Source: Hyphomonadaceae bacterium (GTDB lineage Bacteria; Pseudomonadota; Alphaproteobacteria; Caulobacterales; Hyphomonadaceae). Taken from it: 64,000 bases of DNA. The notes beneath the pieces are model-generated. The model worked only from the letters and a program-made list of their open reading frames with translations, ran no database searches and had not been told where the DNA came from. The DNA lies in the NCBI GenBank assembly GCA_022844345.1, contig JALHLU010000007.1:124001-188000 (forward strand), in the 5' to 3' direction. Numbering within the stretch: position 1 is the first letter of the stretch; the number at the start of each line of letters is the position of its first letter. Position numbers and translations under genes: made by a program. Positions 1 to 64,000 of the stretch are shown here, piece after piece.

Positions 1-194
1 GAGGCGCCGACAGCCCCCAGCGCCTTCATCAGGCTCTCGGTCGATAACCAGCGCGGGGAGCCATCCGAGGCGACCCGTTTGGACTTGTTGAAAGCCGTCG
101 GATCGAGCCCGGCGCGGCGCGCCAGGCCGGATGGCGAAAGGCCGTGCCGCTCCGCCAGCTGGTCCACGGCTTTCCAGAGCTCGGTGTGACGCAT
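1..194 (-). CDS. HTH repressor, S24/LexA-like type (5' end only)
   Basis: The first 64 codons of a DNA-binding regulator; the rest lies outside the window. The N-terminus reads MRHTELWKAVDQLAERHGLS and continues with an AGLDPTAFNKSKR helix-turn-helix, the pattern of alphaproteobacterial Cro/CI-like repressors that usually carry a C-terminal S24 peptidase-like domain. That C-terminal part is inferred, not seen. The ATG at 194 lies 14 bases from a strong palindrome overlapping its own promoter, which suggests autorepression. Confidence 0.75.
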   Translation of the reverse strand, partial: MRHTELWKAVDQLAERHGLSPSGLARRAGLDPTAFNKSKRVASDGSPRWLSTESLMKALGAVGA

Positions 195-207
195 GGGTTC
201 TGATCCC

Positions 208-253
208 AAATAGGACTGCAGACCTATTTATAGGACTTTTTTCCCATTCTCAA
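208..253 (-). promoter_or_regulatory. Promoter with overlapping palindromic operator of the HTH repressor
   Basis: AAATAGG(8 nt)CCTATTT at 208-229 is a near-perfect 22-bp palindrome whose centre is itself CTGCAG. On the minus strand a -10-like TATAAAT (226-232) overlaps it, and a -35-like TTGAGA sits at 248-253, 15-16 nt away. A further TATAGGACT half-site follows at 230-238. The layout is classical for a repressor that blocks its own promoter; binding is inferred. Confidence 0.55.
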
Positions 254-422
254 TGGTCGCGTTGGCAAAAGTCGCTTCCCTAGGGGTATGCTTGCCCGGC
301 GAATCTTGGCGGTTACCCCCAGCGAAGCCATCCGGCCCGTTGAACGCAGGCGGCAAGTATCGCAGAAGGTTGGCGGCCGGGTCCCCGGCTAGAAACACTC
401 GGCCGTCCGGGCCGCGGAGTCG

Positions 423-1727
423 ATGGAACTACTTATCCTCGTATTGCTGATCCTGCTCAACGGCGTCTTTGCGCTGTCCGAGATGGCGATCGTCTCCTCG
501 CGAAGGCCGCGCCTGAAGGCGATGGCCGACAAGGGCAATGTAGGAGCCAAGGCTGCCCTGAAGCTGCTGGAGGATCCCTCCCGCATGCTCTCCACCGTGC
601 AGATTGGCATCACCGGCATCGGCGTCATCGCAGGCGCCTATGGCGCCACCGCCCTGTCGGATGACCTCACGCCCTGGATAGCGAGCTTGCACGTCAGCCT
701 CGTTCCGCATGCGACGACCATCGCCTTCACGCTGGTTATCCTTTTCACGACATACCTGTCGCTTGTCCTTGGCGAACTGATCCCCAAGCGTCTTGCGCTG
801 GCCGCGCCCGAAGCCCTCGCCTCGGCCATGGCCCCGATGATGGCCATTATCGCAATCGGCGCCTCGCCGCTTGTCGTCATCCTTCGCTTCTCGACCGAAG
901 GCGTAATCAACCTCCTGGGCCTCAACCGCACGCGGCAGGAAGACGTCACCGAGGAGGAACTCCATTCGCTGATCGCCGAGGGCGAGCGGGCCGGCGTCAT
1001 CGAGGAAGAAGAGCGCGAAATGATCCAGAGCGTGATGCGCCTCGGCGACCGCTCCGTGAAAACGATCATGACGCCGCGAACGGAAATGGTCTGGCTGGAC
1101 CCGGCCGAAACGCGCGAGGAAATCCTCAAGGAGATCGCTGACAGTGGCCATTCGCGTTTTCCGGTTGCGCAGGGCAATCCCGACCAGGTCGTCGGCGTCG
1201 TGCAGACCAAGGAATTGCTGGCGCACCTCGCCCGTACCGGTGTGGTAGATATCAGCGCGGTGATGCACAAACCGTCCTTCGTGCCGGAGACCATGCCGGT
1301 GCTGAACCTGCTCGAAGCCATGCGCGGCAACCCCGTGCGCATGGTCATCGTGTCGGATGAGTACGGCGCCGTGCTCGGTCTCGTGACGGCGGCCGACCTG
1401 CTCGAGGCCATCGCGGGCGATGCGGCCCTGGCAGAAGACGAAGCCCTCTCGCCGCCGGTGAGGCGCGACGATGGCAGCTGGCTCATCGACGGCATGACGC
1501 CGGTCGACGAATTCGAGGAACTCGTCGGCGTGCGCGGCCTCGACGAGGAAGAGGGCTATTCCACCGTTGGCGGACTGGTGATGCACCTCATGCGCGAACT
1601 GCCCAAGGAAGGCGACAAGTGCGAACGCCCGCCTCTGACATTCGAAGTCATGGACATGGACGGCCGCCGCATCGACAAGGTGCTCGTGCGCAAGGCGGAG
1701 CCGATCGACGACGATCCCAGCGGCTAG
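423..1727 (+). CDS. Hemolysin/CorC family transporter-like protein (DUF21-CBS-CorC_HlyC)
   Basis: 434 residues. The N-terminal DUF21 transmembrane domain (about residues 1-190) has several hydrophobic helices beginning MELLILVLLILLNGVFALSE. Two CBS repeats follow (about 205-335, with IMTPRTEMVWLD and VVQTKELL), then a C-terminal CorC/HlyC domain ending in a GYSTVGGLV-type motif. The family is linked to Mg2+/Co2+ efflux or membrane-damage resistance; true haemolysis is unlikely. The ATG is preceded by GGAG at short spacing. The 3' end overlaps the convergent ATP-grasp gene by 4 nt. Confidence 0.9.
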   Translation: MELLILVLLILLNGVFALSEMAIVSSRRPRLKAMADKGNVGAKAALKLLEDPSRMLSTVQIGITGIGVIAGAYGATALSDDLTPWIASLHVSLVPHATTIAFTLVILFTTYLSLVLGELIPKRLALAAPEALASAMAPMMAIIAIGASPLVVILRFSTEGVINLLGLNRTRQEDVTEEELHSLIAEGERAGVIEEEEREMIQSVMRLGDRSVKTIMTPRTEMVWLDPAETREEILKEIADSGHSRFPVAQGNPDQVVGVVQTKELLAHLARTGVVDISAVMHKPSFVPETMPVLNLLEAMRGNPVRMVIVSDEYGAVLGLVTAADLLEAIAGDAALAEDEALSPPVRRDDGSWLIDGMTPVDEFEELVGVRGLDEEEGYSTVGGLVMHLMRELPKEGDKCERPPLTFEVMDMDGRRIDKVLVRKAEPIDDDPSG

Positions 1728-2746
1728 ACGTTGACGCCCGCACGCTTGAGGCCCAGCGCCACGATGCGGTTCAGCAGGTCCGCATAACTGACGCCTGCGT
1801 GCAGCGCCGCCTGCGCGTATTCCTGGCTCTCGGCGATCTCGGGGTTCGGGTTCGCCTCGATGAAGTAGGGCACGTTGTCCTTCGACAGGCGGAAGTCGAT
1901 CCGGCAATAGCCGTCCAGCTCCAGCGTGTGACAGATGCGCTTGGCCAGCGTGCGGATCCGGGTGGCGACGCTGGTCGGCAGGTTCTCGGCGGGTCCCTGA
2001 AGGATGCCGCGCTTTTCCTGGTAGATCGGATCGTGCTTCACGCGCTCTGTCGCGATGGCGTGAGCGCCCTCGGCGAGGTTGCTGAAGCTCAGCTCCCACA
2101 CGGGCAGGACCTGCAACCGGTCATTGCCGAGGACCCCGACATAGATCTCGCGCCCCTCAATGAACTCTTCGGCGATGGCGGGCGTGTTCAGCCGCTTGTG
2201 AATGAAGGCCACCCGATCGGCGAGTTTCTCGTCAGTGTCGACGATCGAGGCCTGCGCGATGCCGAGCGAGGCGTCTTCCCAGAGGCTTTTCACGATCAGG
2301 GGATATTTCAGGCGGCCTGGCCGGCGCACCTTCTTGCCAATCGGAAACACGCCGAACGCCGGCACAGGCACGCGGTGGTATTTCAACAGCTTCTTCGACA
2401 GGTCCTTGCCGCGCGCCAGCATCAGGCCGCGGGGGTTGGCGCCGGTGTAGGGGACGCGCAGCAACTCCAGCAGCCCCACCACATTCTGGGCGTAGAGCGT
2501 CTCGCCGTGGAACTCCTCGAGAAGGTTGAAGACGATGTCAGGCTTCCAGTCTTCGACCGCGTCGCGGATCGGCGTCAGCTCGGACTGAACGCCCAGCATG
2601 CGCACTTCGTGGCCATTGGCGCGCAGTGTCTTGGCGACGTCGTATTCCGTTTTCCAGACGTAGGTTTCCTTTTCCGATAGCCCCTCGACGTTGTCGGGAG
2701 GGATCAGGTCGGGGTGAGCAAGGGCAAGAATGCGTAGGGGGGTCAT
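1724..2746 (-). CDS. ATP-grasp protein, D-alanine--D-alanine ligase-like
   Basis: 340 residues of an ATP-grasp ligase. Visible motifs: the nucleotide-binding stretch PLIVKSLWEDASLGI, EEFIEGREIYVGVLGN, and the metal-binding end DGYCRIDFR...FIEANPNPEI. It resembles D-Ala-D-Ala ligase-type proteins, but true Ddl normally sits in the mur cluster, so a peptide/amino-acid ligase of other specificity is likely. I chose the ATG at 2746 because it overlaps the stop of the upstream metallopeptidase as ATGA (2743-2746), implying translational coupling. Confidence 0.85.
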   Translation of the reverse strand: MTPLRILALAHPDLIPPDNVEGLSEKETYVWKTEYDVAKTLRANGHEVRMLGVQSELTPIRDAVEDWKPDIVFNLLEEFHGETLYAQNVVGLLELLRVPYTGANPRGLMLARGKDLSKKLLKYHRVPVPAFGVFPIGKKVRRPGRLKYPLIVKSLWEDASLGIAQASIVDTDEKLADRVAFIHKRLNTPAIAEEFIEGREIYVGVLGNDRLQVLPVWELSFSNLAEGAHAIATERVKHDPIYQEKRGILQGPAENLPTSVATRIRTLAKRICHTLELDGYCRIDFRLSKDNVPYFIEANPNPEIAESQEYAQAALHAGVSYADLLNRIVALGLKRAGVNV

Positions 2747-3804
2747 ACCGCGAACCACTGACGCCGCGAGGCGTGGAGCTGGTGAGCTACCTTGTTGTTG
2801 AGCAGGCGCACCATTGCGCGCCGCAGTTCATGTTCGCGCCCATAGGCGCGCAATTTGAGCGCCCGTGCGCGGGCGATCAGCTGGTCGATCGTGTTGTCGA
2901 GCGCGACGTGATAAGCGCCCGAAATGCGCCAGGCGGATTCGCGAATGGCGACGCGGTTGCTGCGCAGGAAGGTTGAAGCCGGCGGCCGGTGGCTGTGGCG
3001 CGGATCCGACGAGAAGATGCGCTGCAGGTCCTTGTCATAACGCGTGTCGGTGTCGACGACGTACCAGGCCAGCTTCTGTTCGTAGTGGTCTGCAAGCGTG
3101 CGGTTGAGTCGGCCGACGGGATCAACCTCCATCCGCCGCGTGAGCCCCGCCTTCGCGCCAGCGATCTCCGTCATCAGCCCATCGACATATTCGAGCTTGG
3201 CAAGCGCGCCCGGCCATTCGGCGTACTTCACGCGCCAGTTGGAGCGTGGCGTGAGCCACACGGCAAACGTTTCGGCGAAGTCTTCGTCGGGATGGCTCTG
3301 GGCATACCAGCGCGGCAGGTGGTGGACGAAGTTGCGGCTGTTGGGATTGGGCCGGTAGCTCTCGGGATAAGGCGTCGAGGAACGGCCAAAAGTCTCCTGC
3401 CATTTGCGGCGGCGGTGCAGGGCGTAAGCGTGTTGCACGATGTGCCCGGCCTCGTGCCGCAGGATCTGCATGCACTCGCGCTGGGTGCCGCCTTCAACGT
3501 CCTTGAACATCTTGCGTTCAAGGCGGGCGAGGCGCGGGTGAGCAAGATAGAAGGGGATGGCGATGCCCGGCGTGGTGTCGGGGCTGAACCATTCGTCGGA
3601 AATCCAGGCGTGGGCCTGCACGAGGCCCCGGCGTTTCAGCTCGCTGTTCAACATCTTCATCGAGCCCTGCAGCCAGGTGCCCTCGATCGAGATGCTGAGA
3701 TCCTTGAGCCGCATCTGCAGCAGCTCGTCGTCGTTCAGGTATGACCACCACGGCTGGCGCGATTTGGTGCGCATGGACCAGAGCGTGCCGCCGGAATCCC
3801 CCAT
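2743..3804 (-). CDS. Putative zinc metallopeptidase (Peptidase_Mx type)
   Basis: About 353 residues. A gluzincin-like HEAGH motif (in LRHEAGHIVQHAY) is followed by DEDFAETFAVWL, whose Glu is the probable third zinc ligand. No signal peptide or membrane segment is seen, so it is probably cytoplasmic. Starts are possible at GTG 3822, ATG 3804 and ATG 3774; 3804 is preferred because GGGGAG lies upstream and overlaps the GTG. It is coupled by ATGA overlap to the downstream ATP-grasp ligase, so the pair may make and trim a peptide-like product (inference). Confidence 0.75.
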   Translation of the reverse strand: MGDSGGTLWSMRTKSRQPWWSYLNDDELLQMRLKDLSISIEGTWLQGSMKMLNSELKRRGLVQAHAWISDEWFSPDTTPGIAIPFYLAHPRLARLERKMFKDVEGGTQRECMQILRHEAGHIVQHAYALHRRRKWQETFGRSSTPYPESYRPNPNSRNFVHHLPRWYAQSHPDEDFAETFAVWLTPRSNWRVKYAEWPGALAKLEYVDGLMTEIAGAKAGLTRRMEVDPVGRLNRTLADHYEQKLAWYVVDTDTRYDKDLQRIFSSDPRHSHRPPASTFLRSNRVAIRESAWRISGAYHVALDNTIDQLIARARALKLRAYGREHELRRAMVRLLNNKVAHQLHASRRQWFAV

Positions 3805-3982
3805 GTTCAGGCGGCTCCCCACAGGCTGGAGGCAGTCAGGCAGCTTGGGCCGGATTGCAGGCGGATCACGGAAAAACCTCTCACCCGTGATGTCTCGGGC
3901 GGAAGACTTTCTAAAGCATAAACCCCGGGCGGCGCAGCGGGGAAAATGCTGATCCCGGCGGTATTTTCACACGTGCCCGGAT

Positions 3983-4900
3983 TTAAACCGGATCGTAGGG
4001 AAAGACCTCGGCGGACGCTTCCAGCCCGAAAAAGTCCGGGGCCATGGCCGGCAGGCAGGTGTCGAGGATTTTCTGCGGATTCCATCCCGTGAGGTCCGCC
4101 ATGGAACGAATGGGGCGGGGCTGGTCAAACAGCACGATCTCGTTGCCGCGAACGCCGAAAATCTGGCTGGTCACGTGTTTTGCCCCGTCCGCGCAAAGGG
4201 CGACGGCCAGCTGGGCCACCTGATCGGCCCGCATCGCATCCCGCATCCGGCCCACCCGCTGGGCGCTGACTTCGTCTTTCACGGGAATTGAGGCGATCAT
4301 CCGCGTCCACGCGAACGGCGCGATCACGTTGGAGCGCACATTGTTCCGCGCCCCCTCCATGGCGACGATCCGGGAGAGGCCCACGATCCCCATCTTGGCC
4401 GCCGCATAGTTCGCCTGGCCGATATTGCCGATCAGGCCTGAGGTGGAGGTGAACAGGACATAGGCCCCGTCCTTCTGCTCCCGGAACAGCTCGATCGAGG
4501 CCCGGGTCACGTTGAACGACCCGCGCAGGTGGACCTGGATCACCCGGTCCCAGTCCTCCTCGGTCATCTTGTGGAACATCGTATCCCGCAGGATGCCGGC
4601 TGGATTCACGATGGCGTGGAGCGCGCCGAACGTGTCCTTCGCCTGTTCAACCATGCGCTGCACAGCCTTGAAGTCGGCCACACTTTCGGAATTGGAGGCG
4701 GCTTCCCCGCCGGCCGCCCGGATTTGCTGGCAAACCTGTTCGGCGGGGCCCGCCGAGCCCTCGTCTCCACCGGTGAGGCCGCCGCCGAGATCGTTGACGA
4801 CCACCTTTGCGCCTTCGCGCGCCAGAAGAAGGGCTGTCTCCTTGCCGATGCCGTTGCCGCCGCCCGTGATGAGAACGACCTTGCCGCCGAGCACGCTCAT
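3983..4900 (-). CDS. SDR family NAD(P)-dependent oxidoreductase
   Basis: 305 residues, Rossmann fold. The cofactor motif is TGGGNGIGKE at residues about 11-20, followed by VVVNDLGGG, typical of the multifunctional-enzyme/17-beta-HSD4-like branch that oxidises 3-hydroxyacyl-CoA or related substrates. The catalytic Ser is in FTSTSGLIGNIG and the YxxxK equivalent is NYAAAKMG. The ATG at 4900 has GGAGA 8 nt upstream, so the longer reading to 4987 is rejected. The substrate is not evident. Confidence 0.85.
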   Translation of the reverse strand: MSVLGGKVVLITGGGNGIGKETALLLAREGAKVVVNDLGGGLTGGDEGSAGPAEQVCQQIRAAGGEAASNSESVADFKAVQRMVEQAKDTFGALHAIVNPAGILRDTMFHKMTEEDWDRVIQVHLRGSFNVTRASIELFREQKDGAYVLFTSTSGLIGNIGQANYAAAKMGIVGLSRIVAMEGARNNVRSNVIAPFAWTRMIASIPVKDEVSAQRVGRMRDAMRADQVAQLAVALCADGAKHVTSQIFGVRGNEIVLFDQPRPIRSMADLTGWNPQKILDTCLPAMAPDFFGLEASAEVFPYDPV

Positions 4901-5089
4901 GGGGAAATTCTCCAAAGTCTTTTCCAGCCTTCTCAGCACAGCCGGAGACAGCAGGGAAGGTAAGCGAACGGGTTGGCCGTTGCCCAATTCACGGTCATTC
5001 AGCCGGGTCCGAACCTTCGCAGCCTAAGGGGAAATTGCCGTGCGCGAAAACCTGCGTTAAGTGTGGGGAAAATCTCCGGAGACAACTGC

Positions 5090-5356
5090 ATGCGTACTTT
5101 GGTTCTCGCCATCCTTCTGCCGCTCGCTGCGTGCGCCACGCCGCCCGAAGCGGTGCAAACGGCCGCCCTCGACGGAGCTCCTGAAGAGGCCAAAACCAAG
5201 GAGATCTGCTGGACCGAGATCGTAACCGGCACCCGCTCGCGCAAACAGACGGTTTGCCGGTCCGAACGGAATACCCAGGAATCGCGGGACATGCTCCGGG
5301 GCATCCAGGACCATGGCGGTGCTGCTCAAGGTCCGCCCGCGAGCATGGGCAACTAG
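5090..5356 (+). CDS. Small lipoprotein
   Basis: 88 residues. Signal peptide MRTLVLAILLPLAAC ends in a lipobox (LAAC), predicting lipidation at Cys15. The mature part is hydrophilic with two further Cys residues (EICWTEI, QTVCRSE), which could form a disulphide. CCGGAGA precedes the ATG at good spacing. The fragment around CWTEIVTGTRSRKQTVCRSE resembles small hypothetical lipoproteins of Caulobacterales; no function is known to me. Confidence 0.75.
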   Translation: MRTLVLAILLPLAACATPPEAVQTAALDGAPEEAKTKEICWTEIVTGTRSRKQTVCRSERNTQESRDMLRGIQDHGGAAQGPPASMGN

Positions 5357-5664
5357 CTCGGAAGCCCCGCCTTACTGAAGCTTAGCGCTGCCCGGCAAAC
5401 GTACGAGGCAGGGGCCGTCGTTCCTGCTTCGCTCGCTTCAGGCGCGAAGGGGCCACTGAGACTCGCCTCACAATTTTTCTTGCGTGAAACTCCAACACTC
5501 CCTATTTCCACCCTCCAATAACCGGCTGCGCGAAGGGCCCCCGATTCCTTAAATGGGTTTGGGGGGAAGACGGCGACCAGCGGTGATGCACTGACCTGGG
5601 CTGAGCCAAGAAGGCGAAGCTGCGGTCGTTGGTTCGTCACTCTCGTCTTCGGAGCCTGCGCCCC
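5357..5664. other. Intergenic, no gene seen
   Basis: About 308 bases between the lipoprotein and the GNAT gene. No ORF with a convincing start, no tRNA-like fold and no long inverted repeat were found. The only nearby signal is GGAG at 5651-5654, the probable ribosome-binding site for the TTG start at 5665. Confidence 0.5.
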
Positions 5665-6174
5665 TTGAACGCCCCTGCCGCCATTCCCGCTTACGTCATC
5701 GTTCCCGACGCGCCGGAGCATTCCGCCGCCGTCGAGGCGCTGTACGACGAGGTGTTCGGCCCCGGCCGTTTCGCCAAGACGGCCGAGCGGCTGCGCGAAG
5801 GCAATACGAAGATCGCCGACGCCAGTCTCGTCGCCGTCGACTCGGAAGGCGTCACCGGCGTCGTCCGCGTCTGGCCGGTCACGGTCGGCGAGAGCGCCCG
5901 CGCGGCTTTCCTCGGCCCCATCGCTGTGGCCGAGCGCCGCCGTGGCAATGGCGTCGCCTTCAAGCTGATGGAGCGCGCCATCGGCGTCTGCCGCGAGCAG
6001 GGCTACGCCGCCGTGATCCTGGTGGGCGATTTCGAGTACTACGAACGCTTCGGCTTCAAACCCTCCGGCGACCGCTTCCAGCTGCCGGGACCGGTCGATC
6101 AGAAGCGGGTCCTGATCCGCGATCTCTCGGATCGCGCCGCCTCGCTCAAGGGCGCGCTCGCCGTTCCGCGCTGA
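5665..6174 (+). CDS. GNAT family N-acetyltransferase
   Basis: 169 residues. The acetyl-CoA-binding motif A is LGPIAVAERRRGNGVAFKLM (about residues 85-104), with the characteristic R-x-x-G-x-G/A loop, followed by a FEYYERFGFKPSG motif B region seen in YhbS-like acetyltransferases. A TTG start at 5665 is preferred because GGAG lies 10 nt upstream; the reading can be extended to 5629 but without a ribosome-binding site. Substrate unknown. Confidence 0.85.
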   Translation: MNAPAAIPAYVIVPDAPEHSAAVEALYDEVFGPGRFAKTAERLREGNTKIADASLVAVDSEGVTGVVRVWPVTVGESARAAFLGPIAVAERRRGNGVAFKLMERAIGVCREQGYAAVILVGDFEYYERFGFKPSGDRFQLPGPVDQKRVLIRDLSDRAASLKGALAVPR

Positions 6175-6263
6175 TCTGGGCCGTTGGTCCAGAGCGCCTG
6201 ATGTCCCGCGGCCCTGCCCGAGGACCTCGGTGGGCGCCGCGGTGGAATTCCAGCTGTTCAGCT

Positions 6264-6299
6264 CCGCTCATCCTGACGAAAGTCAGGATCCAGGAGCGG
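6264..6299. repeat. Palindromic repeat A, copy 1 (degenerate)
   Basis: CCGCTCATCCTGAC, loop GAAA, then GTCAGGAT with a diverged tail ending GGAGCGG. Shares its core with copies at 6351-6388 and 63280-63311. Confidence 0.75.
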
Positions 6300-6350
6300 T
6301 GGCGCTCCTCGAACAGGATTGAAGCTGCAATTCGGAACAAGCCCCGTCGT

Positions 6351-6388
6351 CAGCCCCTCATCCTGACTTTCGTCAGGATGAGGGGCTG
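6351..6388. repeat. Palindromic repeat A, copy 2 (perfect)
   Basis: A perfect 17-bp inverted repeat, CAGCCCCTCATCCTGAC / GTCAGGATGAGGGGCTG, with a TTTC loop. It lies in the gene-free interval downstream of the GNAT gene. REP-like; it could act as a transcription end or a nuclease barrier. Confidence 0.85.
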
Positions 6389-6853
6389 TTAGGAGCGCCC
6401 AATTGAGTCGAATGAAATGTGGCGGCTGAAAAATCTTCGCCAGTACTTTCAGCGTCTTGGGCTGAAACCTGCTGTAGGACAGCCGCAATCAAGTCTCACC
6501 CCCTCCCTATCGAGCGCATAATGCCTCCATCGCTCCGCAAGGAGGGCAGCCGATCACTGCCGGCGCGGGGCGATGCGAACCGGGAAACCTGTTCGCGGGG
6601 ACGCGGGCGATCCGCTCTTCGGACTACGAACCACGGACTACGGACTAAACCTGCGGAGCCATCCGCGTCCCCGGCCCTCCATCCTCTCGGACAGGCCAGA
6701 CCGACAGCATCCCAGGCGGTTTCATCTGGCCTGATAGCGAAGTCGCAACCAACCCCGCGCCGCCGCTGCGCGTGCATTCCTCCGCCTTGCCTGTTGAGGC
6801 CCGGGGAGATGCTCATGGATGCTGGCCAAAGTCCTCCCGCGAACCAGGTGCGC
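6389..6853. other. Intergenic, no gene seen
   Basis: 465 bases following repeat A. ORFs here have no ribosome-binding site and no recognisable protein pattern. A short direct-repeat run (GGACTACGAACCACGGACTACGGACTA is split here as GGACTACGAACC and ACGGACTACGGACTA) lies at about 6620-6645; its meaning is unknown. Confidence 0.45.
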
Positions 6854-8899
6854 CTAACGCCCCTCGCGCCGCCAGGCCAGCATCATGAACGCGCACGCCA
6901 GCAGCATGCCGACGACGCCGGGAAGCAGCGTGGTCGACTCCGTCGCGCGCACGGCATAGGCCCCGCGTTCGCGAAGGCCGAACCAGTTCGGGTCCGCCGC
7001 AGGGCCTTGTTCGCCAACGCGGCGGAGGCTCGGCATGTCCGGCGTGCCGTCCGCGCCGAGGCGGAAGACGCCGCCCAGGGTCGCTGTGGCCAGCGGCTGC
7101 ACCTTCTCGGTCGTCGCGCGCAGGTCGAGATATTCGCGCGGATGCGTCGGCCCGCGCAGCGTGACGGCGTTCAGCTTGCCGCTGGTTGCGCGATAGAGGC
7201 CGAGTTGCGTCGCCGGCAGGCTCGTCTGGTAATGCCCCGGCGAGGTCAGCGACCAGTCATGCTCGGTCTTGACGCCATCCGGCCCCTCGACCGTCAGCTT
7301 GGGTGGACTGTCAGACAGCGTCTGCAGCGTCGCCTTCAGTTCGGGCGAGGCGCCGGTTTCGAGCTCCAGCAACTCTTCCTCAAGTTCCGGCTCTTTCATC
7401 AGCCAGTGCGCCGTGCGGCGGATCAGTTCGGCATACGGCCCGCCGCCTTCATACCCGCGCGCCCACAGCCACATCTGGTCCGACATCACGCTGGCGACGC
7501 GTCCCTGGCCGACGCGATTGAGCAAAAGGAGCGGCGCGCCATCCGGCGTCTGCATCAGCGATTCCGACTCGCCGCGCTCCATCTTCATGTAGCGCATCCA
7601 CGGGCCCCAGCCTTCGGTCGGCAGGGTGGCGGTGACCGAGTGGCGCTTGCCGAGATCGGTAAGCTGCGGAACGAAACGCCCATCCACCATCTCGCCTGTC
7701 GCCCGCCCGGGAAGCACCCCGCCCAGTGGCGTGTTGTAGAGAATGTATGCGCCCGGATAGGGCGGGCCGGACGCGATCAGCAACGCGCCGCCGCGTTCGA
7801 CATAACGCGCCACGCGATCGAGATAGGCCTCTTCCAGAACGGCCGGCCGCAATTCGTGGTCGAAGATCACGAGGTCGAACTCGTCCAGCTTTTCGCGGAA
7901 CAGCTTGGCTTTCGGGAAGGCGATCAGCGCCATTTCGTCCGTGCGGATGTTCTCCGATTTCTCCGGCGGGCGAAGGATGGTGAAGTGGACAAGGTCCACA
8001 GCCGGGTCCGATTTCAGCAGGTCGCGCCACACGCGGGCGCCCGCATGCGGCTCTCCCGTCACCAGCAGGACGCGCAGCCGGTCCTGCACGCCCGAGATGC
8101 GCGCCGAAGCGAGGTTGTTCGCCAGGGTCAGCTCGTTCGGAATGCCGTCGACCGACAGCACGATCAGGTTCTCGCCGCGCCGGCGCAGCGTGAAGGAGAT
8201 CATGGTCGGCTCGCCCACGGGCACTGTCTGGTCCGGTCGCGCCTCTCCGTTGATGGTTACGCCGACGCGCACGCGTTGTTCTGTCGGGTCATTGACCTGG
8301 ATGCGCATCTCGAGGCGCTGGTCGACGATGGAGAAGGACGGCGCCTGCTGGATTTCGATGTTGCGGTCGACCTCGTCTTCGCCGCCGACGACCATGGCGT
8401 GGATCGGGCCGAACTGGCCGGAGTCTGAGGTGTCTTCGGGGATGTCGTGGATCTGGCCGTCGGTGATCATCACCACGCCGGCGATCCTGTCGCGCGGCGC
8501 ATCCGACATGGCGGACTGCAGCGCAATGTACATGTCGGTGCCGTCAGCGCCGGGATCGGTCTCCGCGATGCGGAGTTCGAGGTTCTCGTCCTCCTCGATG
8601 GCGCGGCGCAGCTGGTCATAGGCGGCTTGCGCGGTTTCCGTGCGGCCCCGGAAATTCATGCTCTCCGAGCGGTCCATCACCACCGCGACGATGTCCTTCA
8701 GCGGCTCGCGCTGTTCCTCGATCCACAGCGGGTTGGCGAGCGCGATGGCGAGGATCGTGATCGCCAGAGCCCGGAACAGCCAAGCCTTGCCGCGGCTGTA
8801 GACGTAGACGCCCCACAGCACGGCCGCGCCGGCGGTCAGCGCCCAGAGCGCTACCCATGGGATCAGGGGATCAAAGCCAAGGCGTGCTGCGTCTTCCAT
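6854..8899 (-). CDS. Membrane-anchored von Willebrand/GATase-like protein, last gene of MoxR operon
   Basis: 681 residues. Two N-terminal membrane segments (about 12-33 and 40-57) precede a vWA-like domain with a MIDAS-type DRSESMNFRG sequence (DxSxS), then a Rossmann-like GATase1 module (about 270-480, including DLVIFDHELRPA and GGALLIASGP), and a C-terminal membrane helix (LLPGVVGMLLACAFMMLAW). This architecture is typical of proteins encoded with MoxR/DUF58 genes. It probably acts in an envelope-associated complex assembled by the MoxR ATPase; substrate unknown. It starts 3 bases after the upstream gene ends. Confidence 0.8.
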   Translation of the reverse strand: MEDAARLGFDPLIPWVALWALTAGAAVLWGVYVYSRGKAWLFRALAITILAIALANPLWIEEQREPLKDIVAVVMDRSESMNFRGRTETAQAAYDQLRRAIEEDENLELRIAETDPGADGTDMYIALQSAMSDAPRDRIAGVVMITDGQIHDIPEDTSDSGQFGPIHAMVVGGEDEVDRNIEIQQAPSFSIVDQRLEMRIQVNDPTEQRVRVGVTINGEARPDQTVPVGEPTMISFTLRRRGENLIVLSVDGIPNELTLANNLASARISGVQDRLRVLLVTGEPHAGARVWRDLLKSDPAVDLVHFTILRPPEKSENIRTDEMALIAFPKAKLFREKLDEFDLVIFDHELRPAVLEEAYLDRVARYVERGGALLIASGPPYPGAYILYNTPLGGVLPGRATGEMVDGRFVPQLTDLGKRHSVTATLPTEGWGPWMRYMKMERGESESLMQTPDGAPLLLLNRVGQGRVASVMSDQMWLWARGYEGGGPYAELIRRTAHWLMKEPELEEELLELETGASPELKATLQTLSDSPPKLTVEGPDGVKTEHDWSLTSPGHYQTSLPATQLGLYRATSGKLNAVTLRGPTHPREYLDLRATTEKVQPLATATLGGVFRLGADGTPDMPSLRRVGEQGPAADPNWFGLRERGAYAVRATESTTLLPGVVGMLLACAFMMLAWRREGR

Positions 8900-8902
8900 G
8901 GC

Positions 8903-11638
8903 TCAATCCGCCCTGTCGCGAGCTGTGCCGAGGCGGTCGAGCAGTTCGGGTATGTGAACCTGATCTTCCTTGTAGTTCCCGGTGAGGATGTACATCACGA
9001 GATTGATTCCGAAGCGGTAAGTCATCTCGCGCGCACGGTCTCCCCCCTCCATGGTCAGCAGCGGACGGCCCGTGCGCTTGTCGATCGCCCAGGCGCCGGC
9101 CCAGTCTGATCCGCCGATGAACAGGCCGGAGACGCCATCGCCGCGGCGGCTGTCGCGGCTGGCGGCGCCGCTCTCGATCCAGAGCCGGCCGTTGAGGCGG
9201 CCTGCATAGGAGCGGATGAGATAATAGCTCTTGGTCAGAACGTGATCGGGCGGCGCCGGCTGGAGCAGCGGCGCATCGATGCCGGCAAGCAGTTGCTGCA
9301 GGTTCGCCGAGACATCGCGGCCGGGCGTGGCATCGCGCGTATCCACCACGAACGCGCCGCCTGCGCGCAGGTAGGCGTTCACTTTGGCGACCGCAGCCGC
9401 CGGCAGCGGCTTCGCCTCGCGCGGCACCGCGTAGTAGATCATCGGATAAAGTTCGAGGGCGTCGCGCGCGAGATCGACACCGTGCGGCTCTTCGGGCTCG
9501 ACCGACGTGCGCTGGCCAAGCTGATAGGACAGGCCCCAGAGGCCGGCGTGCGTCTGCTCGTCCAGGCGGCGGTCGCCGGTCTTCACATAGGCGAAGCGCA
9601 GGTTGGCGGCGGCTTCGCGGGCAAGCTGTTCCCGCGTCTGCTGCGCACTCGCGGGCGGGGCGGCCCCGACCACGATCGCCGCGGCGAGGAAGAGGGCGAT
9701 TGCGCCGGCGGCCTGCCTGCGGCGGAACAGGTTCGGCAGGCGGCCCGCGAAGGCGAGCGCGATAAGCAGGTCAAGCGACACGATTCCCAGGGCGAGCGCG
9801 ATCATCCAGCCGCCGAGCCCGGTGCGCTCCGCAATGGCCGCTTGTTCGGTGACGGTGACTTCGAGCGGCCAGTCATTGAAAGCCAGCGGCGCCGGGCTGC
9901 CCGCGTTCAGCGCGCGCTCGCCGCCTGGGCCGAGATAAAGGCCGGGGGGCGTGGTTGGGCCTGGCCGTGTGTTTGCGAACTCCGCTGCAGGGACGGGCAT
10001 CGCATTCGAGTTGGGCGGCGTCAGCACGCCAAACCCATCGAGCACGCGCGATGGCGTCAGCGTGCCCTCGCCGCTCAGGGATGGCGCGCGTGAGCGCTGT
10101 CCACCCGAGACAACGGACCGCCGCAGCATCTCCACGAACGCGCCTGTGAAGGGCAGGTCGGACCAGTCGGGATCGGCGGTGACATGGAATAGGATCATCT
10201 GCCCCTGTCCCACGCGGCGCGCCGTTACCAGCGGTGTACCATCCTGCAGGCGCGCCCAGGTGAGGCTGTCGAGTTCGGCAGAAGGCTGGGCCAGAACCTG
10301 CTGGCGCACAGCGGCGTCGGCGGGGCGAGGAATGCCGGCGAAGGGCGAAGTAGAGGGGAACTCCGCGATACGCTGCGGTGTTTCCCACGACATCGCCGAT
10401 CCAAGCGCGCGCGAAGTCGGGCGCAGTGTAACGGGCGAGAGCGGATCTTCCTGCGCAGCCAGTCTTGGTCCGGCAAAGCGGATCAGCACCCCACCCTTTT
10501 CCATCCAGTCCGTGAGGCGCTGGGAGGTGGCTTCGTCGATCGAGCCGCGGTCGCCCATGATGATGGCGTCGATCGGCGCATCGAGCAGGTCGGACAGCTT
10601 CTTCTCGGTCAGCTGCGCGTAGGGCTGCAGCGCCTTGCGCGCGTAGTAGTGTTCGGTCAGCAGGGGCTGGGCTTCGTCGCGCGTATCGGCCAGTCCGACA
10701 TGCGGGCGGCGCGCAGTGTCATCCCACAGCCAGACGGCGCCGGCGGACGGCGAGCCTGCGATGCGGAAGCGCGCGACGCGGTTGAGCGCTGCGGCAGGAA
10801 TGGCGAACAGGGCTTCGGCGGTGTTCGAGTTTCCTTCGAACGTTATGCGCGTCGATGCGATCGATGCGCCTTCAGAGGTTTCGGCAATGATGTCCGCCGT
10901 CTCGCCGGGCAGGCTGCCGGCACGGACCACGGAGACGCGCGCACCTTCCGCGGAACTGTCCGCCGCCGTGATCGCGAATGCGGTGCGCGGCCGGGTCACG
11001 CGAACATCGGTCGCCGCCTTGGCCGCCAGCGCCCGGGCGAATGACGCCGCATTATCGTGATCGAAGCCGTCAGTGGTCCAGATGATGCGACCGGGGCGCA
11101 ACTGCGTTGCGTTGAGCGCCTCCAGCGCGGCTTCCCGATCCGGCAACCACGCCGCCGGACGCTGATTGCGCAGCAGCTGCCGCGCGGTCTCCGCGTCCAG
11201 CGCCTCGGACGGGTCGCGATCAACCTCGCGCTGCGATGTGAACATCACATGGATCGAGCCGCCATTCTGGGACGTCTCATCAACCGCAGCCGTCGCGACG
11301 CGGACGATATCGCGCCAGCGCTCTGCGCTGCTCCAGCCATCATCGACCACGATCAGCGTGCCGCCGTCGGTGGGCGACTGCGCATTCGGGGCCCAGGTCG
11401 GCCGGGCAAAGCCGAGGATCGCCAGAGCCAGCGCGATCATGCGCAGCAGCAGAAGCCACCAGGGCGTGCGCGCCGGTGTTTCTTCCTCGGGCTTCAGATC
11501 ATCGAGCAGGGCGAGCGAGGGCAGGGCGAAGCGCTTGGGCTCCGGCGGCGTCGCGCGCAGCAGCAGCCACAGCAAGGGCAGCGCCAGCAATCCCAGAAGG
11601 GCCAGCGGCTGCAGGAAGAGGAAGGGGCCAATGCTCAC
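8903..11638 (-). CDS. BatA N-terminal / DUF4159 domain membrane protein
   Basis: 911 residues. The N-terminus (LALLGLLALPLLWLLLRATPP and a second helix near 62-80) is the BatA/aerotolerance-regulator anchor. A degenerate vWA region follows (LIVVDDGWSSAERW, lacking a full MIDAS), then a glutamine-amidotransferase-like region, two more membrane helices near 620-670, and a C-terminal DUF4159 domain (ANLRFAYVKTGDRRLDEQTH onward). The start codon overlaps the DUF58 stop as ATGA at 11635-11638. Family role: chaperoned assembly or stress tolerance at the inner membrane. Confidence 0.85.
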   Translation of the reverse strand: MSIGPFLFLQPLALLGLLALPLLWLLLRATPPEPKRFALPSLALLDDLKPEEETPARTPWWLLLLRMIALALAILGFARPTWAPNAQSPTDGGTLIVVDDGWSSAERWRDIVRVATAAVDETSQNGGSIHVMFTSQREVDRDPSEALDAETARQLLRNQRPAAWLPDREAALEALNATQLRPGRIIWTTDGFDHDNAASFARALAAKAATDVRVTRPRTAFAITAADSSAEGARVSVVRAGSLPGETADIIAETSEGASIASTRITFEGNSNTAEALFAIPAAALNRVARFRIAGSPSAGAVWLWDDTARRPHVGLADTRDEAQPLLTEHYYARKALQPYAQLTEKKLSDLLDAPIDAIIMGDRGSIDEATSQRLTDWMEKGGVLIRFAGPRLAAQEDPLSPVTLRPTSRALGSAMSWETPQRIAEFPSTSPFAGIPRPADAAVRQQVLAQPSAELDSLTWARLQDGTPLVTARRVGQGQMILFHVTADPDWSDLPFTGAFVEMLRRSVVSGGQRSRAPSLSGEGTLTPSRVLDGFGVLTPPNSNAMPVPAAEFANTRPGPTTPPGLYLGPGGERALNAGSPAPLAFNDWPLEVTVTEQAAIAERTGLGGWMIALALGIVSLDLLIALAFAGRLPNLFRRRQAAGAIALFLAAAIVVGAAPPASAQQTREQLAREAAANLRFAYVKTGDRRLDEQTHAGLWGLSYQLGQRTSVEPEEPHGVDLARDALELYPMIYYAVPREAKPLPAAAVAKVNAYLRAGGAFVVDTRDATPGRDVSANLQQLLAGIDAPLLQPAPPDHVLTKSYYLIRSYAGRLNGRLWIESGAASRDSRRGDGVSGLFIGGSDWAGAWAIDKRTGRPLLTMEGGDRAREMTYRFGINLVMYILTGNYKEDQVHIPELLDRLGTARDRAD

Positions 11639-12510
11639 GCCATGGCTCCACTGATCGAGAAGCCGTGCGCGAGATTGCCAAGCGGCGTGCGTGCTTCTTC
11701 AGTCGTGACATGGCTGATGAAGCGCCAGCCGAGTTCACCGGCGAGGTCCGTCATGTCCTTCCGGCGCTGGGCGAACTTGTCGAGATAGCCGTCGCGAATG
11801 GACTCGGCGCGGCCGACCAGCCGCTCACTGTCCTGGCCCGGCCGGAAAAAGCGCACGCGGCCGTTGAAGGGGTAGGCTTCCTCGATCGGGTCGCACACCT
11901 GCAGCAGAACGCCATCACGGCACTTGCCTGCGATCGGCGTAAGGTTGGCGTGCCAGTCGGCCAGCGACGAATAGAAGTCGCTGCAGACCACCACGGCCGC
12001 GCGGTCGCGCGGTGGCGGCGGAAACGGTGTGCCGGCGGCAAGATTGCGCACATCCTCACCGACGCGAGCCGGGGCTCGTGCGCCGGATACCGGCCCGCGG
12101 CCACCGCCCAGCGCGCCACAACGCTCGCCAGATCGCGACAGCGCGCCAGCGAGCGCCATGCACAGCAGCAGCGCACGATCCGCCTTGTGCGGGATCGATG
12201 CTCCGCTCGACCAGCGGAAGCCCTGGCTGGGGTCGGCCCAGAACAGGAAGGTGCGCGCGGTCTCAAGTTCCGTCTCGCGAACGAACAGGTTTTCCTCTCG
12301 CGCAGACCGCCGCCAGTCGATGCGTTCGGCGCCGTCTTCCTGCGTATGACGGCGGTACTGCCAGAAGTTCTCGCCCATACCCGCTTTGCGTCTTCCAGCC
12401 GAGCCAAGGTGTGCGGCGCTGGCGGCGCGCGCGTGCGTCGTCAACGTGCCGAGATCGCTGGCGAGTGCAGCGGCTTCGGCTTTCAACTGACTCAGCGGAG
12501 CCTGTGGCAT
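11635..12510 (-). CDS. DUF58 domain-containing protein
   Basis: 291 residues. The DUF58 signature is clear in the middle: FWQYRRHTQEDGAERIDWRRSA followed by ARTFLFWADPSQGF, a vWA-like fold with a partly degenerate metal site. DUF58 proteins are encoded next to MoxR ATPases and are thought to be their adaptor or client. It starts 6 bases downstream of moxR and overlaps the next gene by 4 bases, so the three are surely co-transcribed. Confidence 0.9.
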   Translation of the reverse strand: MPQAPLSQLKAEAAALASDLGTLTTHARAASAAHLGSAGRRKAGMGENFWQYRRHTQEDGAERIDWRRSAREENLFVRETELETARTFLFWADPSQGFRWSSGASIPHKADRALLLCMALAGALSRSGERCGALGGGRGPVSGARAPARVGEDVRNLAAGTPFPPPPRDRAAVVVCSDFYSSLADWHANLTPIAGKCRDGVLLQVCDPIEEAYPFNGRVRFFRPGQDSERLVGRAESIRDGYLDKFAQRRKDMTDLAGELGWRFISHVTTEEARTPLGNLAHGFSISGAMA

Positions 12511-12516
12511 TGGGTG

Positions 12517-13515
<999 letters not shown>

Positions 13516-13561
13516 GCTGCTCTTTTACCTATCTGTGGGGTCAGCCCGGAGCCGAGCCGCC

Positions 13562-14167
13562 ATGACGAACGCGAAAGCCCCGAACGCCCCAGACCTTGCA
13601 TCTGGGTCGCTCGCGGACCTGATTGCAACCTTGCAGGTGGAAGCGGGTTTGGAAAAGCCCCGTTCGCTTCCTCCGGTGCATTTGTGGAATCCCGCCAATT
13701 GCGGGGACATCGGCCTGGAAATCCGGCGGGACGGCTCCTGGTGGCAGAATGGCGTGCGGTTTAGCCGGGAAAAGCTCGTCCGCCTCTTCTCCACGATACT
13801 CAGACGGGATTCCGACGGCTACTGGCTCGTCACCCCTCACGAAAAAGTGGTGGTTAAGGTGGAGGACGCGCCCTTCATGGGCGTGCGGGTGGACCGTCAT
13901 GAGTCGGGTGGTCATCAGGTGATACTGGTCACGACCAATGTGGGCGATGTCGTGGCGGTCGATGGGGAGCATCCCATCCGCATTGAGACAGATCAGCGGA
14001 CGGGCGAGCCCTCCACCTATGTCCGCGTCCGCGGCGGGCTGGAGGCAAGGCTGGCCCGGCCGCCCTACTACGAACTGGTCAGCTGGGCTGAACCCGATGC
14101 GGGCGAGCCCGACACCATGAGCGTCGCTTCATCGGGCGTCCGCTTCCCGATGGGCCGGGCGGCGTGA
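13562..14167 (+). CDS. DUF1285 domain-containing protein
   Basis: 201 residues. The DUF1285 signature spans PPVHLWNPANCGDIGLEI, RDGSWWQNGVRFSREKLVRL and DGYWLVTPHEKVVVKVEDAPF. The family is soluble and uncharacterised. The frame is open far upstream, but 13562 is chosen because the upstream part is antisense to moxR. The stop overlaps the next gene's GTG (GTGA, 14164-14167), so it heads the DUF1285 - Nudix - DUF6111 - cca run, an arrangement common in alphaproteobacteria. Confidence 0.88.
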   Translation: MTNAKAPNAPDLASGSLADLIATLQVEAGLEKPRSLPPVHLWNPANCGDIGLEIRRDGSWWQNGVRFSREKLVRLFSTILRRDSDGYWLVTPHEKVVVKVEDAPFMGVRVDRHESGGHQVILVTTNVGDVVAVDGEHPIRIETDQRTGEPSTYVRVRGGLEARLARPPYYELVSWAEPDAGEPDTMSVASSGVRFPMGRAA

Positions 14168-14172
14168 TCCGG

Positions 14173-14799
14173 ATGGCGTTTACCACCAAGACCGATTTCG
14201 AGGCGCGCGCGAGGATCAGGCTGGCTGCCATCGACGCCGTCTTCGATGCCCCCCTGCGCACCGACTACGATCTCAACCCGGGCTGGACCGCGCCCGAGCC
14301 GGTTAGCTACCGGCCCGCCGCTGTTCTGGTCGGGCTGATCGACAGGGGCGATGATTACAGCGTCCTGTTGACCCTGCGGCCCGAGACGATGGCCGCGCAT
14401 GCCGGGCAGATCGCCTTTCCGGGCGGGCGCGTCGAGCCCGGTGAAAGCCTTTTGCAGGCGGCCTTGCGCGAAGCGCAGGAGGAGGTTGGGGTCGATCCGG
14501 CCGGCGTTCGCCTGCTGGGCCAGGGCGACGCCTACCTGACCGGAACCGGGTTCGCCATTGCGCCGTTTGTGGGAATTCTCCCACCAGACTTCGTGGCGGT
14601 TCCCCATGCGCGGGAAGTGGCCGATGTGTTCGAGACGCCGCTGTCCTTCCTGATGGACGCCGCCAATCACCACCGGCACGAACGTGAGTTCAAGGGGGCC
14701 TTGCGCGCCTATTACGCGATGCCGCACAACGGACGTTACATCTGGGGCGCCACGGCCGGCATGATCAAGGCCTTGTACGACCGGCTCTATGGCGCGTAG
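14173..14799 (+). CDS. Nudix hydrolase, probable CoA pyrophosphatase (NudL/CoaSE-like)
   Basis: 208 residues. A complete Nudix box GGRVEPGESLLQAALREAQE followed by EVGV gives the GX5EX7REUXEEXGU pattern. It is preceded by LRPETMAAHAGQIAFPGG, the hallmark of the CoA-pyrophosphatase branch (UPF0035). The expected reaction is hydrolysis of CoA to 4'-phosphopantetheine and 3',5'-ADP. ATG 14173 is used; GTG 14164, which overlaps the DUF1285 stop, is an equally coupled alternative. Confidence 0.88.
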   Translation: MAFTTKTDFEARARIRLAAIDAVFDAPLRTDYDLNPGWTAPEPVSYRPAAVLVGLIDRGDDYSVLLTLRPETMAAHAGQIAFPGGRVEPGESLLQAALREAQEEVGVDPAGVRLLGQGDAYLTGTGFAIAPFVGILPPDFVAVPHAREVADVFETPLSFLMDAANHHRHEREFKGALRAYYAMPHNGRYIWGATAGMIKALYDRLYGA

Positions 14800-14810
14800 G
14801 ACCGAAGGCT

Positions 14811-15152
14811 ATGACCCAAAGAATCCTCATCGAACTCCTGCTCTTCCTGGCGCCCTTCGGGGTGTTCCTGATCTATCGCGCCGCCTCCCGCGATCTCAGG
14901 ATCAAGGACCGGTGGCCGCTCGCGCGCCTGGTCACGATTGGCGCCATTATCGCGGTTCTTGGTTTGATCATCCCGCCACTCCTGGTGCCGCGCGAGACCG
15001 GCAAGTGCTTCGACCCGGTGCGCTACACGGCTGATGGCCAGATCATGCCGCCACGCGAGATTCCTTGCACGGAGGCGACGCTGCCCGGCGGCAACACGCC
15101 CGCGCCCCCACCCCCGGAAACTCCCGTCGCCCCGCGCGACACGGGCGGCTGA
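14811..15152 (+). CDS. DUF6111 family membrane protein
   Basis: 113 residues with two membrane helices (ILIELLLFLAPFGVFLIYRA and LVTIGAIIAVLGLIIPPLLV), followed by a short, Pro-rich tail containing CFDPVRY and IPCTEA. The position between a CoA-type Nudix and the CCA-adding enzyme is the usual one for the DUF6111 family. Function unknown. It ends 4 bases before cca, so it is co-transcribed. Confidence 0.8.
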   Translation: MTQRILIELLLFLAPFGVFLIYRAASRDLRIKDRWPLARLVTIGAIIAVLGLIIPPLLVPRETGKCFDPVRYTADGQIMPPREIPCTEATLPGGNTPAPPPPETPVAPRDTGG

Positions 15153-15156
15153 CCCG

Positions 15157-16356
15157 ATGCCCCGGCTGGCGAACCAGCCCTGGCTGCTCGCTGCGCGAAA
15201 AGTCATCGAGGCGCTTGAGACGGTGCGGCCCGGTTGTGCCCGCCTTGTCGGCGGCTGCGTCCGCAATGCCCTGTTGGGACAGCCTGTCGCCGATGTCGAC
15301 ATCGCCACGCAACTGACGCCTGACCTTGTCGAGAAGGCATGCCGCAATGCCGGCATGGCGGTCCATCCCACCGGTATCGCGCACGGCACGCTGACCGTTG
15401 TATGCAACGGCGTTCCCTATGAAGTGACGACCCTGCGCCGCGATGTGGAGACGGACGGGCGCCGCGCCACCGTGTCGTTCACCCACGACTGGGCCGAGGA
15501 CGCCGAACGCCGCGACTTCCGGATGAATGCGCTCTACGCTGACAGCGGCGGCGAGGTCTTTGATCCCACGGGCGGTGGCCTGGATGATATCGCCCAGCGC
15601 CGGATTGTGTTCGTCGGCGATCCGGAAATCCGGCTACGCGAGGACTATCTGCGTATCCTGCGCTTTTTCCGCTTTCAGGCCTGGTACGGCACGGCAGCCC
15701 CTGATCCGGCCGGGCTTGCAGCTTGCGGGAAACTGCGTGCCGGCCTTGCCAGCATATCGGCCGAGCGCATCTGGATGGAGATGAAGAAACTGCTGGCTGC
15801 GCCACAGCCGCTTTCGGCGCTGGAGGCGATGGAGCATGTCGGCGTGCTCGATCAACTGTTCGTCGATGCAAAGGGTCTCGGGCTGCTGAGCAAGCTGGTC
15901 GGTCTCGAGCGCGAGCAGGGAGAAGCGCCCGATCCGATGCGGAGGTTCCTGGCGCTCTTCTGGAAGGATGCTGGCGCGGTTCGCGAGGTGACGAACCGCC
16001 TCAAGATGTCGAACGACGAACGCAACCGGCTCAACTGGCCGACGCAGGACGAGACGCCATTGTGGGCTGCTGTCACGGATGGTGAAGTTCGCGCGGCGGT
16101 TTATCGTGTCGGCGCCCAGACCGTCATCGATCGTGCGACTCTGGAGTGGGCCTCGACCGGGGTGGCTGACTGGGCTGGTGTGATCGCTGTTGCGCGCTGC
16201 TGGGAGCGGCCTGCGCTGCCGGTGAACGGCGAGGACCTGCTGGCGCGCGGGATCGCGGAGGGGCCAGCCATAGGCGCGGAAATGCGCAAGCTGGAAGCGG
16301 CGTGGATCGACAGCGACTTCGCGCTTGGCCGGGACGAACTGCTCGCCTTGCTGTGA
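15157..16356 (+). CDS. cca: CCA tRNA nucleotidyltransferase
   Basis: 399 residues. The class II nucleotidyltransferase head reads RLVGGCVRNALLGQPVADVD with metal-binding DVDIA, then the RRDVETDGRR and AERRDFRMNALY motifs and the RLREDYLRILRFFRFQ neck. These add or repair the 3' CCA of tRNAs. Whether it does full CCA addition or only part cannot be told from sequence. The ATG at 15157 follows the DUF6111 stop by 4 bases; an earlier in-frame ATG at 15034 lies inside that gene and is rejected. Confidence 0.92.
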   Translation: MPRLANQPWLLAARKVIEALETVRPGCARLVGGCVRNALLGQPVADVDIATQLTPDLVEKACRNAGMAVHPTGIAHGTLTVVCNGVPYEVTTLRRDVETDGRRATVSFTHDWAEDAERRDFRMNALYADSGGEVFDPTGGGLDDIAQRRIVFVGDPEIRLREDYLRILRFFRFQAWYGTAAPDPAGLAACGKLRAGLASISAERIWMEMKKLLAAPQPLSALEAMEHVGVLDQLFVDAKGLGLLSKLVGLEREQGEAPDPMRRFLALFWKDAGAVREVTNRLKMSNDERNRLNWPTQDETPLWAAVTDGEVRAAVYRVGAQTVIDRATLEWASTGVADWAGVIAVARCWERPALPVNGEDLLARGIAEGPAIGAEMRKLEAAWIDSDFALGRDELLALL

Positions 16357-16362
16357 GGCGCG

Positions 16363-16860
16363 TCAGTTGGCGAAGACGACCCAGGCATTGAGGTAGGCCG
16401 CAAAGCTGAGCCAGGCGAGGTAGGGCGACTGCAGCCATGCCGCCAGTGGGCTGTGCCCGTGGAACTGGCGGATCATCAGGAAGACCAGCACCCACAGCGT
16501 CAGCAGGTTGGCCAGCGCAAAGACCGGCTGGTGGAACTGGAAGAACAGGTAGCTCCACGTCAGATTGACGGCGAGCTGTGCAAAGTAGAGCCCAAGGTTC
16601 GCGCCCGCCCGCCACGCAATGAATGCGCTGGCAGCCATCAGGGCATAGAGCATCGGCCAGACAATCCCGAACACGAAGCCTGGCGGGTTCCCCGGCGCCT
16701 TGTTGAGCGCGGCGTACCAGGGGTCGGCTTCCCCGCCAGAAGTCAGCGCGCCGAGGCCCGCCGCCAGGCTGGTCGCTGCGAGGATGACGGCAAGCGCCAG
16801 CAGGGTCGCCTCGGGCGTCCGCTTGTCGTCAGGTTCCGTGGTCGAGCTCGAACTGGTCAT
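16363..16860 (-). CDS. TspO/MBR family protein
   Basis: 165 residues and five predicted membrane helices. Family landmarks: WYAALNKAPGNPPGFVFGIVWP near residue 48, YFAQLAVNLTWSYLFF, and PYLAWLSFAAYLNAWV at the end. TspO binds porphyrins and modulates tetrapyrrole or stress metabolism in alphaproteobacteria. It is encoded next to hemF on the same strand, which fits a porphyrin link. The N-terminal 20 residues are polar and poorly conserved. Confidence 0.9.
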   Translation of the reverse strand: MTSSSSTTEPDDKRTPEATLLALAVILAATSLAAGLGALTSGGEADPWYAALNKAPGNPPGFVFGIVWPMLYALMAASAFIAWRAGANLGLYFAQLAVNLTWSYLFFQFHQPVFALANLLTLWVLVFLMIRQFHGHSPLAAWLQSPYLAWLSFAAYLNAWVVFAN

Positions 16861-16987
16861 GACGGATCAGTCTACGCGAACGGGTTGGAACTGGACCAGA
16901 CTCCATCTGGCGCGCAGATCGCTGCGGTCCAGCCCGCACAAAACGCCTGTTCACGCGCGCGGCACGGTTCAACCCGGATCCGGCGCC

Positions 16988-17893
16988 CTAAGGCCACTTC
17001 ACCACGGGCGGCATGGACGACAGGATGCTGGCGACATTGCCGCCAGTCTTGAGGCCAAACGTCGTGCCGCGGTCGTACAGCAGGTTGAACTCCACATAGC
17101 GGCCGCGGCGCACCAGCTGTTCTTCGCGCTCGTCGGGCGACCAGCTCTCCGCCATGCGGCGCGTGACGATCTTCGGATAGGCGTCGGCGAAGTGCCGGCC
17201 GACGCTCTGCGTGAAGGCGAAGTCCGCTTCCCAGTCACCGGTATTGTAGCGATCGTAGAAGATGCCGCCGATGCCGCGCGGTTCGTCGCGGTGAGGCAGG
17301 TAGAAGTACTCCTCGCAATGCTGCTTCATTGCGGCGTAGTCGGCGCCCTTGTAGCCCTCACACGCGGCGCGCATCGCCGCGTGAAATTCGATCGCGTCGG
17401 GAAACTCCTGCTCGCGCTGGTAGGCGAGGAGCGGGGTAAGGTCCGCGCCACCGCCAAACCAGCTGTCGGCAGTCACCAGCATGCGCGTGTTCATGTGCAC
17501 TGCCGGCACGCGCGGATTGGTCATGTGCGCGATCAGCGAAATGCCGCTGGCCCAGAACCGGCCGCCGGACTGGTCGGCGCCTGGAATCGTCTTCGCGAAT
17601 TCGGGCGCGAAGGCGCCATGGACGCAGGAGACGTGGACGCCGACCTTCTCGAACAGGCGGCCGCGCATCACGGCCATCGTGCCGCCGCCAAGGTCCTCGG
17701 ATCCGTCGCCGCGCTTCCATGCGGTCTTCTCGAAACGCCCGGCCGGGCCCCGGTAAAGCGGCGGCGCGACCGCATCCTCAAGCGCCTCGAAGCGCGCGAT
17801 GATGTCGCTCTGCAAGGTCTCGAACCAGGCGCGGGCGCGCGCCTTGCGGTCTTCAAGCGCGGCGTCGATGGCGGGGGCGGTGTGTGTGGACAT
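16988..17893 (-). CDS. hemF: Oxygen-dependent coproporphyrinogen III oxidase
   Basis: 301 residues. Signature stretches [20 protein letters not shown] and [37 protein letters not shown] and the C-terminal [13 protein letters not shown] are all present. It catalyses the oxidative decarboxylation of coproporphyrinogen III to protoporphyrinogen IX and requires O2, indicating aerobic haem synthesis. ATG 17893 is chosen; the frame extends to 18049 without a family-like N-terminus. Confidence 0.95.
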
Positions 17894-17979
17894 AAGGGCG
17901 TAACTAGCTCCGCCGGGCGCCTTGCGTCCAGCCAAAGCCTCGGGCCAGTCTGGGCCCTGGTCCAGTTGTGGGGGGCGGT

Positions 17980-18333
17980 ATGGCAATACGCAGCACAAAG
18001 CCGGTTGCCAAGAATATGCCGCCGGCCGCAAAGGCGGCGCCCAAACCAAAGCCGGGAATCGTTCTCGCGCTGAACGTCAACGCTCCGGGCAAAACCTATC
18101 CGCGCAACGCCGAAAAGTACGAGGCGGCGCGCAAGGTGTTCCTGAAGGTCATCCCCCGTACGGGGCCGGGCGTTACCCAGTCGGAAATGATGGCCCTGAT
18201 GAAGAAGGCGCTGGAGGGGAGCGCGTTCGGGTCAACCGTCGGCTGGTGGACCAAGACCGTCCAGCTAGATGCCGAGGCTCGCGGCGAGGTGGTGCGGGAT
18301 GGCGGTAAACCCCTGCGCTGGAAGCGGAAATAG
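17980..18333 (+). CDS. DUF6958-like small protein
   Basis: 117 residues. A Lys/Pro-rich start leads into [57 protein letters not shown] and [10 protein letters not shown], a pattern I associate with the DUF6958 family; it looks like a compact winged-helix. GGGGGG lies just upstream of the ATG at 17980. It is divergent from hemF with 86 bases between the starts. Role unknown, possibly nucleic-acid binding by charge. Confidence 0.7.
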
Positions 18334-18381
18334 GGCTTCGCAGCACGGGCTGTTCAGGAGCGCCCGCTTGGGGCCAATTGC

Positions 18382-19641
18382 TTAGGGTTGGATGACTGGC
18401 AGGGCCAGCTGGTCCAGAGCGGTCGCTGACGGCAGCATGCCAGCGGGAACTTCGCTCGTGACGAGAATGCCGGCGGATTCGGGCAGGGCAGGCGCGAGTG
18501 CGGCCGGGATCGGTTCCAGCGCGCCGGGGGTTGCCCCGATAAGGTCGCCAATCGGATCGGCGAAAGCCGCATCAGCCCCGGCCTCGCTGTCGCCCTGCGA
18601 GACGCCATCGAAATTCTGTTCGTCTTCCTCGGTCGAGCTGAACGCGCCGAAGGAGCCTGTTTCGTCCTCGAACCCGGCGATGAGGTCTCGATCCCTGGCT
18701 GAAACCAGGGCGGCATCCGGGTCCTGCAGCTTGCGAAGCTGGGCAAGGGCAAGATCGTCGGCCGATACATTCCCGCGCGGGCCAAAGGCGATGCGGACGC
18801 GCAGGTCGTCATCGGTGGCGGGAACACCCGTAACCTCGAGGAAGGCGGCCTCGATCAGGTCGGCGACGTGCCTGTCGCGCGATTTTCCCGTGGAACCGCC
18901 CATCATGACGGCCATGACCCGGTGACCGTCGCGGGAGGCGGACGCCATAAGGTTGTAGCCGGAAGCATTTGTGAAGCCGGTCTTGATGCCGTCGACGCCC
19001 TCGACTGACTTCAAAAGCTCGTTATGATTCAGGTGCTTGCGGTTGTTCCAGGTGAACGACGTCAGTGAGAAATAGTTGTACCGGTCCTTGTGATCCATGA
19101 AGACAGCCTCGCCCAGGCGCGCCATATCGCGCGCGGTGGTGATCTGGAGGCGGTCAGGCAGGCCGGAGGGGTTGCGGAACGTCGTGTTCAGCATACCGAG
19201 TTCCTTCGCCTTGGCGTTCATCCGGGCGACAAACTTGGCCTGCGTGCCGCCAATCTTCTCGGCGATCACGATGGCGACGTCATTTGCGGACTTGGTGACC
19301 AGCGCGCGGATTGCATCCTCGACCTTGATCGTTGTTCCCGGCTTCAGGCCGAGTTTCGATGGCTGGGCCTGCGACGCGGCCTTGGAGACCGTCATCCGGT
19401 CGGAAAGCTTGAGTTTTCCCTGATCCATCGCCTCGAAGACGAGGTAGAGCGTCATCACCTTGGTCAGCGATGCGGGGTGGCGGGGCTCGTCGGCGCTGCG
19501 GTCATGGAGGACCTGACCGGTGTCCATGTCGATGACGATAGAAGCGTACTTGTCCGCCCAGGCGGGGGCGGCCGAAACAACAAGCGCAGCCAAGGCAAGC
19601 AGCCCGGCGCGGATCCACGCGATCAGGGAGTTCGTCTTCAT
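18382..19641 (-). CDS. D-alanyl-D-alanine carboxypeptidase (peptidase S11, PBP5/6-like)
   Basis: 419 residues. A signal peptide is cleaved near WA-DKYAS (about residue 30). Catalytic SxxK is SLTK at 58-61, SxN is SAN at 118-120, and KTG lies in DGIKTGFTNASGYN near residue 220. It trims the terminal D-Ala of peptidoglycan pentapeptides in the periplasm. The C-terminal 130 residues are acidic and low-complexity (DETGSFGAFSSTEEDEQNFD), without the usual amphipathic membrane anchor being obvious. Divergent from clpS. Confidence 0.92.
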   Translation of the reverse strand: MKTNSLIAWIRAGLLALAALVVSAAPAWADKYASIVIDMDTGQVLHDRSADEPRHPASLTKVMTLYLVFEAMDQGKLKLSDRMTVSKAASQAQPSKLGLKPGTTIKVEDAIRALVTKSANDVAIVIAEKIGGTQAKFVARMNAKAKELGMLNTTFRNPSGLPDRLQITTARDMARLGEAVFMDHKDRYNYFSLTSFTWNNRKHLNHNELLKSVEGVDGIKTGFTNASGYNLMASASRDGHRVMAVMMGGSTGKSRDRHVADLIEAAFLEVTGVPATDDDLRVRIAFGPRGNVSADDLALAQLRKLQDPDAALVSARDRDLIAGFEDETGSFGAFSSTEEDEQNFDGVSQGDSEAGADAAFADPIGDLIGATPGALEPIPAALAPALPESAGILVTSEVPAGMLPSATALDQLALPVIQP

Positions 19642-20093
19642 ACGCGACGGAATCCTCTTTCAGATACACATACAAAGACAGGATCGAGGGTCCACTGACG
19701 AACTTACCCAATCTTTAATCCACGTCACCCCAAAACAGCAGGCAGTTGAACTTTGTTTCCCATGGCGACCATTTTCGGGTCTGTACGCCTTCGGGTGGGA
19801 CACATCGTCCGCTCTGCTGGGTGAATCCTGCATGAACCATGCGAGCAGGGCAGCTGGCGGCTTGTGATTCATGGTTCTGCCGGACGACCGTGGACAAACC
19901 AAGGCAGACGCTGCGTTTCCGGCGCCAGTGCATTCGTTTCGGGGATAAGGCGGGAAGGCCCTTTCACTTGGGCCGCAGATCAATATCTAATGGGGACGAA
20001 CACCGGGTGTTTACTATCCCCATCCGGGGTGTTCGCGACTCAGGCGATCCTGCCGTCGTCTCGAAACAGGTCTAACGCCCAGGCTCCGCACTC
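19642..20093. other. Divergent intergenic region between dacA-like gene and clpS
   Basis: 452 bases, no convincing gene. Near clpS an inverted repeat CGAACACC / GGTGTTCG (19997-20004 and 20028-20035) and a nested TGGGGA / TCCCCA pair (19991-19996, 20017-20022) could fold the 5' leader of the clpSA transcript. No strong -35/-10 pair stands out. Small ORFs here lack ribosome-binding sites. Confidence 0.45.
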
Positions 20094-20423
20094 ATGGCTG
20101 ACAAGCGCCCCCCCTCGAAACCGGAACGGGACGTCGGCACCCAGACCCGGACCAAGGCGAAAACGAAGAAGCCATCGCTGTATCGCGTGCTTCTGCTGAA
20201 TGACGACTACACGCCAATGGAATTCGTCGTGCTCGTGCTCGAGCACTTCTTCAACAAGTCGCGCGAGGAAGCCACGCGCATCATGCTACACGTCCATAAC
20301 AATGGCGTGGGCGTCTGTGGCGTCTTTCCGCTCGATGTCGCCGAAACCAAAGTTACGCAGGTGATGGATCTTGCCCGCCAGCACCAGCATCCGCTGCAAT
20401 GCACCAAGGAACGCGAGGACTAG
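20094..20423 (+). CDS. clpS: ATP-dependent Clp protease adaptor ClpS
   Basis: 109 residues. The N-degron-binding core is intact: [20 protein letters not shown], then [20 protein letters not shown] and the [19 protein letters not shown] end. ClpS recognises N-terminal Leu/Phe/Tyr/Trp residues and delivers substrates to ClpA. The basic N-terminal tail (about 25 residues) is the segment that enters the ClpA pore. 11 bases separate it from clpA. Confidence 0.95.
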
Positions 20424-20434
20424 AGAACCCTTAA

Positions 20435-22744
20435 ATGCCCTCCCTCACACCCAGCCTCGAACGCGCCCTCGAACGCGCCATGCTTCTGGCGCAGGAGCGA
20501 AAGCATGAATACGCGACCCTGGAGCACCTGCTGCTCGCGCTGACCGACGATGACGACGCGGCCGAGGTCATGACGGCCTGCAAGGTCGATCTCGAAAAGC
20601 TGCGCCGGGACCTTACCAACTATCTCGACAATGACTGCGCCTCGTTTGTGGTCGAGGATGGCGGCGCCGTACATCCGACGGCCGCCTTCCAGCGCGTCGT
20701 TCAGCGCGCCGTGCTGCATGTGGAATCCTCGTCCAAGGACGAAGTGACCGGCGCCAACGTGCTCGTCTCGATCTTCGCCGAGCGCGAGAGCCATGCTGCG
20801 TACTTCCTGCAGGAGCAGGACATGACGCGCTATGACGCCGTCAATTTCATCAGCCACGGCGTCGCCAAGAAGCCCGGCATGTCGAAGTCGAAGCCTGTCG
20901 AAGGCGCGGCCGAGAAGGAAGACGACAACACGAAGCCGGCCGGCGAGGCGCTGTCAGCCTATTGCGTCGACCTCAACCAGAAGGCCCGCGAAGGGAAGAC
21001 GGATCCGCTCATCGGCCGCCATATGGAAGTCGAGCGCGCGATCCAGGTGCTGTGCCGCCGCCGCAAGAACAATCCGCTGCTCGTGGGCGACCCGGGCGTT
21101 GGCAAGACGGCCATCGCCGAAGGCATGGCCAAGAAGATCGTCGATGGCGAGGCGCCCAGCATTCTCGCTGACGCCGTGATCTACTCGCTCGACATGGGTG
21201 CGCTGCTCGCCGGCACGCGCTATCGCGGCGATTTCGAGGAACGCCTCAAGGCCGTCGTGAAAGAGCTTGAAGAACAGCCCAAGGCTGTCCTGTTCATCGA
21301 CGAGATCCACACGGTTATCGGGGCCGGCGCCACGTCCGGCGGCGCGATGGACGCTTCGAACCTGCTGAAGCCTGCGCTTCAGTCCGGCACCCTGCGCTGC
21401 ATGGGGTCGACGACCTACAAGGAATACCGCCAGCATTTCGAGAAGGACCGTGCGCTCGCTCGCCGCTTCCAGAAGATCGATGTGGTCGAGCCGTCAATCG
21501 ACGACACGATCAAGATCGTGATGGGTCTCAAGCCCTACTTCGAAGAGTTCCACGGCCTGAAATACACCAACGAGGCTATCCGCACCGCGGTTGATCTCTC
21601 GGCCAAGTACATCACCGACCGCAAGCTGCCCGACAAGGCCATCGACGTGATCGACGAGGCCGGCGCGGCGCAATGGCTGGTGCCCGAAAACAAGCGGCGC
21701 AAGCAGATCGGCGCGCGCGAGGTCGAGGTGGTTATCTCGAAAATGGCGCGGATTCCGGCCAAGCAGGTCTCGAAATCCGACGCCGAGCAACTCCGCTCGC
21801 TGGAAACGGATCTCAAGCGTGTCGTGTTCGGACAGGATGCGGCGATCACCGCGCTTGCGGCGGCGATCAAGCTCGCCCGCGCGGGCCTGCGCGAGCCGAA
21901 CAAGCCCATCGGCTGCTACCTGTTCTCCGGCCCCACGGGCGTCGGCAAGACGGAAGTCGCCAAGCAGCTCGGCTCCATCCTCGGCGTGGAAATGCTGCGT
22001 TTCGACATGTCGGAATACATGGAGCGCCACACTGTCTCGCGTCTCATCGGCGCGCCTCCGGGCTATGTCGGCTTCGACCAGGGCGGCCTGCTGACCGACG
22101 GCGTGGACCAGCATCCGCATTGCGTGCTGCTGCTCGACGAGATCGAGAAGGCGCACCCGGACCTGTTCAACATCCTGCTTCAGGTGATGGACAACGGCAC
22201 GCTGACCGACGCCAACGGCAAGAAGGTCGACTTCAGGAACGTGATCCTCATCATGACCACGAATGCGGGTGCTTCTGACGCTGCGAAGGAGTCGATAGGC
22301 TTTGGACGCGGCAAGCGCCAGGGCGAGGACGAAGAGGCGATCAAGCGCCTGTTCACGCCGGAATTCCGCAACCGCCTTGATGCGACCATTCCGTTCTCGG
22401 GCCTCTCGCCGGAGATCATCGAGATGGTGGTCGACAAGTTCATCCTGCAGCTGGAAACCCAGCTGGCGGATCGGAACGTCACGATCGCGCTTACGCCAAA
22501 AGCCCGCAAATGGCTGGCCGTGCGCGGTTACGACGAAGCCTTCGGCGCGCGTCCGCTGGGCCGCCTGATCCAGGAACACGTCAAGAAGCCGATGGCCGAC
22601 GAGCTTCTCTTCGGCTCTCTGCAGAAGGGCGGCGGCGTGAAGATCGACATCGACAAGAACGACCCCGACAAGCTGTCGTTCAAGTTCATCGCCGAGCCCA
22701 AGGCGACGGCGAAGGAAAAGAACGAACCGGAAGCGGTCGACTGA
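20435..22744 (+). CDS. clpA: ATP-dependent Clp protease ATP-binding subunit ClpA
   Basis: 769 residues. The Clp-N repeat domain (1-145) binds ClpS; AAA1 has Walker A GDPGVGKT and Walker [13 protein letters not shown]2 has [14 protein letters not shown] and [14 protein letters not shown]. The ClpP-docking loop region lies in AAA2 and the C-terminal D2-small domain ends with a Lys/Glu-rich tail. It unfolds N-degron and SsrA-tagged proteins for ClpP, which is not in this window. Confidence 0.96.
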
Positions 22745-22768
22745 TCCAGCATTCCCGGGAATGCAGAA

Positions 22769-22796
22769 GGGCGGCTCTTGCGAGCCGCCCTTTCTT
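22769..22796 (+). terminator. Rho-independent terminator of clpSA
   Basis: A perfect 9-bp stem GGGCGGCTC / GAGCCGCCC with loop TTGC, directly followed by TTTCTT, 25 bases after the clpA stop. Confidence 0.85.
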
Positions 22797-22863
22797 CGTG
22801 CGCCCGCGCGGGCGCCTGTGCTGGTCTAGGGGGCTGGGCCCTGTCAGGCCGGATTGTCAACGA

Positions 22864-23475
22864 TCACGGAGCCGGCGTCGCTGTGTTCGCGGCCGTTGTC
22901 GCGCCCTGTTGGGTCGGCCAGATGATCGGGAAGGGCGGCGGGGCGGCCGTGGCGCAATCCCGCCAGCGTAGCTCGCGCAGGGCGAAGCGCACGCCATCCC
23001 ACTCGAATTCGCCCTCGCTGCCGCAGCCGCCATTCCCAGCCTTCTTGCGGAACGTGGTCAGCACCCCGGTTCCAGCATCGATCTCGGCCGTGTCCACCTG
23101 GTCGGTCGCAAACCAGCCGTCGGGGCCGTAGTCCGGGAACAGCAGAAGTTCCGGCTTTGCCCCGGAGCGGGTCGCGAACAGCCTGTGCGTCGTCGAATAG
23201 TCGCCCTGGCTGCAGCCAAGCATGACGACCGCGCCGTTCTCGAGCCCGATCACCCTGGATTCCAGTTGCACATCTTCCGGCCGGACACATCCGCCCAACG
23301 TGTCGCTGATTGTCTGAGCTGCGGCGATCAATGCGGCGTCGCCATCCAGCGCCGCAGAGGGCGTGCCATCCGGATTGGCTCCGGCGACTTCCGGGCCGCC
23401 GCAGCCAGCCAGCACCGCCGCCATCATGGTTCCGGCAAGGGCGTGGCCAAGTGCCTTTGGTGTTACCCGACGCAT
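22864..23475 (-). CDS. Lipoprotein with DUF1176-like C-terminus
   Basis: 203 residues. The signal peptide ends in VLAGC, a lipobox. The C-terminal half (TTFRKKAGNGGCGSEGEFEW followed by DGVRFALRELRWRDC) matches the pattern of DUF1176 proteins, where a GDCG...WDG motif and paired cysteines recur. Two further Cys pairs suggest disulphides in the periplasm. AAGGAG sits 7 bases before the ATG at 23475; the longer reading to 23604 lacks a signal sequence. Function unknown. Confidence 0.72.
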   Translation of the reverse strand: MRRVTPKALGHALAGTMMAAVLAGCGGPEVAGANPDGTPSAALDGDAALIAAAQTISDTLGGCVRPEDVQLESRVIGLENGAVVMLGCSQGDYSTTHRLFATRSGAKPELLLFPDYGPDGWFATDQVDTAEIDAGTGVLTTFRKKAGNGGCGSEGEFEWDGVRFALRELRWRDCATAAPPPFPIIWPTQQGATTAANTATPAP

Positions 23476-23572
23476 CACATTCTCCTTCAGGCGGGCCAGT
23501 GATGACGAAACATTGCTGTAAATCAATGGCCGGACCGCGCTCAAACCGGGGATAAAGCAGGCCGGCAGATGG

Positions 23573-24034
23573 CTACCAATGCCCCGAAACCGGTTGATCG
23601 CCAAAGAGTTCGGTCAGCCGCCGCCGGGTTCCCGCTGTTGTGCCCTCGGGCGGGGCGAGGGGGGCAAAGAACCCGGTTTCGGCAATTTCCCCACGCTGGG
23701 TTGGTTCGACCTGCCGCCAGCGGTCAACCCGGTAGATCAGCACGTGATCATTCGGAAAGAAGGCGTGGTTGGCGTGGGCAGAGGCCAGCCGCAGATCCGC
23801 CGCCGCAGCGTCGATTCCGGCCTCTTCCAGCAATTCGCGCTGGATCGCCTCGAGCGCCGTCTCGCCCTTTTCGATCCCCCCGCCAGGCATGTGCCAGCCG
23901 GGCGTGTAGGTATGCCGCAGCAGAAGCACGCGCCCCGCTTCATCCACAACCACCCCGCGCACGCCCAGCGTCATGGGGCGGCGGATGCGCCACCATGCCT
24001 GGAATGCCCGGTCGCGCAGAGTGCGTTTTCTCAT
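23573..24034 (-). CDS. Nudix hydrolase
   Basis: 153 residues. Nudix box GGIEKGETALEAIQRELLEE followed by AGI, preceded by LLRHTYTPGWHMPGG, typical of MutT-like enzymes hydrolysing nucleoside diphosphate derivatives. The WHMPGG sequence occurs in a broad ADP-ribose/NTP group, so the substrate cannot be assigned. Confidence 0.88.
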   Translation of the reverse strand: MRKRTLRDRAFQAWWRIRRPMTLGVRGVVVDEAGRVLLLRHTYTPGWHMPGGGIEKGETALEAIQRELLEEAGIDAAAADLRLASAHANHAFFPNDHVLIYRVDRWRQVEPTQRGEIAETGFFAPLAPPEGTTAGTRRRLTELFGDQPVSGHW

Positions 24035-24142
24035 CCGTTTCCCTGGGAAATGCCTTGATCTTTCCGGGTTTCGGACCGGCTGGAAATCCGCTAGGACAGC
24101 CTCACCTGAGACTCAAGGCGTGTTTGCCGTAAGGAGACTATC

Positions 24143-24223
24143 GTGGCTGCTGTGTACGCTATCATTGCCGTGGTTGTGACGTTCGGCCTGCTCAATCTCA
24201 TCGAGTACCGCCGCATCGACTAA
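24143..24223 (+). CDS. 26-residue single-span membrane micro-protein
   Basis: Reads MAAVYAIIAVVVTFGLLNLI followed by EYRRID. A GTG start at 24143 has AAGGAG at 24131-24136 with ideal 6-base spacing, and the peptide is one hydrophobic helix followed by a charged tail. This combination makes it more likely than chance to be a real small membrane protein. It precedes the Ca2+/Na+ antiporter by 90 bases, but a repeat lies between them. Role unknown; it is not followed by kdp genes. Confidence 0.6.
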   Translation: MAAVYAIIAVVVTFGLLNLIEYRRID

Positions 24224-24261
24224 CTCTTCGGCCAGAACTGCTGGACTGAACCTGGCTCGCG

Positions 24262-24307
24262 GGCCACGGTCCCCCTTGGGGGAGGGGTATCCAAGCTGAG
24301 GGGGTAA
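24262..24307. repeat. Short GC-rich palindromic repeat
   Basis: TCCCCC TT GGGGGA at 24270-24283 with a second matching GAGGGGG at about 24299-24305, so that two alternative stems are possible. It lies directly upstream of the antiporter GTG and could affect its 5' end. Confidence 0.5.
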
Positions 24308-24312
24308 CCGCT

Positions 24313-25314
24313 GTGCTCACAGGCGCCATCGTTGTCCTGATCGCCGGCTTTGCCGTCCTGCTCTATTCGGCGGACTGTCTCGTCCGTGGCGCCCTTTCGG
24401 CGGCCTACAAGGCAAACGTATCGCCCCTGCTGGTCGGCATCGTAATCGTCGGCTTTGGCACGTCGCTTCCCGAATTCATCATCTCCGTGCAGGCCGCCTC
24501 CAATGACCGCGCCGGCCTGGCCCACGGCAACATCATCGGCTCGAACATCGCGAACATCTTTCTCGTGCTCGCGCTTCCTGCGCTGATCTTTCCCATCGTC
24601 ACCACCGCGCCGCGCATGCGCGTCACGGCCTTCTTCATGCTGGCCTGCACCGCGGCATGGATCGGCATCTCGCTCTTTTTCGGCCTGACGCAGTGGGTCG
24701 GCATCGCCTTCATCGTGGCGCTGGTCGTCTATCTGCTTGTGTCCTGGTCCATCGCCCGCAAGGACATGACCGAGGACACCAAGGAAGAACTGGAGATGAT
24801 GAAGAAGCCGATGTGGCGCATGATCATGCTGATCCTCATCGGCATTGTCGGCCTGCCGCTGGGCTCGCACATGCTTCTCGATGGCGGCATCTCATTGGGC
24901 GCCGAACTCAACGCCAGCCAGACGATTGTAGGCCTGACCGTGCTAGCGCTGGGCTCGTCCCTGCCGGAACTCGGCGCATGCGTCGCTGCCGCAGTGCGCA
25001 AGCAGAGCGACGTTGCGATGGGCAATGTGCTCGGCTCCAACATCTTCAACATCCTGGGCGCAGGCGGCGTTGTCGCCATCCTCGCGCCCCGCGAAGTGCT
25101 GAGCCCCGAATTCACCGCGTTCAGCAATTGGGCGATGGCGGGCGCCGCCGTGCTCGTTACACTCGTGATCTTCGCGCGCCGCCGGATCGGCATTGGCACG
25201 GGCCTCGTTTTCCTGGCGCTCTACGTCGTGTACCTCGCCGGCCTCTACAACAACTGGTCGTTCGAGGGGATCGGCGACCTGATCATCGAGCCGGCGGCGC
25301 ATAGCCCGACCTGA
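24313..25314 (+). CDS. Calcium/sodium antiporter (CaCA family)
   Basis: 333 residues with about ten helices. The two alpha repeats carry GFGTSLPEFIISVQA...HGNIIGSNIANIFLVL and ALGSSLPELGACVAA...MGNVLGSNIFNILGAG, the cation-binding hallmark of YrbG-type exchangers. Exchanges Ca2+ against Na+ or H+ at the inner membrane. The GTG at 24313 is accepted because the first helix begins at once; the ribosome-binding site is weak. Confidence 0.92.
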   Translation: MLTGAIVVLIAGFAVLLYSADCLVRGALSAAYKANVSPLLVGIVIVGFGTSLPEFIISVQAASNDRAGLAHGNIIGSNIANIFLVLALPALIFPIVTTAPRMRVTAFFMLACTAAWIGISLFFGLTQWVGIAFIVALVVYLLVSWSIARKDMTEDTKEELEMMKKPMWRMIMLILIGIVGLPLGSHMLLDGGISLGAELNASQTIVGLTVLALGSSLPELGACVAAAVRKQSDVAMGNVLGSNIFNILGAGGVVAILAPREVLSPEFTAFSNWAMAGAAVLVTLVIFARRRIGIGTGLVFLALYVVYLAGLYNNWSFEGIGDLIIEPAAHSPT

Positions 25315-25320
25315 TCCGCC

Positions 25321-25809
25321 TCAATCCGAAATCGTCTTCGGCGTGACATAGGCCTGCAGGCGCCAGGCGGAATCCGCATCCGCCCTTTCAAACATCGCTC
25401 CCGCCGCCGTCGGAAACTTGGCGCGAACGGACGTTTCCAGCGCGTTGTTGCGATGGGCGAGGCGGCTGGCGAGTTCGTGCACTCCCGGATTGTGCGCCAC
25501 CACCATCACGCGCTCGGCCCCGGCTTCCTCGGCCGCGTGAAGCAGAGCATTCGCCTCGGCCAGATAAAGATCGTCACGGAACTCGACGGTCACGTCGGGA
25601 AAGCAGCTGGAGACCAGGCCCCAGGTCTCGCGCGTGCGCTTCGCGGAAGAGACCAGGACAATCTCGGGGTCAGCCCCGGCGCCGGCCAGCGCCTCGCCAA
25701 TCCCCGGCGCATCCTCGCGGCCGCGCGCCGCAAGGGGGCGGTCGAAATCCTCTCCCGTCTCGGATTCTGCCGCCGCCTTGGCGTGACGAAGAAGAACAAG
25801 CTGGCGCAT
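25321..25809 (-). CDS. SixA-type histidine phosphatase
   Basis: 162 residues. RHG-type catalytic motif LVLLRHAKA at residues 4-12, second Arg in SSAKRTRETW, and VVAHNPGVHELA carrying the second catalytic His. SixA dephosphorylates histidine-containing phosphotransfer domains or PTS proteins; the actual target here is unknown. ATG at 25809 gives the canonical MRQLVLLRHAK start; longer readings are artefacts. Confidence 0.88.
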   Translation of the reverse strand: MRQLVLLRHAKAAAESETGEDFDRPLAARGREDAPGIGEALAGAGADPEIVLVSSAKRTRETWGLVSSCFPDVTVEFRDDLYLAEANALLHAAEEAGAERVMVVAHNPGVHELASRLAHRNNALETSVRAKFPTAAGAMFERADADSAWRLQAYVTPKTISD

Positions 25810-25946
25810 GCGACCCCGGATTCTGGCCTGCGATCTAACGCGGCTAGCTCTGCCGCAATCTCCCGTCGATTGCCAAGAGGATAGTCCCAAAAGACGACCA
25901 CACGATGGCGGGGGTGAGGGGGCGGACTTCTCGATATAGATATTGG

Positions 25947-25998
25947 TTGCATTTCGATGCAATGGAGATAAAACGTATTCGCTGCACGCAAGTGCAGC
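25947..25998 (+). promoter_or_regulatory. Two palindromes upstream of cupin-TetR operon
   Basis: TTGCAT-TTCG-ATGCAA at 25947-25962 and GCTGCAC-GCAA-GTGCAGC at 25981-25998, 24 bases upstream of the cupin ATG. Both share a TGCA core. They are candidate sites for the co-transcribed TetR protein; the second lies in the likely 5' leader. Confidence 0.5.
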
Positions 25999-26021
25999 CA
26001 AAAAACAGGGGAGGGTCTGCG

Positions 26022-26456
26022 ATGTCCGGGGCAGCCAGCAACGCCACAAAGGAAAGTTTCTTCGTGCTCGGCGAAACGCTGAAGCCAATGCTGACGAACG
26101 AGATGGGCTCGCACGTCGAGATTTTCGACACGAGCGGTCCCACGGGCGGTGGACCGCCGACCCATCGCCATGCATGGGAAGAAATCTACGTCGTAACCAA
26201 GGGCGTCCTTGACGTCACCGTGAACGGCGAGACCACGCGCCTTGGCCCCGGCGGCTTCGCTCACGTCCCGGCCAACACGCCACACAGCTATCACACGGTC
26301 GAGGACGCCGAATTTCTCACCATTGTCACCAAGGGTAATGCTTCGAAATTCTTCCGTCAGGTCTCCGCGGAAGTGTCGATGAGTCCGCCGGACATACCCG
26401 GCATCATCCGGGTCGGCGGCATTCATGGCATAGAATTCATGCCTCCCGCTGCATGA
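26022..26456 (+). CDS. Cupin domain-containing protein
   Basis: 144 residues, single beta-barrel cupin. Motif 1 is PPTHRHAWEEIYVVTKGVLD (metal ligands His, His, Glu), and motif 2 is GFAHVPANTPHSYHT. Likely a small dioxygenase, isomerase or sensor; substrate unknown. The ATG at 26022 has GGGAGG upstream. Its stop overlaps the TetR start (ATGA, 26453-26456), so the two are coupled, and the TetR protein probably controls the cupin. Confidence 0.85.
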   Translation: MSGAASNATKESFFVLGETLKPMLTNEMGSHVEIFDTSGPTGGGPPTHRHAWEEIYVVTKGVLDVTVNGETTRLGPGGFAHVPANTPHSYHTVEDAEFLTIVTKGNASKFFRQVSAEVSMSPPDIPGIIRVGGIHGIEFMPPAA

Positions 26457-27055
26457 CCGAAACCCGCAGATACGTCAGCCCCAAGCGGGAAGCGCAAGCT
26501 GCGGCGACGCGCGAGGCCATCCTCGACGCGTTCGCTGAACAACTCTCCGAACCTGGTCGCGACAAGCTTTCAGCCAGCCAGGCCGCCTTGCGCGCAGGCG
26601 TATCCCTGCGCACGGTCTATTTCCACTTCCCGAACGAGGAAAGTCAGGCTGCGGCCTTGGGCGAATGGTTCGATCGCATCCTGTATCCGCAGGGCGTCGT
26701 GTTGTGCGCCGGCCCAGATGATCTCGTGCGATACTTTCGTGATATCCATCGCAACGCGCTGAAGCACCCGGTCAGCCGCGTGCTTGCGTCGAACAAGGGT
26801 GTGTGGGGCGAGATGCGCAAGACACGCCGCGCCGCGCGACTGGAAGCAATACGCAAGGCCGCGAAGGCCATCGGCGCACCGAAGCGCGCCACCGAGGACG
26901 CGACTGCCATGCTGCTCAGCCTCTCCGGAGCCGACGCCTCCTGGCCCATGTACGACCATGGCCTGCCGCTGGAGCGCGCGCCCGACGTTATCGCGAATAC
27001 GGTGCAGCTGATTGTCGATCAGCTGAAAGCGCAGGCGAAGGCGGCCCGCAAGTAG
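26453..27055 (+). CDS. TetR/AcrR family transcriptional regulator
   Basis: 200 residues. The N-terminal HTH region reads AAATREAILDAFAEQL followed by LSASQAALRAGVSLRTVYFH and FPNEESQ, the TetR DNA-binding fold. The C-terminal ligand domain is not assignable. Coupled to the cupin gene; likely represses this operon through the palindromes at 25947-25998 and responds to the cupin's substrate (inference). Confidence 0.85.
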   Translation: MTETRRYVSPKREAQAAATREAILDAFAEQLSEPGRDKLSASQAALRAGVSLRTVYFHFPNEESQAAALGEWFDRILYPQGVVLCAGPDDLVRYFRDIHRNALKHPVSRVLASNKGVWGEMRKTRRAARLEAIRKAAKAIGAPKRATEDATAMLLSLSGADASWPMYDHGLPLERAPDVIANTVQLIVDQLKAQAKAARK

Positions 27056-27084
27056 AACGGACGGCCTTTCGAGCCGCCCGCTCC

Positions 27085-28296
27085 CTAGCCTTTGACACAC
27101 ACCACCTGCTTCAAGGTATGCACCACCTCGATCAGGTCGGACTGCGCGGCGATGACGGCGTCGATGTCCTTGTAGGCCATCGGCGTTTCGTCGATCACGC
27201 CCTGGTCTTTTCGGCACTCCACGCCTTCGGTCGCCTCGCGGTGATCCTTCAGCGTGAACGTCGCCTTGGCCTGGGTGCGTGACATCGCGCGGCCTGCGCC
27301 GTGCGAGCACGAGCAGAACGAGTCCGGGTTTCCCTTGCCGCGCACGATGAACGATTTCGCGCCCATCGAGCCCGGGATGATGCCCAGCTCTCCATCGCCC
27401 GCGCGCACGGCGCCCTTGCGGGTCACCCACACGTCGGCGCCGAAGTGGTGTTCCTTCTCCACATAGTTGTGGTGGCAGTTCACCGCGTGAGCCCCGAGCT
27501 TGAACTTGGGCAGATGCTCGCGCATCGCCTGCAGCGTCCGCTCCATCATCGCCTCGCGGTTGGCGCGGGCGTAGTCCTGCGCCCAGCCGACCGCTTCGAT
27601 GTAGTCCTCGAAGATCGGTTCGCCCTCGACGAAGAAGGCGAGATCCTGATCCGGCACATGGTAACCAAGCACACGCTTCTCGAGGGCCTTGCGGGCCATC
27701 TCGATGAAGTACTGCCCGATCTGGTTGCCCGTGCCGCGCGAGCCCGAGTGCAGCATCACCCAGACAAAGCCACGCTCATCGAGGCAGACCTCGACGAAGT
27801 GGTTGCCCGAGCCAAGCGTGCCAAGCTGCGCGCCGACCTTGTGGTTCGGAATGCGCTTGTGCTTGTCGCGGATGCGATCGAGGCGCGGTTCGAGGTCGGA
27901 GTTGCGCCAGCGCGAGATCACGGAATCCGGCGTCGTGCCGAACTCGCCATTGCGGCCAACGCCCGCCGGAACCTTGCGCTCGATCTCCGAGCGCAGCTTC
28001 GCCAGCGAGTCCGGCAGATGCTCCGCGCGCAGCGTGGTTTCCACCGCCATCATCCCGCAGCCGATGTCGACGCCGACAGCGGCCGGGATGATCGCGCCCC
28101 TGGTCGGGATCACCGAGCCAACGGTCGCGCCGCGTCCGAAGTGGACGTCGGGCATGACGGCGAGGTGGGAGTGCACGAAGGGCAATCCCGCCACGTTTTC
28201 CAGCTGTTCGCGGGCTGCGTCCTCGACGGGAACGCCTTTGACCCAGGCCTTGATGCGGCCGCCCTGGGCCGTTTCGAATACTTCAAACGTGCTCAT
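27085..28296 (-). CDS. rtcB: RtcB family RNA-splicing ligase
   Basis: 403 residues. Metal and GTP-binding motifs: VGVDIGCGM, GSGNHFVEVC, LHSGSRGTGNQIG, VNCHHNYVE and the guanylylated-His motif CSCSHGAGRAMSR. It joins 2',3'-cyclic phosphate or 3'-phosphate RNA ends to 5'-OH ends, with GTP and Mn2+. No rtcA, rtcR or archease is adjacent. ATG 28296 follows AGGAG at 9-base spacing. A terminator and a short leader ORF lie upstream, so expression may be controlled by attenuation. Confidence 0.93.
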   Translation of the reverse strand: MSTFEVFETAQGGRIKAWVKGVPVEDAAREQLENVAGLPFVHSHLAVMPDVHFGRGATVGSVIPTRGAIIPAAVGVDIGCGMMAVETTLRAEHLPDSLAKLRSEIERKVPAGVGRNGEFGTTPDSVISRWRNSDLEPRLDRIRDKHKRIPNHKVGAQLGTLGSGNHFVEVCLDERGFVWVMLHSGSRGTGNQIGQYFIEMARKALEKRVLGYHVPDQDLAFFVEGEPIFEDYIEAVGWAQDYARANREAMMERTLQAMREHLPKFKLGAHAVNCHHNYVEKEHHFGADVWVTRKGAVRAGDGELGIIPGSMGAKSFIVRGKGNPDSFCSCSHGAGRAMSRTQAKATFTLKDHREATEGVECRKDQGVIDETPMAYKDIDAVIAAQSDLIEVVHTLKQVVCVKG

Positions 28297-28360
28297 CACA
28301 CGTCACTCCTTTTGTGCGCCGCCTCCGCGCACTCCGAGAGATCATGTCATCCATTTCGGA

Positions 28361-28417
28361 CAACAAAAAACCCTCCGGCTGGTGCGCGGAGGGTTCGGTT
28401 TGGATCAGCGGATCGCT
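28361..28417 (-). terminator. Intrinsic terminator/attenuator in rtcB leader
   Basis: On the minus strand AACCCTCCG (28395-28387), a 9-base loop, then CGGAGGGTT (28377-28369) and TTTTTTG. An alternative partner for GAACCC exists just upstream: GGGGTTC next to the TCAGCG-ATC-CGCTGA hairpin. Terminator and anti-terminator are therefore mutually exclusive. It lies 70 bases before the rtcB ATG. Confidence 0.7.
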
Positions 28418-28429
28418 GAACCCCTGGAC

Positions 28430-28507
28430 CTATCCCTCCATGCGATCGCGATCACACAGCATTGGCTGTGCAATCTTCGCGGTCTGATTTTCGTAGCGCC
28501 GTTTCAT
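28430..28507 (-). CDS. Putative 25-codon leader peptide upstream of rtcB
   Basis: An ORF reading MKRRYENQTAKIAQPMLCDR then DRMEG, ending in TAG. The last codons (GGAGGG) and the bases just after the stop can pair with the 5' arm of the terminator, so a ribosome ending here would decide between the two folds. The ribosome-binding site is weak (GGATAGG). Too short for confident coding prediction; the composition has no run of one amino acid. Confidence 0.45.
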   Translation of the reverse strand: MKRRYENQTAKIAQPMLCDRDRMEG

Positions 28508-28564
28508 CGGGGCCTATCCGAAAAGAGGTTGGTCCAAGGCGCGGGTGTTTGATGGAAGAATGCG

Positions 28565-28582
28565 GCGGCGTCAAGGCGCCGC
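28565..28582 (-). terminator. Hairpin after SIMPL gene
   Basis: GCGGCG-TCAAGG-CGCCGC, about 30 bases beyond the SIMPL stop on the minus strand, without a T-run; a possible weak terminator or mRNA end. Confidence 0.35.
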
Positions 28583-28609
28583 ACGCATCCTGTCCATCGT
28601 TTTACATCG

Positions 28610-29485
28610 TCACTTCACCAGCGTGTAGATCATGCAGACGCTCGCCGAGATTGTCTGCGGGTTGGCGTCGCTCGGCAGGTCGAGGGCTGCGAGATCCATC
28701 TCGGTGATGGTGATGGTCTGCCCGCCGACCTGGCCGCGTGCGACGGGCGGCGCCGGCGCGGAGGGCGGCGGAGGAGGCGCGGGCGGATAGGCGCCATAGC
28801 CGCCGCCGCCATCGATGGTGCGCGCAACCTGGCCGGACGACCAGTTGCCCATGCAGCTGTCATTGCCTTCCTGCACGACGAGAACATCGCCGATGCGCCC
28901 GCCAGCTGCGCTCGCGGCCAGTTGCGCGCGGGCGCGTGCATCCTTCGCGGCTTCATCCAGCGCGCGGCGCTGCAGGTCTGGTGTCTGTTCGAGATAGATG
29001 TTGATCGGGTTTACGTCCTGCGGCCCGAGCGCCAGTGCGGCTGCGCGGGCGCGGCCGGCCAGTGCGGGATCGGTGAGCACGACGACCATCGTCACGCGCG
29101 CCTGATAGCCATCGACCTGATCGGGCCGATAGTTGGTCTGCATGTTGCCGTCCTTGTCGCGATACTGCTTGTAGTAAGCCTCGACATTGACGCTGGTGGT
29201 GATGCGCGACTTATCGCCAGCGACTTTCTTGAGCGCGTCATAGGCGATTTTCGAGCGCGCGACGGCGAGGCGCATCGCTTCGTCGGATTGCGCATTCGTC
29301 TCGACGAAGGCGAGATCGAAGCGGGCGCGGTTGGGCGCGACTTCGACGAGAGAGCGGCCCATGCCCTCGACCACCGGCCTGTCCCACCAGTAGGGGCGGA
29401 CGAAGTTTTCGCCATCCTGGGCGAACGCGGCGGGCGCTGCCATTGCGGCCGCCGTGGCGGCGAGAATCAGTCGGTTCAGTTTCAT
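28610..29485 (-). CDS. SIMPL (DUF541) domain periplasmic protein
   Basis: 291 residues. Signal peptide MKLNRLILAATAAAMAAPAA cleaved after AFAQ. The SIMPL domain covers most of the chain (EGMGRSLVEVAPNRARFDLA near residue 41 and the repeated helix-strand pattern to about 210); a Pro-rich linker (YPPAPPPPPSAPAPP) precedes a Cys-containing C-terminal strand. The family is predicted to oligomerise in the periplasm and protect against envelope stress; role here unknown. Confidence 0.82.
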   Translation of the reverse strand: MKLNRLILAATAAAMAAPAAFAQDGENFVRPYWWDRPVVEGMGRSLVEVAPNRARFDLAFVETNAQSDEAMRLAVARSKIAYDALKKVAGDKSRITTSVNVEAYYKQYRDKDGNMQTNYRPDQVDGYQARVTMVVVLTDPALAGRARAAALALGPQDVNPINIYLEQTPDLQRRALDEAAKDARARAQLAASAAGGRIGDVLVVQEGNDSCMGNWSSGQVARTIDGGGGYGAYPPAPPPPPSAPAPPVARGQVGGQTITITEMDLAALDLPSDANPQTISASVCMIYTLVK

Positions 29486-29663
29486 GCAAGTCCCCTGTAC
29501 GTCACAAAGTTGATGGCGCTGCAGGTCCACGTCGCCCCCGAGTGAAGCCCGGAAGGAGTGGGCCATGGCGGCGGACCATGCGCAACAGGGAACTCACTTT
29601 TCAGGAGGGGGCGGCTCATGCTTGTTTGCCGCCATGCTTGCGCAGCAGGGGAGCAAGTCGCCG

Positions 29664-30524
29664 ATGATGGTCGCTGCATCGATGTGGGAATGGACGCGTC
29701 GTCATCCGTGGCGGGCGGCAGCCTGGCTCGTGCTGGTCGTGCTGGCGCTGGTCTCGCTTCGGGTGTGTGCGGCCCAACCGCGGCTGGATCGCGACTGGGT
29801 CGATAATCTTGCGCTCATGCCGAAGGTGGAGACGACAGAGACAGGCTTTGCGCTCCATGGCGTGACGGACTGGTCGTACACGGATGAGGGGCCGGCAGCG
29901 ATGAATGTGGGCGGCTTTACCGCCAACTTCGCTGATCTGCGCAATGTCTGGTTCGTCGTGGAGCCGCAGCCGGGCGGGGATTATGCGGCTCATACGCTGG
30001 TGCTGTTCGAATTTGCGGGCGAGCGGGTTGTGGGCCTGACGGTGGAGGCGCGGCTGGAGAAGGGCGAGACGTATGACGCCATTGCCGGCATGTTCAACAA
30101 TTACGAGCTCGCCTACGTGTGGTCGACCGCGCGTGATCTTCTCACGCGGCGTGTGACGTTCCTCGACAAGCTGGTGTATGTCTATCCGCTGAAGCTCGAC
30201 GATACGCAGAAGCTGGACTTCCTCAAGGCGCTGCTGGGGCACACAGTGGATGTGTCCGCGCATCCGCGCTTCTACAACACCTTCACGTCGAACTGTACGA
30301 ACGAGCTGGCAAAGGTGGCGGGGCTCGACTGGCATTATTCGTGGGTGCTGACCGGATACTCTCCGCAGCGGCTTCACGAAATGAAGCTGATCCCCGGCGC
30401 AACGTTCGACGCGGCGAAGGAAACCGCGCTGATGTCGGAAGAGATCGCGAGCTGGAATGCGCTGCCTGCCGCGGAGTTCGATGCGGCCCTGCTGGCTGAA
30501 GTGCGGAAGAGATATGGAGAGTAG
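29664..30524 (+). CDS. DUF4105 (Lnb N-terminal periplasmic-like) membrane protein
   Basis: 286 residues. A membrane helix AWLVLVVLALVSLRV follows a basic WTRRHPWR, then the DUF4105 domain with VTDWSYTDEGPA, VLFEFAGERVVGLTVEARLE and RFYNTFTSNCTNELAKVAGL; the conserved Cys in SNCTNEL suggests a papain-like fold. The family includes proteins related to the N-terminal domain of Lnb lipoprotein acyltransferase. Start ATG 29664 is chosen because GGGGAG lies 10 bases upstream; the frame is open to 29565. Confidence 0.78.
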   Translation: MMVAASMWEWTRRHPWRAAAWLVLVVLALVSLRVCAAQPRLDRDWVDNLALMPKVETTETGFALHGVTDWSYTDEGPAAMNVGGFTANFADLRNVWFVVEPQPGGDYAAHTLVLFEFAGERVVGLTVEARLEKGETYDAIAGMFNNYELAYVWSTARDLLTRRVTFLDKLVYVYPLKLDDTQKLDFLKALLGHTVDVSAHPRFYNTFTSNCTNELAKVAGLDWHYSWVLTGYSPQRLHEMKLIPGATFDAAKETALMSEEIASWNALPAAEFDAALLAEVRKRYGE

Positions 30525-30543
30525 CGCGGGCAGCAAGCCCGGC

Positions 30544-30691
30544 CCCTCTGGTTCGACGGGCGTTGCGATGCGCGAAGCCCATCGCAACTGCTCACCATGA
30601 GGGTCCTCTCGTTTGCAGCTGTTCCCTGAGCCCTCATGGTGAGCAGTGATCCATTGCCATGCAATGGATCGCGCCCGTCGAACCAAGAGGG
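30544..30691. repeat. Cloverleaf repeat, type C (outer stem plus three hairpins)
   Basis: Outer arms CCCTCTGGTTCGACGGGCG (30544-30562) and its complement (30672-30691) enclose TTGCGATG/CATCGCAA (30563-30570, 30580-30587), a 16-bp hairpin CTGCTCACCATGAGGG/CCCTCATGGTGAGCAG (30588-30603, 30631-30646) and GATCCATTG/CAATGGATC (30648-30670). Same design as the elements at 41826 and 53621 but a different sequence. Confidence 0.8.
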
Positions 30692-30764
30692 TGGGGAGGG
30701 GATTGCCCGAACGACCGCTTCTTCACACCTTGCGATTTGCGCATTTCACTTCCACCTTCCTCTC

Positions 30765-31544
30765 ATGACCACCGCCAACACCTACTCACGCGAGACACTT
30801 GAGCAGCGCATGGCGGCGCTGGCGGTGGGGGTTGAGGTTCTGTTGCCTGAGGGCGAGGGCCCATTCCCCGTCGCGATCCAGCTGCATGGTTGTGGCGGCA
30901 AGAAGAAGCTGCAGGGGCGGTGGGCGGCTGTGGCCCGCTCGGCCGGCTGGGCCGTGGTGGTCGTCGACAGCTATGCCCATCGCGGGATTTCGCAGCTTCA
31001 GGCCTATGCAACGGTGTGCACAGGGCTGCAGCTGTGGGGACGCGAGCGGGCGGGCGATCTGTTCGCGATGATGGAATGGACGCGCCGGCAGGCATGGGCC
31101 GATCCGCGCCGCATGGTGGTGGCGGGGTGGAGCCACGGCGCGTGGACGACGCTGGACGCCATGTCGATGGAGCCGGGCGATCCGATGGCGAAAGTGGCGC
31201 GGTTGTCGGCCATTCCCGCCGAGCCGTTTGCCGGAGTGGTTGGCGCATTCCTGCTCTATCCTTGGCAAGGCGTTGGCGCGATCTCGCCGCGCACGGGTCT
31301 GCGTATCGATGTGCCGGTCCGCGCGATCGTGGGCACGAAAGACAGCGTGGTCGGGGGCAAGGGCGTGATCCGCACGCTGACCAACATGAAGACGCCATCA
31401 CGTTCAATCGCGGTGGAAATCTTCGAAGGCGCAACGCACGCGTTCGATGAACTCGAAGCGCAAGACTGGCGCAATCGTTACGATCCGGCACTGACGGAAA
31501 GGGCGCACAGGCTTTATGCGGAATTTCTGAAGAGCCTTGCCTGA
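30765..31544 (+). CDS. Dienelactone hydrolase-type alpha/beta hydrolase
   Basis: 259 residues. Nucleophile elbow VVAGWSHGAWTTLD (Ser), acid in VGTKDSVVGG (Asp) and His in EGATHAFDELE, plus the oxyanion-region IQLHGCGGKKKLQ. No signal peptide. The dienelactone-hydrolase-like family hydrolyses esters or lactones; the substrate cannot be deduced. It follows the cloverleaf repeat by about 70 bases. Confidence 0.82.
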   Translation: MTTANTYSRETLEQRMAALAVGVEVLLPEGEGPFPVAIQLHGCGGKKKLQGRWAAVARSAGWAVVVVDSYAHRGISQLQAYATVCTGLQLWGRERAGDLFAMMEWTRRQAWADPRRMVVAGWSHGAWTTLDAMSMEPGDPMAKVARLSAIPAEPFAGVVGAFLLYPWQGVGAISPRTGLRIDVPVRAIVGTKDSVVGGKGVIRTLTNMKTPSRSIAVEIFEGATHAFDELEAQDWRNRYDPALTERAHRLYAEFLKSLA

Positions 31545-31722
31545 CTGGCCAGTAATCTTCGCGCCATTTCATCTGTATCCGGAACCCTGAACCTTCACTG
31601 GCGTTACGCGACTGGTGCAAACCGTCTTGCTCGCACGCGCAAGCGCAAGATCGGGACGCTGGCACTACATGAAGTTCAGAGACCACCGTTCTGGTGTCGT
31701 CACAGACAAAGGAATTCCCATC

Positions 31723-32064
31723 ATGTCCTGGATGAAAAATCACGCCACGACTTTCCGTGCAGCTGCTGTCGTTGTGCTGGGCGGTCTGGCGCTCAGTGCG
31801 TGCGCCACGAATGGTTATGTTGATGAGCAGATTGCAATGGTGAATAGCCGGATCGAGCAGGTTGACGCGCGCGCTCAAGCCGCCGCCCAGCGGGCTGAAG
31901 CCGCGAACACCGCCGCCCAGTCGGCAGCCACCGAAGCCCGCACCGCTGCGACTGCCGCCAACGGCGCCGCGACCGAAGCGCGCTCGGCCACCCAGCGTCT
32001 TGACCAGATGAATGGTCGTATCGATGCAATGGAAGCTGCGCCGGTCCGTACGCCGCGGGGCTAG
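31723..32064 (+). CDS. Alanine-zipper lipoprotein (Lpp-like)
   Basis: 113 residues. A signal peptide ending LALSAC (lipobox) leads into a long coiled coil rich in Ala with hydrophobic heptads (VNSRIEQVDARAQAAAQRAE and onward), the hallmark of alanine-zipper trimers such as Lpp and OprI. It should form an outer-membrane lipoprotein coiled coil. The C-terminus is Pro/Arg (PVRTPRG), without the terminal Lys used for peptidoglycan attachment. AAAGGAA precedes the ATG; the frame opens earlier but without signal sequence. Confidence 0.82.
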   Translation: MSWMKNHATTFRAAAVVVLGGLALSACATNGYVDEQIAMVNSRIEQVDARAQAAAQRAEAANTAAQSAATEARTAATAANGAATEARSATQRLDQMNGRIDAMEAAPVRTPRG

Positions 32065-32099
32065 TCCCGGCGCATCTGACGGGTCACATTTTGGCCTTG

Positions 32100-32130
32100 G
32101 GGCCGGGTTCTGATATGAAGAGCCCGGCCC
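32100..32130 (+). terminator. Hairpin after alanine-zipper gene
   Basis: GGGCCGGG / CCCGGCCC with a 15-base loop, 36 bases past the stop. No T-run, so it may be a processing hairpin rather than an intrinsic terminator. Confidence 0.35.
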
Positions 32131-32167
32131 ATCAGATTGAGGGCCATCAGCACGCGAGGACATCATC

Positions 32168-32908
32168 ATTCCGGTCGATCTCAAAATCGCTGCGCGTATC
32201 GCCGCCATCTCGCTTGGGATGGTGTTCGGCAGTGCGTCGATGCTGAGCGCTGTGGCGCAGACGGCGGATGCGCCAAAGGTCGATGAAGTGGACCCGGGTC
32301 AGCCCGTTGGCGCCACCGTCATTGAACTGGCGGGATGGGTGATCGCGACAGAAGACCATCGCGGCTATCCGTTCGCCATTGTCGACAAGGCAGCCGCGCA
32401 GGTTCTGGTCTTTGGCGCTGATGGCAAGCTGAAGGGCCTTGCGCCCGTTCTGGTTGGGTCGGCCGAGGGCGATCATTCCGCGCCAGGAATTGGCGATCGT
32501 GAACTGAAGGACATCCCAGCCAAGGATCGCACCACGCCGGCGGGGCGCTTTGTGGCGGGGTATGGTCCGGCGACCGGCGGGCAGCGTGTGCTGTGGGTGG
32601 ACTATGAGACGGCGGTGTCGATCCATCCGATCACCACGGGCAACCGCGCCGAGAAGCGCGAAGAGCGGCTGGCCACGCCGAAGCCCGATGACAACCGCAT
32701 CACGCATGGCTGCATCAACGTTTCGCAGGATTTCTACGACAGGATTGTGCGCGCCACATTCGCCAAGGGCGGCGTGTTCTACGTGTTGCCCGACGCGATG
32801 ACGATGGAAGAGGCGTTCCCCGGTTTTGGCTACGCCAACCTCGCCACGTCGCTCGTCGGGGCGTTCAGCATGTCGAGCCTCAGTGAAGCCAAGAGCGGCG
32901 GCAAGTAG
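32168..32908 (+). CDS. Periplasmic L,D-transpeptidase (YkuD-type catalytic motif)
   Basis: The catalytic tip is IHPITTG...DDNRITHGCINVSQ, the HGC motif of L,D-transpeptidases, which crosslink or modify peptidoglycan. The annotated region starts at 32168: the in-frame reading from there gives a proper signal peptide (PVDLKIAARIAAISLGMVFG and onward) but has only ATC/ATC/ATT as start codons, with GAGGA at 32156-32160 giving 7-base spacing to ATT at 32168. The first standard start is ATG 32219, which would lose the basic N-region. It appears unrelated to the neighbouring lipoprotein's operon. Confidence 0.75.
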   Translation: MPVDLKIAARIAAISLGMVFGSASMLSAVAQTADAPKVDEVDPGQPVGATVIELAGWVIATEDHRGYPFAIVDKAAAQVLVFGADGKLKGLAPVLVGSAEGDHSAPGIGDRELKDIPAKDRTTPAGRFVAGYGPATGGQRVLWVDYETAVSIHPITTGNRAEKREERLATPKPDDNRITHGCINVSQDFYDRIVRATFAKGGVFYVLPDAMTMEEAFPGFGYANLATSLVGAFSMSSLSEAKSGGK

Positions 32909-32945
32909 GCTTCGGTTTTTCGACGCGTCCTGTTCTGTGCCCAGG

Positions 32946-34283
32946 CTATTCAGCAGCCTGGATGACGGCGGCTGGCTTGTATTGCGTGGCGTCTGTCGTG
33001 TGGGCGGGGTGGCCATAGGTTTCGAGCATGCGTTCGATCTTCTTCACCAGCATGCGATCCGTTGCGCCGCGCAAGCCGGGGATTGCGCCGCCCAGCGCGT
33101 AGAAGCCCTTGCGGGCGCCGATGAAGAGGCTGCACGCGATGAAGGTGGCCCAGTCGAGCGCACCGATCTTCACGCCCATATCGGCGGCTTTCTTTTTGTC
33201 GCCGCCCAGGAAGGAAAGCAGGAAGAAGATTTTCGAGAAGCGCCGTTCGATGCGGTCGAAGATTTTGCTGCCGAGCTTTTCGTCGGAGGGGAGGTAGGCG
33301 GCGAGCGTCGCGCGCGTGAGTTCGCCGCAGGTCTTGTCGTCGAATCCTTTGCGGAGCGTCTGCTCGTAGAGGACCATCATGTCGACCATGTCCTTCGGCG
33401 TCGCGGGCGCGAGTTCTTCGGGCAGGCCAAGCAGGAAGCAGCGATAGCGCGAGAGTTCGACGCGGGCGCGTTCGACCGCAGTGTATTCGAAGCGGCCCTT
33501 GCCGGTGATCTTGAAGGCCAGCAGGAATGTGCCGATGAGCCCGGCGGGCATCTGGTCCACCTGCGGGATCGGGATACCGAAGGTCTTCACGTCCCAGATG
33601 TTCGAGCGCTTCAGTGCGTTGAAGCGCACCATGGAGTGCATCAGGCGCACCATGGCGGCGGACTTGAAGCCGGGGCCAAAGCGTTCGAGCGCGCCGGGCA
33701 GTGTGCTGGTCATGAAGAAGCTGGCGGTGTCCTTCACGCGGCGCGCGGCGGTGTCGCTGGAGAGCGTGCCGGTGAGGGCCATGGGGAGGGCGGAGTATTT
33801 GTTCATGAATGTCGCGATGAAGGCGCCGCGGATGACGAAGGGCGAATAGTTCGCCGCGTCCTCGCGCGATTGCCGCGCGCCTTCCTCGACGAGTTTCATG
33901 TCGACCCAGTCGGGCGTCGCTTCCATCGCGCGGATGAAGTTCACGAGTTCGGGCGGGGCGTCGGGCACGCTTTCGACGCCATGATCGCACGCTTGCTTGA
34001 GCATGCCGATGAGGCCGCGGAATCCGTAGGTGGGCATGAGGGCGGCGTAGGCGTCGGCTACGGTGTCGCCGAGCATGGTGTAGGCGCGCATGCGCGCTAC
34101 CTTTTCAGTGTCGGCCAGGAGTTGCGGCCGCATGTGGTCGAACTTGCTCTGAGAGGGGCCTTCCAGCACGGGCTCGTCGGCGAAGCGTTCGGGCTTTGTC
34201 GTGAAGTCCACGTCGCCATAGAGGGCGGGCAGGTCGCTCTTCTGCGAGGCGACTTTCGCCTGGAGCTGTTCGAGCGAGAGCAT
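32946..34283 (-). CDS. Oxygenase MpaB family protein (DUF2236)
   Basis: 445 residues. Pattern FDHMRPQLLADTEKVARMRA, EVMPTYGFRG-like helices, RVKDTASFFMTSTLPGALER and MVRLMHSMVRFNALKRSNIW place it in the MpaB/latex-clearing-protein-like DUF2236 family of haem-dependent oxygenases. The function is uncharacterised outside a few fungal and rubber-degrading members. ATG at 34283 follows GAGGA; an upstream reading to 34343 lacks support. It sits downstream of the frameshifted VOC gene. Confidence 0.82.
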   Translation of the reverse strand: MLSLEQLQAKVASQKSDLPALYGDVDFTTKPERFADEPVLEGPSQSKFDHMRPQLLADTEKVARMRAYTMLGDTVADAYAALMPTYGFRGLIGMLKQACDHGVESVPDAPPELVNFIRAMEATPDWVDMKLVEEGARQSREDAANYSPFVIRGAFIATFMNKYSALPMALTGTLSSDTAARRVKDTASFFMTSTLPGALERFGPGFKSAAMVRLMHSMVRFNALKRSNIWDVKTFGIPIPQVDQMPAGLIGTFLLAFKITGKGRFEYTAVERARVELSRYRCFLLGLPEELAPATPKDMVDMMVLYEQTLRKGFDDKTCGELTRATLAAYLPSDEKLGSKIFDRIERRFSKIFFLLSFLGGDKKKAADMGVKIGALDWATFIACSLFIGARKGFYALGGAIPGLRGATDRMLVKKIERMLETYGHPAHTTDATQYKPAAVIQAAE

Positions 34284-34364
34284 CAGCGCATCCTCTGCTG
34301 CATTACGCACGCGGCAGGGTGAAGTAATCCGTGGTTTCCGCAAGTGTGTCGTTGCGGAAGGGCT

Positions 34365-34780
34365 TCAGGCGGGCGGCGTCCAGACATACTCCAGCTTGAG
34401 CCCGTCGGGGTCGGCGAAGAACACAGCGTAGTAGCCGCGGCCTTCATTGGAGCGCGGATAGTCGGCTGGGGCGTCGAGGATCGTTGCGCCAAAGGCAAGG
34501 AGCTTTGCGTAAAGCGCATCGACATCGGCGGGATCGTTGGCGCGCCAGGCGAGATGGTGGAGGCCGGAGGTGCGGCGGTCGTGGGCGCGATCCGCGTCTA
34601 GGCCTTTCGCGGGGCGGATGCCGACGCTTCCGATCCGCCGGGCATGTCCCACTCGCCGCCGCCATCGGGATAGGGCTTGCCCTTGATGTAGCCCATGTGG
34701 GTGAGGACGGGTTCATAGAGCGGCTCGGCCGCCCCGATGTTGCGAAGCGAGAGATCGACGTGATGGACGCGGCCGGGCAT
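34365..34780 (-). pseudogene. VOC (glyoxalase/bleomycin-resistance) protein, frameshifted
   Basis: Two overlapping frames carry the two halves of one VOC protein. The N-terminal half, MPGRVHHVDLSLRNIGAAEP to GGGEWDMPGGSE, stops in one frame at 34598; the C-terminal half, SVGIRPAKGLDADRAHDRRT to YYAVFFADPDGLKLEYVWTPPA, continues in another. One missing base near 34635 would restore a normal 138-residue protein. It may be a real pseudogene, a sequencing error, or less likely a programmed shift. Confidence 0.7.
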
Positions 34781-34910
34781 TGGACACGGATGGATTGGAG
34801 AGGCGTAGGCGTCCAGCGAGAAACACGCGGGGTGGCGATGAGGGCGGGCTTGTCGCGTGAGCGGATCGCCCACTCGCGGCGATTGCCGGCCGGAAGGCCG
34901 GCGGTCCCGC

Positions 34911-35402
34911 CTATTCCAGCGCTGAACTCGCGTTCGGCTTCGACTTGAGCTGGATGTAGTTCTGGATGCCCATGCGGTCGATCAGGTCGAACTGGGTTTC
35001 GAGATAGTCGACGTGCTCTTCCTCGTTGTGGAGGATTTTGTTGAGGATATCGCGCGAGCCGTAGTCGCGGACCTTCTCGCAGTATTCGATCGCATCACGG
35101 AGCAGGGGGATGGCCAGCTGTTCGGTCTTGAGATCGCACTCGAGGATCTCCTTCACGTTCTCGCCGATGAGGAGCTTGCCGAGGTCCTGCAGGTTGGGGA
35201 GGCCTTCGAGGAAGAGGATGCGCTCGACCAGCCAGTCGGCGTGATGCATCTCCTCGATCGATTCATCGTGCTCCTTCTTTGCCAGTTCGGAGACGCCCCA
35301 GTCCTTCAGGATGCGCGAGTGCAGGAAGTACTGGTTGATGGCGGTCAGCTCGTTCTTGAGCGCCTGGTTGAGGAAGTCGATGACCTTGGCGTCGCCTTTC
35401 AT
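34911..35402 (-). CDS. bfr: Bacterioferritin
   Basis: 163 residues, four-helix ferritin-like. Ferroxidase ligands are in [40 protein letters not shown] and [13 protein letters not shown]; the haem-binding Met of the family is in EEMHHADW. It forms a 24-mer that stores iron and binds haem between subunits. A six-base inverted repeat CAGGCT/AGCCTG lies at 35474-35490 in the upstream region. Confidence 0.95.
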
Positions 35403-35582
35403 GGGCGGGCTCCTTCTGATTCCGGCTGGCCGCGAGGGTGGGGAAGGCGGACTGCGCAGGACAAACGCGTGAACAGGCTTAATGAGCCTGAGTCATGCTA
35501 GTTCGCAACTTGTTTCTATTGGGAATTTTTGAGAATGCGAGGAAGGGGCGTTCGCAAGAACGCTCGTTCGCCCTGAGAATCG

Positions 35583-35789
35583 CTACTCGGCTGCGACCAG
35601 TTGGCGGGCGTCGTCATAGCCGCCGCTGCAGGACTGTTCGCGGATCATGCCGCAGACAGTTTCGCTGCATTTTCCGCAGTTTATCGTGGTTTCGTGGTGG
35701 CGATGCACCTGCGCGGGGGAGCGCGCGCCCGCCGCGATTGCGTCGTTCACTTTCGAAGTCGTCAGGGCGCGGCAGACACAAACGATCAT
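35583..35789 (-). CDS. bfd: Bacterioferritin-associated ferredoxin
   Basis: 68 residues. Cys-x-Cys at MIVCVCRAL and CGKC in INCGKCSETVC supply the four ligands of the [2Fe-2S] cluster of Bfd, which reduces the bacterioferritin core to release iron. The start at 35789 removes a spurious 12-residue extension. A palindrome lies 22 bases upstream. It is encoded on the same strand as bfr and just upstream, consistent with shared iron control. Confidence 0.92.
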   Translation of the reverse strand: MIVCVCRALTTSKVNDAIAAGARSPAQVHRHHETTINCGKCSETVCGMIREQSCSGGYDDARQLVAAE

Positions 35790-35810
35790 GCGAGTGATTT
35801 GCAGCGAGTT

Positions 35811-35829
35811 GCGATTGATTGTCAATCGC
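35811..35829 (-). promoter_or_regulatory. Palindrome upstream of bfd, candidate iron-regulator site
   Basis: GCGATTGA-TTG-TCAATCGC, a perfect 8-bp inverted repeat with a 3-base spacer, 22 bases before the bfd ATG. Its size and place suit a Fur- or Irr-type operator, but I cannot tell which from sequence. Confidence 0.45.
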
Positions 35830-35898
35830 CTCTTGCAAGGCGCGGGCCGGGCGGGGTGTCGCAGGGGGCTCTCCTCCCCCGCATTGGGGAGGAACGAC

Positions 35899-37497
35899 TT
35901 ATCGCTTCATCCTCGGCAGGGCGTCCGGGAGGTTCGCTGCCGTCAGGGCGAAGTGGGCCATGATGACGGCGTTGCGGCGGAGGTCTTCTGGCTGGAGGGC
36001 TTCGAAGAAGTCCATGTTGGTGTGGTGGGTCTTGGGCTCGTATTCGAGCGGGTCCTGGATGAACTGGAAGCCGGGCAGGCCAGCCGCGTCGAAGGAGGCG
36101 TGGTCGGTGGAGCCGGTGGAGCGCATCGACATGTGGGTGGCGCCGAGGTCGCGGATGGGGTCGAGCCAGTCGCGGAAGATCGGCGCGATCGCGCGGTTGC
36201 CCTGGCAGTGCACGCCGCGGATGGAGCCGGCGCCGTTGTCGAGGTTGAAATAGACCTGGAAGCGGGCGTGGGCGGGGGTGAGCGGCTGAGGGACGCCGCG
36301 CGGATTGCCCTGTACGGGCGCGCCGCGCACGCCGCCGAAATGCTTCGCCACATAGAGGCGCGAGCCGATGAGGCCCTGCTCCTCGCCATTCCACAGGCAG
36401 ACGCGGATGGTGCGCGCGGGCGCCGCGCCACTGGCCTTTATGAGTCGCATCGCTTCGAGGGCGGAGGAGCAGGCGCCGCCATTGTCGGTGGCGCCGGTGG
36501 AGGCGTGCCATGAATCGAAATGGCCGCCGATAATGACGATCTCGTCGGGCTTTGTGGCGCCGCGGATCTCGCCGACGATGTTGAACATTTCGGGCGTATC
36601 GTGCCACGCGTTGACGATGTCGCCTTCGATGACGACGGGTTGGCCCTGCATCAGCGAGCGGGCGATGCGGCCATAGTGTTCTGCCTCGATCGAGATGCGG
36701 GGAATCTGGCGGTCAGGCGGATCGAGCGGGTTGCCGCCGAGTACGTTGACGACGCCATGGCCCTTGTTGGTGGTTAGAACGCCTAGCGCGCCTTCAGCGA
36801 TGAAGAAGGGCATGCGGTCAGCGGGGGCAGGCGGGCGCGGGGGCGGTGAGCCGGGCGGGGCGGCGGGTGCGGCGCCCTGTTCGGGCGGGCGGGCCGGCGT
36901 TTCAAGCGCGTCGAGCTGTTCTGGCGTGAGGCGGCGGGCGACGGGGTCCCACTGGGCGCGGAGATCAGCGGCGGCGGCGGGAAGGATCCACTTGCCGCGC
37001 AGCTTGCCGGCGTGTTTGGCGCGCAGGTCCTTCATGTCGGTTTCGGTGACGAGGACGGCCTCGCCGCTGACGAGGCCCCTGGTGCCAGGCGTCCAGGCGA
37101 GCGACATGCCGGTGATGGGAAAAGCGTTAGGCGTGGTGGCGTGGAGGTAGAACTTTTCGTTGCTCCAGCCGCGCGGGAAGCCGTTGTTGGTCCCGGTGGG
37201 ATCTTCGGGCCAGGGCTCGAGGGCGGCGCCTTCGAGGCCCCAGCCTTTCATTTTCTCGACCACCCATTCGGCGGACTTGCGGATGCCGGGCGAACCGGAC
37301 AGGCGCGGGCCCAGCACGTCCATCATGTAGCTGGCGGTCTTCATCACCTCGGAGGTGGAGTCGTTGAGGCCCATGAGGCGGATGCGGCCGAGGGCTTCGT
37401 AGTCGATGGCGCTGTTCTGGGCGAATGCGCGGCTCGACGTCAGCAGAGGCGAGAGGGCCGCAGCGGCGGCGGCCGTCATGAAGGACCTGCGATTCAT
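35899..37497 (-). CDS. Secreted M28 family zinc peptidase
   Basis: 532 residues. A Tat-type signal (MNRRSFMTAAAAAALSPLL) and AFAQ cleavage site. A Pro-rich insert (TPARPPEQGAAPAAPPGSPP) lies in the PA-domain region. The M28 active site is VIIGGHFDSWHASTGATDNG, LWNGEEQGLIGSRL, FNLDNGAGS and KTHHTNMD, providing the His, Asp, Glu, Glu/Asp and His zinc ligands. Exported aminopeptidase-like enzyme. Confidence 0.9.
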   Translation of the reverse strand: MNRRSFMTAAAAAALSPLLTSSRAFAQNSAIDYEALGRIRLMGLNDSTSEVMKTASYMMDVLGPRLSGSPGIRKSAEWVVEKMKGWGLEGAALEPWPEDPTGTNNGFPRGWSNEKFYLHATTPNAFPITGMSLAWTPGTRGLVSGEAVLVTETDMKDLRAKHAGKLRGKWILPAAAADLRAQWDPVARRLTPEQLDALETPARPPEQGAAPAAPPGSPPPRPPAPADRMPFFIAEGALGVLTTNKGHGVVNVLGGNPLDPPDRQIPRISIEAEHYGRIARSLMQGQPVVIEGDIVNAWHDTPEMFNIVGEIRGATKPDEIVIIGGHFDSWHASTGATDNGGACSSALEAMRLIKASGAAPARTIRVCLWNGEEQGLIGSRLYVAKHFGGVRGAPVQGNPRGVPQPLTPAHARFQVYFNLDNGAGSIRGVHCQGNRAIAPIFRDWLDPIRDLGATHMSMRSTGSTDHASFDAAGLPGFQFIQDPLEYEPKTHHTNMDFFEALQPEDLRRNAVIMAHFALTAANLPDALPRMKR

Positions 37498-37604
37498 CCT
37501 GTTCCCCTCCCGAGGGTCTGGTTGGGGAGGACTATAAGCACGTTCGCGGCGTCGTCGATTGGGGGTGTCATGGCGATGGAACCGGGGCGTGCTAGGCTAG
37601 GACC

Positions 37605-37880
37605 ATGGACAACTTTATCCTGATCGCCTTCGTCTTTATCCTCGTGGTGGCGATTGCGCCGCTGCTTCTGATGCGCGGGCAGTACGGGAAGCCGAAAGGC
37701 CCAGGCGCCGGCAAGGCTGGCAAGGGCGGGGATGGGGGCGATGCGGCGATCTCCCCCATGATGATGGGGATTTCCGGCAATAGCGGTGGCGGCAAGGGCA
37801 AAGGCCATTCCAACGACAATGACGGGGGCGGCGCCTCCGATGGCAGCGGCGGGGATGGCGGCGGTGGCGGCGGGGAATAG
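37605..37880 (+). CDS. Gly-rich single-span membrane protein
   Basis: 91 residues. One membrane helix NFILIAFVFILVVAIAPLLL then a low-complexity Gly/Ser/Asp tail ending GDGGGGGGE. No known family. It is followed by another small membrane protein 12 bases downstream, on the same strand. The composition makes it an unlikely shadow ORF, but the family is unknown. Confidence 0.6.
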   Translation: MDNFILIAFVFILVVAIAPLLLMRGQYGKPKGPGAGKAGKGGDGGDAAISPMMMGISGNSGGGKGKGHSNDNDGGGASDGSGGDGGGGGGE

Positions 37881-37892
37881 GGGAGTTGGGCG

Positions 37893-38147
37893 ATGGACTG
37901 GTTGACCACGCTTTACATCATTCTCGCGATATTCGGGGTGACGGCGGTGGTTTCGCTTTTCATTCCAAAGGACCGCGATCCTGAAGTCTCAGCCGAGAAC
38001 GGGGATGGACCGGTTATCCCTGTTCCCGGGGCGGATGGCTCCGTAATGGGGACAGGCGGGCGCCGCAGCGAGAATGACTATGACCCGGCGGACGAAGACT
38101 CAGATATGGGAGAGGTCGAGGACGACAACGTGGCTGGCCCGCAGTGA
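37893..38147 (+). CDS. Small acidic membrane protein
   Basis: 84 residues. A helix TTLYIILAIFGVTAVVSLFI then a strongly acidic tail ending DEDSDMGEVEDDNVAGPQ. It follows the Gly-rich protein by 12 bases and probably shares its operon. The ATG is preceded by GGGAGTTGGGCG. No family recognised; a pair of such single-span proteins may interact. Confidence 0.62.
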   Translation: MDWLTTLYIILAIFGVTAVVSLFIPKDRDPEVSAENGDGPVIPVPGADGSVMGTGGRRSENDYDPADEDSDMGEVEDDNVAGPQ

Positions 38148-38250
38148 CGTTCGGGGTGGGGGAGGCTCGGCAAAACCCCTTTGATCTGGCATGGTTAGCG
38201 CTGGTTGGCCCGGGGCGGGCGATCTGGGCGGCCAATTGCGCCCCAGGCGG

Positions 38251-38279
38251 TTGACAAGGCCGGGGGGCAACTGTAGCTG
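38251..38279 (+). promoter_or_regulatory. Candidate promoter of rplM-rpsI
   Basis: Consensus -35 TTGACA at 38251-38256 and TAGCTG at 38274-38279 with a 17-base spacer, about 54 bases before the rplM ATG. The -10 is weak compared with TATAAT. Confidence 0.5.
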
Positions 38280-38332
38280 CACGCGTTCGAATTCCGACCT
38301 AACTCTGATCGAGAAAGGCTCCGCGAGGGAGC

Positions 38333-38800
38333 ATGACAACCGTTTCCGTTAAACCGGCTGATGCCGTGAACAATTGGGTGGTCATCGACGCCGAAGGCGT
38401 CGTTGTGGGCCGCCTCGCATCCTACATTGCCCTGCGCCTGCGCGGGAAGCACCGCGCGGACTACACCCCGCACGTTGATCTCGGCGACCACATCGTGGTC
38501 ATCAATGCCGGGAAAGTCGCGATGACGGGCCGCAAGATGGTGCGCAAGCAGTATCACCGCCACACCGGCCACCCGGGCGGCATCAAGACCACGACGCCGC
38601 AGAAGATTCTCGCCTCGAAATTCCCCGAGCGCGTGCTCGAACTGGCCGTGAAGCGCATGATGCCGGGCGAGAGCCCGCTGGCGCGCAAGCAGTTCTCGAA
38701 ACTGCGCGTCTATGCCGGCACGGAACATCCGCACGCCGCGCAGAACCCTGAAGTCGTCGACTTCAAATCCAAGAACTCCAAGAACGCGAAAGTCGCCTGA
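38333..38800 (+). CDS. rplM: 50S ribosomal protein L13
   Basis: 155 residues. The L13 body is complete: [56 protein letters not shown] and [20 protein letters not shown]. It binds early in 23S rRNA assembly. The ATG follows GAGGGAG. The expected partner S9 lies 2 bases downstream, so the L13-S9 operon is complete here. Confidence 0.98.
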
Positions 38801-38802
38801 TC

Positions 38803-39282
38803 ATGGCCGAGACCGTCGAATCCCTTGGCAGCATCAAGGACCTGGGCGTCCAGGCCTCGGCCGCGAAAGCGCCGGCTGTCGCCAACATCGACAAGCTGGG
38901 GCGTTCCTACGCCACGGGCCGCCGCAAGACCGCCACCGCCCGCGTCTGGGTGAAGCGCGGCACCGGCAAGATCACGGTCAACGGCAAGGTGATCGAAGAG
39001 TACTTCGCGCGCCCCGTTCTGCGCCTGATGATCAAGCAGCCGCTTGAAGCCGCCAAGCGCGAAACCGAAGTCGACGTCGTCTGCACGGTCAAGGGCTCAG
39101 GCCTCACGGGACAGGCCGGCGCTGTGCGTCACGGCATTGCTCGCGCGCTCGTCGAGTTCGAACCGGATCTGCGCGTTGCGATGCGCCCGGGCAAGTTCCT
39201 CACGCGCGACCCGCGCGCCGTCGAACGCAAGAAATACGGCAAGGCCGGCGCCCGCCGTTCCTTCCAGTTCTCGAAGCGCTAA
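38803..39282 (+). CDS. rpsI: 30S ribosomal protein S9
   Basis: 159 residues. The conserved region is [40 protein letters not shown] and the C-terminal [16 protein letters not shown] tail, which contacts the tRNA anticodon in the P site. An N-terminal extension of about 30 Ala/Lys-rich residues is typical for alphaproteobacterial S9. Ends at a strong terminator. Confidence 0.98.
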
Positions 39283-39307
39283 TACGCCTCGACTTCTGCT
39301 TATCGAG

Positions 39308-39340
39308 GGGCGCTTCGGGAAACCGGAGCGCCCTTTGTGT
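39308..39340 (+). terminator. Rho-independent terminator of rplM-rpsI
   Basis: GGGCGCTTCGG / CCGGAGCGCCC, an 11-bp stem with one G-T pair and a GAAA tetraloop, followed by TTTGTGTTTT. 26 bases after the rpsI stop. Confidence 0.88.
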
Positions 39341-39380
39341 TTTGGGGCTCGCGAAATTGCCTAAGGCGATCATTGAAACG

Positions 39381-39611
39381 ATGTTCAGCCCAAATCGTCG
39401 TCTCCAGATGGAATTCCGTCGCGACGATGATGGGACGTTCAGTTACGGCGTCTGGCAGTGGTTCGATAAGGATCCCTGCAATCCTTACGAACGAGAGCCG
39501 GGATATTGGACCCCGGTCTCCGGGTCGGGCATCTACTCCACATTGGACATCGCAAAGTCCGAAGCAGCATCCGCGTGGCCGGAGATTTTTGAAGGCGAAG
39601 AACAAGTATGA
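39381..39611 (+). CDS. Hypothetical small protein upstream of argC
   Basis: 76 residues, starting [20 protein letters not shown]. Tryptophan/tyrosine-rich middle ([20 protein letters not shown]). The stop overlaps the argC ATG (ATGA, 39608-39611), which is the best reason to think it is real and coupled. The frame extends to TTG 39342, overlapping the rpsI terminator, so the later ATG is preferred. No family recognised. Confidence 0.55.
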
Positions 39612-40585
39612 CCGCTAAAGTCTTCATCGATGGCGAGGCCGGGACGACCGGGCTGCAGATCCGGCAGCGGCTGGAGCGGCGTCGCGACCTGCAGGTGATC
39701 TCCATCGATCATGAGCGGCGGAAGGATCCGGCTGCACGGGCGGCGATGCTCAATGAAGCGGATGCGGTGATCCTGTGCCTGCCGGATGATGCGGCGAAGG
39801 AGGCGGTGCGCCTCGTCACCAACGAGCGCACAGTGATCATCGATGCCTCGACGGCGCATCGTGTGGACCCGCACTGGGTCTATGGCTTTGCCGAGATGGA
39901 AGACGGCCATCGCGTGATGATCGGGCGCTCGAAGCGGATTTCGAATCCGGGGTGCTATCCCACCGGGTTCATCGGCCTGGTGGCGCCGCTGGTTCGCGGG
40001 GGACTTGTGCCGGCGTCGGCGCCGGTCACGGTGAATGCGGTGTCGGGATATACGGGCGGCGGCAAGGGGCTGATCGAGGAGTTCGAGGCCCCGCGGCCGG
40101 AGACGACGCACGATGCGTTTCGCGCCTATGGCTACACGCTGGCGCACAAGCATGTGCCGGAGATGACGAAGTATGCCGGCCTTGCGCATGCGCCGGTGTT
40201 TGCGCCGGCGGTGGGGCGCTATGCGCAGGGCATGCTGGTTGAAGTTCCGCTGCAGCTGTGGTCGATGCCGGGCGCGCTGACGCCGAAGATGCTGCGCGAG
40301 GCGCTGGCGGACTTCTATCAGGGGGAAAGATTCGTGAGCGTGGCGAGCGAGGATGAAACGCTCGCGCTGCAGAAGACGCGCGCCGGGGCGGGCGGTTATG
40401 TCGGCGCGCTCGATCCCGAGGCGCTGAACAACACGAACAACATGAAGCTGTATGTGTTCGGCAACGAGGCGGCGCAGCAGGCAAGGCTGGTGGCTGTGCT
40501 GGACAATCTCGGCAAGGGCGCGTCGGGGGCTGCGGTGCAGAACCTGAATATTGCGCTGGGGCTGGATGAGGGCGCGGGACTGTAG
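39608..40585 (+). CDS. argC: N-acetyl-gamma-glutamyl-phosphate reductase
   Basis: 325 residues. The type 2 AGPR N-terminus [19 protein letters not shown] and the catalytic Cys in [13 protein letters not shown] are present, with [18 protein letters not shown] and [10 protein letters not shown] further on. NADPH-dependent reduction of N-acetylglutamyl-phosphate to the semialdehyde in arginine synthesis. The type 2 form (about 310-325 residues) is the common alphaproteobacterial one. Coupled by ATGA overlap to the small ORF upstream. Confidence 0.93.
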
Positions 40586-40806
40586 TCGCGCTATTCGGCG
40601 GCCTTCGATTTTCAGGCGCTTTTGTAGGCGACAAGTGTCGTTCCTTTCGCGTCAACTCTGAAATGATGCCACGCATCGATGGCCAAGTTGTAGGTTGCCG
40701 ATAGGCCCCCCTCCCTCCGCCACGCCTCGCAACTTCCAAAAGCAGGAGCGGGTTCCGTGTGGGCATGTAGCTTGCTTGGGGTGGGTGAGCAGTGTGGAGT
40801 GCGCGC

Positions 40807-40959
40807 ATGTCGGACGAGCAGGCTGTTGGCGGGAGCGCCATGTCGTCCACGCCCATGATGGCGGCGTTGCCGCCGGGCGTGATGATGTGGGCGGGGATGT
40901 ATACCGTACTGTTCTATGTGTGCGGCGGGATGATCGCCTACATGTACAGGCCGCGCTGA
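40807..40959 (+). CDS. 50-residue Met-rich membrane protein
   Basis: Begins MSDEQAVGGSAMSSTPMMAA and ends with a hydrophobic span (WAGMYTVLFYVCGGMIAYMY) and RPR. GGAG with 7-base spacing precedes the ATG. It has eight methionines. Single membrane helix with a positively charged end, so it should sit with the C-terminus inside. No family recognised; the interval of about 220 bases upstream holds nothing else clear. Confidence 0.6.
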   Translation: MSDEQAVGGSAMSSTPMMAALPPGVMMWAGMYTVLFYVCGGMIAYMYRPR

Positions 40960-41046
40960 ACGCAGCCCGACTGCGATCTGATCCGGATCATTTACCAATC
41001 GGCATCGCAGGCCTAGCTTCCCATGAAAGACACATGGGAGGTTTCG

Positions 41047-41820
41047 ATGGGTCGCATGAGCGGCAAGGTCGCGCTGGTTACCGGCGCGGCAAGCGGCATT
41101 GGGCGGGCGTGCGCGGAGGTGCTGGCGCGCGAGGGCGCCATCGTTGTGCTGACCGATGTGCAGGCGGGCGAGGAGGTCGCGGCCGGCATTCGCGTGGCGG
41201 GCGGCAAGGCGAGCTTTCACAAGCATGATGTGACGGACGAGGCGCGCTGGAACACGATCGTGGCCGGGATCGCAAAGGATCACGGGCGGCTGGATGTGCT
41301 GGTGAACAATGCCGGGATCGCGGTGGCGGGGCTGGTGACCGATCTGACGCTGGAGCAGTGGCGGCATCAGATGGCGGTAAATGTCGATGGCGTGTTCCTT
41401 GGCGTGAAGTGTTCGCTGCCGCTGATGCGGAAGAGTGGCGGCGGGTCGATCATCAATATTTCGTCGATTGCCGGGCTGCGCGGGGCAGCGGGCTTGTCCG
41501 CGTATTGCGCATCGAAGGGGTCGGTGCGGCTGTTCACCAAGTCGGTGGCGCTGGAGTGTGCGGCGATGGGCGATGGCATCCGCTGCAACTCGATCCATCC
41601 GGGCATCATCGAGACGCCGATCTGGGGCCAGGTTGTTCCGGGGTCGAACGAGCCGCTTGATCTCGATGCGATGTCGGCGGCGCGTGTGCCGCTGAAGCGG
41701 AAGGGGATGCCGGAGGATATCGCGAACGCCGTGCTGTTCCTCGCGAGCGCGGAGAGCAGCTACATGACGGGCGAGGAGATGGTGGTGGACGGCGGGATGA
41801 CGGTGGGGACGCCGCAATAG
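41047..41820 (+). CDS. SDR family oxidoreductase (classical, glucose dehydrogenase-like)
   Basis: 257 residues. TGAASGIGRA is the NAD(P) loop; NNAGIAV is the NAG motif; IINISSIAGLRG carries the catalytic Ser and SAYCASKGSV the Tyr/Lys pair; IHPGIIETPIW and the ending GEEMVVDGGMTVGTPQ are typical of classical SDRs. ATG 41047 is used because GGGAGG lies 6 bases upstream. The substrate is unknown; resembles 3-beta/17-beta-hydroxysteroid dehydrogenases in pattern. Confidence 0.9.
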   Translation: MGRMSGKVALVTGAASGIGRACAEVLAREGAIVVLTDVQAGEEVAAGIRVAGGKASFHKHDVTDEARWNTIVAGIAKDHGRLDVLVNNAGIAVAGLVTDLTLEQWRHQMAVNVDGVFLGVKCSLPLMRKSGGGSIINISSIAGLRGAAGLSAYCASKGSVRLFTKSVALECAAMGDGIRCNSIHPGIIETPIWGQVVPGSNEPLDLDAMSAARVPLKRKGMPEDIANAVLFLASAESSYMTGEEMVVDGGMTVGTPQ

Positions 41821-41825
41821 GGGGG

Positions 41826-41953
41826 AGCACGCCCCATCCTTCGAGACGCCGGCTTGCTGGCCCTCGGGATGAGGCTTCACTCCCGTCGACGCCCAATAGC
41901 CCTCATGCTGAGGGATCGCCGAAGGCGATCGTCTCGAAGCACGAGGGCGTGCT
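41826..41953. repeat. Cloverleaf repeat, type B, copy 1
   Basis: Outer arms 41826-41846 (AGCACGCC...TTCGAGAC) and 41931-41953 (GTCTCGAAG...GGCGTGCT). Inner hairpins: GCCGGC-TT-GCTGGC-like at about 41848-41861, CCCTCGGGATGAGG / CCCTCATGCTGAGGG (41861-41874, 41900-41914) and GATCGCC-GAA-GGCGATC (41914-41930). Homologous to 53621-53742 in the opposite orientation. It ends 5 bases from the stop of the next gene. Confidence 0.8.
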
Positions 41954-41957
41954 CACA

Positions 41958-42245
41958 TCACTGGCTATTCCGCCATTTTTCCATCGCCGCGGAGATGGCG
42001 AAGGTCTCGCGGTATTTCGGCGAGTCCGAGGGGCGGGGCGGTTTCTGCGAGGTCAGGGACATGATCTCGGCGAGCTTGTTGTGGGCGGCGCCGGCCTGGC
42101 CTGCGCCGATATAGGCGTGGAGTTCCACGAGGGCGGACGACAGGAGGTCGTGGGCGCGAATGACGAAGTAGGGCTCGTCTTCGGCGAGGTTGGGGTAGGC
42201 GTCGTATTTGGACGGGTTGGCCTTGGAGCCGACGGGAGCGGTCAT
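41958..42245 (-). CDS. Hypothetical alphaproteobacterial small protein
   Basis: 95 residues beginning MTAPVGSKANPSKYDAYPNL with a middle helix rich in Ala/Leu (HDLLSSALVELHAYIGAGQA). No membrane segment, no known family. The ATG is divergent from the tyrosine phosphatase with 111 bases between; the stop abuts the cloverleaf repeat. A much longer same-frame reading upstream is antisense to the phosphatase and rejected. Confidence 0.65.
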   Translation of the reverse strand: MTAPVGSKANPSKYDAYPNLAEDEPYFVIRAHDLLSSALVELHAYIGAGQAGAAHNKLAEIMSLTSQKPPRPSDSPKYRETFAISAAMEKWRNSQ

Positions 42246-42356
42246 GGAAGCCTCACAAATGATTCGGGGTAGTTTGCGCGGATTCGGGGCGGGCGTGTGA
42301 ATCGGCCTGTGGGTAGCAGGGTGGACGGCTGCGTTCCATTGTCCTAACCCCCGGCC

Positions 42357-43142
42357 ATGACCGATGTTGCGCGCATAATTCCGTTCGATGGCCTGACCAA
42401 TTTCCGCGATTTCGGCGGATATCACGCCGGCGGCGACCGGCGGATCGCGACGGGGCGGTTCTTTCGTTCCGCCAACCACGCCATGGCGACTGATGCTGAC
42501 CTGCAGCGGCTCGCGGGGATGGGGATCACGACGGTGGTAGACCTGCGGCGGCCATCGGAGCGGGAGCGGCAGCCCTCGCGCCGGTGGGATGGATTCTCGG
42601 CTGTGGTGGTAGAGAACGATGACCACGCCGAAGGTTCCGAGACGTGGGACGCCTTCATGGGGCAGTGGGATTTCGGGCAGGACAGCTATCGCAAGTTCCT
42701 GATGCGCTATTACACCGAAGCGCCGCACCTGCCGCGCCTGATCGACCTGTTCGGGAAGTATTTCGACCTGCTGGCGAATGGCGACGGCGCGATGGTGGTC
42801 CACTGCGCGGCGGGCAAGGACCGCACGGGGCTGGCCGTGGCGCTGACGCATGCGCTGGCGGGCGTGCATCAGGACGACATCGTGGCCGATTACCTGCTGA
42901 CGAACACGTCGGGGCGTTTTGAAACCCACGGGGCCAATTGGCGCGAGATGATCCGCCAGCATCGCGGGCAGGCCCCCGACATGGACACCATGCGCTTCAT
43001 CATGAGCGTGCAGCCGGAATATCTCGCGCGGTCGCTGGAGGTGATTACCGAGCGCAATGGCGGGGTGGAAGGCTATCTCCGCGATGCGCTGGGCGTGGAC
43101 GCCAAGAAGCGCGAGGCGATTGAGAGACGGCTGTTCGGATAA
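42357..43142 (+). CDS. Tyrosine-protein phosphatase (Y_phosphatase3 type)
   Basis: 261 residues. P-loop HCAAGKDRTG (Cys-x5-Arg) near residue 151 and the N-terminal FDGLTNFRDFGGYHAGG identify the prokaryotic dual-specificity-like tyrosine phosphatase family, which can also act on lipid phosphates. No signal peptide. No GG-type downstream kinase is near. Good start codon with the family-typical N-terminus. Confidence 0.9.
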   Translation: MTDVARIIPFDGLTNFRDFGGYHAGGDRRIATGRFFRSANHAMATDADLQRLAGMGITTVVDLRRPSERERQPSRRWDGFSAVVVENDDHAEGSETWDAFMGQWDFGQDSYRKFLMRYYTEAPHLPRLIDLFGKYFDLLANGDGAMVVHCAAGKDRTGLAVALTHALAGVHQDDIVADYLLTNTSGRFETHGANWREMIRQHRGQAPDMDTMRFIMSVQPEYLARSLEVITERNGGVEGYLRDALGVDAKKREAIERRLFG

Positions 43143-43230
43143 TTCCCTTACGACATGTTCCGTTTAGGGCGCCTTTGCCGCCTGCGTGTCTGGTAGTAAA
43201 CTAGACTTCGATCTGGTTCAGGAGAGGCGA

Positions 43231-43800
43231 ATGAAGACGGTTGTCTGTTCCATCCTGTTGGCAGGCATTGCCACCCTTGCGAGTGTGGCCCACGCGCAGG
43301 AGGCCGTCCTCAACGCGGCGCCAACACCGTTCACGGCCTCTCAGCAAGACCGGGCGGATTCAGGCTGGCATGGGGACGATTGGCGTCACGGCCTGGGACC
43401 GGTGGACATCATCGATCTGGTCCGTCCCGGCGTTGCGGCCATTGAGGCCAATGATTTTACGCAGGCGGAGGCGCTGTTCGCCCGGAGCCTGCGCTTCAAC
43501 AAGAACGATCTCGATCTTCGCTTCCATATGGGTCTGGTGAAGATGGAGCTGGGCAAGTGGGATGAGGCGCGCCAGTACCTGCGCGCGCCGGCTCGGGAGC
43601 TTCGCAAGGACCCCAAGCCGAAGAGCCTGCTTGGCGTCGCCTATGCGCGTCTGGGTGACGTTGCGAGCGCCAACACGCAACGCGACAGGCTGCTGAAGAT
43701 GGCGGCGGCCTGCAACGGGACCTGTGAAGCGTCGGCCGAAATCGTGAGCGGAATCCAGATGATCGACGAAGCGCTGGAGGAAGCCGGGCAGTCGAGTTGA
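43231..43800 (+). CDS. Secreted tetratricopeptide-repeat protein
   Basis: 189 residues. Signal peptide MKTVVCSILLAGIATLASVA cleaved at AHAQ. Two TPR-like helix pairs (about 65-135: VRPGVAAIEANDFTQAEALF and LDLRFHMGLVKMELGKWDEA) suit protein-protein binding in the periplasm. AGGAGAGG precedes the ATG at 43231. Function unknown. Confidence 0.75.
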   Translation: MKTVVCSILLAGIATLASVAHAQEAVLNAAPTPFTASQQDRADSGWHGDDWRHGLGPVDIIDLVRPGVAAIEANDFTQAEALFARSLRFNKNDLDLRFHMGLVKMELGKWDEARQYLRAPARELRKDPKPKSLLGVAYARLGDVASANTQRDRLLKMAAACNGTCEASAEIVSGIQMIDEALEEAGQSS

Positions 43801-43908
43801 GGGTTGGTTGGCCTGATGGGGGCGGCCGATAGCGCGGTCCCCCACCCATTACTTTCGCATTGAAACAACGTGAGCGTTGCGCCTCGCCGGTTCGGGGGAG
43901 GAGAGTGC

Positions 43909-44823
43909 TTAGGCCACGTCGCTCTTCTTCTCGTGGGCGGAGTGGATCTTCTTGTTCACCAGGCGCTCGAGTTCGTTGGCGACTGCGGTGCGGTGGAGGA
44001 AGGCTTCTTCCGGCATGTCGAGGATGATGGCGATCGTCTGGAAGTGATATTTGACCACTTCGACATCGTAGGTGTCGGTCATGCCGACGCCTTCGACATA
44101 GCGCAGCGACGAGTTCCAGACCTTGCCGATCGTGTCGTCGCCGAGGCGCGAGACCTCGGCGCTGTTCTGCTGCAACATGCGGTACATGCCGCGGATTCCG
44201 GCGGTGCGATCGGTGGTCGTGCGGTCTGCATATTCGGTAAGATTCGAGATGATTGCACGCAGCTTGAAGGCGTTTTCCCTCGACTGTTCGGTCTGCGAAC
44301 TCTGCGGCGGTTCGTCGGTGAGGCGGCGCCAGGGGCCAGCGTAGTTGGGGTCTTCCTTGCGGCGGCGGCAGGGGCCGACATAATTGCGGCTGTCGATGAA
44401 CTTGCGCGGACGCAGCACGACTTCCTCGATGCGCGAGAGCACGCCCTGGGCGGAGACCGGCTTGAGCAGGAATTCGTTGATGCCGGCCTGACGGGCTGAC
44501 ATCAGCTGATCATGGTCGATAGCGCCGGCGAGCAGGATGATTGGTGTTTCGCGCGACATGCCGGTGGTGTTGCGGCGGACTTCACGTGTGAATTCGAGGC
44601 CGGACATCCGGCCCGCGTCCCAGTCGACAAAGATGATATCGGGCTTGAACATGCGGCCGACAGTGAACGCCTCGACGGCGGTGGCGGCGGCGCTGATGTT
44701 CGTGACCATCAGGCGGCGAAGCGAATCCGCGATGACGCCGCGCATGTAGGCGTTGGGATCGACGACCAGCATCTTCATGCGCTTGAGCTGGTCCTGCGGG
44801 ATGGTACGATCATCGGTCATCAT
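43909..44823 (-). CDS. Receiver-domain protein with GPxRRR C-terminal motif (intact receiver)
   Basis: 304 residues. CheY-like receiver in the first 130: KMLVVDPNAY, phospho-acceptor Asp in IIFVDWDAGRMSG, and the signal-relay Lys in NEFLLKPVS. The rest lacks a known output domain but has YVGPCRRRKEDPNYAGPWRR, a repeated GPxRRR motif also in the neighbour, then a long helical tail to 304. The ATG overlaps the upstream stop (TGATG), so translation is coupled to the second receiver gene. Confidence 0.82.
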   Translation of the reverse strand: MMTDDRTIPQDQLKRMKMLVVDPNAYMRGVIADSLRRLMVTNISAAATAVEAFTVGRMFKPDIIFVDWDAGRMSGLEFTREVRRNTTGMSRETPIILLAGAIDHDQLMSARQAGINEFLLKPVSAQGVLSRIEEVVLRPRKFIDSRNYVGPCRRRKEDPNYAGPWRRLTDEPPQSSQTEQSRENAFKLRAIISNLTEYADRTTTDRTAGIRGMYRMLQQNSAEVSRLGDDTIGKVWNSSLRYVEGVGMTDTYDVEVVKYHFQTIAIILDMPEEAFLHRTAVANELERLVNKKIHSAHEKKSDVA

Positions 44824-45704
44824 CAGGCGGCGCATTTCTTCTGGATGGCGTTGTCGAGGGCTGCGGCGACGCTTTCACGCGCTTCGGCGAAGGCGGGCGG
44901 CAGGGCGGAGAACTGTTCGAGTGCGGTGAGCGCCGTTTCGACGACTGCCAGATCGATCTCGCCGAGCGGCGTTGCGAGGACCATGTAGGATTCGAAAGCC
45001 GTAAGGCCGGTGTGCAAGGCCTGATCGTTCTGGTCGATTGCAGCTTCCTTGGCGATCTTCATTTCCTCGATGACGGCGTTCAGCGTCTCCGGGCGGCTCA
45101 CGCACATCTCGCGCAGGCGTGCGAGCGTGCGGCGGATCGGCGTTTCGCGGGCCACGTCGTCCTGGTCCACCATGACAGGACGTTCGACGGCGCGTTCGCC
45201 TGCGCGGCGCCGGGCGCCGTAATAGTCGGCCGGGTTCTTCCGGCGGCGGCAGGGGCCAAGAAAGACAGCGCTGTCGACGAAGGGGCGAGGCGTCTCGATC
45301 ACCATCTGCAGGCGCTGCAACAGGGCGGCTGGCGAGATCGGCTTGGCGAGGAATTCGTCGGCGCCTGCATCGCGTCCGGCAAGAACGGTCTGGCGTGTGA
45401 GGCCGTAGGTGACAAGCACGACCGGCAGGCGGCGCAGGCGGCTGTCGTCAATGCGCCGGATCGAGCGGATGAAGTCGAGGTTGTCGAGCGCGTCGGCTGC
45501 TTCGCTGGAAACGAGGACGACGTCGATAAGGCGGTCGCGGAGGAAGGCGCGGGCGGCTTTGGCGTCACGCGCGCAGGCGATGTCAGAGACGCCGAGATTG
45601 CGCAGGATCTCGCCGATCAGGGTTCGCGTAAAGCCGTTGGCGTCAACGACAAGCACGTTGAGCGATCGCAGCTTCAGCGGCCGAGGTTTTCTCGGGTCGT
45701 GCAT
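44823..45704 (-). CDS. Receiver-domain protein with degenerate acceptor site
   Basis: 293 residues, upstream partner of the previous gene. Receiver-like VLVVDANGFT and DEFLAKPIS (Lys present), but the strand that should end in Asp reads DVVLVSSEAADALDNLDF, with Ser-Ser where the acceptor would be, so it is likely a pseudo-receiver. The FLGPCRRRKNPADYYGARRR motif parallels the partner. It may form a fixed-state or heterodimeric partner (inference). Divergent from the RHH-PII gene. Confidence 0.82.
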   Translation of the reverse strand: MHDPRKPRPLKLRSLNVLVVDANGFTRTLIGEILRNLGVSDIACARDAKAARAFLRDRLIDVVLVSSEAADALDNLDFIRSIRRIDDSRLRRLPVVLVTYGLTRQTVLAGRDAGADEFLAKPISPAALLQRLQMVIETPRPFVDSAVFLGPCRRRKNPADYYGARRRAGERAVERPVMVDQDDVARETPIRRTLARLREMCVSRPETLNAVIEEMKIAKEAAIDQNDQALHTGLTAFESYMVLATPLGEIDLAVVETALTALEQFSALPPAFAEARESVAAALDNAIQKKCAA

Positions 45705-45930
45705 CCTGGCAGGCCCACCCATTCTGAGTTCGAGGATTACGGTAAACCAGCAAGGTAATTTTCCGGTTGAGGCGGGTGAGGCGAATTTGCCCTTAGGCTT
45801 TAACCTTTTAGCCGGCTGAGGCGTCCGCCAGGGCACATGCGCCGCAGTCTTGAAAAAGCGGCGTTTCGTCAATACGTTGGCTTTTGGTGTGTAAGTTGCT
45901 ACGTTAGGATCAGTAGCGCGGAGTATCGCC

Positions 45931-46437
45931 TTGTCCGACGACGAAAAACTCGACCAGCGCATCCAGCTTGTGGCCTCGCAGAGCTTTGGCAAGGATGTCG
46001 ATGACTGGCGGCGCACCCAGCAGGACCTGCCATCGCGCTCGGAAGCGATCAGGCGCCTGGTCTATCTCGGCCTCCAGCATGAACAGGAACACCCCATGCG
46101 CATGATCACGGCGATCGTCCGGCCGCACCGCTATGAGGCGGTTCGCGAGGCGCTGACCAAGCTGGGGGTGTCCGGCATCACGGCGACGCAGGTGCAGGGC
46201 TTTGGCCGCCAGCGCGGGCAGACGGAATTCTATCGCGGCAACGAATACACGACGGCCGAGGTGCCCAAGGTGCGCATCGATGTGGCGGTGCAGTCCGGCA
46301 TGGCCGAGGCGGTGATCGAGGCGATCCAGAAGGTGGCAGGTTCGGGCAAGATCGGCGACGGGAAGATTTTTGTCTCGGGGCTCACCGAGGTGGTGCGCAT
46401 CCGCACGGGCGAGCGGGATGAGAAGGCGCTGGATTAG
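45931..46437 (+). CDS. Ribbon-helix-helix/P-II fusion protein
   Basis: 168 residues. Residues 1-55 read as a CopG/Arc-type RHH DNA-binding domain (LDQRIQLVASQSFGKDVDDW with PSRSEAIRRLVYLGL); residues 56-168 are a complete P-II signal protein with GFGRQRGQTEFYRGNEY (uridylylation Tyr in the T-loop), GKIGDGKIFV and VVRIRTGERDEKALD. There is no stop between the two. A TTG start at 45931 follows GGAG at 7 bases. An internal ATG at 46096 has AGGA 7 bases upstream, so a standalone P-II could also be made. No amtB follows. Confidence 0.8.
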   Translation: MSDDEKLDQRIQLVASQSFGKDVDDWRRTQQDLPSRSEAIRRLVYLGLQHEQEHPMRMITAIVRPHRYEAVREALTKLGVSGITATQVQGFGRQRGQTEFYRGNEYTTAEVPKVRIDVAVQSGMAEAVIEAIQKVAGSGKIGDGKIFVSGLTEVVRIRTGERDEKALD

Positions 46438-46562
46438 GAGGCGTACTCAGGCGCAACGGCTGGAATTCGCCCACATGCTGCCGGTCGAAGCTGAAGCCGC
46501 CTCCTATGCTATGGTGCGGAACCAAGCCGCCGTAGAGTGGAAGCCGAAGAAGTGAGCGGCAC

Positions 46563-47078
46563 CTACTGGATGACCGTGCACTTGCCGTGGCCTAAGGTTA
46601 GTCGTGTGTTCCCGCTGCTCTGCGCGTCTTCCCATGGGAAGAAGGAACGTTGAAAAGGCCCACTCGGCAGAAAGACAAATTTGGTGAACGGAAGGGGCGG
46701 AAGGGGCGCGCTGCAAACTATATGCGTCAGGGTCCTTGAGGTCCCTTCATCGAGATACTCGCTACACCAACGAAACCTCTGAGGTTCGCCGGGAGGGGCA
46801 ACGCCATAACAGCCCTGGCCCCCCTTGCGGTTGGCTTCAAGGCACAGGTTGTCATAGCCCTGCTTGGGGCGGTCCTCTGCCTTGTTGATTTTGCGAACTA
46901 TGAATTTTTGAGGCGAGAAGTTTCGTTGTACCCATTCGCCGCCCTCCCAGTTGAAGCCCGTGCTTGCCGTTTCCTCGCAGAGCGAAGTGAAATCGGCGAG
47001 TGGTGTGGGTTCAGTCTGAGCCGACGCCATCGCTGGCATGAGCAACGCAGCGAACCCACCAACCAGAGCATGTCTCAT
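46563..47078 (-). CDS. Cys-rich secreted protein of unknown function
   Basis: 171 residues. A signal peptide MRHALVGGFAALLMPAMASA precedes a mature region with six or seven Cys (LCEETAST, NLCLEANRKGGQGCYG, WCSEYL, IVCSAP, GKCTVIQ), consistent with disulphides. The stretch ASTGFNWEGGEWVQRNFSPQ appears in unnamed alphaproteobacterial proteins. DNA here is visibly less GC-rich than the surroundings. Function unknown. Confidence 0.68.
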   Translation of the reverse strand: MRHALVGGFAALLMPAMASAQTEPTPLADFTSLCEETASTGFNWEGGEWVQRNFSPQKFIVRKINKAEDRPKQGYDNLCLEANRKGGQGCYGVAPPGEPQRFRWCSEYLDEGTSRTLTHIVCSAPLPPLPFTKFVFLPSGPFQRSFFPWEDAQSSGNTRLTLGHGKCTVIQ

Positions 47079-47246
47079 GAAGCCCCCTAAAGCTGCGAGA
47101 CGCTAACTCACCCATCCGTCGCCCGCAAAGGGCTAAGCTGCCTCAGGATTTTCAGGCCTAGAGTAACTCGCGCGCGGGCACGGCGTCGACTGTCGCAAAT
47201 GGGCCCCGAAAACGACCATCCGCTTTGGCGATTGGCCGGGGGCGTG

Positions 47247-47741
47247 TCACAGCTTGTGCGGTTTCCTCTGCCGTTCCTTCGGCAGGATGCGATCGTCCGG
47301 GCCGGGCGGCCGGTCCTTGTTGAACAGGGTGACCAGCGCGCGCCAGCCGATCCAGAAGGGGAGGACGGCTAGGGCCCCGAGGATGAGCGGGAGGCCGCCA
47401 TTCTGTGCGGCCCAGGCGGCAATGTTGATCACGCCGTTGATGATCTGGCCAACGCCAGCGCCGAGTGTGAAGCCGGGGGCGAAGGGATTGAAACTCCCGG
47501 CCTGGAAGATGGCGCCGATGAGGACGCAGATGATGACGAGGCGCGTCCAGCCTTTCCAGCCAACATTGAACATGCGTCCGGAGAATGAGAGCGGAGGGCG
47601 CGGGCGGCCGGCGGGATGCGCATCATTTTCCCAGAACGGATCGGGGCTGGCGACGCTGCCGTGCGGAGAGCCAGGCGAAGGCTCAAACGTGGCGTCAATC
47701 ACCTTTGCGGGGAGCTGGTCCTTTGATCGTGTCTCGGCCAT
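47247..47741 (-). CDS. Two-span membrane protein, unknown
   Basis: 164 residues. A soluble, Pro-rich first third then two membrane spans, about 67-85 (RLVIICVLIGAIFQAG) and 105-137, and a basic C-terminal tail (KERQRKPHKL). Start at 47741 gives MAETRSKDQLPA; the longer reading lacks a ribosome-binding site. No family recognised. Confidence 0.68.
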   Translation of the reverse strand: MAETRSKDQLPAKVIDATFEPSPGSPHGSVASPDPFWENDAHPAGRPRPPLSFSGRMFNVGWKGWTRLVIICVLIGAIFQAGSFNPFAPGFTLGAGVGQIINGVINIAAWAAQNGGLPLILGALAVLPFWIGWRALVTLFNKDRPPGPDDRILPKERQRKPHKL

Positions 47742-47825
47742 TGCTGGTCCCTTGAAGCCTGTGCCGGTGCGATGGAAGCAACCGGAAGGCAAAGTCTAGC
47801 AGGCAGTTGTGGCAGGTCCATGGCC

Positions 47826-48980
47826 TCAGCCAGCGTTGCCGTCGTCCTCGACGAGCATGCGAGGACGTTTTTCAGCGTGCTCGGCGCCTTCGTATCGCGT
47901 TATCGCGACCTGGTGGGGATAGGGGATCGTGATGCCATTGGCGTCGAAGGCCTGCTTCACCTTGAGGATGGTGTCGCAGCGCGTGTCCCACCAGTCCGGA
48001 TTGCTAACCCAGGCGCGGGCGCGGACATCGACCGAGGAGGTGGCGAGTTCAACCACCTTGACCCACATTGGCGGCTCGGACCGGATGCGCGGATCCGACT
48101 TCAGGATGTCCTCGATCAGGCGTATGGCGAGGTGGGCATCGTCGTCATAGTCGATTGAGAAGAGCAGATCGAGGCGGCGCAGGCTGCGCGCCGAGGAGTT
48201 GATGATCACGTCGCCCCAGGCCTTGTCGTTGGTGATCACCACCTCGCGGTTGTCGAGCGTGTTGAGGACAGTGGTGAAGGGCGTGATGTCGGCGACCGTT
48301 CCATCCTGCCCGGCGACGCGAACGACATCGCCGATGCGGTAGGGGCGGAAGACGGCGATGACGACGCCGGCGGCGACGGCCTTCAGCGTATCCTGCAAGG
48401 CGAGGGCGATGGCGAGGCCGGCCGCGCCGACGATGGCGAGAAGCGAGGCCGTGTCGAAGCCGAACTGCTGCAGGGCTGCGACCATGCCGACGGCAAAGGC
48501 TCCGAAACGGACCAGCGCGCCAAGGAACGTGAACAGGGTTTCGCCGCCCGCATTGGCGCGATCTACCTTGCGGCCGAAGCCGCGCACGCGCGCGCCCAGC
48601 CACGAGCCGAGGAACCATACAGCTACCAGGATGGCGAGGCCGCGCAGGGCGGCAAGGCCGAGCGCCTCGGCCTGTTCGAGCGGAAAGCCGAAGGCCAAGT
48701 TTGCGGCGATGGCGGCGGCGAAAAGCAGGAAGCAGACGCGGATCACCGCGGCCAGGATGTCGATCATAACATGATCGGCGGTCTTCTGTTCGCCTTCCGC
48801 GAGTTTGGGGTGGCGCAGGCCCGAGAGGCGGCTGGCGATGAATGTAAGGAGGCGCGCAACGATCCAGCCCATCACATAGCCAGCGAGGAGCGCCAGGGCG
48901 GCCCACATCCACTTCTGGTAAGGGCCGCTGAAATCGAGCGCCCAGACGCGGAACTCGTTGAACTGCTGCTGGAAATCCAT
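47826..48980 (-). CDS. Small-conductance mechanosensitive channel (MscS family)
   Basis: 384 residues. Membrane helices at about 22-42, 80-105, 110-130 and 155-200 precede the beta domain with IAVFRPYRIGDVVRVAGQDG, PFTTVLNTLDNREVVITNDK and the pore-adjacent GAAGLAIALALQDTLKAVAA helix of MscS. It relieves hypo-osmotic stress. The C-terminal tail is short and charged. Confidence 0.92.
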   Translation of the reverse strand: MDFQQQFNEFRVWALDFSGPYQKWMWAALALLAGYVMGWIVARLLTFIASRLSGLRHPKLAEGEQKTADHVMIDILAAVIRVCFLLFAAAIAANLAFGFPLEQAEALGLAALRGLAILVAVWFLGSWLGARVRGFGRKVDRANAGGETLFTFLGALVRFGAFAVGMVAALQQFGFDTASLLAIVGAAGLAIALALQDTLKAVAAGVVIAVFRPYRIGDVVRVAGQDGTVADITPFTTVLNTLDNREVVITNDKAWGDVIINSSARSLRRLDLLFSIDYDDDAHLAIRLIEDILKSDPRIRSEPPMWVKVVELATSSVDVRARAWVSNPDWWDTRCDTILKVKQAFDANGITIPYPHQVAITRYEGAEHAEKRPRMLVEDDGNAG

Positions 48981-49053
48981 GCGTGAATCGGCCCGTTGGG
49001 ATGTCTCGCTTCCCACTAATGCGGAATCGCCGGGGCCCCAAGTTCTTTAGGCG

Positions 49054-49521
49054 CTATTGGGTGGAGTCAGTTTTCTTGTAGCAGCCCCAGCGGTTCTGCA
49101 TCTTCAGCGACCAGGCGAGGGCGGTGGCGAATATCTGCGCCTTTGCGTCGAGCATTCCCTCGGCCCTGTACGTGTTCCAGGCGTCGTTCCAAGTGGGAGC
49201 CGCGAACTGGAAGAGGCCGGTGTAGGGGCCCGCAGGATTGATGATGGCGGCGCGGCCGGACGATTCACACATCATCACGGCATACATGCGGGCTTCGCTT
49301 TCGGGGTAGGGGTGCCGGGCGCGCGCCTCGCCGATCCACTTGCGGTAGAGCGCGAGCGTGGCCGCGTCAGCCGGCGCGCGGGAATCGGCGGCTGGGGCCG
49401 GGGAGGCGGCCGGGATGGTCTCGGGCGCGGCGGGTTTCGATGTGGAGCAGGCGGCGAGGCCAAGCGAAAGTGACAGGCTGAACGCGAGAAGCCCAAGCCG
49501 CTTGCGAAATTGAGAAACCAC
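49054..49521 (-). CDS. Lipoprotein with transglycosylase-like/RPF-like fold
   Basis: 155 residues. A GTG start gives a signal peptide ending LGLAAC (lipobox). The catalytic-like region MMCESSGRAAIINPAGPYTG followed by LFQFAAPTWNDAW carries a Glu after the helix start, as in SLT and resuscitation-promoting-factor-type muralytic enzymes. It should act on peptidoglycan in the periplasm. The helical end (IFATALAWSLKMQNRWGCYK) is typical of this fold. Confidence 0.78.
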   Translation of the reverse strand: MVSQFRKRLGLLAFSLSLSLGLAACSTSKPAAPETIPAASPAPAADSRAPADAATLALYRKWIGEARARHPYPESEARMYAVMMCESSGRAAIINPAGPYTGLFQFAAPTWNDAWNTYRAEGMLDAKAQIFATALAWSLKMQNRWGCYKKTDSTQ

Positions 49522-49645
49522 AATGCACCCCCGGCTTCTGCCGATCCGGCCGGAGGCTATCACGCGGCCGCGGAGGCACAAAGCTGTCATGCAGGGCAGT
49601 GACGGGGCCGGGCGTTCTGCTAGGGTTTGGCGACGGGAGAGCTGC

Positions 49646-49852
49646 ATGAAGTATCTGAAGATCGGCGGCGCTATACTAGGGGCGCTTTGTGTTCTGATGG
49701 GCGTGGTCTGGATATTCCAGGGCATCAATGTGCTGCCGGGAAGCTTCATGACAGGGGACATCAACTGGTCCTATCGCGGCGGCGTGCTGGCGGCGGCGGG
49801 CTTGGTGCTGTTGGCAGTGTCGCTGCTGGTGGGACGGAAGAAGGGTTCGTGA
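49646..49852 (+). CDS. Small two-span membrane protein
   Basis: 68 residues with two membrane helices: YLKIGGAILGALCVLMGVVW and GGVLAAAGLVLLAVSLLVG. The pattern GVVWIFQGINVLPGSFMTGD is common in small inner-membrane proteins of the alphaproteobacteria. GGGAGA precedes the ATG. Its stop overlaps the GTG start of the acyltransferase (GTGA, 49849-49852), so both are made from one message. Confidence 0.78.
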   Translation: MKYLKIGGAILGALCVLMGVVWIFQGINVLPGSFMTGDINWSYRGGVLAAAGLVLLAVSLLVGRKKGS

Positions 49853-50472
49853 GTGCGGGCGGGGGAAGGCGCGTTCTCATCGATGGATCGAGCGCGCGGC
49901 CGGCGGCGTTCCGTGGCGTGGGCTCGGAGATCGTGCGCTGGATCAGTGCAGCTTATCTGAAGCTGACCGGATGGAAGGTGTGTGGGGACTGGCCGGGCCT
50001 CGACAAGGCCGTGCTGGTGGCGGCGCCGCATACGTCGAACTGGGACGGGCTCAACATGCTGGCGACGGCCGGCTTCTATCGCGTGAAGCTGCGCTGGATG
50101 GGCAAGGCGAGCCTGACGCGCGGGCCGTTCGGGTGGCTGATGAAGGCGCTGGGGTGTGTGCCGATCGATCGCTCGCAGAGCAATGACGTGGTGCGGATCA
50201 TGAGCGAGGCGTTTGGCACGTCGGAGCGGATGGTGCTGGCCATTCCGCCGGAGGGGACGCGCAGCGCTGTGCGGGAATGGAAGAGCGGGTTCTATCACAT
50301 CGCGGTGGCGGCGGGCGTGCCCATCGTTCTGAGCGTGCTGGACTATGGGACGAAGCGCGTGAGCCTTGCGGCGGTGGTTTATCCCAGCGGGGACTATGAG
50401 GCGGACCTTGCGGCTATTCGCGGGCACTATGTGGGTGTGGTGGGGAAGAACGCCGGGAAGTTTGCGGGGTAA
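49849..50472 (+). CDS. 1-acyl-sn-glycerol-3-phosphate acyltransferase-like protein
   Basis: 207 residues. The HX4D catalytic motif is HTSNWD near residue 63, with AIPPEGTRS as the second conserved block. Membrane-associated acyltransferases of the PlsC type transfer acyl groups to glycerol phospholipid precursors. The GTG start overlaps the small membrane protein stop. 40 bases downstream lies a palindromic repeat. Confidence 0.88.
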   Translation: MSAGGGRRVLIDGSSARPAAFRGVGSEIVRWISAAYLKLTGWKVCGDWPGLDKAVLVAAPHTSNWDGLNMLATAGFYRVKLRWMGKASLTRGPFGWLMKALGCVPIDRSQSNDVVRIMSEAFGTSERMVLAIPPEGTRSAVREWKSGFYHIAVAAGVPIVLSVLDYGTKRVSLAAVVYPSGDYEADLAAIRGHYVGVVGKNAGKFAG

Positions 50473-50509
50473 GTTTGTACCCCAGATGATGCGCTGCGTT
50501 GGTTGAGAG

Positions 50510-50558
50510 AGACCCCCACCTGTCCTCCCCCTGCAAGGGGGAGGACAGGTGGGGGTCT
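50510..50558. repeat. Palindromic repeat D, copy 1 (hairpin 23 bp)
   Basis: A perfect inverted repeat, AGACCCCCACCTGTCCTCC followed by CCCT, with a GCA loop (50533-50535). The same outer 16 bases recur at 52278-52402. It lies between the convergent acyltransferase and DNA ligase genes and could end both transcripts. Confidence 0.85.
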
Positions 50559-50584
50559 GTTTCGGCGACAGCCGCTCTGTGCGT

Positions 50585-52207
50585 TCAATCCCCGAGAAGC
50601 GCCTCCAGCATCTCGATCCGATCTGCCTCGCGCGACGGCTTGTCCCAACGGATGCGATGAATGCGGGGGAAGCGCATGGCGAGGCCGGAGCGGTGGCGGG
50701 GGGAGCGTTGCAGGCCTTCGAAGGCGACTTCGAGGACGAGGCCCTGATCTGCGTTCGCGATGACGGAGCGGACGGGGCCAAAGCGTTCGCGCTCGTTCTC
50801 GCGGACGTAGCGATCGAGCATGGTGAGTTCGTCGTCGGTGAAGCCGAAGTATGCCTTGCCGACGGGGGTGAGTTCTTCGCCGGCTTCCGTTGGTCGCCAG
50901 ACGCCGAAGGTGAAGTCGGAATAGAGGCCGGAGCGTTTGCCGTGGCCGCGTTGCGCATACATCAGCACGGCGTCGACGAGGAAGGGATTGCGCTTCCACT
51001 TGTACCACTGGCCGGCGGGGCGGCCGGGGACGTAAGGAGCGCTCCAGCGCTTCAGCATCAGGCCTTCGATCTCGCGCGTGGGCGGGTTGGCGCGAAGGTC
51101 TTCGAGGGCGGTGGCGTCGGCGAAGGGGACCAGGGCGGAAAGATCGATGCGCTCGTGGTTGTGGGTGACGACGAAGGTTTCGAGGCGTTTGCGGCGCTGG
51201 GCGAAAGGGAGCGGGCGGAGGTCTTCGGCGCCTTCCTGCATGATGTCGTAGGCGCGCAGCATGGCGGGGCGTTCGGCCATCTGCTTTGGCGTGACTGTCT
51301 TGCGGTTGAGGCGTTGCTGGAGTTCGTTGAAGGAGGCGACGCCGCCTGTCGGTGAGCGGATGAGCAGTTCGCCATCGAGGGCGGCGTTGAAGTCTGCGGC
51401 TTGGAGCAGGTCGGGGAAGGCTTTCGATATGTCGTCGCCATTGCGGGTATAGAGGCGGCGGACGCCCTGGTGGGAGACGAGTTGCACGCGGACGCCATCC
51501 CATTTCCATTCGGCTGCGAAGTCGGCGGGGGAGATGCGGCTGGGGTCGATCTCTTCGGCGGCCATACGCTCGGTCTTGTCGAGCAGCGGATGGGCGAGCA
51601 TGGGCGGGCGGAAGGGGGCGAGGGCCGACGCGATTGGCTTTGGCGCGCGGCCATCGAGCCAGGCGAAGAGGTCTGTGTAGGGCGGGGTGAGGCCGTGCCA
51701 GAGTTCTTCGATTTCGGAGACATCGACCTTTCCGAAGTCTGCCAGGGCTTGCCGGGCGAGGCGGGCGGAGACGCCGATGCGCAGGCCGCCGGTTACCAGC
51801 TTCAAGAGCGACCAGCGGCCTGTGGAGTTGAGCGCGTCGAGCCAGGTTTCGGTGAGGCGGAGGCCTTCGGCCTTGGTGGACTCCATCAGCGTCTCGACGA
51901 CTTCGTGGAGATCGGGCGAGCGGTTGGCGCCGGGGCGATGCGGCCAGATCAGCGAGATCGTCTCGGCGAGGTCGCCGACATAGTCATAGGATAGCTGGAA
52001 CAGCACCGGATCGACGCGGGCGGCGACGAGTTTTCGGATGGCGGCGGGTTTCACAGATGGGATCGACAGATCACCCGTTATGGCCGCGATGGTCCAGCCG
52101 CGCGAGGGATCGGGCGTGTGGCGCAGATAGTCGATGATCAGCTGGAGCTTCGTGTTGCGCGACGGCGTGAGCACCAGCCTTTCGAGGAGCGCGGCGAAGG
52201 ACTGCAT
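50585..52207 (-). CDS. ATP-dependent DNA ligase, PP_1105 family (ligase-associated repair system)
   Basis: 540 residues. N-terminal helical DNA-binding domain to about 200; nucleotidyltransferase with the adenylated Lys in EWKWDGVRVQL near residue 235 and ALDGELLIRSPTGG; OB domain with KWKRNPFLVDAVLMYAQ. These ligases are usually encoded beside a dedicated exonuclease, a DEXH helicase and a phosphoesterase. Here the exonuclease is about 6.3 kb away. ATG 52207 gives MQSFAALLERLVLTPSRN, the family-typical start; the frame extends upstream into the repeat. Confidence 0.9.
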   Translation of the reverse strand: MQSFAALLERLVLTPSRNTKLQLIIDYLRHTPDPSRGWTIAAITGDLSIPSVKPAAIRKLVAARVDPVLFQLSYDYVGDLAETISLIWPHRPGANRSPDLHEVVETLMESTKAEGLRLTETWLDALNSTGRWSLLKLVTGGLRIGVSARLARQALADFGKVDVSEIEELWHGLTPPYTDLFAWLDGRAPKPIASALAPFRPPMLAHPLLDKTERMAAEEIDPSRISPADFAAEWKWDGVRVQLVSHQGVRRLYTRNGDDISKAFPDLLQAADFNAALDGELLIRSPTGGVASFNELQQRLNRKTVTPKQMAERPAMLRAYDIMQEGAEDLRPLPFAQRRKRLETFVVTHNHERIDLSALVPFADATALEDLRANPPTREIEGLMLKRWSAPYVPGRPAGQWYKWKRNPFLVDAVLMYAQRGHGKRSGLYSDFTFGVWRPTEAGEELTPVGKAYFGFTDDELTMLDRYVRENERERFGPVRSVIANADQGLVLEVAFEGLQRSPRHRSGLAMRFPRIHRIRWDKPSREADRIEMLEALLGD

Positions 52208-52277
52208 GTGGGGAATGTAGGGTGGTGTGGCGGGGAGGGCGAGTGTGATGAAATCGAGCATTGGCGCGCGTGGAAAC

Positions 52278-52402
52278 AGACCCCCACCTGTCCGCCCCCT
52301 AAGAACGGGGCGGGACCCTGTTGCATCACCGACCTTCAATGGTTGGTAAGCTGGCGCATCAAGGTTCCGCCCCGTTCTTAGGGGGCGGACAGGTGGGGGT
52401 CT
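52278..52402. repeat. Palindromic repeat D, copy 2 (MITE-like, 36-bp arms)
   Basis: Two perfect 36-bp inverted arms (52278-52313 and 52367-52402) enclose 53 bases with a smaller ACCGACC/GGTTGGT hairpin. The outer bases match repeat D copy 1. The element lies just upstream of the ligase start on its own strand, where it may affect its expression. Confidence 0.85.
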
Positions 52403-52413
52403 CTGTCGGCATG

Positions 52414-52914
52414 TTAGGTCGGTGCGGGTTTAGACGCGACCATTTGTATGTTGTAGCAATGCTGGCCTGCGGGGCGAGGCGCCAGAAGCTCCGGGAATTC
52501 GGCGTAGCTGGAATTCAGTCGTTCGATCGCGTCGTTGGAGCCGGGATCATACGGGCGGCGAAAGTCACCGCAGACGCGAATGTGGCTCTCATCCAAGCGC
52601 GAATACGCGGCGCCGGGCATGTCAGAGTCTAGTGTGAAGAAGCCGCACGCCGTCTGGTTAGGATTCGCTCGGGCGGCTTCTGCAATTTTCGCCCGAGCAT
52701 CACTGATCTCGGCTGGCGCAGCGCCGTCCAGAATGAAAGCACAGTGGGCCATTTTGGCGGCTGTATAGACGCGCTGCATCGTCATCTCGTCGAGGCGGCG
52801 TTCGCGTGCGTCGCCCGGACCGCCAATAACCACGAAACCGGCGATGACGGCGATGATGGCGACAACCGCGCCGGCGATGGCGAGGATGGGGCCGAGGTCA
52901 CGTTTGCTGGTCAT
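52414..52914 (-). CDS. Single-span membrane protein, unknown
   Basis: 166 residues. A basic N-terminus (MTSKRDLG) then one membrane span (PILAIAGAVVAIIAVIAGFV) and a soluble domain with four Cys (HCAFILDG, TACGFFTLDSD, RVCGDFRRPYD, QHCYNIQ). The topology predicts the C-terminal part outside. Its ATG overlaps the upstream gene by 17 bases; the two are co-transcribed. No family recognised. Confidence 0.65.
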   Translation of the reverse strand: MTSKRDLGPILAIAGAVVAIIAVIAGFVVIGGPGDARERRLDEMTMQRVYTAAKMAHCAFILDGAAPAEISDARAKIAEAARANPNQTACGFFTLDSDMPGAAYSRLDESHIRVCGDFRRPYDPGSNDAIERLNSSYAEFPELLAPRPAGQHCYNIQMVASKPAPT

Positions 52915-53551
52915 TCTTGTCCCCCTCTTCAGCGTCGCGGATGAAGTAGAAGAAGACGCCGCCTGCAAGGATGGCGACGACGAGGAGTTTGAGGAGAAGG
53001 CGCGTCGAGAGTTCACCGGCGAGGAAGGAATAGACGAGGCTGATGGCGTCGCCGATCAGCGTGCAGGAGGCGATGATCAGCGCGATGTAGGTGAGCCATT
53101 TGCGGACGCGGCTGCGCTGCATGGCGGGGTTGGTGCGGCGCTGCTTGCGGATGTGGAGGGCGAGCCAGGCGAACAGCGGGCCGCCGACCACGAGGCCGGC
53201 GATGGCCGAGCGGATCTGCATGTCGCGGCTGTCGAAGAAGTAGCCGTATTCCTGGTCGAGCTCATCAGGGATGGCGGTGTCGATCAGCGCGAAGAGAAGC
53301 GAGCCGAGGTTCCACGCGACGACGCCGAGCAGGATGAACAGCACGAGATAGAGGAAGGCCTCGCGAGCGGAGACATAGGAGCGCGGGCGGGGGACGGCCA
53401 TGCCGAGATCATTGTCGGCGTAGTCGTCGAGCGCGTTGCCGATTTCCTTCTGCGTCCAGCCGGCTGCGACCAGCGCGGCGGCGACGCGCTCTCGCTTTTC
53501 GCCGCGGTTGAGGGCGTCGCGGATGAAGGTGTCGAGCGTCTGGTTGGCCAT
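52898..53551 (-). CDS. DUF5671 domain membrane protein
   Basis: 217 residues. An N-terminal UBA-like/helix pair (DTFIRDALNRGEKRERVAAA and WTQKEIGNALDDYADND) precedes four or five membrane helices in the DUF5671 pattern (REAFLYLVLFILLGVVAWNL near residue 62). Membrane protein of unknown function. Upstream partner of the following small membrane protein. Confidence 0.78.
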   Translation of the reverse strand: MANQTLDTFIRDALNRGEKRERVAAALVAAGWTQKEIGNALDDYADNDLGMAVPRPRSYVSAREAFLYLVLFILLGVVAWNLGSLLFALIDTAIPDELDQEYGYFFDSRDMQIRSAIAGLVVGGPLFAWLALHIRKQRRTNPAMQRSRVRKWLTYIALIIASCTLIGDAISLVYSFLAGELSTRLLLKLLVVAILAGGVFFYFIRDAEEGDKNDQQT

Positions 53552-53620
53552 GGGGCTCTCCCTGATGGGGGGAGGCTAGGCGGGATTTGGTGAGCGGGCC
53601 AGTGGCGTCTGTGAGCACCG

Positions 53621-53742
53621 CCTCGTCCTTCGAGACGATCAATGCTGCGCATTGATCCCTCAGGATGAGGCCTATTGGGCATTGGGAGCGACGGAAGCCC
53701 TCACCCTGAGGGATCGCGTAGCGATCGTCTCGAAGGGCGAGG
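53621..53742. repeat. Cloverleaf repeat, type B, copy 2
   Basis: Outer stem CCTCGTCCTTCGAGAC (53621-53636) / GTCTCGAAGGGCGAGG (53727-53742), one G-T mismatch. Inner hairpins GATCAATG-CTGCG-CATTGATC (53637-53657), CCCTCAGGATGAGG...CCTCACCCTGAGGG (about 53657-53712) and GATCGC-GTA-GCGATC (53712-53726). It ends 15 bases from the carboxylesterase stop. Confidence 0.8.
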
Positions 53743-53756
53743 GCCTCCCTCTCAGA

Positions 53757-55370
53757 TCAGGCCGCAGTCGCCGCGCGTTCTTCTGCGCGGATGTCGACTT
53801 CGACGCCGGGTTCGGTGCGGAAGACCATCATGTTGCGTTGGGCTGCCGTGTAGGCGGGCCAGGCGGGGACGTTGGCGTTGGAGGGGTTGCCGGTCTTGGC
53901 GAAGGCGATCCAGCTTTCGGACATCTGGTCGGCGATCTTCTGGGCTTCGGGACCTGTGCCGGACATGCTCTCGGACTTGGCGACGTTGTCGAAGACCATG
54001 CCGATGTCGAGCGCGTGGGGCACGTAGCGCTTGCCGTCCATGACGGGGGTTTCCCAGTCGAGCATGTAGAAGAAAACTGGCGCGCCGCCTTGGGCGGACT
54101 TGCGGTCAGCGACCGTGACGCTGCCTCGGAAGAAGGAGTTGTCGGAGGTTGCCATGAAGAAGAGTTCGGGCGCTTCGATGTCGGGGTGCTTAGCTTTGTA
54201 GAGATCGATGATCGTCTTTGCGTCTTTCGACGGGAAGGCGGTCTTGATCGCGGCGGGCAGGGTTTCCCAGGTGAGGGAGTGGTTCGGGCTGTCGGCTGAG
54301 GTGAGCGATGTGCCCTCGGTGCGGTTGCAGCCGATGAGGAGGGGGACGTCGGCCGATTGCGGTGGGCCATCGGGGTTGAAGGGGTCGCGCGTGATGGAGC
54401 GGCCATCGAGCACGGGGCCGGAGCCTGCGCCAGTGACGCCTTCGGCGGCGGCCTGGATTTCGGCGACGGTCTTGTTGAAGATCTCGCCGATCGTGTCCTT
54501 GGTCAGGCCGAGCTTCTTCACGACTTCGTCGGCGGCCTTGGCGGAGGTTTCCTTGCTGGCGTGGTTGATGCGCGGGCCGGACTGGACGACGGCGCGGTGG
54601 AAGAGTCCCTTGGCCTTGTCCATCCCCATCAGCGTGCAGACTTTCGAGCCGCCGCCGGATTCGCCGAAGATGAGGACGTTGGCGGGATCGCCACCGAAGG
54701 CCTCGATATTGTCGCGCACCCATTCGAGCGAGAGGATCATGTCGTGCGCGCCGACCGCGCCCGAATCCGCGAACTGGTCGCCATAGGCTGCGAGGTTGAG
54801 ATAGCCGAACTGGTTGAGGCGGTGGTTGGTGGTGACGACCACGACATCGCCGCGCTTGGCGAGGTTCACGCCATCATAGGCATAGGATGAGCCGGAGCCC
54901 GTGGTGAAGCCGCCGCCGTGGAACCAGACGAGGACGGGGCGTTTCTTGCCGTCTGCAGCGGGCGTCCACACGTTGAGGAAGAGGCAGTCTTCGCCGGACG
55001 ACAGTGGCGGGTTCGGTCGCCAGGAGGCGAACAGGCCGCCGCCATCGCCGGACTGCGGCTGTGGCGCCGAGGTGGGATAGGCGAGCGCGTCCTGTGTTTC
55101 GGTCCACGCCTCGGGCGGCTTGGGAAGCTGGAAGCGGGAGAGCGTGGTGTCGGCGCCGTAGCGTACGCCCTTGAAGGTGGCGATGCCATTGTCGAGCGCG
55201 CCTTTGACCTTGCCATGCTTCGTCTCGACGACAGGGTTCGGATCAACAACCGGCGCGGCCGGCGTGGATTCACCGCACGCTGCGAGGATGCCGCCTGCTG
55301 CAGTCATCGTGGCGATGGCGACGGAGGCTTTCAGGATTGCGCGGCGTGTGCCGGTGTTCTGGATGGTCAT
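53757..55370 (-). CDS. Carboxylesterase/lipase (type B, exported)
   Basis: 537 residues. A Tat-like signal (TRRAILKASVAIATMTAAGG followed by ILAAC) suggests a lipidated, exported enzyme. The oxyanion hole is VWFHGGGFTTGS, the nucleophile is in IFGESGGGSKV, the acidic residue in NRTEGTSLTS, and the His in RYVPHALDIG. Type B carboxylesterases cleave carboxyl esters; the natural substrate is unknown. GGAGAG precedes the ATG at 55370. Confidence 0.9.
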   Translation of the reverse strand: MTIQNTGTRRAILKASVAIATMTAAGGILAACGESTPAAPVVDPNPVVETKHGKVKGALDNGIATFKGVRYGADTTLSRFQLPKPPEAWTETQDALAYPTSAPQPQSGDGGGLFASWRPNPPLSSGEDCLFLNVWTPAADGKKRPVLVWFHGGGFTTGSGSSYAYDGVNLAKRGDVVVVTTNHRLNQFGYLNLAAYGDQFADSGAVGAHDMILSLEWVRDNIEAFGGDPANVLIFGESGGGSKVCTLMGMDKAKGLFHRAVVQSGPRINHASKETSAKAADEVVKKLGLTKDTIGEIFNKTVAEIQAAAEGVTGAGSGPVLDGRSITRDPFNPDGPPQSADVPLLIGCNRTEGTSLTSADSPNHSLTWETLPAAIKTAFPSKDAKTIIDLYKAKHPDIEAPELFFMATSDNSFFRGSVTVADRKSAQGGAPVFFYMLDWETPVMDGKRYVPHALDIGMVFDNVAKSESMSGTGPEAQKIADQMSESWIAFAKTGNPSNANVPAWPAYTAAQRNMMVFRTEPGVEVDIRAEERAATAA

Positions 55371-55536
55371 GTTTCTCTCCCCAAGAATGTTTCTTGGCCC
55401 AAGCTTGTCCGGTCTGACGCCGGTGATTTGCGCGGACCGTAGAACGCGTGGCATGCTGCCGTCCAGACAGACTGCACATAACGATCCGGGGAGATGGCGG
55501 TGGCGTTGTGGCCTTCCGCGTCCGGAAGGAGAGCTG

Positions 55537-55959
55537 ATGACCGACCAGACGCCGCCAGAAGGCTTCGCGCCGCATTTCCGCAAATCGCATGTGACCGACC
55601 CGTGGGAGCCGCTGTTCTCGCGCGTGTTGCCCGATCGCGTGGTGATCGGATTTCATGTGCGGGGGGCGCACACGAATTCGCGCGGGATGCTACATGGCGG
55701 GTTGATCGCGGCGCTGGCAGACAATGCGATGGGGCTGAGCTGCGTGCAGGTGCTCACAGCGGAGGGCCGCAAGCCGGCGGGCGGGCTGGTGACGGTGTCG
55801 ATGGCCACCGACTTCATCGGTGCTGCGAAGCTGGGCCAGTGGGTCGCGTTCGACACGCAGTATGTAAAGACGGGACGCACGCTGTGCTTTGCGCAGGCGT
55901 TCGTGACCGCGGATGGCGAGGTGATCGCGCGGGCCGATGCGCGGTTCAAGGTGGCGTAG
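55537..55959 (+). CDS. PaaI-family thioesterase (hotdog fold)
   Basis: 140 residues. The hotdog helix NSRGMLHGGLIAALADNAMG has the catalytic-site HGG and Asp; the strand VSMATDFIGAAKLGQWVAFD completes the fold. Hydrolyses acyl-CoA or phenylacetyl-CoA-type thioesters; the exact substrate is unknown. GGAAGGAG lies upstream of ATG 55537. Divergent from the carboxylesterase. Confidence 0.88.
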   Translation: MTDQTPPEGFAPHFRKSHVTDPWEPLFSRVLPDRVVIGFHVRGAHTNSRGMLHGGLIAALADNAMGLSCVQVLTAEGRKPAGGLVTVSMATDFIGAAKLGQWVAFDTQYVKTGRTLCFAQAFVTADGEVIARADARFKVA

Positions 55960-56104
55960 GCGCAGGCGTGCGGGCGGCGCACCTGACGGAGATGTTATTG
56001 CGCCCAGCGGCTTCAAGCGCAGGATTCTGTAGCGCCAATTTTGCGAAATCGGGTTGACCTTCTGTCATACGGCTGTTGCATGGGGCGCAACGGAGGACAG
56101 GGGT

Positions 56105-57676
56105 ATGACGACAACGGCGACGCCGAGCGAACAGCCGCGCCAGAAGGGCATTCTGGGTTGGATCGAGCGCACGGGAAATGCGCTGCCCGATCCGGTGTTC
56201 ATCTTCCTGTGGCTCATACTGGGGCTGGCGATCATCTCCGCGATTGCGGCGGCGGCCGGCATGCAGGTTGTGCACCCTGTCGCCAAGGATGCGAGCGGCG
56301 CGCCGGTTGTCGTACAGGCCACCAGCCTGTTTGATCCAGCGAATATCCGGAAGCTTCTGGTCGAGATGCCGACCACCTTCACGCACTTCCATCCGCTTGG
56401 CTATGTGCTGGTCGTGATGCTTGGCGCGGGCGTTGCTGAGCGCACGGGCCTGTTCGGGTCGGCGATGCGCGCGGCCGTAAAGGGCGCGCCGAAATTCCTG
56501 CTGACGCCGATGATCGCCTTCGTCGCGATGATGGGCAACCTGGCGGCGGATGCGGCGTATGTCGTGCTGATCCCGCTGGCGGCAGTTCTTTATGCTTCAG
56601 CGGGGCGGCATCCGATTGCGGGCATCGCGGCGGCGTTTGCCGGCGTGTCTGGCGGGTTCTCTGCGAACCTGTTGCCGGGGCAGCTGGATGCGCTGCTGTT
56701 CGGGATCACGGAGGCGGCCTCCGTGTCGCTGGCGCCCTGGGAGATGAACATTGCGGGCAACTGGTACTTCATCGCGGCGATGCTGTTCATCTTCCTGCCG
56801 GTGATCTGGTTCGTGACGGACAAGATCATCGAGCCGCGCCTTGGACCGTGGAAGGGCGGCGCATCGTCGTCGATCGAGCCCCAGGTTGAAGACAGCTCGA
56901 AGGAGGGCAAGGCCCTGGCGTGGTCGGGCCTTGCGGGGCTCGTCGTTGTGGCGCTGTGGGTGTTCCTGACCATCGGGCCGGGCACGCCGCTGATCGATGC
57001 GACCAAGGACGATCCGGTCATGCGCCTGACGCCGATGCTGCAGTCGCTGGTCGCCGGGTTCTTCGTGCTGTTCCTTGTCATGGGCTGGGTCTATGGCGCG
57101 GTGACCGGCGTGGTGAAGGGGCACCGCGACATCGTGAAGATGATGGCGCAGTCGATGGGGGACATGGCCTATTATCTCGTGCTGGCGTTTGCGGCGGCGC
57201 ATTTCGTGGCGATGTTCAACTGGTCGAACCTCGGCCTGATATCGGCGGTTAATGGCGCGGACTTCCTGCGTTCGGCCAATCTGCCTGCGCCGGCGTTGCT
57301 GGCGGCCATCGTGGTGATGACGGCGGCGATCAACCTGCTGGTGGGATCGGCGAGCGCGAAGTGGGGCCTGCTGGCGCCTGTGCTTGTGCCGATGCTGATG
57401 CTGTTGAACATCAGCCCGGAGATGGCGACGGCGGCCTATCGCGTGGGCGATGGGGCGACGAACATCATCACGCCGCTGATGGTGTACTTCCCGCTGATCC
57501 TCACATTCGCGCAGCGCTGGAATCCGCAGTTCGGCCTGGGCAGCCTCACAGCGATGATGCTGCCTTACTCGATCTGGATACTGATCGCGGGCCTGGCTCT
57601 GACGATTGGATGGGTGGCGCTGGACCTGCCGCTCGGGCCGGGAGCGACGGTCGGCTACACGCTTCCGGCCCAGTAG
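56105..57676 (+). CDS. AbgT family transporter
   Basis: 523 residues and about twelve membrane spans. Family landmarks are IERTGNALPDPVFIFLWLIL, GAGVAERTGLFGSAMRAAVK, MGNLAADAAYVVLIPLAAVL, VGSASAKWGLLAPVLVPMLM and RVGDGATNIITPLMVYFPLI. AbgT proteins import p-aminobenzoyl-glutamate or export sulphonamide drugs. GGAGGAC precedes the ATG. The neighbouring genes are not folate genes, so the substrate is uncertain. Confidence 0.9.
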   Translation: MTTTATPSEQPRQKGILGWIERTGNALPDPVFIFLWLILGLAIISAIAAAAGMQVVHPVAKDASGAPVVVQATSLFDPANIRKLLVEMPTTFTHFHPLGYVLVVMLGAGVAERTGLFGSAMRAAVKGAPKFLLTPMIAFVAMMGNLAADAAYVVLIPLAAVLYASAGRHPIAGIAAAFAGVSGGFSANLLPGQLDALLFGITEAASVSLAPWEMNIAGNWYFIAAMLFIFLPVIWFVTDKIIEPRLGPWKGGASSSIEPQVEDSSKEGKALAWSGLAGLVVVALWVFLTIGPGTPLIDATKDDPVMRLTPMLQSLVAGFFVLFLVMGWVYGAVTGVVKGHRDIVKMMAQSMGDMAYYLVLAFAAAHFVAMFNWSNLGLISAVNGADFLRSANLPAPALLAAIVVMTAAINLLVGSASAKWGLLAPVLVPMLMLLNISPEMATAAYRVGDGATNIITPLMVYFPLILTFAQRWNPQFGLGSLTAMMLPYSIWILIAGLALTIGWVALDLPLGPGATVGYTLPAQ

Positions 57677-57703
57677 GGACGGGGGCGGCGTGGGTTGGGC
57701 AGC

Positions 57704-58414
57704 CTACTGCGCCCAGCTTCGCGCGGGCTGGTTGAGGATCATGATCTTCTGCCAGATCTTGCGCGAGAGGCCGGTGGTCAGGTCCTCTATCTCGTTGACG
57801 GCTTCGATGATGATCGGGTCGCGCACGTTCTGCATATAGAGCGCGGCGAGCTTGCTGGTGAGCGAGAGCATCTCGGTGCAGTAGTCGAGATAGCGGATGA
57901 GTTCGAACTCACTCATTTCGTGCGCCTGCGAGGAGGCGGTGGATTTGTAGCCCTTGGCGAGTTGCGCGGGGTCCTTGGTGAGCTGGTGCATGTCGACCAC
58001 GTGGGCAACGGAGCGCAGTTCGTGAAGGTCGCGCAGCACGGCGCGGCGGCGCCAGCGGGATTCAAGATTGAGCAGGAACCAGCTGGCGGCGCCGGAGAGG
58101 GCGATTGTGTTGACCGCCGCATCGACGCCTTGGAGGACGTTCGAGACCTCGTCCTCGACATGGAAGCTAGGCAGCGTCGTTGCAAACCAGATAAGGCCGG
58201 CGGCGCCGGAGACGATCGCCAAGGCAACGCCCGAACGCAGCCAGACATTTGGCTTTGCAACCCAGGCGAGTGTGCGCTTGTCCTCGCGCGCGATGGCGAG
58301 CAGATGCTGGCAAAGCTTGGTGAGGCCGCGGTTGGGAAAGCGCTCCTCTATCCGGTGACTGAGCGTCACCAGTGTGGCTTCGATGCGATCTGCGTCCAGC
58401 GTGCTGTAGGCCAT
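57704..58414 (-). CDS. Conserved membrane protein, unknown
   Basis: 236 residues with two membrane spans: about 58-77 (SGVALAIVSGAAGLIWFATT) and 100-117 (AVNTIALSGAASWFLLNLES). A soluble, helical C-terminal half follows (IRYLDYCTEMLSLTSKLAAL). Basic patch ESRWRRRAVL follows the second span. No domain assigned. The 3' end is 28 bases from the AbgT stop, convergent. Confidence 0.72.
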   Translation of the reverse strand: MAYSTLDADRIEATLVTLSHRIEERFPNRGLTKLCQHLLAIAREDKRTLAWVAKPNVWLRSGVALAIVSGAAGLIWFATTLPSFHVEDEVSNVLQGVDAAVNTIALSGAASWFLLNLESRWRRRAVLRDLHELRSVAHVVDMHQLTKDPAQLAKGYKSTASSQAHEMSEFELIRYLDYCTEMLSLTSKLAALYMQNVRDPIIIEAVNEIEDLTTGLSRKIWQKIMILNQPARSWAQ

Positions 58415-58460
58415 GGACGGCAGTAATGGCGTGGGAATTGGCGAGGGGGAAGGGGGATTC

Positions 58461-59486
58461 CTACTCCCCCGCCTCGTCTTCGTAGCCGACGAGGTGGAGG
58501 GGGCGGGCCTTGCGGCCTTCGAGTTCGGCCCAGCGGGCCAGCGCGTCGTCGCGGCCGTGGGTTACCCAGAGCTCTTCCGGGTTCACTTCGCGAACGGTGG
58601 TGGTAAGTTCGTCCCAGTCGGCGTGGTCGGAGAGGATAAGGGGGAGTTCGATGCCGCCGGCCTTGGCGCGCTGGCGAATATTCATCCAGCCCGACGCAAA
58701 GGCGATGATGGGGTCGGGGAAGCGTTCGGCCCAGGGTGTGCCCGTGGCGGAAGGCGGACACAGGACGATCTTGCCGGCGAACCTTGCGCTGTCCTTGCGC
58801 TGGCCTTTTTCGAGTGTGGCGGGTTCGAGCGGGCCGAGAGGGACGCCGAGGCGTTCGTACATGTCGCACAGTTGTTTCATGGCGCCATGGATGAAGATGG
58901 GCTCGTGATAGCCAGCCTCGCGCAGTTCGCGGATGACGCGCTGCGCCTTGCCGAAGGAGTAGGCGCCGACGAGATGGGCGCGATCGGGGAGGGCGCGGAT
59001 GGAGGCGAGGAGCTTGCCGACTTCGCCAGAGCTTTCGGGATGGCGGAAGACGGGGAGCGCGAAGGTCGCCTCCGAGATGAAGACGTGGCATGGCGCGACT
59101 TCGAAGGGTGCGCAGGTGGGATCGCGGCGGCGCTTGTAGTCACCGGTGCAGATCATTGTGAGGCCTTTGTGCTTAACCTCGACCTGGGCCGAGCCGATGA
59201 CGTGGCCGGCGGGGATGAGGCGCACATCGACATCGCCGATGCGCGTGGTCTCTCCATAGCGGGCGGACTGGCGGGCGCGCGTGAAGCCCTCGCCATAGCG
59301 CGTGGCCATCGCTTCGATCGTTTCGGGGGTGGCGAGGACGGCGCCGTGGCCAGCGCGAGCGTGATCGGAATGGCCGTGCGTGACGACGGCGCGATCCACC
59401 CCGCCGCGCACGGGGTCGATGTAGAAATCGCCGGGCGGGCAATAGAGGCCCTGCGGCGTGGGGCGGAGGAGGTCTTCGGGGCGCAT
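58461..59486 (-). CDS. Ligase-associated DNA exonuclease (metallo-beta-lactamase/beta-CASP type)
   Basis: 341 residues. The HxHxDH metal motif is THGHSDHARAG near residue 35, with IPAGHVIGSAQVEV, CTGDYKRRRDPTC and LSDHADWDELTTTV further on. It matches the TIGR04122-type exonuclease that partners a PP_1105-type ATP-dependent DNA ligase. The matching ligase is at 50585-52207. ATG 59486 is chosen; the longer frame has no support. Confidence 0.9.
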   Translation of the reverse strand: MRPEDLLRPTPQGLYCPPGDFYIDPVRGGVDRAVVTHGHSDHARAGHGAVLATPETIEAMATRYGEGFTRARQSARYGETTRIGDVDVRLIPAGHVIGSAQVEVKHKGLTMICTGDYKRRRDPTCAPFEVAPCHVFISEATFALPVFRHPESSGEVGKLLASIRALPDRAHLVGAYSFGKAQRVIRELREAGYHEPIFIHGAMKQLCDMYERLGVPLGPLEPATLEKGQRKDSARFAGKIVLCPPSATGTPWAERFPDPIIAFASGWMNIRQRAKAGGIELPLILSDHADWDELTTTVREVNPEELWVTHGRDDALARWAELEGRKARPLHLVGYEDEAGE

Positions 59487-59574
59487 GATGTTGAAGATAT
59501 GGGGGATTGTGCGGGTTTCGACAATTTCTGTCGTTGCTGATGCTCCAATACGTCCGCTGGCGCGTATACGGTGC

Positions 59575-60120
59575 ATGAAACGATTGCTCACCGCCGTCAG
59601 CCTCGCCGCGTCCGCCATGTTGAGCGGTTGCATTACATCGCCCGGGCCCGGAGGCGGACCTCCGCCAGTGGCGCAGGTAGACGCGGGCCGTCTCTATACG
59701 GGCGCCTGGCACGAGATCGCGTTCCGGCCGAACTGGCTGCTTGAGGGGTGTGTGGCGGGCGTTACGCTTTACACGCCGACCGACAAGCCGAACCAGGTGC
59801 ATGTGCGCGATTCCTGCCGGGACAAGACGCTCGACGGTCCTGAGAAAGTGGTCGAGGGGACCGGGCACATCCTGGATCCGGGTACAAATGCGAAGATCAG
59901 GGCGGACTACTTCCTGTTTATCAGCCGTGAGACGTGGGTGGCCGCGTTGGCGGATGACTACAGCTGGTTCATCTCGGTGACGCCCGACTTTGGCGAGGTG
60001 AACATCTTCACGCGCAACCCGCAGCCGGGACAGGCGCTGATCGACGAACTGACGGCCAAGATCAAGGCGTGGGGGTACGACACCTCGCTGCTGGTCTATC
60101 CGCTGCAGCCGCCGAACTAG
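59575..60120 (+). CDS. Lipocalin family lipoprotein (Blc-like)
   Basis: 181 residues. A signal peptide ending MLSGC (lipobox) precedes the lipocalin start RLYTGAWHEIAFRPNWLLEG, in which the typical GxWYEIAR is GAWHEIAF. Further features: YFLFISRETWVAALADDYSW and NIFTRNPQPGQAL. Outer-membrane lipocalins carry lipids or lysolipids. The mature start is Pro/Gly-rich. Confidence 0.82.
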   Translation: MKRLLTAVSLAASAMLSGCITSPGPGGGPPPVAQVDAGRLYTGAWHEIAFRPNWLLEGCVAGVTLYTPTDKPNQVHVRDSCRDKTLDGPEKVVEGTGHILDPGTNAKIRADYFLFISRETWVAALADDYSWFISVTPDFGEVNIFTRNPQPGQALIDELTAKIKAWGYDTSLLVYPLQPPN

Positions 60121-60286
60121 GCGAAGTCTGGACGGGGTGTTCGCGTATAGCCCTGTGGACGCATCGGTAACCTTACAGGATTGAGGCGGCGTATCCTGCG
60201 CGCTGCCTTGAGTTTTCCCCAAATTGTCCGATCTATGCGGCTGACCTGATGGCTCCTTTCGGGGCCGGGCGGACGCAGGGACGTGT

Positions 60287-61573
60287 ATGGCAAGCGCATT
60301 CGACGCGACGAGGCGGATGATCGCGGCCATGTTGCAGGGCCGGACGACGGCCGACATTGCCGCGCAGAGCAGGCCGGATACGGCGACTCCGCTGAAGCCG
60401 TGGATACGGCCGGCGAAGCGGCTGGAGCCGACCTTCACCAACTCGAACTGGAAGACGTTGCTGGCCAACTCGGGCGCGAGCGAGGCGGACAAGGCCGAGC
60501 TGTACGATGCCAAGGCGCAGGAGCAGCTGGAGCGTTACGAGCACAATGTCGAGAATTACATCGGCACGTTGCGGCTGCCGGTGGGCGTGATCGGGCCGCT
60601 GCGGGTGAACGGGATTTTCGCCAAGGGCGACTTCTATGTGCCGCTGGCGACGAGCGAGGCGGCGCTTGTGGCGAGCTATGGGCGCGGGGCGCGGCTGATC
60701 TCTTCTGTTGGCGGGGCGACGACGGCGACGCTGGCCGAGGGCGTGCATCGCTCGCCGGGGTTTGCGTTCGGCACGACGACGGAGGCTGGCCTGTTCGTCG
60801 CGTGGGTGTGCGAGAATTTCGAACTGCTGGAGACGGCGGCGCAATCGACCACGCGGCATGGCAAGCTGGTGGAGATCAGCCCGCATGTGGAAGGCGATCA
60901 CGTCTATCTGGTGTGCAGCTACACGACGGGGGATGCTGCGGGCCAGAACATGGTGACCATCGCGACGGAGGCGGTGTGTGCGGCGATCGAGGCGCATTCG
61001 CCGGTGAAGCCGCTGTACTGGTTCGTGGAGGCGAATTTCTCGGGCGACAAGAAGGCGTCGCACATGTCTTTCGCCGGCGTGCGCGGGCGGAAGGTTACGG
61101 CATCTGTCGAACTGCCGGGCGCGCAGATCGAGAAGCAGCTGCATACGACGCCACGGCGCATGGAGGAATATTGGCGCATGTCGGCGCTGGGCGGCGTGAT
61201 GTCGGGCTCGATTGGCGTGCAGGGGCACTATGCCAATGGGTTGGCGGCGCTCTATCTGGCCACCGGACAGGATGCGGCATGCGTGGCCGAGAGCGCGGTG
61301 GGGGTTACGCGGATCGAGCAGCGCGATGGTGGCGGGCTGTTTGTGTCGGTGACATTGCCGAATGTGATCGTGGGCACCGTGGGCGGCGGAACTGGATTGC
61401 CGACGCAGAGCGCGGGCCTGAACATTCTGGGCCTGAAAGGCGCGGGCAATGCGCGGGCGTTTGGCGAGGTGATCGCGGCGGTGTGCCTTGCGGGAGAGCT
61501 GTCGATCATCGGGGCGCTGTGTGCTCATGAGTTCGCCAGCGCGCACAAGAACCTCGCTAGGGGCAAGGCGTGA
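60287..61573 (+). CDS. Hydroxymethylglutaryl-CoA reductase, class I-like
   Basis: 428 residues. Active-site landmarks: ENYIGTLRLPVGVIGPL (Glu), WFVEANFSGDKKASH (Lys), TTGDAAGQNMVTIATEAV (Asp) and GALCAHEFASAHKNLARG (His). GTVGGGTGLPTQ is the CoA/NAD(P)-binding signature. It reduces HMG-CoA to mevalonate; the class I type normally uses NADPH. Alphaproteobacteria usually make isoprenoids by the MEP pathway, so a mevalonate gene here is unusual. It overlaps the next gene by 4 bases. Confidence 0.9.
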   Translation: MASAFDATRRMIAAMLQGRTTADIAAQSRPDTATPLKPWIRPAKRLEPTFTNSNWKTLLANSGASEADKAELYDAKAQEQLERYEHNVENYIGTLRLPVGVIGPLRVNGIFAKGDFYVPLATSEAALVASYGRGARLISSVGGATTATLAEGVHRSPGFAFGTTTEAGLFVAWVCENFELLETAAQSTTRHGKLVEISPHVEGDHVYLVCSYTTGDAAGQNMVTIATEAVCAAIEAHSPVKPLYWFVEANFSGDKKASHMSFAGVRGRKVTASVELPGAQIEKQLHTTPRRMEEYWRMSALGGVMSGSIGVQGHYANGLAALYLATGQDAACVAESAVGVTRIEQRDGGGLFVSVTLPNVIVGTVGGGTGLPTQSAGLNILGLKGAGNARAFGEVIAAVCLAGELSIIGALCAHEFASAHKNLARGKA

Positions 61574-62523
61574 GCGGCGCCGTTGAATCGAAGGCGCGCG
61601 GGCTTGCGGCTCGTATGTGGGAATATCAGGCGGAACGCTTTCCGGTTTTCAAGCATGGCGTGCTGATCGCGGCGTTCGGGACGTCGGCGGTTTGCCTGTC
61701 TGCATTGCTGCGTGGCGCGGCGCCGGATTGGCTGGCGCTGGTGGTGGCGGTGCTGGTGCTGTTTGGCTTGTTCTTCCAGCTGCGCGTGGCGGATGAGCAC
61801 AAGGACAATGAGGACGACACCAGGTATCGGCCGGAGCGGCCAGTGCCGCAGGGGCTGGTTACGCTTGGCGAGTTGCGCGTTGTCGCGATTGGCGTGGGAC
61901 TTCTGCAGGTTGCGCTGACGGCGTGGTTGGACTGGCGGTTGCTCGGGCTGTTGCTGCTTGTGTGGGCCTACATGGCGGTGATGACGAAGGAGTTCTTCGT
62001 TCCTGCGTGGCTGAAGAAGCGGCCGATCATCTATATGGTGAGCCATATGGCGATCATGCCGCTGATCGATCTGTACGCGACGGCGTGTGACTGGCTGCCG
62101 GCGGGCGTGGCGCTGCACGAGGATTTCGGGCTGACCCTGGGCGCCTTCCTGTTGCTGTCGCTGGTCAACGGGTCGGTGATCGAGATTGCGCGCAAGAGCT
62201 GGGCGTCCGGAATGGAGCGCGAGGGAGTCGAGACGTATTCGAAGCTGTGGGGCTCGGGGCGCGCGGGCGTTGCCGTGATGGCGATCGTGCTTGTGGGCCT
62301 GGCGCTGGCGGCGTTCGTCAATGTGAGGTCGGGGGCGAGCATCTGGTTCCTCGTCGTGCTGATGACGGTGACGATGTATGCGGCGTGGACCGCGATCGAT
62401 TATGCCGGAACGCCGAGCGAGAAGACGGTGAAGCGCATGGAGACGGGGACGGCGCTGTTCGTGATTGCGAACTACGTGTTGCTGGGCGTTCTTCCTTTGT
62501 TGGGTGCGCTGTGGCTGACGTGA
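61570..62523 (+). CDS. UbiA-like prenyltransferase
   Basis: 317 residues and seven to nine membrane spans. The first Asp-rich loop is VADEHKDNEDDTRYRPERPV, with Asp/Glu for Mg2+-diphosphate binding; the second conserved loop is weaker (IEIARKSWASGMEREGVETY). UbiA enzymes join a prenyl diphosphate to an aromatic or other acceptor. Co-translated with the HMG-CoA reductase (ATGA-type overlap at 61570-61573). Acceptor unknown. Confidence 0.8.
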   Translation: MSGAVESKARGLAARMWEYQAERFPVFKHGVLIAAFGTSAVCLSALLRGAAPDWLALVVAVLVLFGLFFQLRVADEHKDNEDDTRYRPERPVPQGLVTLGELRVVAIGVGLLQVALTAWLDWRLLGLLLLVWAYMAVMTKEFFVPAWLKKRPIIYMVSHMAIMPLIDLYATACDWLPAGVALHEDFGLTLGAFLLLSLVNGSVIEIARKSWASGMEREGVETYSKLWGSGRAGVAVMAIVLVGLALAAFVNVRSGASIWFLVVLMTVTMYAAWTAIDYAGTPSEKTVKRMETGTALFVIANYVLLGVLPLLGALWLT

Positions 62524-64000
62524 GCGAGATTTCGCGCATTCTGTTTGGCGCCGATGCCGTTGTGCCCGAAGCGGGTGGCAAGGGCGCGGCGCTGGCGAAG
62601 CTGGCGGCGACGTTTCCGGTGCCGGCGTTCTTCGTGATTTCGGCGGACGCGTTCGATGCTGGCGGCATGAAGGCGGCCGCGCGCGAAGAAGTTAAGCGGG
62701 GGTTGCAGCGGTTGGGTGGGGCAGGTCCATTTGCGGTGCGTTCCTCAGGGCTGGAGGAAGATGGCGCGTCGAGCGCGCATGCGGGACAGTTTGCGACTGA
62801 GCTGAATGTTGCTGCTGCAGATGTGGAAGCGGCGGCGCAACGGGTTTGGCAGTCGGGTTTTACGGACTCGCTGGCGGCGTATCGGCGCGCACATGGGCTG
62901 TCGGGCGATGCGCAGCCGCCGGCTGTGATCGTGCAGGTGATGGTGGCGGCGCGCGCGGCGGGCGTGGCGTTCTCGGCTGATCCGGTTTCGGGCGATCGCA
63001 GTGTGGTGGTGATCAGCGCCATACGGGGGCTGGCGGACAAGCTGGTGGGCGGCGAGGAGGATGGCGACAGCTATCGGATCGCGGCGGATGGCGCGACGCT
63101 GGAGGCCGAGCTGGTGGATGGCGAGGCTGTGCTGAGCGAGGCCGAGCGCGCCGAGGTGGCCGCGATGGCGCGGCGGGCGGCGGCGTATTTCGGTTGTCCT
63201 CAGGATATCGAATGGGCAGTTGATGCGGGCGGGCTGAAGATGCTTCAGTCGCGGCCGATTACGACATTGGGGTCTTTCGCCGCTCATCCTGACTTTCGTC
63301 AGGATGAGCGGGGCGACACCGATGATGTGGTGATCTGGGACAACTCCAACATCGTCGAGAGTTATCCCGGTGTGACGTCGCCGCTGACATTCTCGTTTGC
63401 GCGGTATGTCTATGCGCATGTGTATCAGGCGTTCTCGCGGTTGATGGGCGTGCCGGGCGCGGATGTGGAGGAGCATCGCGCGGTGTTCGAGAACATGCTG
63501 GGGCGTGTGGATGGGCGGGTCTACTACAACCTGCTGAACTGGTATCGCGCGCTGGCGCTGTTTCCGGGATTCAAGGCGAACCGGAAATTCATGGAAGGAA
63601 TGATGGGCGTCTCCGAGGCGCTGCCGCAGGAGATGGCCGATCGCATTGCGCCGCCATCGACTAGCGGTTGGGAGCGGTTTGTCGACAATCTGAAGTTCGG
63701 GCGCGTTGGGCTGGGGCTGGTCTGGCACGAGATCAGGATCAAGGGGACGATTGCGAAGTTCTATGAGCGGCTGAACGCGGCGCTGGCGCGGCCGGATGCC
63801 GAGATTGACGGCATGGAAGCCACGGCGCTGGCGGCGGAGTATCGGCTGCTGGAGCGGCAGTTGCTGGCGCGATGGGATGCGCCGCTGGTGAATGATTTCC
63901 TCTGCATGATTGCGTTCGGGCTGGCGCAGAAGACGATGGAGAAGGCCGGGGGCGATGATGGCCGGTCATTCCTGTCGAACATGCTGATCGGACAGGGCGA
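62520..64000 (+). CDS. PEP-synthase/pyruvate phosphate dikinase-like protein (5' part)
   Basis: At least 493 residues, running past the window end. The N-terminal nucleotide-binding domain has GGKGAALAKLAATFPVPAFF, FAVRSSGLEEDGASSAHAGQ and IEWAVDAGGLKMLQSRPITT. The GTG start overlaps the UbiA stop (GTGA, 62520-62523). A palindromic repeat is translated in frame after the QSRPIT segment (63280-63311). The mobile phospho-His domain lies outside the window. It may act as a PEP synthase or as a phosphotransferase on another substrate. Confidence 0.85.
   Translation, partial: MSEISRILFGADAVVPEAGGKGAALAKLAATFPVPAFFVISADAFDAGGMKAAAREEVKRGLQRLGGAGPFAVRSSGLEEDGASSAHAGQFATELNVAAADVEAAAQRVWQSGFTDSLAAYRRAHGLSGDAQPPAVIVQVMVAARAAGVAFSADPVSGDRSVVVISAIRGLADKLVGGEEDGDSYRIAADGATLEAELVDGEAVLSEAERAEVAAMARRAAAYFGCPQDIEWAVDAGGLKMLQSRPITTLGSFAAHPDFRQDERGDTDDVVIWDNSNIVESYPGVTSPLTFSFARYVYAHVYQAFSRLMGVPGADVEEHRAVFENMLGRVDGRVYYNLLNWYRALALFPGFKANRKFMEGMMGVSEALPQEMADRIAPPSTSGWERFVDNLKFGRVGLGLVWHEIRIKGTIAKFYERLNAALARPDAEIDGMEATALAAEYRLLERQLLARWDAPLVNDFLCMIAFGLAQKTMEKAGGDDGRSFLSNMLIGQG
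63280..63311. repeat. Palindromic repeat A, copy 3, inside PEP-synthase-like gene
   Basis: CCGCTCATCCTGAC-TTTC-GTCAGGATGAGCGG, a perfect 14-bp hairpin, the same core as the intergenic copies near 6.3 kb. Its reading frame is open and gives AAHPDFRQDER in a domain linker. Confidence 0.88.

What the first reader, a model, noticed from the sequence alone, without database searches (positions are those of the whole stretch)
45931..46437. Ribbon-helix-helix domain fused to a complete P-II signal protein
One ORF encodes a CopG/Arc-like RHH domain (residues 1-55) and a full P-II protein (56-168) with its T-loop Tyr and the GKIGDGKIF motif. P-II proteins normally act by binding enzymes and channels; a DNA-binding module would allow direct 2-oxoglutarate/ATP/nitrogen control of transcription. 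An internal ATG with its own AGGA could also yield free P-II, giving two forms from one gene. I know of no described RHH-PII regulator, but I cannot search.
Basis: partly seen in the sequence, partly recalled or inferred. Interest (0 to 1): 0.85.

Follow-up and report, generated by a model that had tools for sequence, protein, structure and literature searches.

The report
Nitrogen sensor fused to DNA-binding repressor
One bacterial gene joins a DNA-binding module to the nitrogen/energy sensor protein P-II, and comparison with relatives suggests that the fused protein binds a short DNA repeat to control itself and, in many relatives, genes for tiny nitrogen-linked proteins, a direct wiring of this sensor to genes that I found no report of.

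Summary
Window 45931-46437 (+) is one open frame: 55 residues of a ribbon-helix-helix (RHH) type domain, then a complete P-II protein. It is no artefact: 25 of 101 genomes searched (own included) have it, and 60 of 80 fetched public alphaproteobacterial loci, partly the same, carry the fusion. Their P-II domains group apart from ordinary P-II.

New here: a probable operator and regulon. TGTGTAA lies within 300 nt upstream in 47 of 47 non-PS1 loci, window included (letter shuffles: mean 0.9), with a second half-site 9 bp away. The same operator lies in promoters of small triple-"YRG" (Pfam DUF4278) genes, adjacent or unlinked: all 16 sites with at most 1 mismatch in ten RHH-PII genomes precede such genes, 3 of them degenerate. 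Stand-alone RHH relatives with the same recognition strand carry it too, 6 of 6, against 0 of 13 with other strands. DUF4278 is nitrogen-linked in cyanobacteria (PMC6316151, passages).

Best reading: a P-II-gated autorepressor and repressor of DUF4278 genes. The window genus shows only the autoregulatory site; no DUF4278 gene was found. Ligand gating is inferred.

The parts
45931..46437 (+). RHH-PII fusion gene, TTG start, 168 aa
   Evidence: mostly TTG or GTG in the same place in the window's genus and Ponticaulis, ATG in Henriciella and Parvibaculum
45931..46095 (+). RHH-type DNA-binding domain, residues 1-55 (recognition strand DQRIQLVAS, helices 17-29 and 36-53)
   Evidence: operator covariation
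46096..46434 (+). complete P-II domain, residues 56-168
46246..46248 (+). Tyr106, equivalent of the modified T-loop Tyr51 of GlnB/GlnK; invariant in A3 (37 of 37)
46096..46098 (+). internal ATG (Met56), the ordinary P-II start; possible second start giving free P-II
   Evidence: Met in 61 of 61
46085..46088 (+). AGGA, SD-like sequence 7 nt before the internal ATG
45888..45897 (+). operator core TGTGTAAGTT; the only exact TGTGTAASTT in the window
45877..45882 (+). putative -35 (TTGGCT); operator lies between it and the -10
   Evidence: alphaproteobacterial promoter type recalled; the sigma-70 scan found nothing
45898..45902 (+). putative -10 (GCTAC)
   Evidence: promoter type recalled
45920..45923 (+). 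GGAG, ribosome-binding site of the TTG start
44823..45704 (-). divergent response-regulator-receiver gene (start inferred), neighbour in 20 of 80 fetched loci
   Evidence: Pfam query given as 44823-45716
43909..44835 (-). second response-regulator-receiver gene in tandem

Best explanation
The gene encodes a one-component transcription repressor in which an RHH domain binds DNA and a covalently attached P-II domain senses 2-oxoglutarate/ATP/ADP (and perhaps uridylylation of Tyr106). The RHH domain recognises 9-bp-spaced repeats of TGTGTAAG-like half-sites. In many lineages the operator sits inside the promoter of DUF4278 ('YRG') small-protein genes, linked or unlinked, and beside the RHH-PII gene itself. 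In the window's genus it sits between the probable -35 and -10 of the RHH-PII gene, so there only autoregulation is visible. Shown: the fusion, its conservation, the operator, and its link to DUF4278 genes and to the RHH strand. Inferred: binding by this protein, repression rather than activation, gating by P-II ligands, and a second product (free P-II) from Met56. RHH is a dimer and P-II a trimer (recalled), so the full-length protein would probably form a hexamer of two P-II trimers joined by three RHH dimers, or mixed trimers with free P-II.
For: Fusion conserved, no gaps. P-II domains on one side of a branch in 96% of bootstrap trees. TGTGTAA upstream in 47 of 47 non-PS1 loci, letter shuffles mean 0.86, maximum 7. 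A half-site at -9 is the best or second-best direct-repeat offset in four site sets. All 16 sites (up to 1 mismatch) in the ten RHH-PII genomes outside the window's genus lie in front of DUF4278-type genes, 13 clear and 3 degenerate by eye. 13 of 15 YRG genes found by profile carry the operator, far end 81-108 nt before the ATG. YRG genes at E under 1e-10: 9 of 25 genomes with RHH-PII, 0 of 76 without. YRG promoters of the PS1 group carry TGTGTAA in 8 of 8 examined. The operator follows the RHH strand in stand-alone relatives, 6 of 6 against 0 of 13. In many YRG promoters the operator lies between TTGACA and a TATATT-like hexamer 17 bp apart, a position typical of repression (recalled).
Against: No binding or ligand experiment. 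In the fused members the best RHH_1 E-value is 0.012, short of Pfam's cut-off; Foldseek of the N-terminal model found no RHH structure (best E 3.8); CopG, PutA and a mixed RHH set do not match clearly above shuffles, only NikR does. In the window genus no DUF4278 gene was found. In the PS1 group the fusion's own promoter lacks the core in 13 of 14. Two of 15 YRG genes lack the operator. In 385 genomes of the class, one (G414) has a YRG gene without RHH-PII, and only 2 of the 6 with the fusion have a YRG hit at 0.001. With up to 2 mismatches the 16-mer is no commoner than its reversed control in six genomes (12 and 12); only exact and one-mismatch sites carry weight. Related genomes are not independent.
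Confidence: 0.72

Rival explanations
1. The RHH domain binds the operator, but the P-II part acts in trans as an ordinary P-II on partner proteins; the fusion serves autoregulation or co-production, and DNA binding is not ligand-gated.
For: Stand-alone RHH relatives already have the same operator without P-II, so P-II is not needed for recognition; Met56 invariance allows free P-II.
Against: No gap or stop at the junction in 60 loci; ordinary P-II paralogues are present in all 9 RHH-PII genomes searched, so a further trans-acting P-II is not obviously needed.
Confidence: 0.2
2. The TGTGTAA operator belongs to another regulator; RHH-PII merely co-occurs with it.
For: No direct binding data; in the PS1 group the core is absent from the fusion's own promoter in 13 of 14.
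Against: The operator recurs upstream of stand-alone homologues that share only the RHH domain, and not upstream of those with other strands; among 76 genomes without RHH-PII 2 have a site at 1 mismatch, against 11 of 25 with it, one of these (the window genome) judged background.
Confidence: 0.08
3. Two genes fused by a sequencing or assembly error.
For: None found.
Against: The same frame through the junction in 25 of 25 loci and in 60 public loci, including isolates Ponticaulis koreensis, Henriciella mobilis and Parvibaculum indicum.
Confidence: 0.01

Closest known systems
P-II proteins GlnB/GlnK/GlnZ
   Same: Full-length domain, ATP/2-OG motif residues and T-loop Tyr kept
   Different: N-terminal RHH domain; T-loop position 55 is Glu in at least 90% of 37 members (xEVPK in place of DFLPK or RLLPK of paralogues seen); separate branch
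NikR (RHH plus ferredoxin-like sensor domain)
   Same: RHH followed by a sensor domain of ferredoxin-like fold in one chain (fold relation recalled); N-terminal domains align
   Different: Sensor is a P-II domain, not a nickel-binding ACT-type domain; operator unrelated (recalled)
P-II acting on transcription through partners (PipX-NtcA, GlnK-AmtR, NtrB)
   Same: P-II status reaches genes (recalled; PipX-NtcA and GlnK-AmtR papers seen in search listings)
   Different: Here the DNA-binding domain is part of the P-II polypeptide
DUF4278 genes of cyanobacteria (N-terminus of IF17; glutamine riboswitch)
   Same: Same small-protein domain family, nitrogen-controlled (PMC6316151, passages)
   Different: In seven alphaproteobacterial loci Rfam finds no riboswitch; the presumed RHH-PII operator stands in the promoter instead

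Membership tests
P-II (PF00543) | full-length match above curated cut-off | tested here: met
   93 bits against cut-off 25, residues 56-161, model 1-102; 37 of 37 fused members match
P-II (PF00543) | T-loop Tyr51 and nucleotide/2-OG motif residues | tested here: met
   Invariant in A3 (37 rows): G90 F91 G92 R93, R95 G96, Y101 R102 G103 E105 Y106, K113, G139 K140, G142 D143 G144, R156 I157 R158 T159; Q94 and K145 in 90% or more; their roles recalled
P-II (PF00543) | homotrimer binding ATP/ADP and 2-OG | not testable with these tools
   needs biochemistry
Ribbon-helix-helix (RHH_1, CopG/NikR) | match above Pfam cut-off | tested here: not met
   fused members: 17 of 37 at E up to 0.5, best 0.012; in the set mixed with stand-alone relatives 16 of 34, best 1.2e-4, member not identified
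Ribbon-helix-helix (RHH_1, CopG/NikR) | strand-helix-helix order, colinear with a solved RHH protein | tested here: inconclusive
   NikR probability 79% (53% with the 16 fused rows alone) against at most 6.4% in shuffles; CopG and PutA not above shuffles; mixed set 1.7%; model shows both helices but no strand as monomer; Foldseek no RHH hit
Ribbon-helix-helix (RHH_1, CopG/NikR) | binds repeated operator half-sites | tested here: inconclusive
   9-bp repeat operator that follows the strand sequence; no binding assay
NikR | C-terminal nickel-binding ACT-type domain | tested here: not met
   C-terminal domain is P-II
DUF4278 (for the target proteins) | Pfam PF14105 match | tested here: met
   9 of 9 tested match (one given in part), 5 of 9 above cut-off, best 2.4e-8

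The most novel reading that the evidence does not exclude
RHH-PII and the triple-YRG DUF4278 proteins form a self-contained nitrogen circuit: the P-II-gated repressor controls small proteins whose three LxYRG(V/A)x(H/Y) repeats imitate the P-II T-loop (ExYRGAEY), so that one three-repeat protein could engage receptors of, or the three subunits of, a P-II trimer and feed back on P-II signalling. Mixed trimers of long and internally started P-II would tune the number of RHH arms.
Probability: 0.2. Interest if true: 0.92.

Novelty: new variant of a known kind. Interest (0 to 1): 0.77.

Why it matters
P-II proteins are among the most widespread signal proteins, and the ways to genes known to me go through partner proteins. 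Here the sensor itself appears to be the transcription factor, with a defined operator and a small, testable regulon. It also links DUF4278, known from cyanobacterial glutamine-synthetase control and glutamine riboswitches, to P-II outside cyanobacteria, which gives a handle on what these tiny proteins do. Cultured strains with the module exist (Parvibaculum indicum, Ponticaulis koreensis, Henriciella mobilis).

Tried and rejected
Fold comparison of the 54-residue N-terminal model found no RHH structure, so the RHH claim rests on weaker sequence evidence plus the operator. A profile search of the PDB with the RHH alignment found nothing relevant. A glutamine riboswitch at the DUF4278 genes was looked for in seven loci: none. 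PirA (PMC8092223, passages) was considered from memory as the DUF4278 counterpart; the term DUF does not occur in that paper's main text, so this was dropped. Linkage to amtB or glnA was considered: in the window genome one P-II gene lies by a glutamine-synthetase gene, another by a metX-like gene, a third in a metal-efflux-type operon, and amtB elsewhere (neighbours named by eye); none is beside RHH-PII. The one-mismatch operator in the window genome (C1:85870) has no YRG gene and was taken as background. Left out of counts: the four weak hits (G068, G072, G088, G100; not read) and the weak YRG hits (E 0.07-0.09 in G000, G003, G023, G097). In the tree one row (L211) was a mistranslated stretch and one (L118) is a very long branch; both fall outside the RHH-PII group. 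The strand grouping was made after seeing the sites and runs parallel to overall relatedness; one of its loci (L106) has only 168 nt upstream. The script stopped with an error at L029 after printing 24 loci; redid all 25.

Full report
Observation. The open frame 45931-46437 (+) encodes 168 aa from a TTG with GGAG seven bases upstream. Residues 56-161 are a full P-II domain; GlnZ and GlnK are the nearest solved structures by sequence, and Foldseek of the AlphaFold model (mean pLDDT 81.5, residues 1-9 under 50) returns P-II structures, best 2ns1_B at 7.3e-14. The internal ATG (46096) and AGGA (46085-46088) are there.

N-terminal domain. Pfam is silent for the window protein; fused relatives give weak RHH_1 (17 of 37 at E up to 0.5, best 0.012), a set mixed with stand-alone relatives 16 of 34, best 1.2e-4. 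PHROG 4738 'transcriptional repressor' matches at 7.4e-4. The model has two helices, 17-29 and 36-53, the strand being unformed in a monomer. Profile comparison with E. coli NikR residues 1-44 is colinear (strand, turn, SEAIR helix): probability 79%, E 1.5e-5, 53% with the 16 fused rows alone, against at most 6.4% in 40 letter shuffles; CopG (0.8%) and PutA (0.1%) are not above their shuffles. With a mixed NikR/CopG/PutA alignment it is 1.7% against at most 1.5% for 30 column shuffles. Foldseek found no RHH match.

Conservation. A 71-aa query (RHH plus junction) in 101 genomes (the window's own and 100 relatives) gave 29 genomes with a match at 0.001, 25 of them strong (E at most 8e-29): 13 in the window's genus, 7 in g3, 2 in g4, 1 each in g6, g7, g10. 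All 25 loci read as RHH then P-II without stop or gap at the junction; L024 is frameshifted near its end. One scan of GTDB genomes gave 104 relatives, 80 kept: 60 fusions (one frameshifted near its end, L052; many from the same genomes as above), one cut by a contig end (L098), 19 not fused. Taxa by record title: Hyphomonadaceae, Ponticaulis, Henriciella, Hirschia, Hyphomonas, Parvibaculum, Filomicrobium, Neomegalonema, a Hyphomicrobiaceae and a Rhodobacteraceae MAG, and a PS1/OCS116 group (L081-L094). In an even draw of 385 genomes of the class, 7 matched at 1e-12: G000, G426 and G450 are read as fusions, G155, G279 and G374 have open frames of 166-174 aa (not read), and G263 is a stand-alone RHH. 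The P-II domains of 29 fusions form one side of a branch against 20 other rows (one of them a mistranslated stretch) in 96% of bootstrap trees, bootstrap not fully settled. Each of 9 genomes with the fusion also holds at least one ordinary P-II.

Operator. The core TGTGTAA, same strand, lies within 300 nt upstream in 47 of 47 loci (window plus L035-L080; letter shuffles mean 0.86, maximum 7), but in only 1 of 14 loci of the PS1 group. Four sets of sites (47 upstream of fusions, 13 at YRG genes not beside the fusion, 8 YRG promoters of the PS1 group, 11 at stand-alone RHH genes) all show a second half-site at -9: mean matches to TGTGTAAG 4.64, 4.54, 5.50, 4.45 of 8 against medians near 2; in the second set offset +8 (4.85) and an inverted half-site at -11 (4.85) are slightly higher. 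In the window the core (45888-45897) lies between a probable -35 (45877-45882) and -10 (45898-45902); that promoter type is recalled, and the sigma-70 scan found none. It is the only exact TGTGTAASTT in the window; two one-mismatch matches lie at 19701 and 20350. The genus form TGTGTAASTTGCTA (up to 1 mismatch) occurs once, exactly and next to the fusion, in 4 of 5 genomes of the genus and not in the fifth; the reversed control gave 1, 3, 1 and 1 hits in four of the five.

Targets. Divergent from the fusion in 24 of the 60 fused loci and in L098 (Henriciella, Hirschia, Hyphomonas, Filomicrobium, Neomegalonema, Parvibaculum and others), and upstream on the same strand in 10 of 14 loci of the PS1 group, lies a small gene for a protein with YRG repeats, as a rule three, 21-26 residues apart in 17 typed examples. 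Pfam names it DUF4278 (9 of 9 tested, 5 above cut-off). The 16-mer TGTGTAASTTTGTCAA occurs exactly once, at the fusion, in five of six genomes; in the sixth, Ponticaulis koreensis, it occurs exactly twice elsewhere, each time before an unlinked triple-YRG gene, while the fusion's own copy has 2 mismatches. With up to 2 mismatches the pattern and its reversed control both give 12 hits in those six genomes, so only close matches carry weight. Over 101 genomes there are 19 sites with at most 1 mismatch (reversed control: 7): 16 in ten RHH-PII genomes outside the window's genus, all before YRG-type genes (13 clear, 3 degenerate by eye: L166, L167, L174); 3 others (G000, G071, G094) without. Conversely, of 15 YRG genes found by profile at E under 1e-10, 13 carry a 15-16/16 site whose far end is 81-108 nt before the ATG, 10 of the 12 unlinked ones among them. 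These genes occur in 9 of 25 genomes with RHH-PII and 0 of 76 without; in the class draw in 2 of 6 with and 1 of 379 without. On the YRG strand many sites read TTGACA - 17 nt with the operator - TATATT-like hexamer, so a bound protein would block polymerase. Eight of 8 YRG promoters examined in the PS1 group hold TGTGTAA.

Who binds. Nineteen stand-alone RHH relatives split by recognition strand: six with Q-(L/I)-V at positions 12-14 (three Asaia, Rubritepida, Commensalibacter, one alphaproteobacterial MAG) have TGTGTAA or its complement within 300 nt upstream, two copies in five of them; thirteen with other strands have none. These six share only the RHH domain with the fusion, so the RHH domain is the likely reader. 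The split was drawn after seeing the sites and runs parallel to overall similarity. Three of these genes (L095, L096, L100) lie by antirepressor-like genes of phage type (by eye), so the RHH may stem from a phage-type repressor.

Mechanism. Shown: the fusion, its conservation, the operator and its targets as sequence facts. Inferred: RHH-PII represses its own gene and DUF4278 genes, and 2-oxoglutarate/ATP/ADP binding to P-II (motif residues kept) or modification of Tyr106 changes DNA affinity. The direction is open; in cyanobacteria DUF4278 genes are tied to glutamine riboswitches, one of which boosts expression in nitrogen excess (PMC6316151, passages), so repression under nitrogen limitation is my guess. 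RHH dimer and P-II trimer symmetry suggests a hexamer or mixed trimers with free P-II. Met56 is invariant in 61 of 61 although an internal Met is not obviously needed, and SD-like sequence is over-represented (29 of 48 distinct sequences, 19.6 +/- 2.5 expected), with no correction for relatedness.

Window genus. No DUF4278 gene was found in the window genome (Pfam, E up to 1; profile, only a partial hit at 0.07), so its targets beyond itself are unknown. The divergent neighbours are two response-regulator-receiver proteins, a cluster seen in 20 of 80 loci.

Literature. In the held open library, 'ribbon-helix-helix' with 'PII protein' gives one paper, by title and abstract start a cyanobacterial proteomics study, with 'fused' none, with 'nitrogen regulatory protein P-II' none; three of four terms on P-II, GlnB, DNA-binding domain and domain fusion gave 12 listings, and 'PII superfamily' with 'PII-like' and 'fusion' five, none by title an RHH fusion. 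'DUF4278' gives two papers, both cyanobacterial, seen as passages. Subscription journals are mostly not held.

Noticed in passing
L024 / L052 / L209 (Hyphomonas sp. ih12): The fusion gene is frameshifted just before the GKIGDGKIF motif in this record; error or decay not decided.
   Followed up: partly
L121 (window genome, contig C17): A divergent P-II-like gene (31% identical) lies in what looks by eye like a CzcCBA-type metal-efflux operon.
   Followed up: no
L095, L096, L100: Stand-alone RHH genes with two operator copies next to phage-type antirepressor-like genes in Asaia and Commensalibacter; possible prophage origin of the RHH module.
   Followed up: partly
L186 (G414): Triple-YRG protein in a genome without an RHH-PII hit and without TGTGTAA followed by C or G within the 3.2 kb locus.
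   Followed up: partly
L093 9466-9778: Two tandem YRG genes upstream of RHH-PII in a PS1/OCS116 genome.
   Followed up: no
window 45705-45800: A second conserved stretch (GGTAAACCAGCAAGGTAATTTTCC...) upstream of the divergent response-regulator genes in the window's genus, unrelated to TGTGTAA.
   Followed up: no
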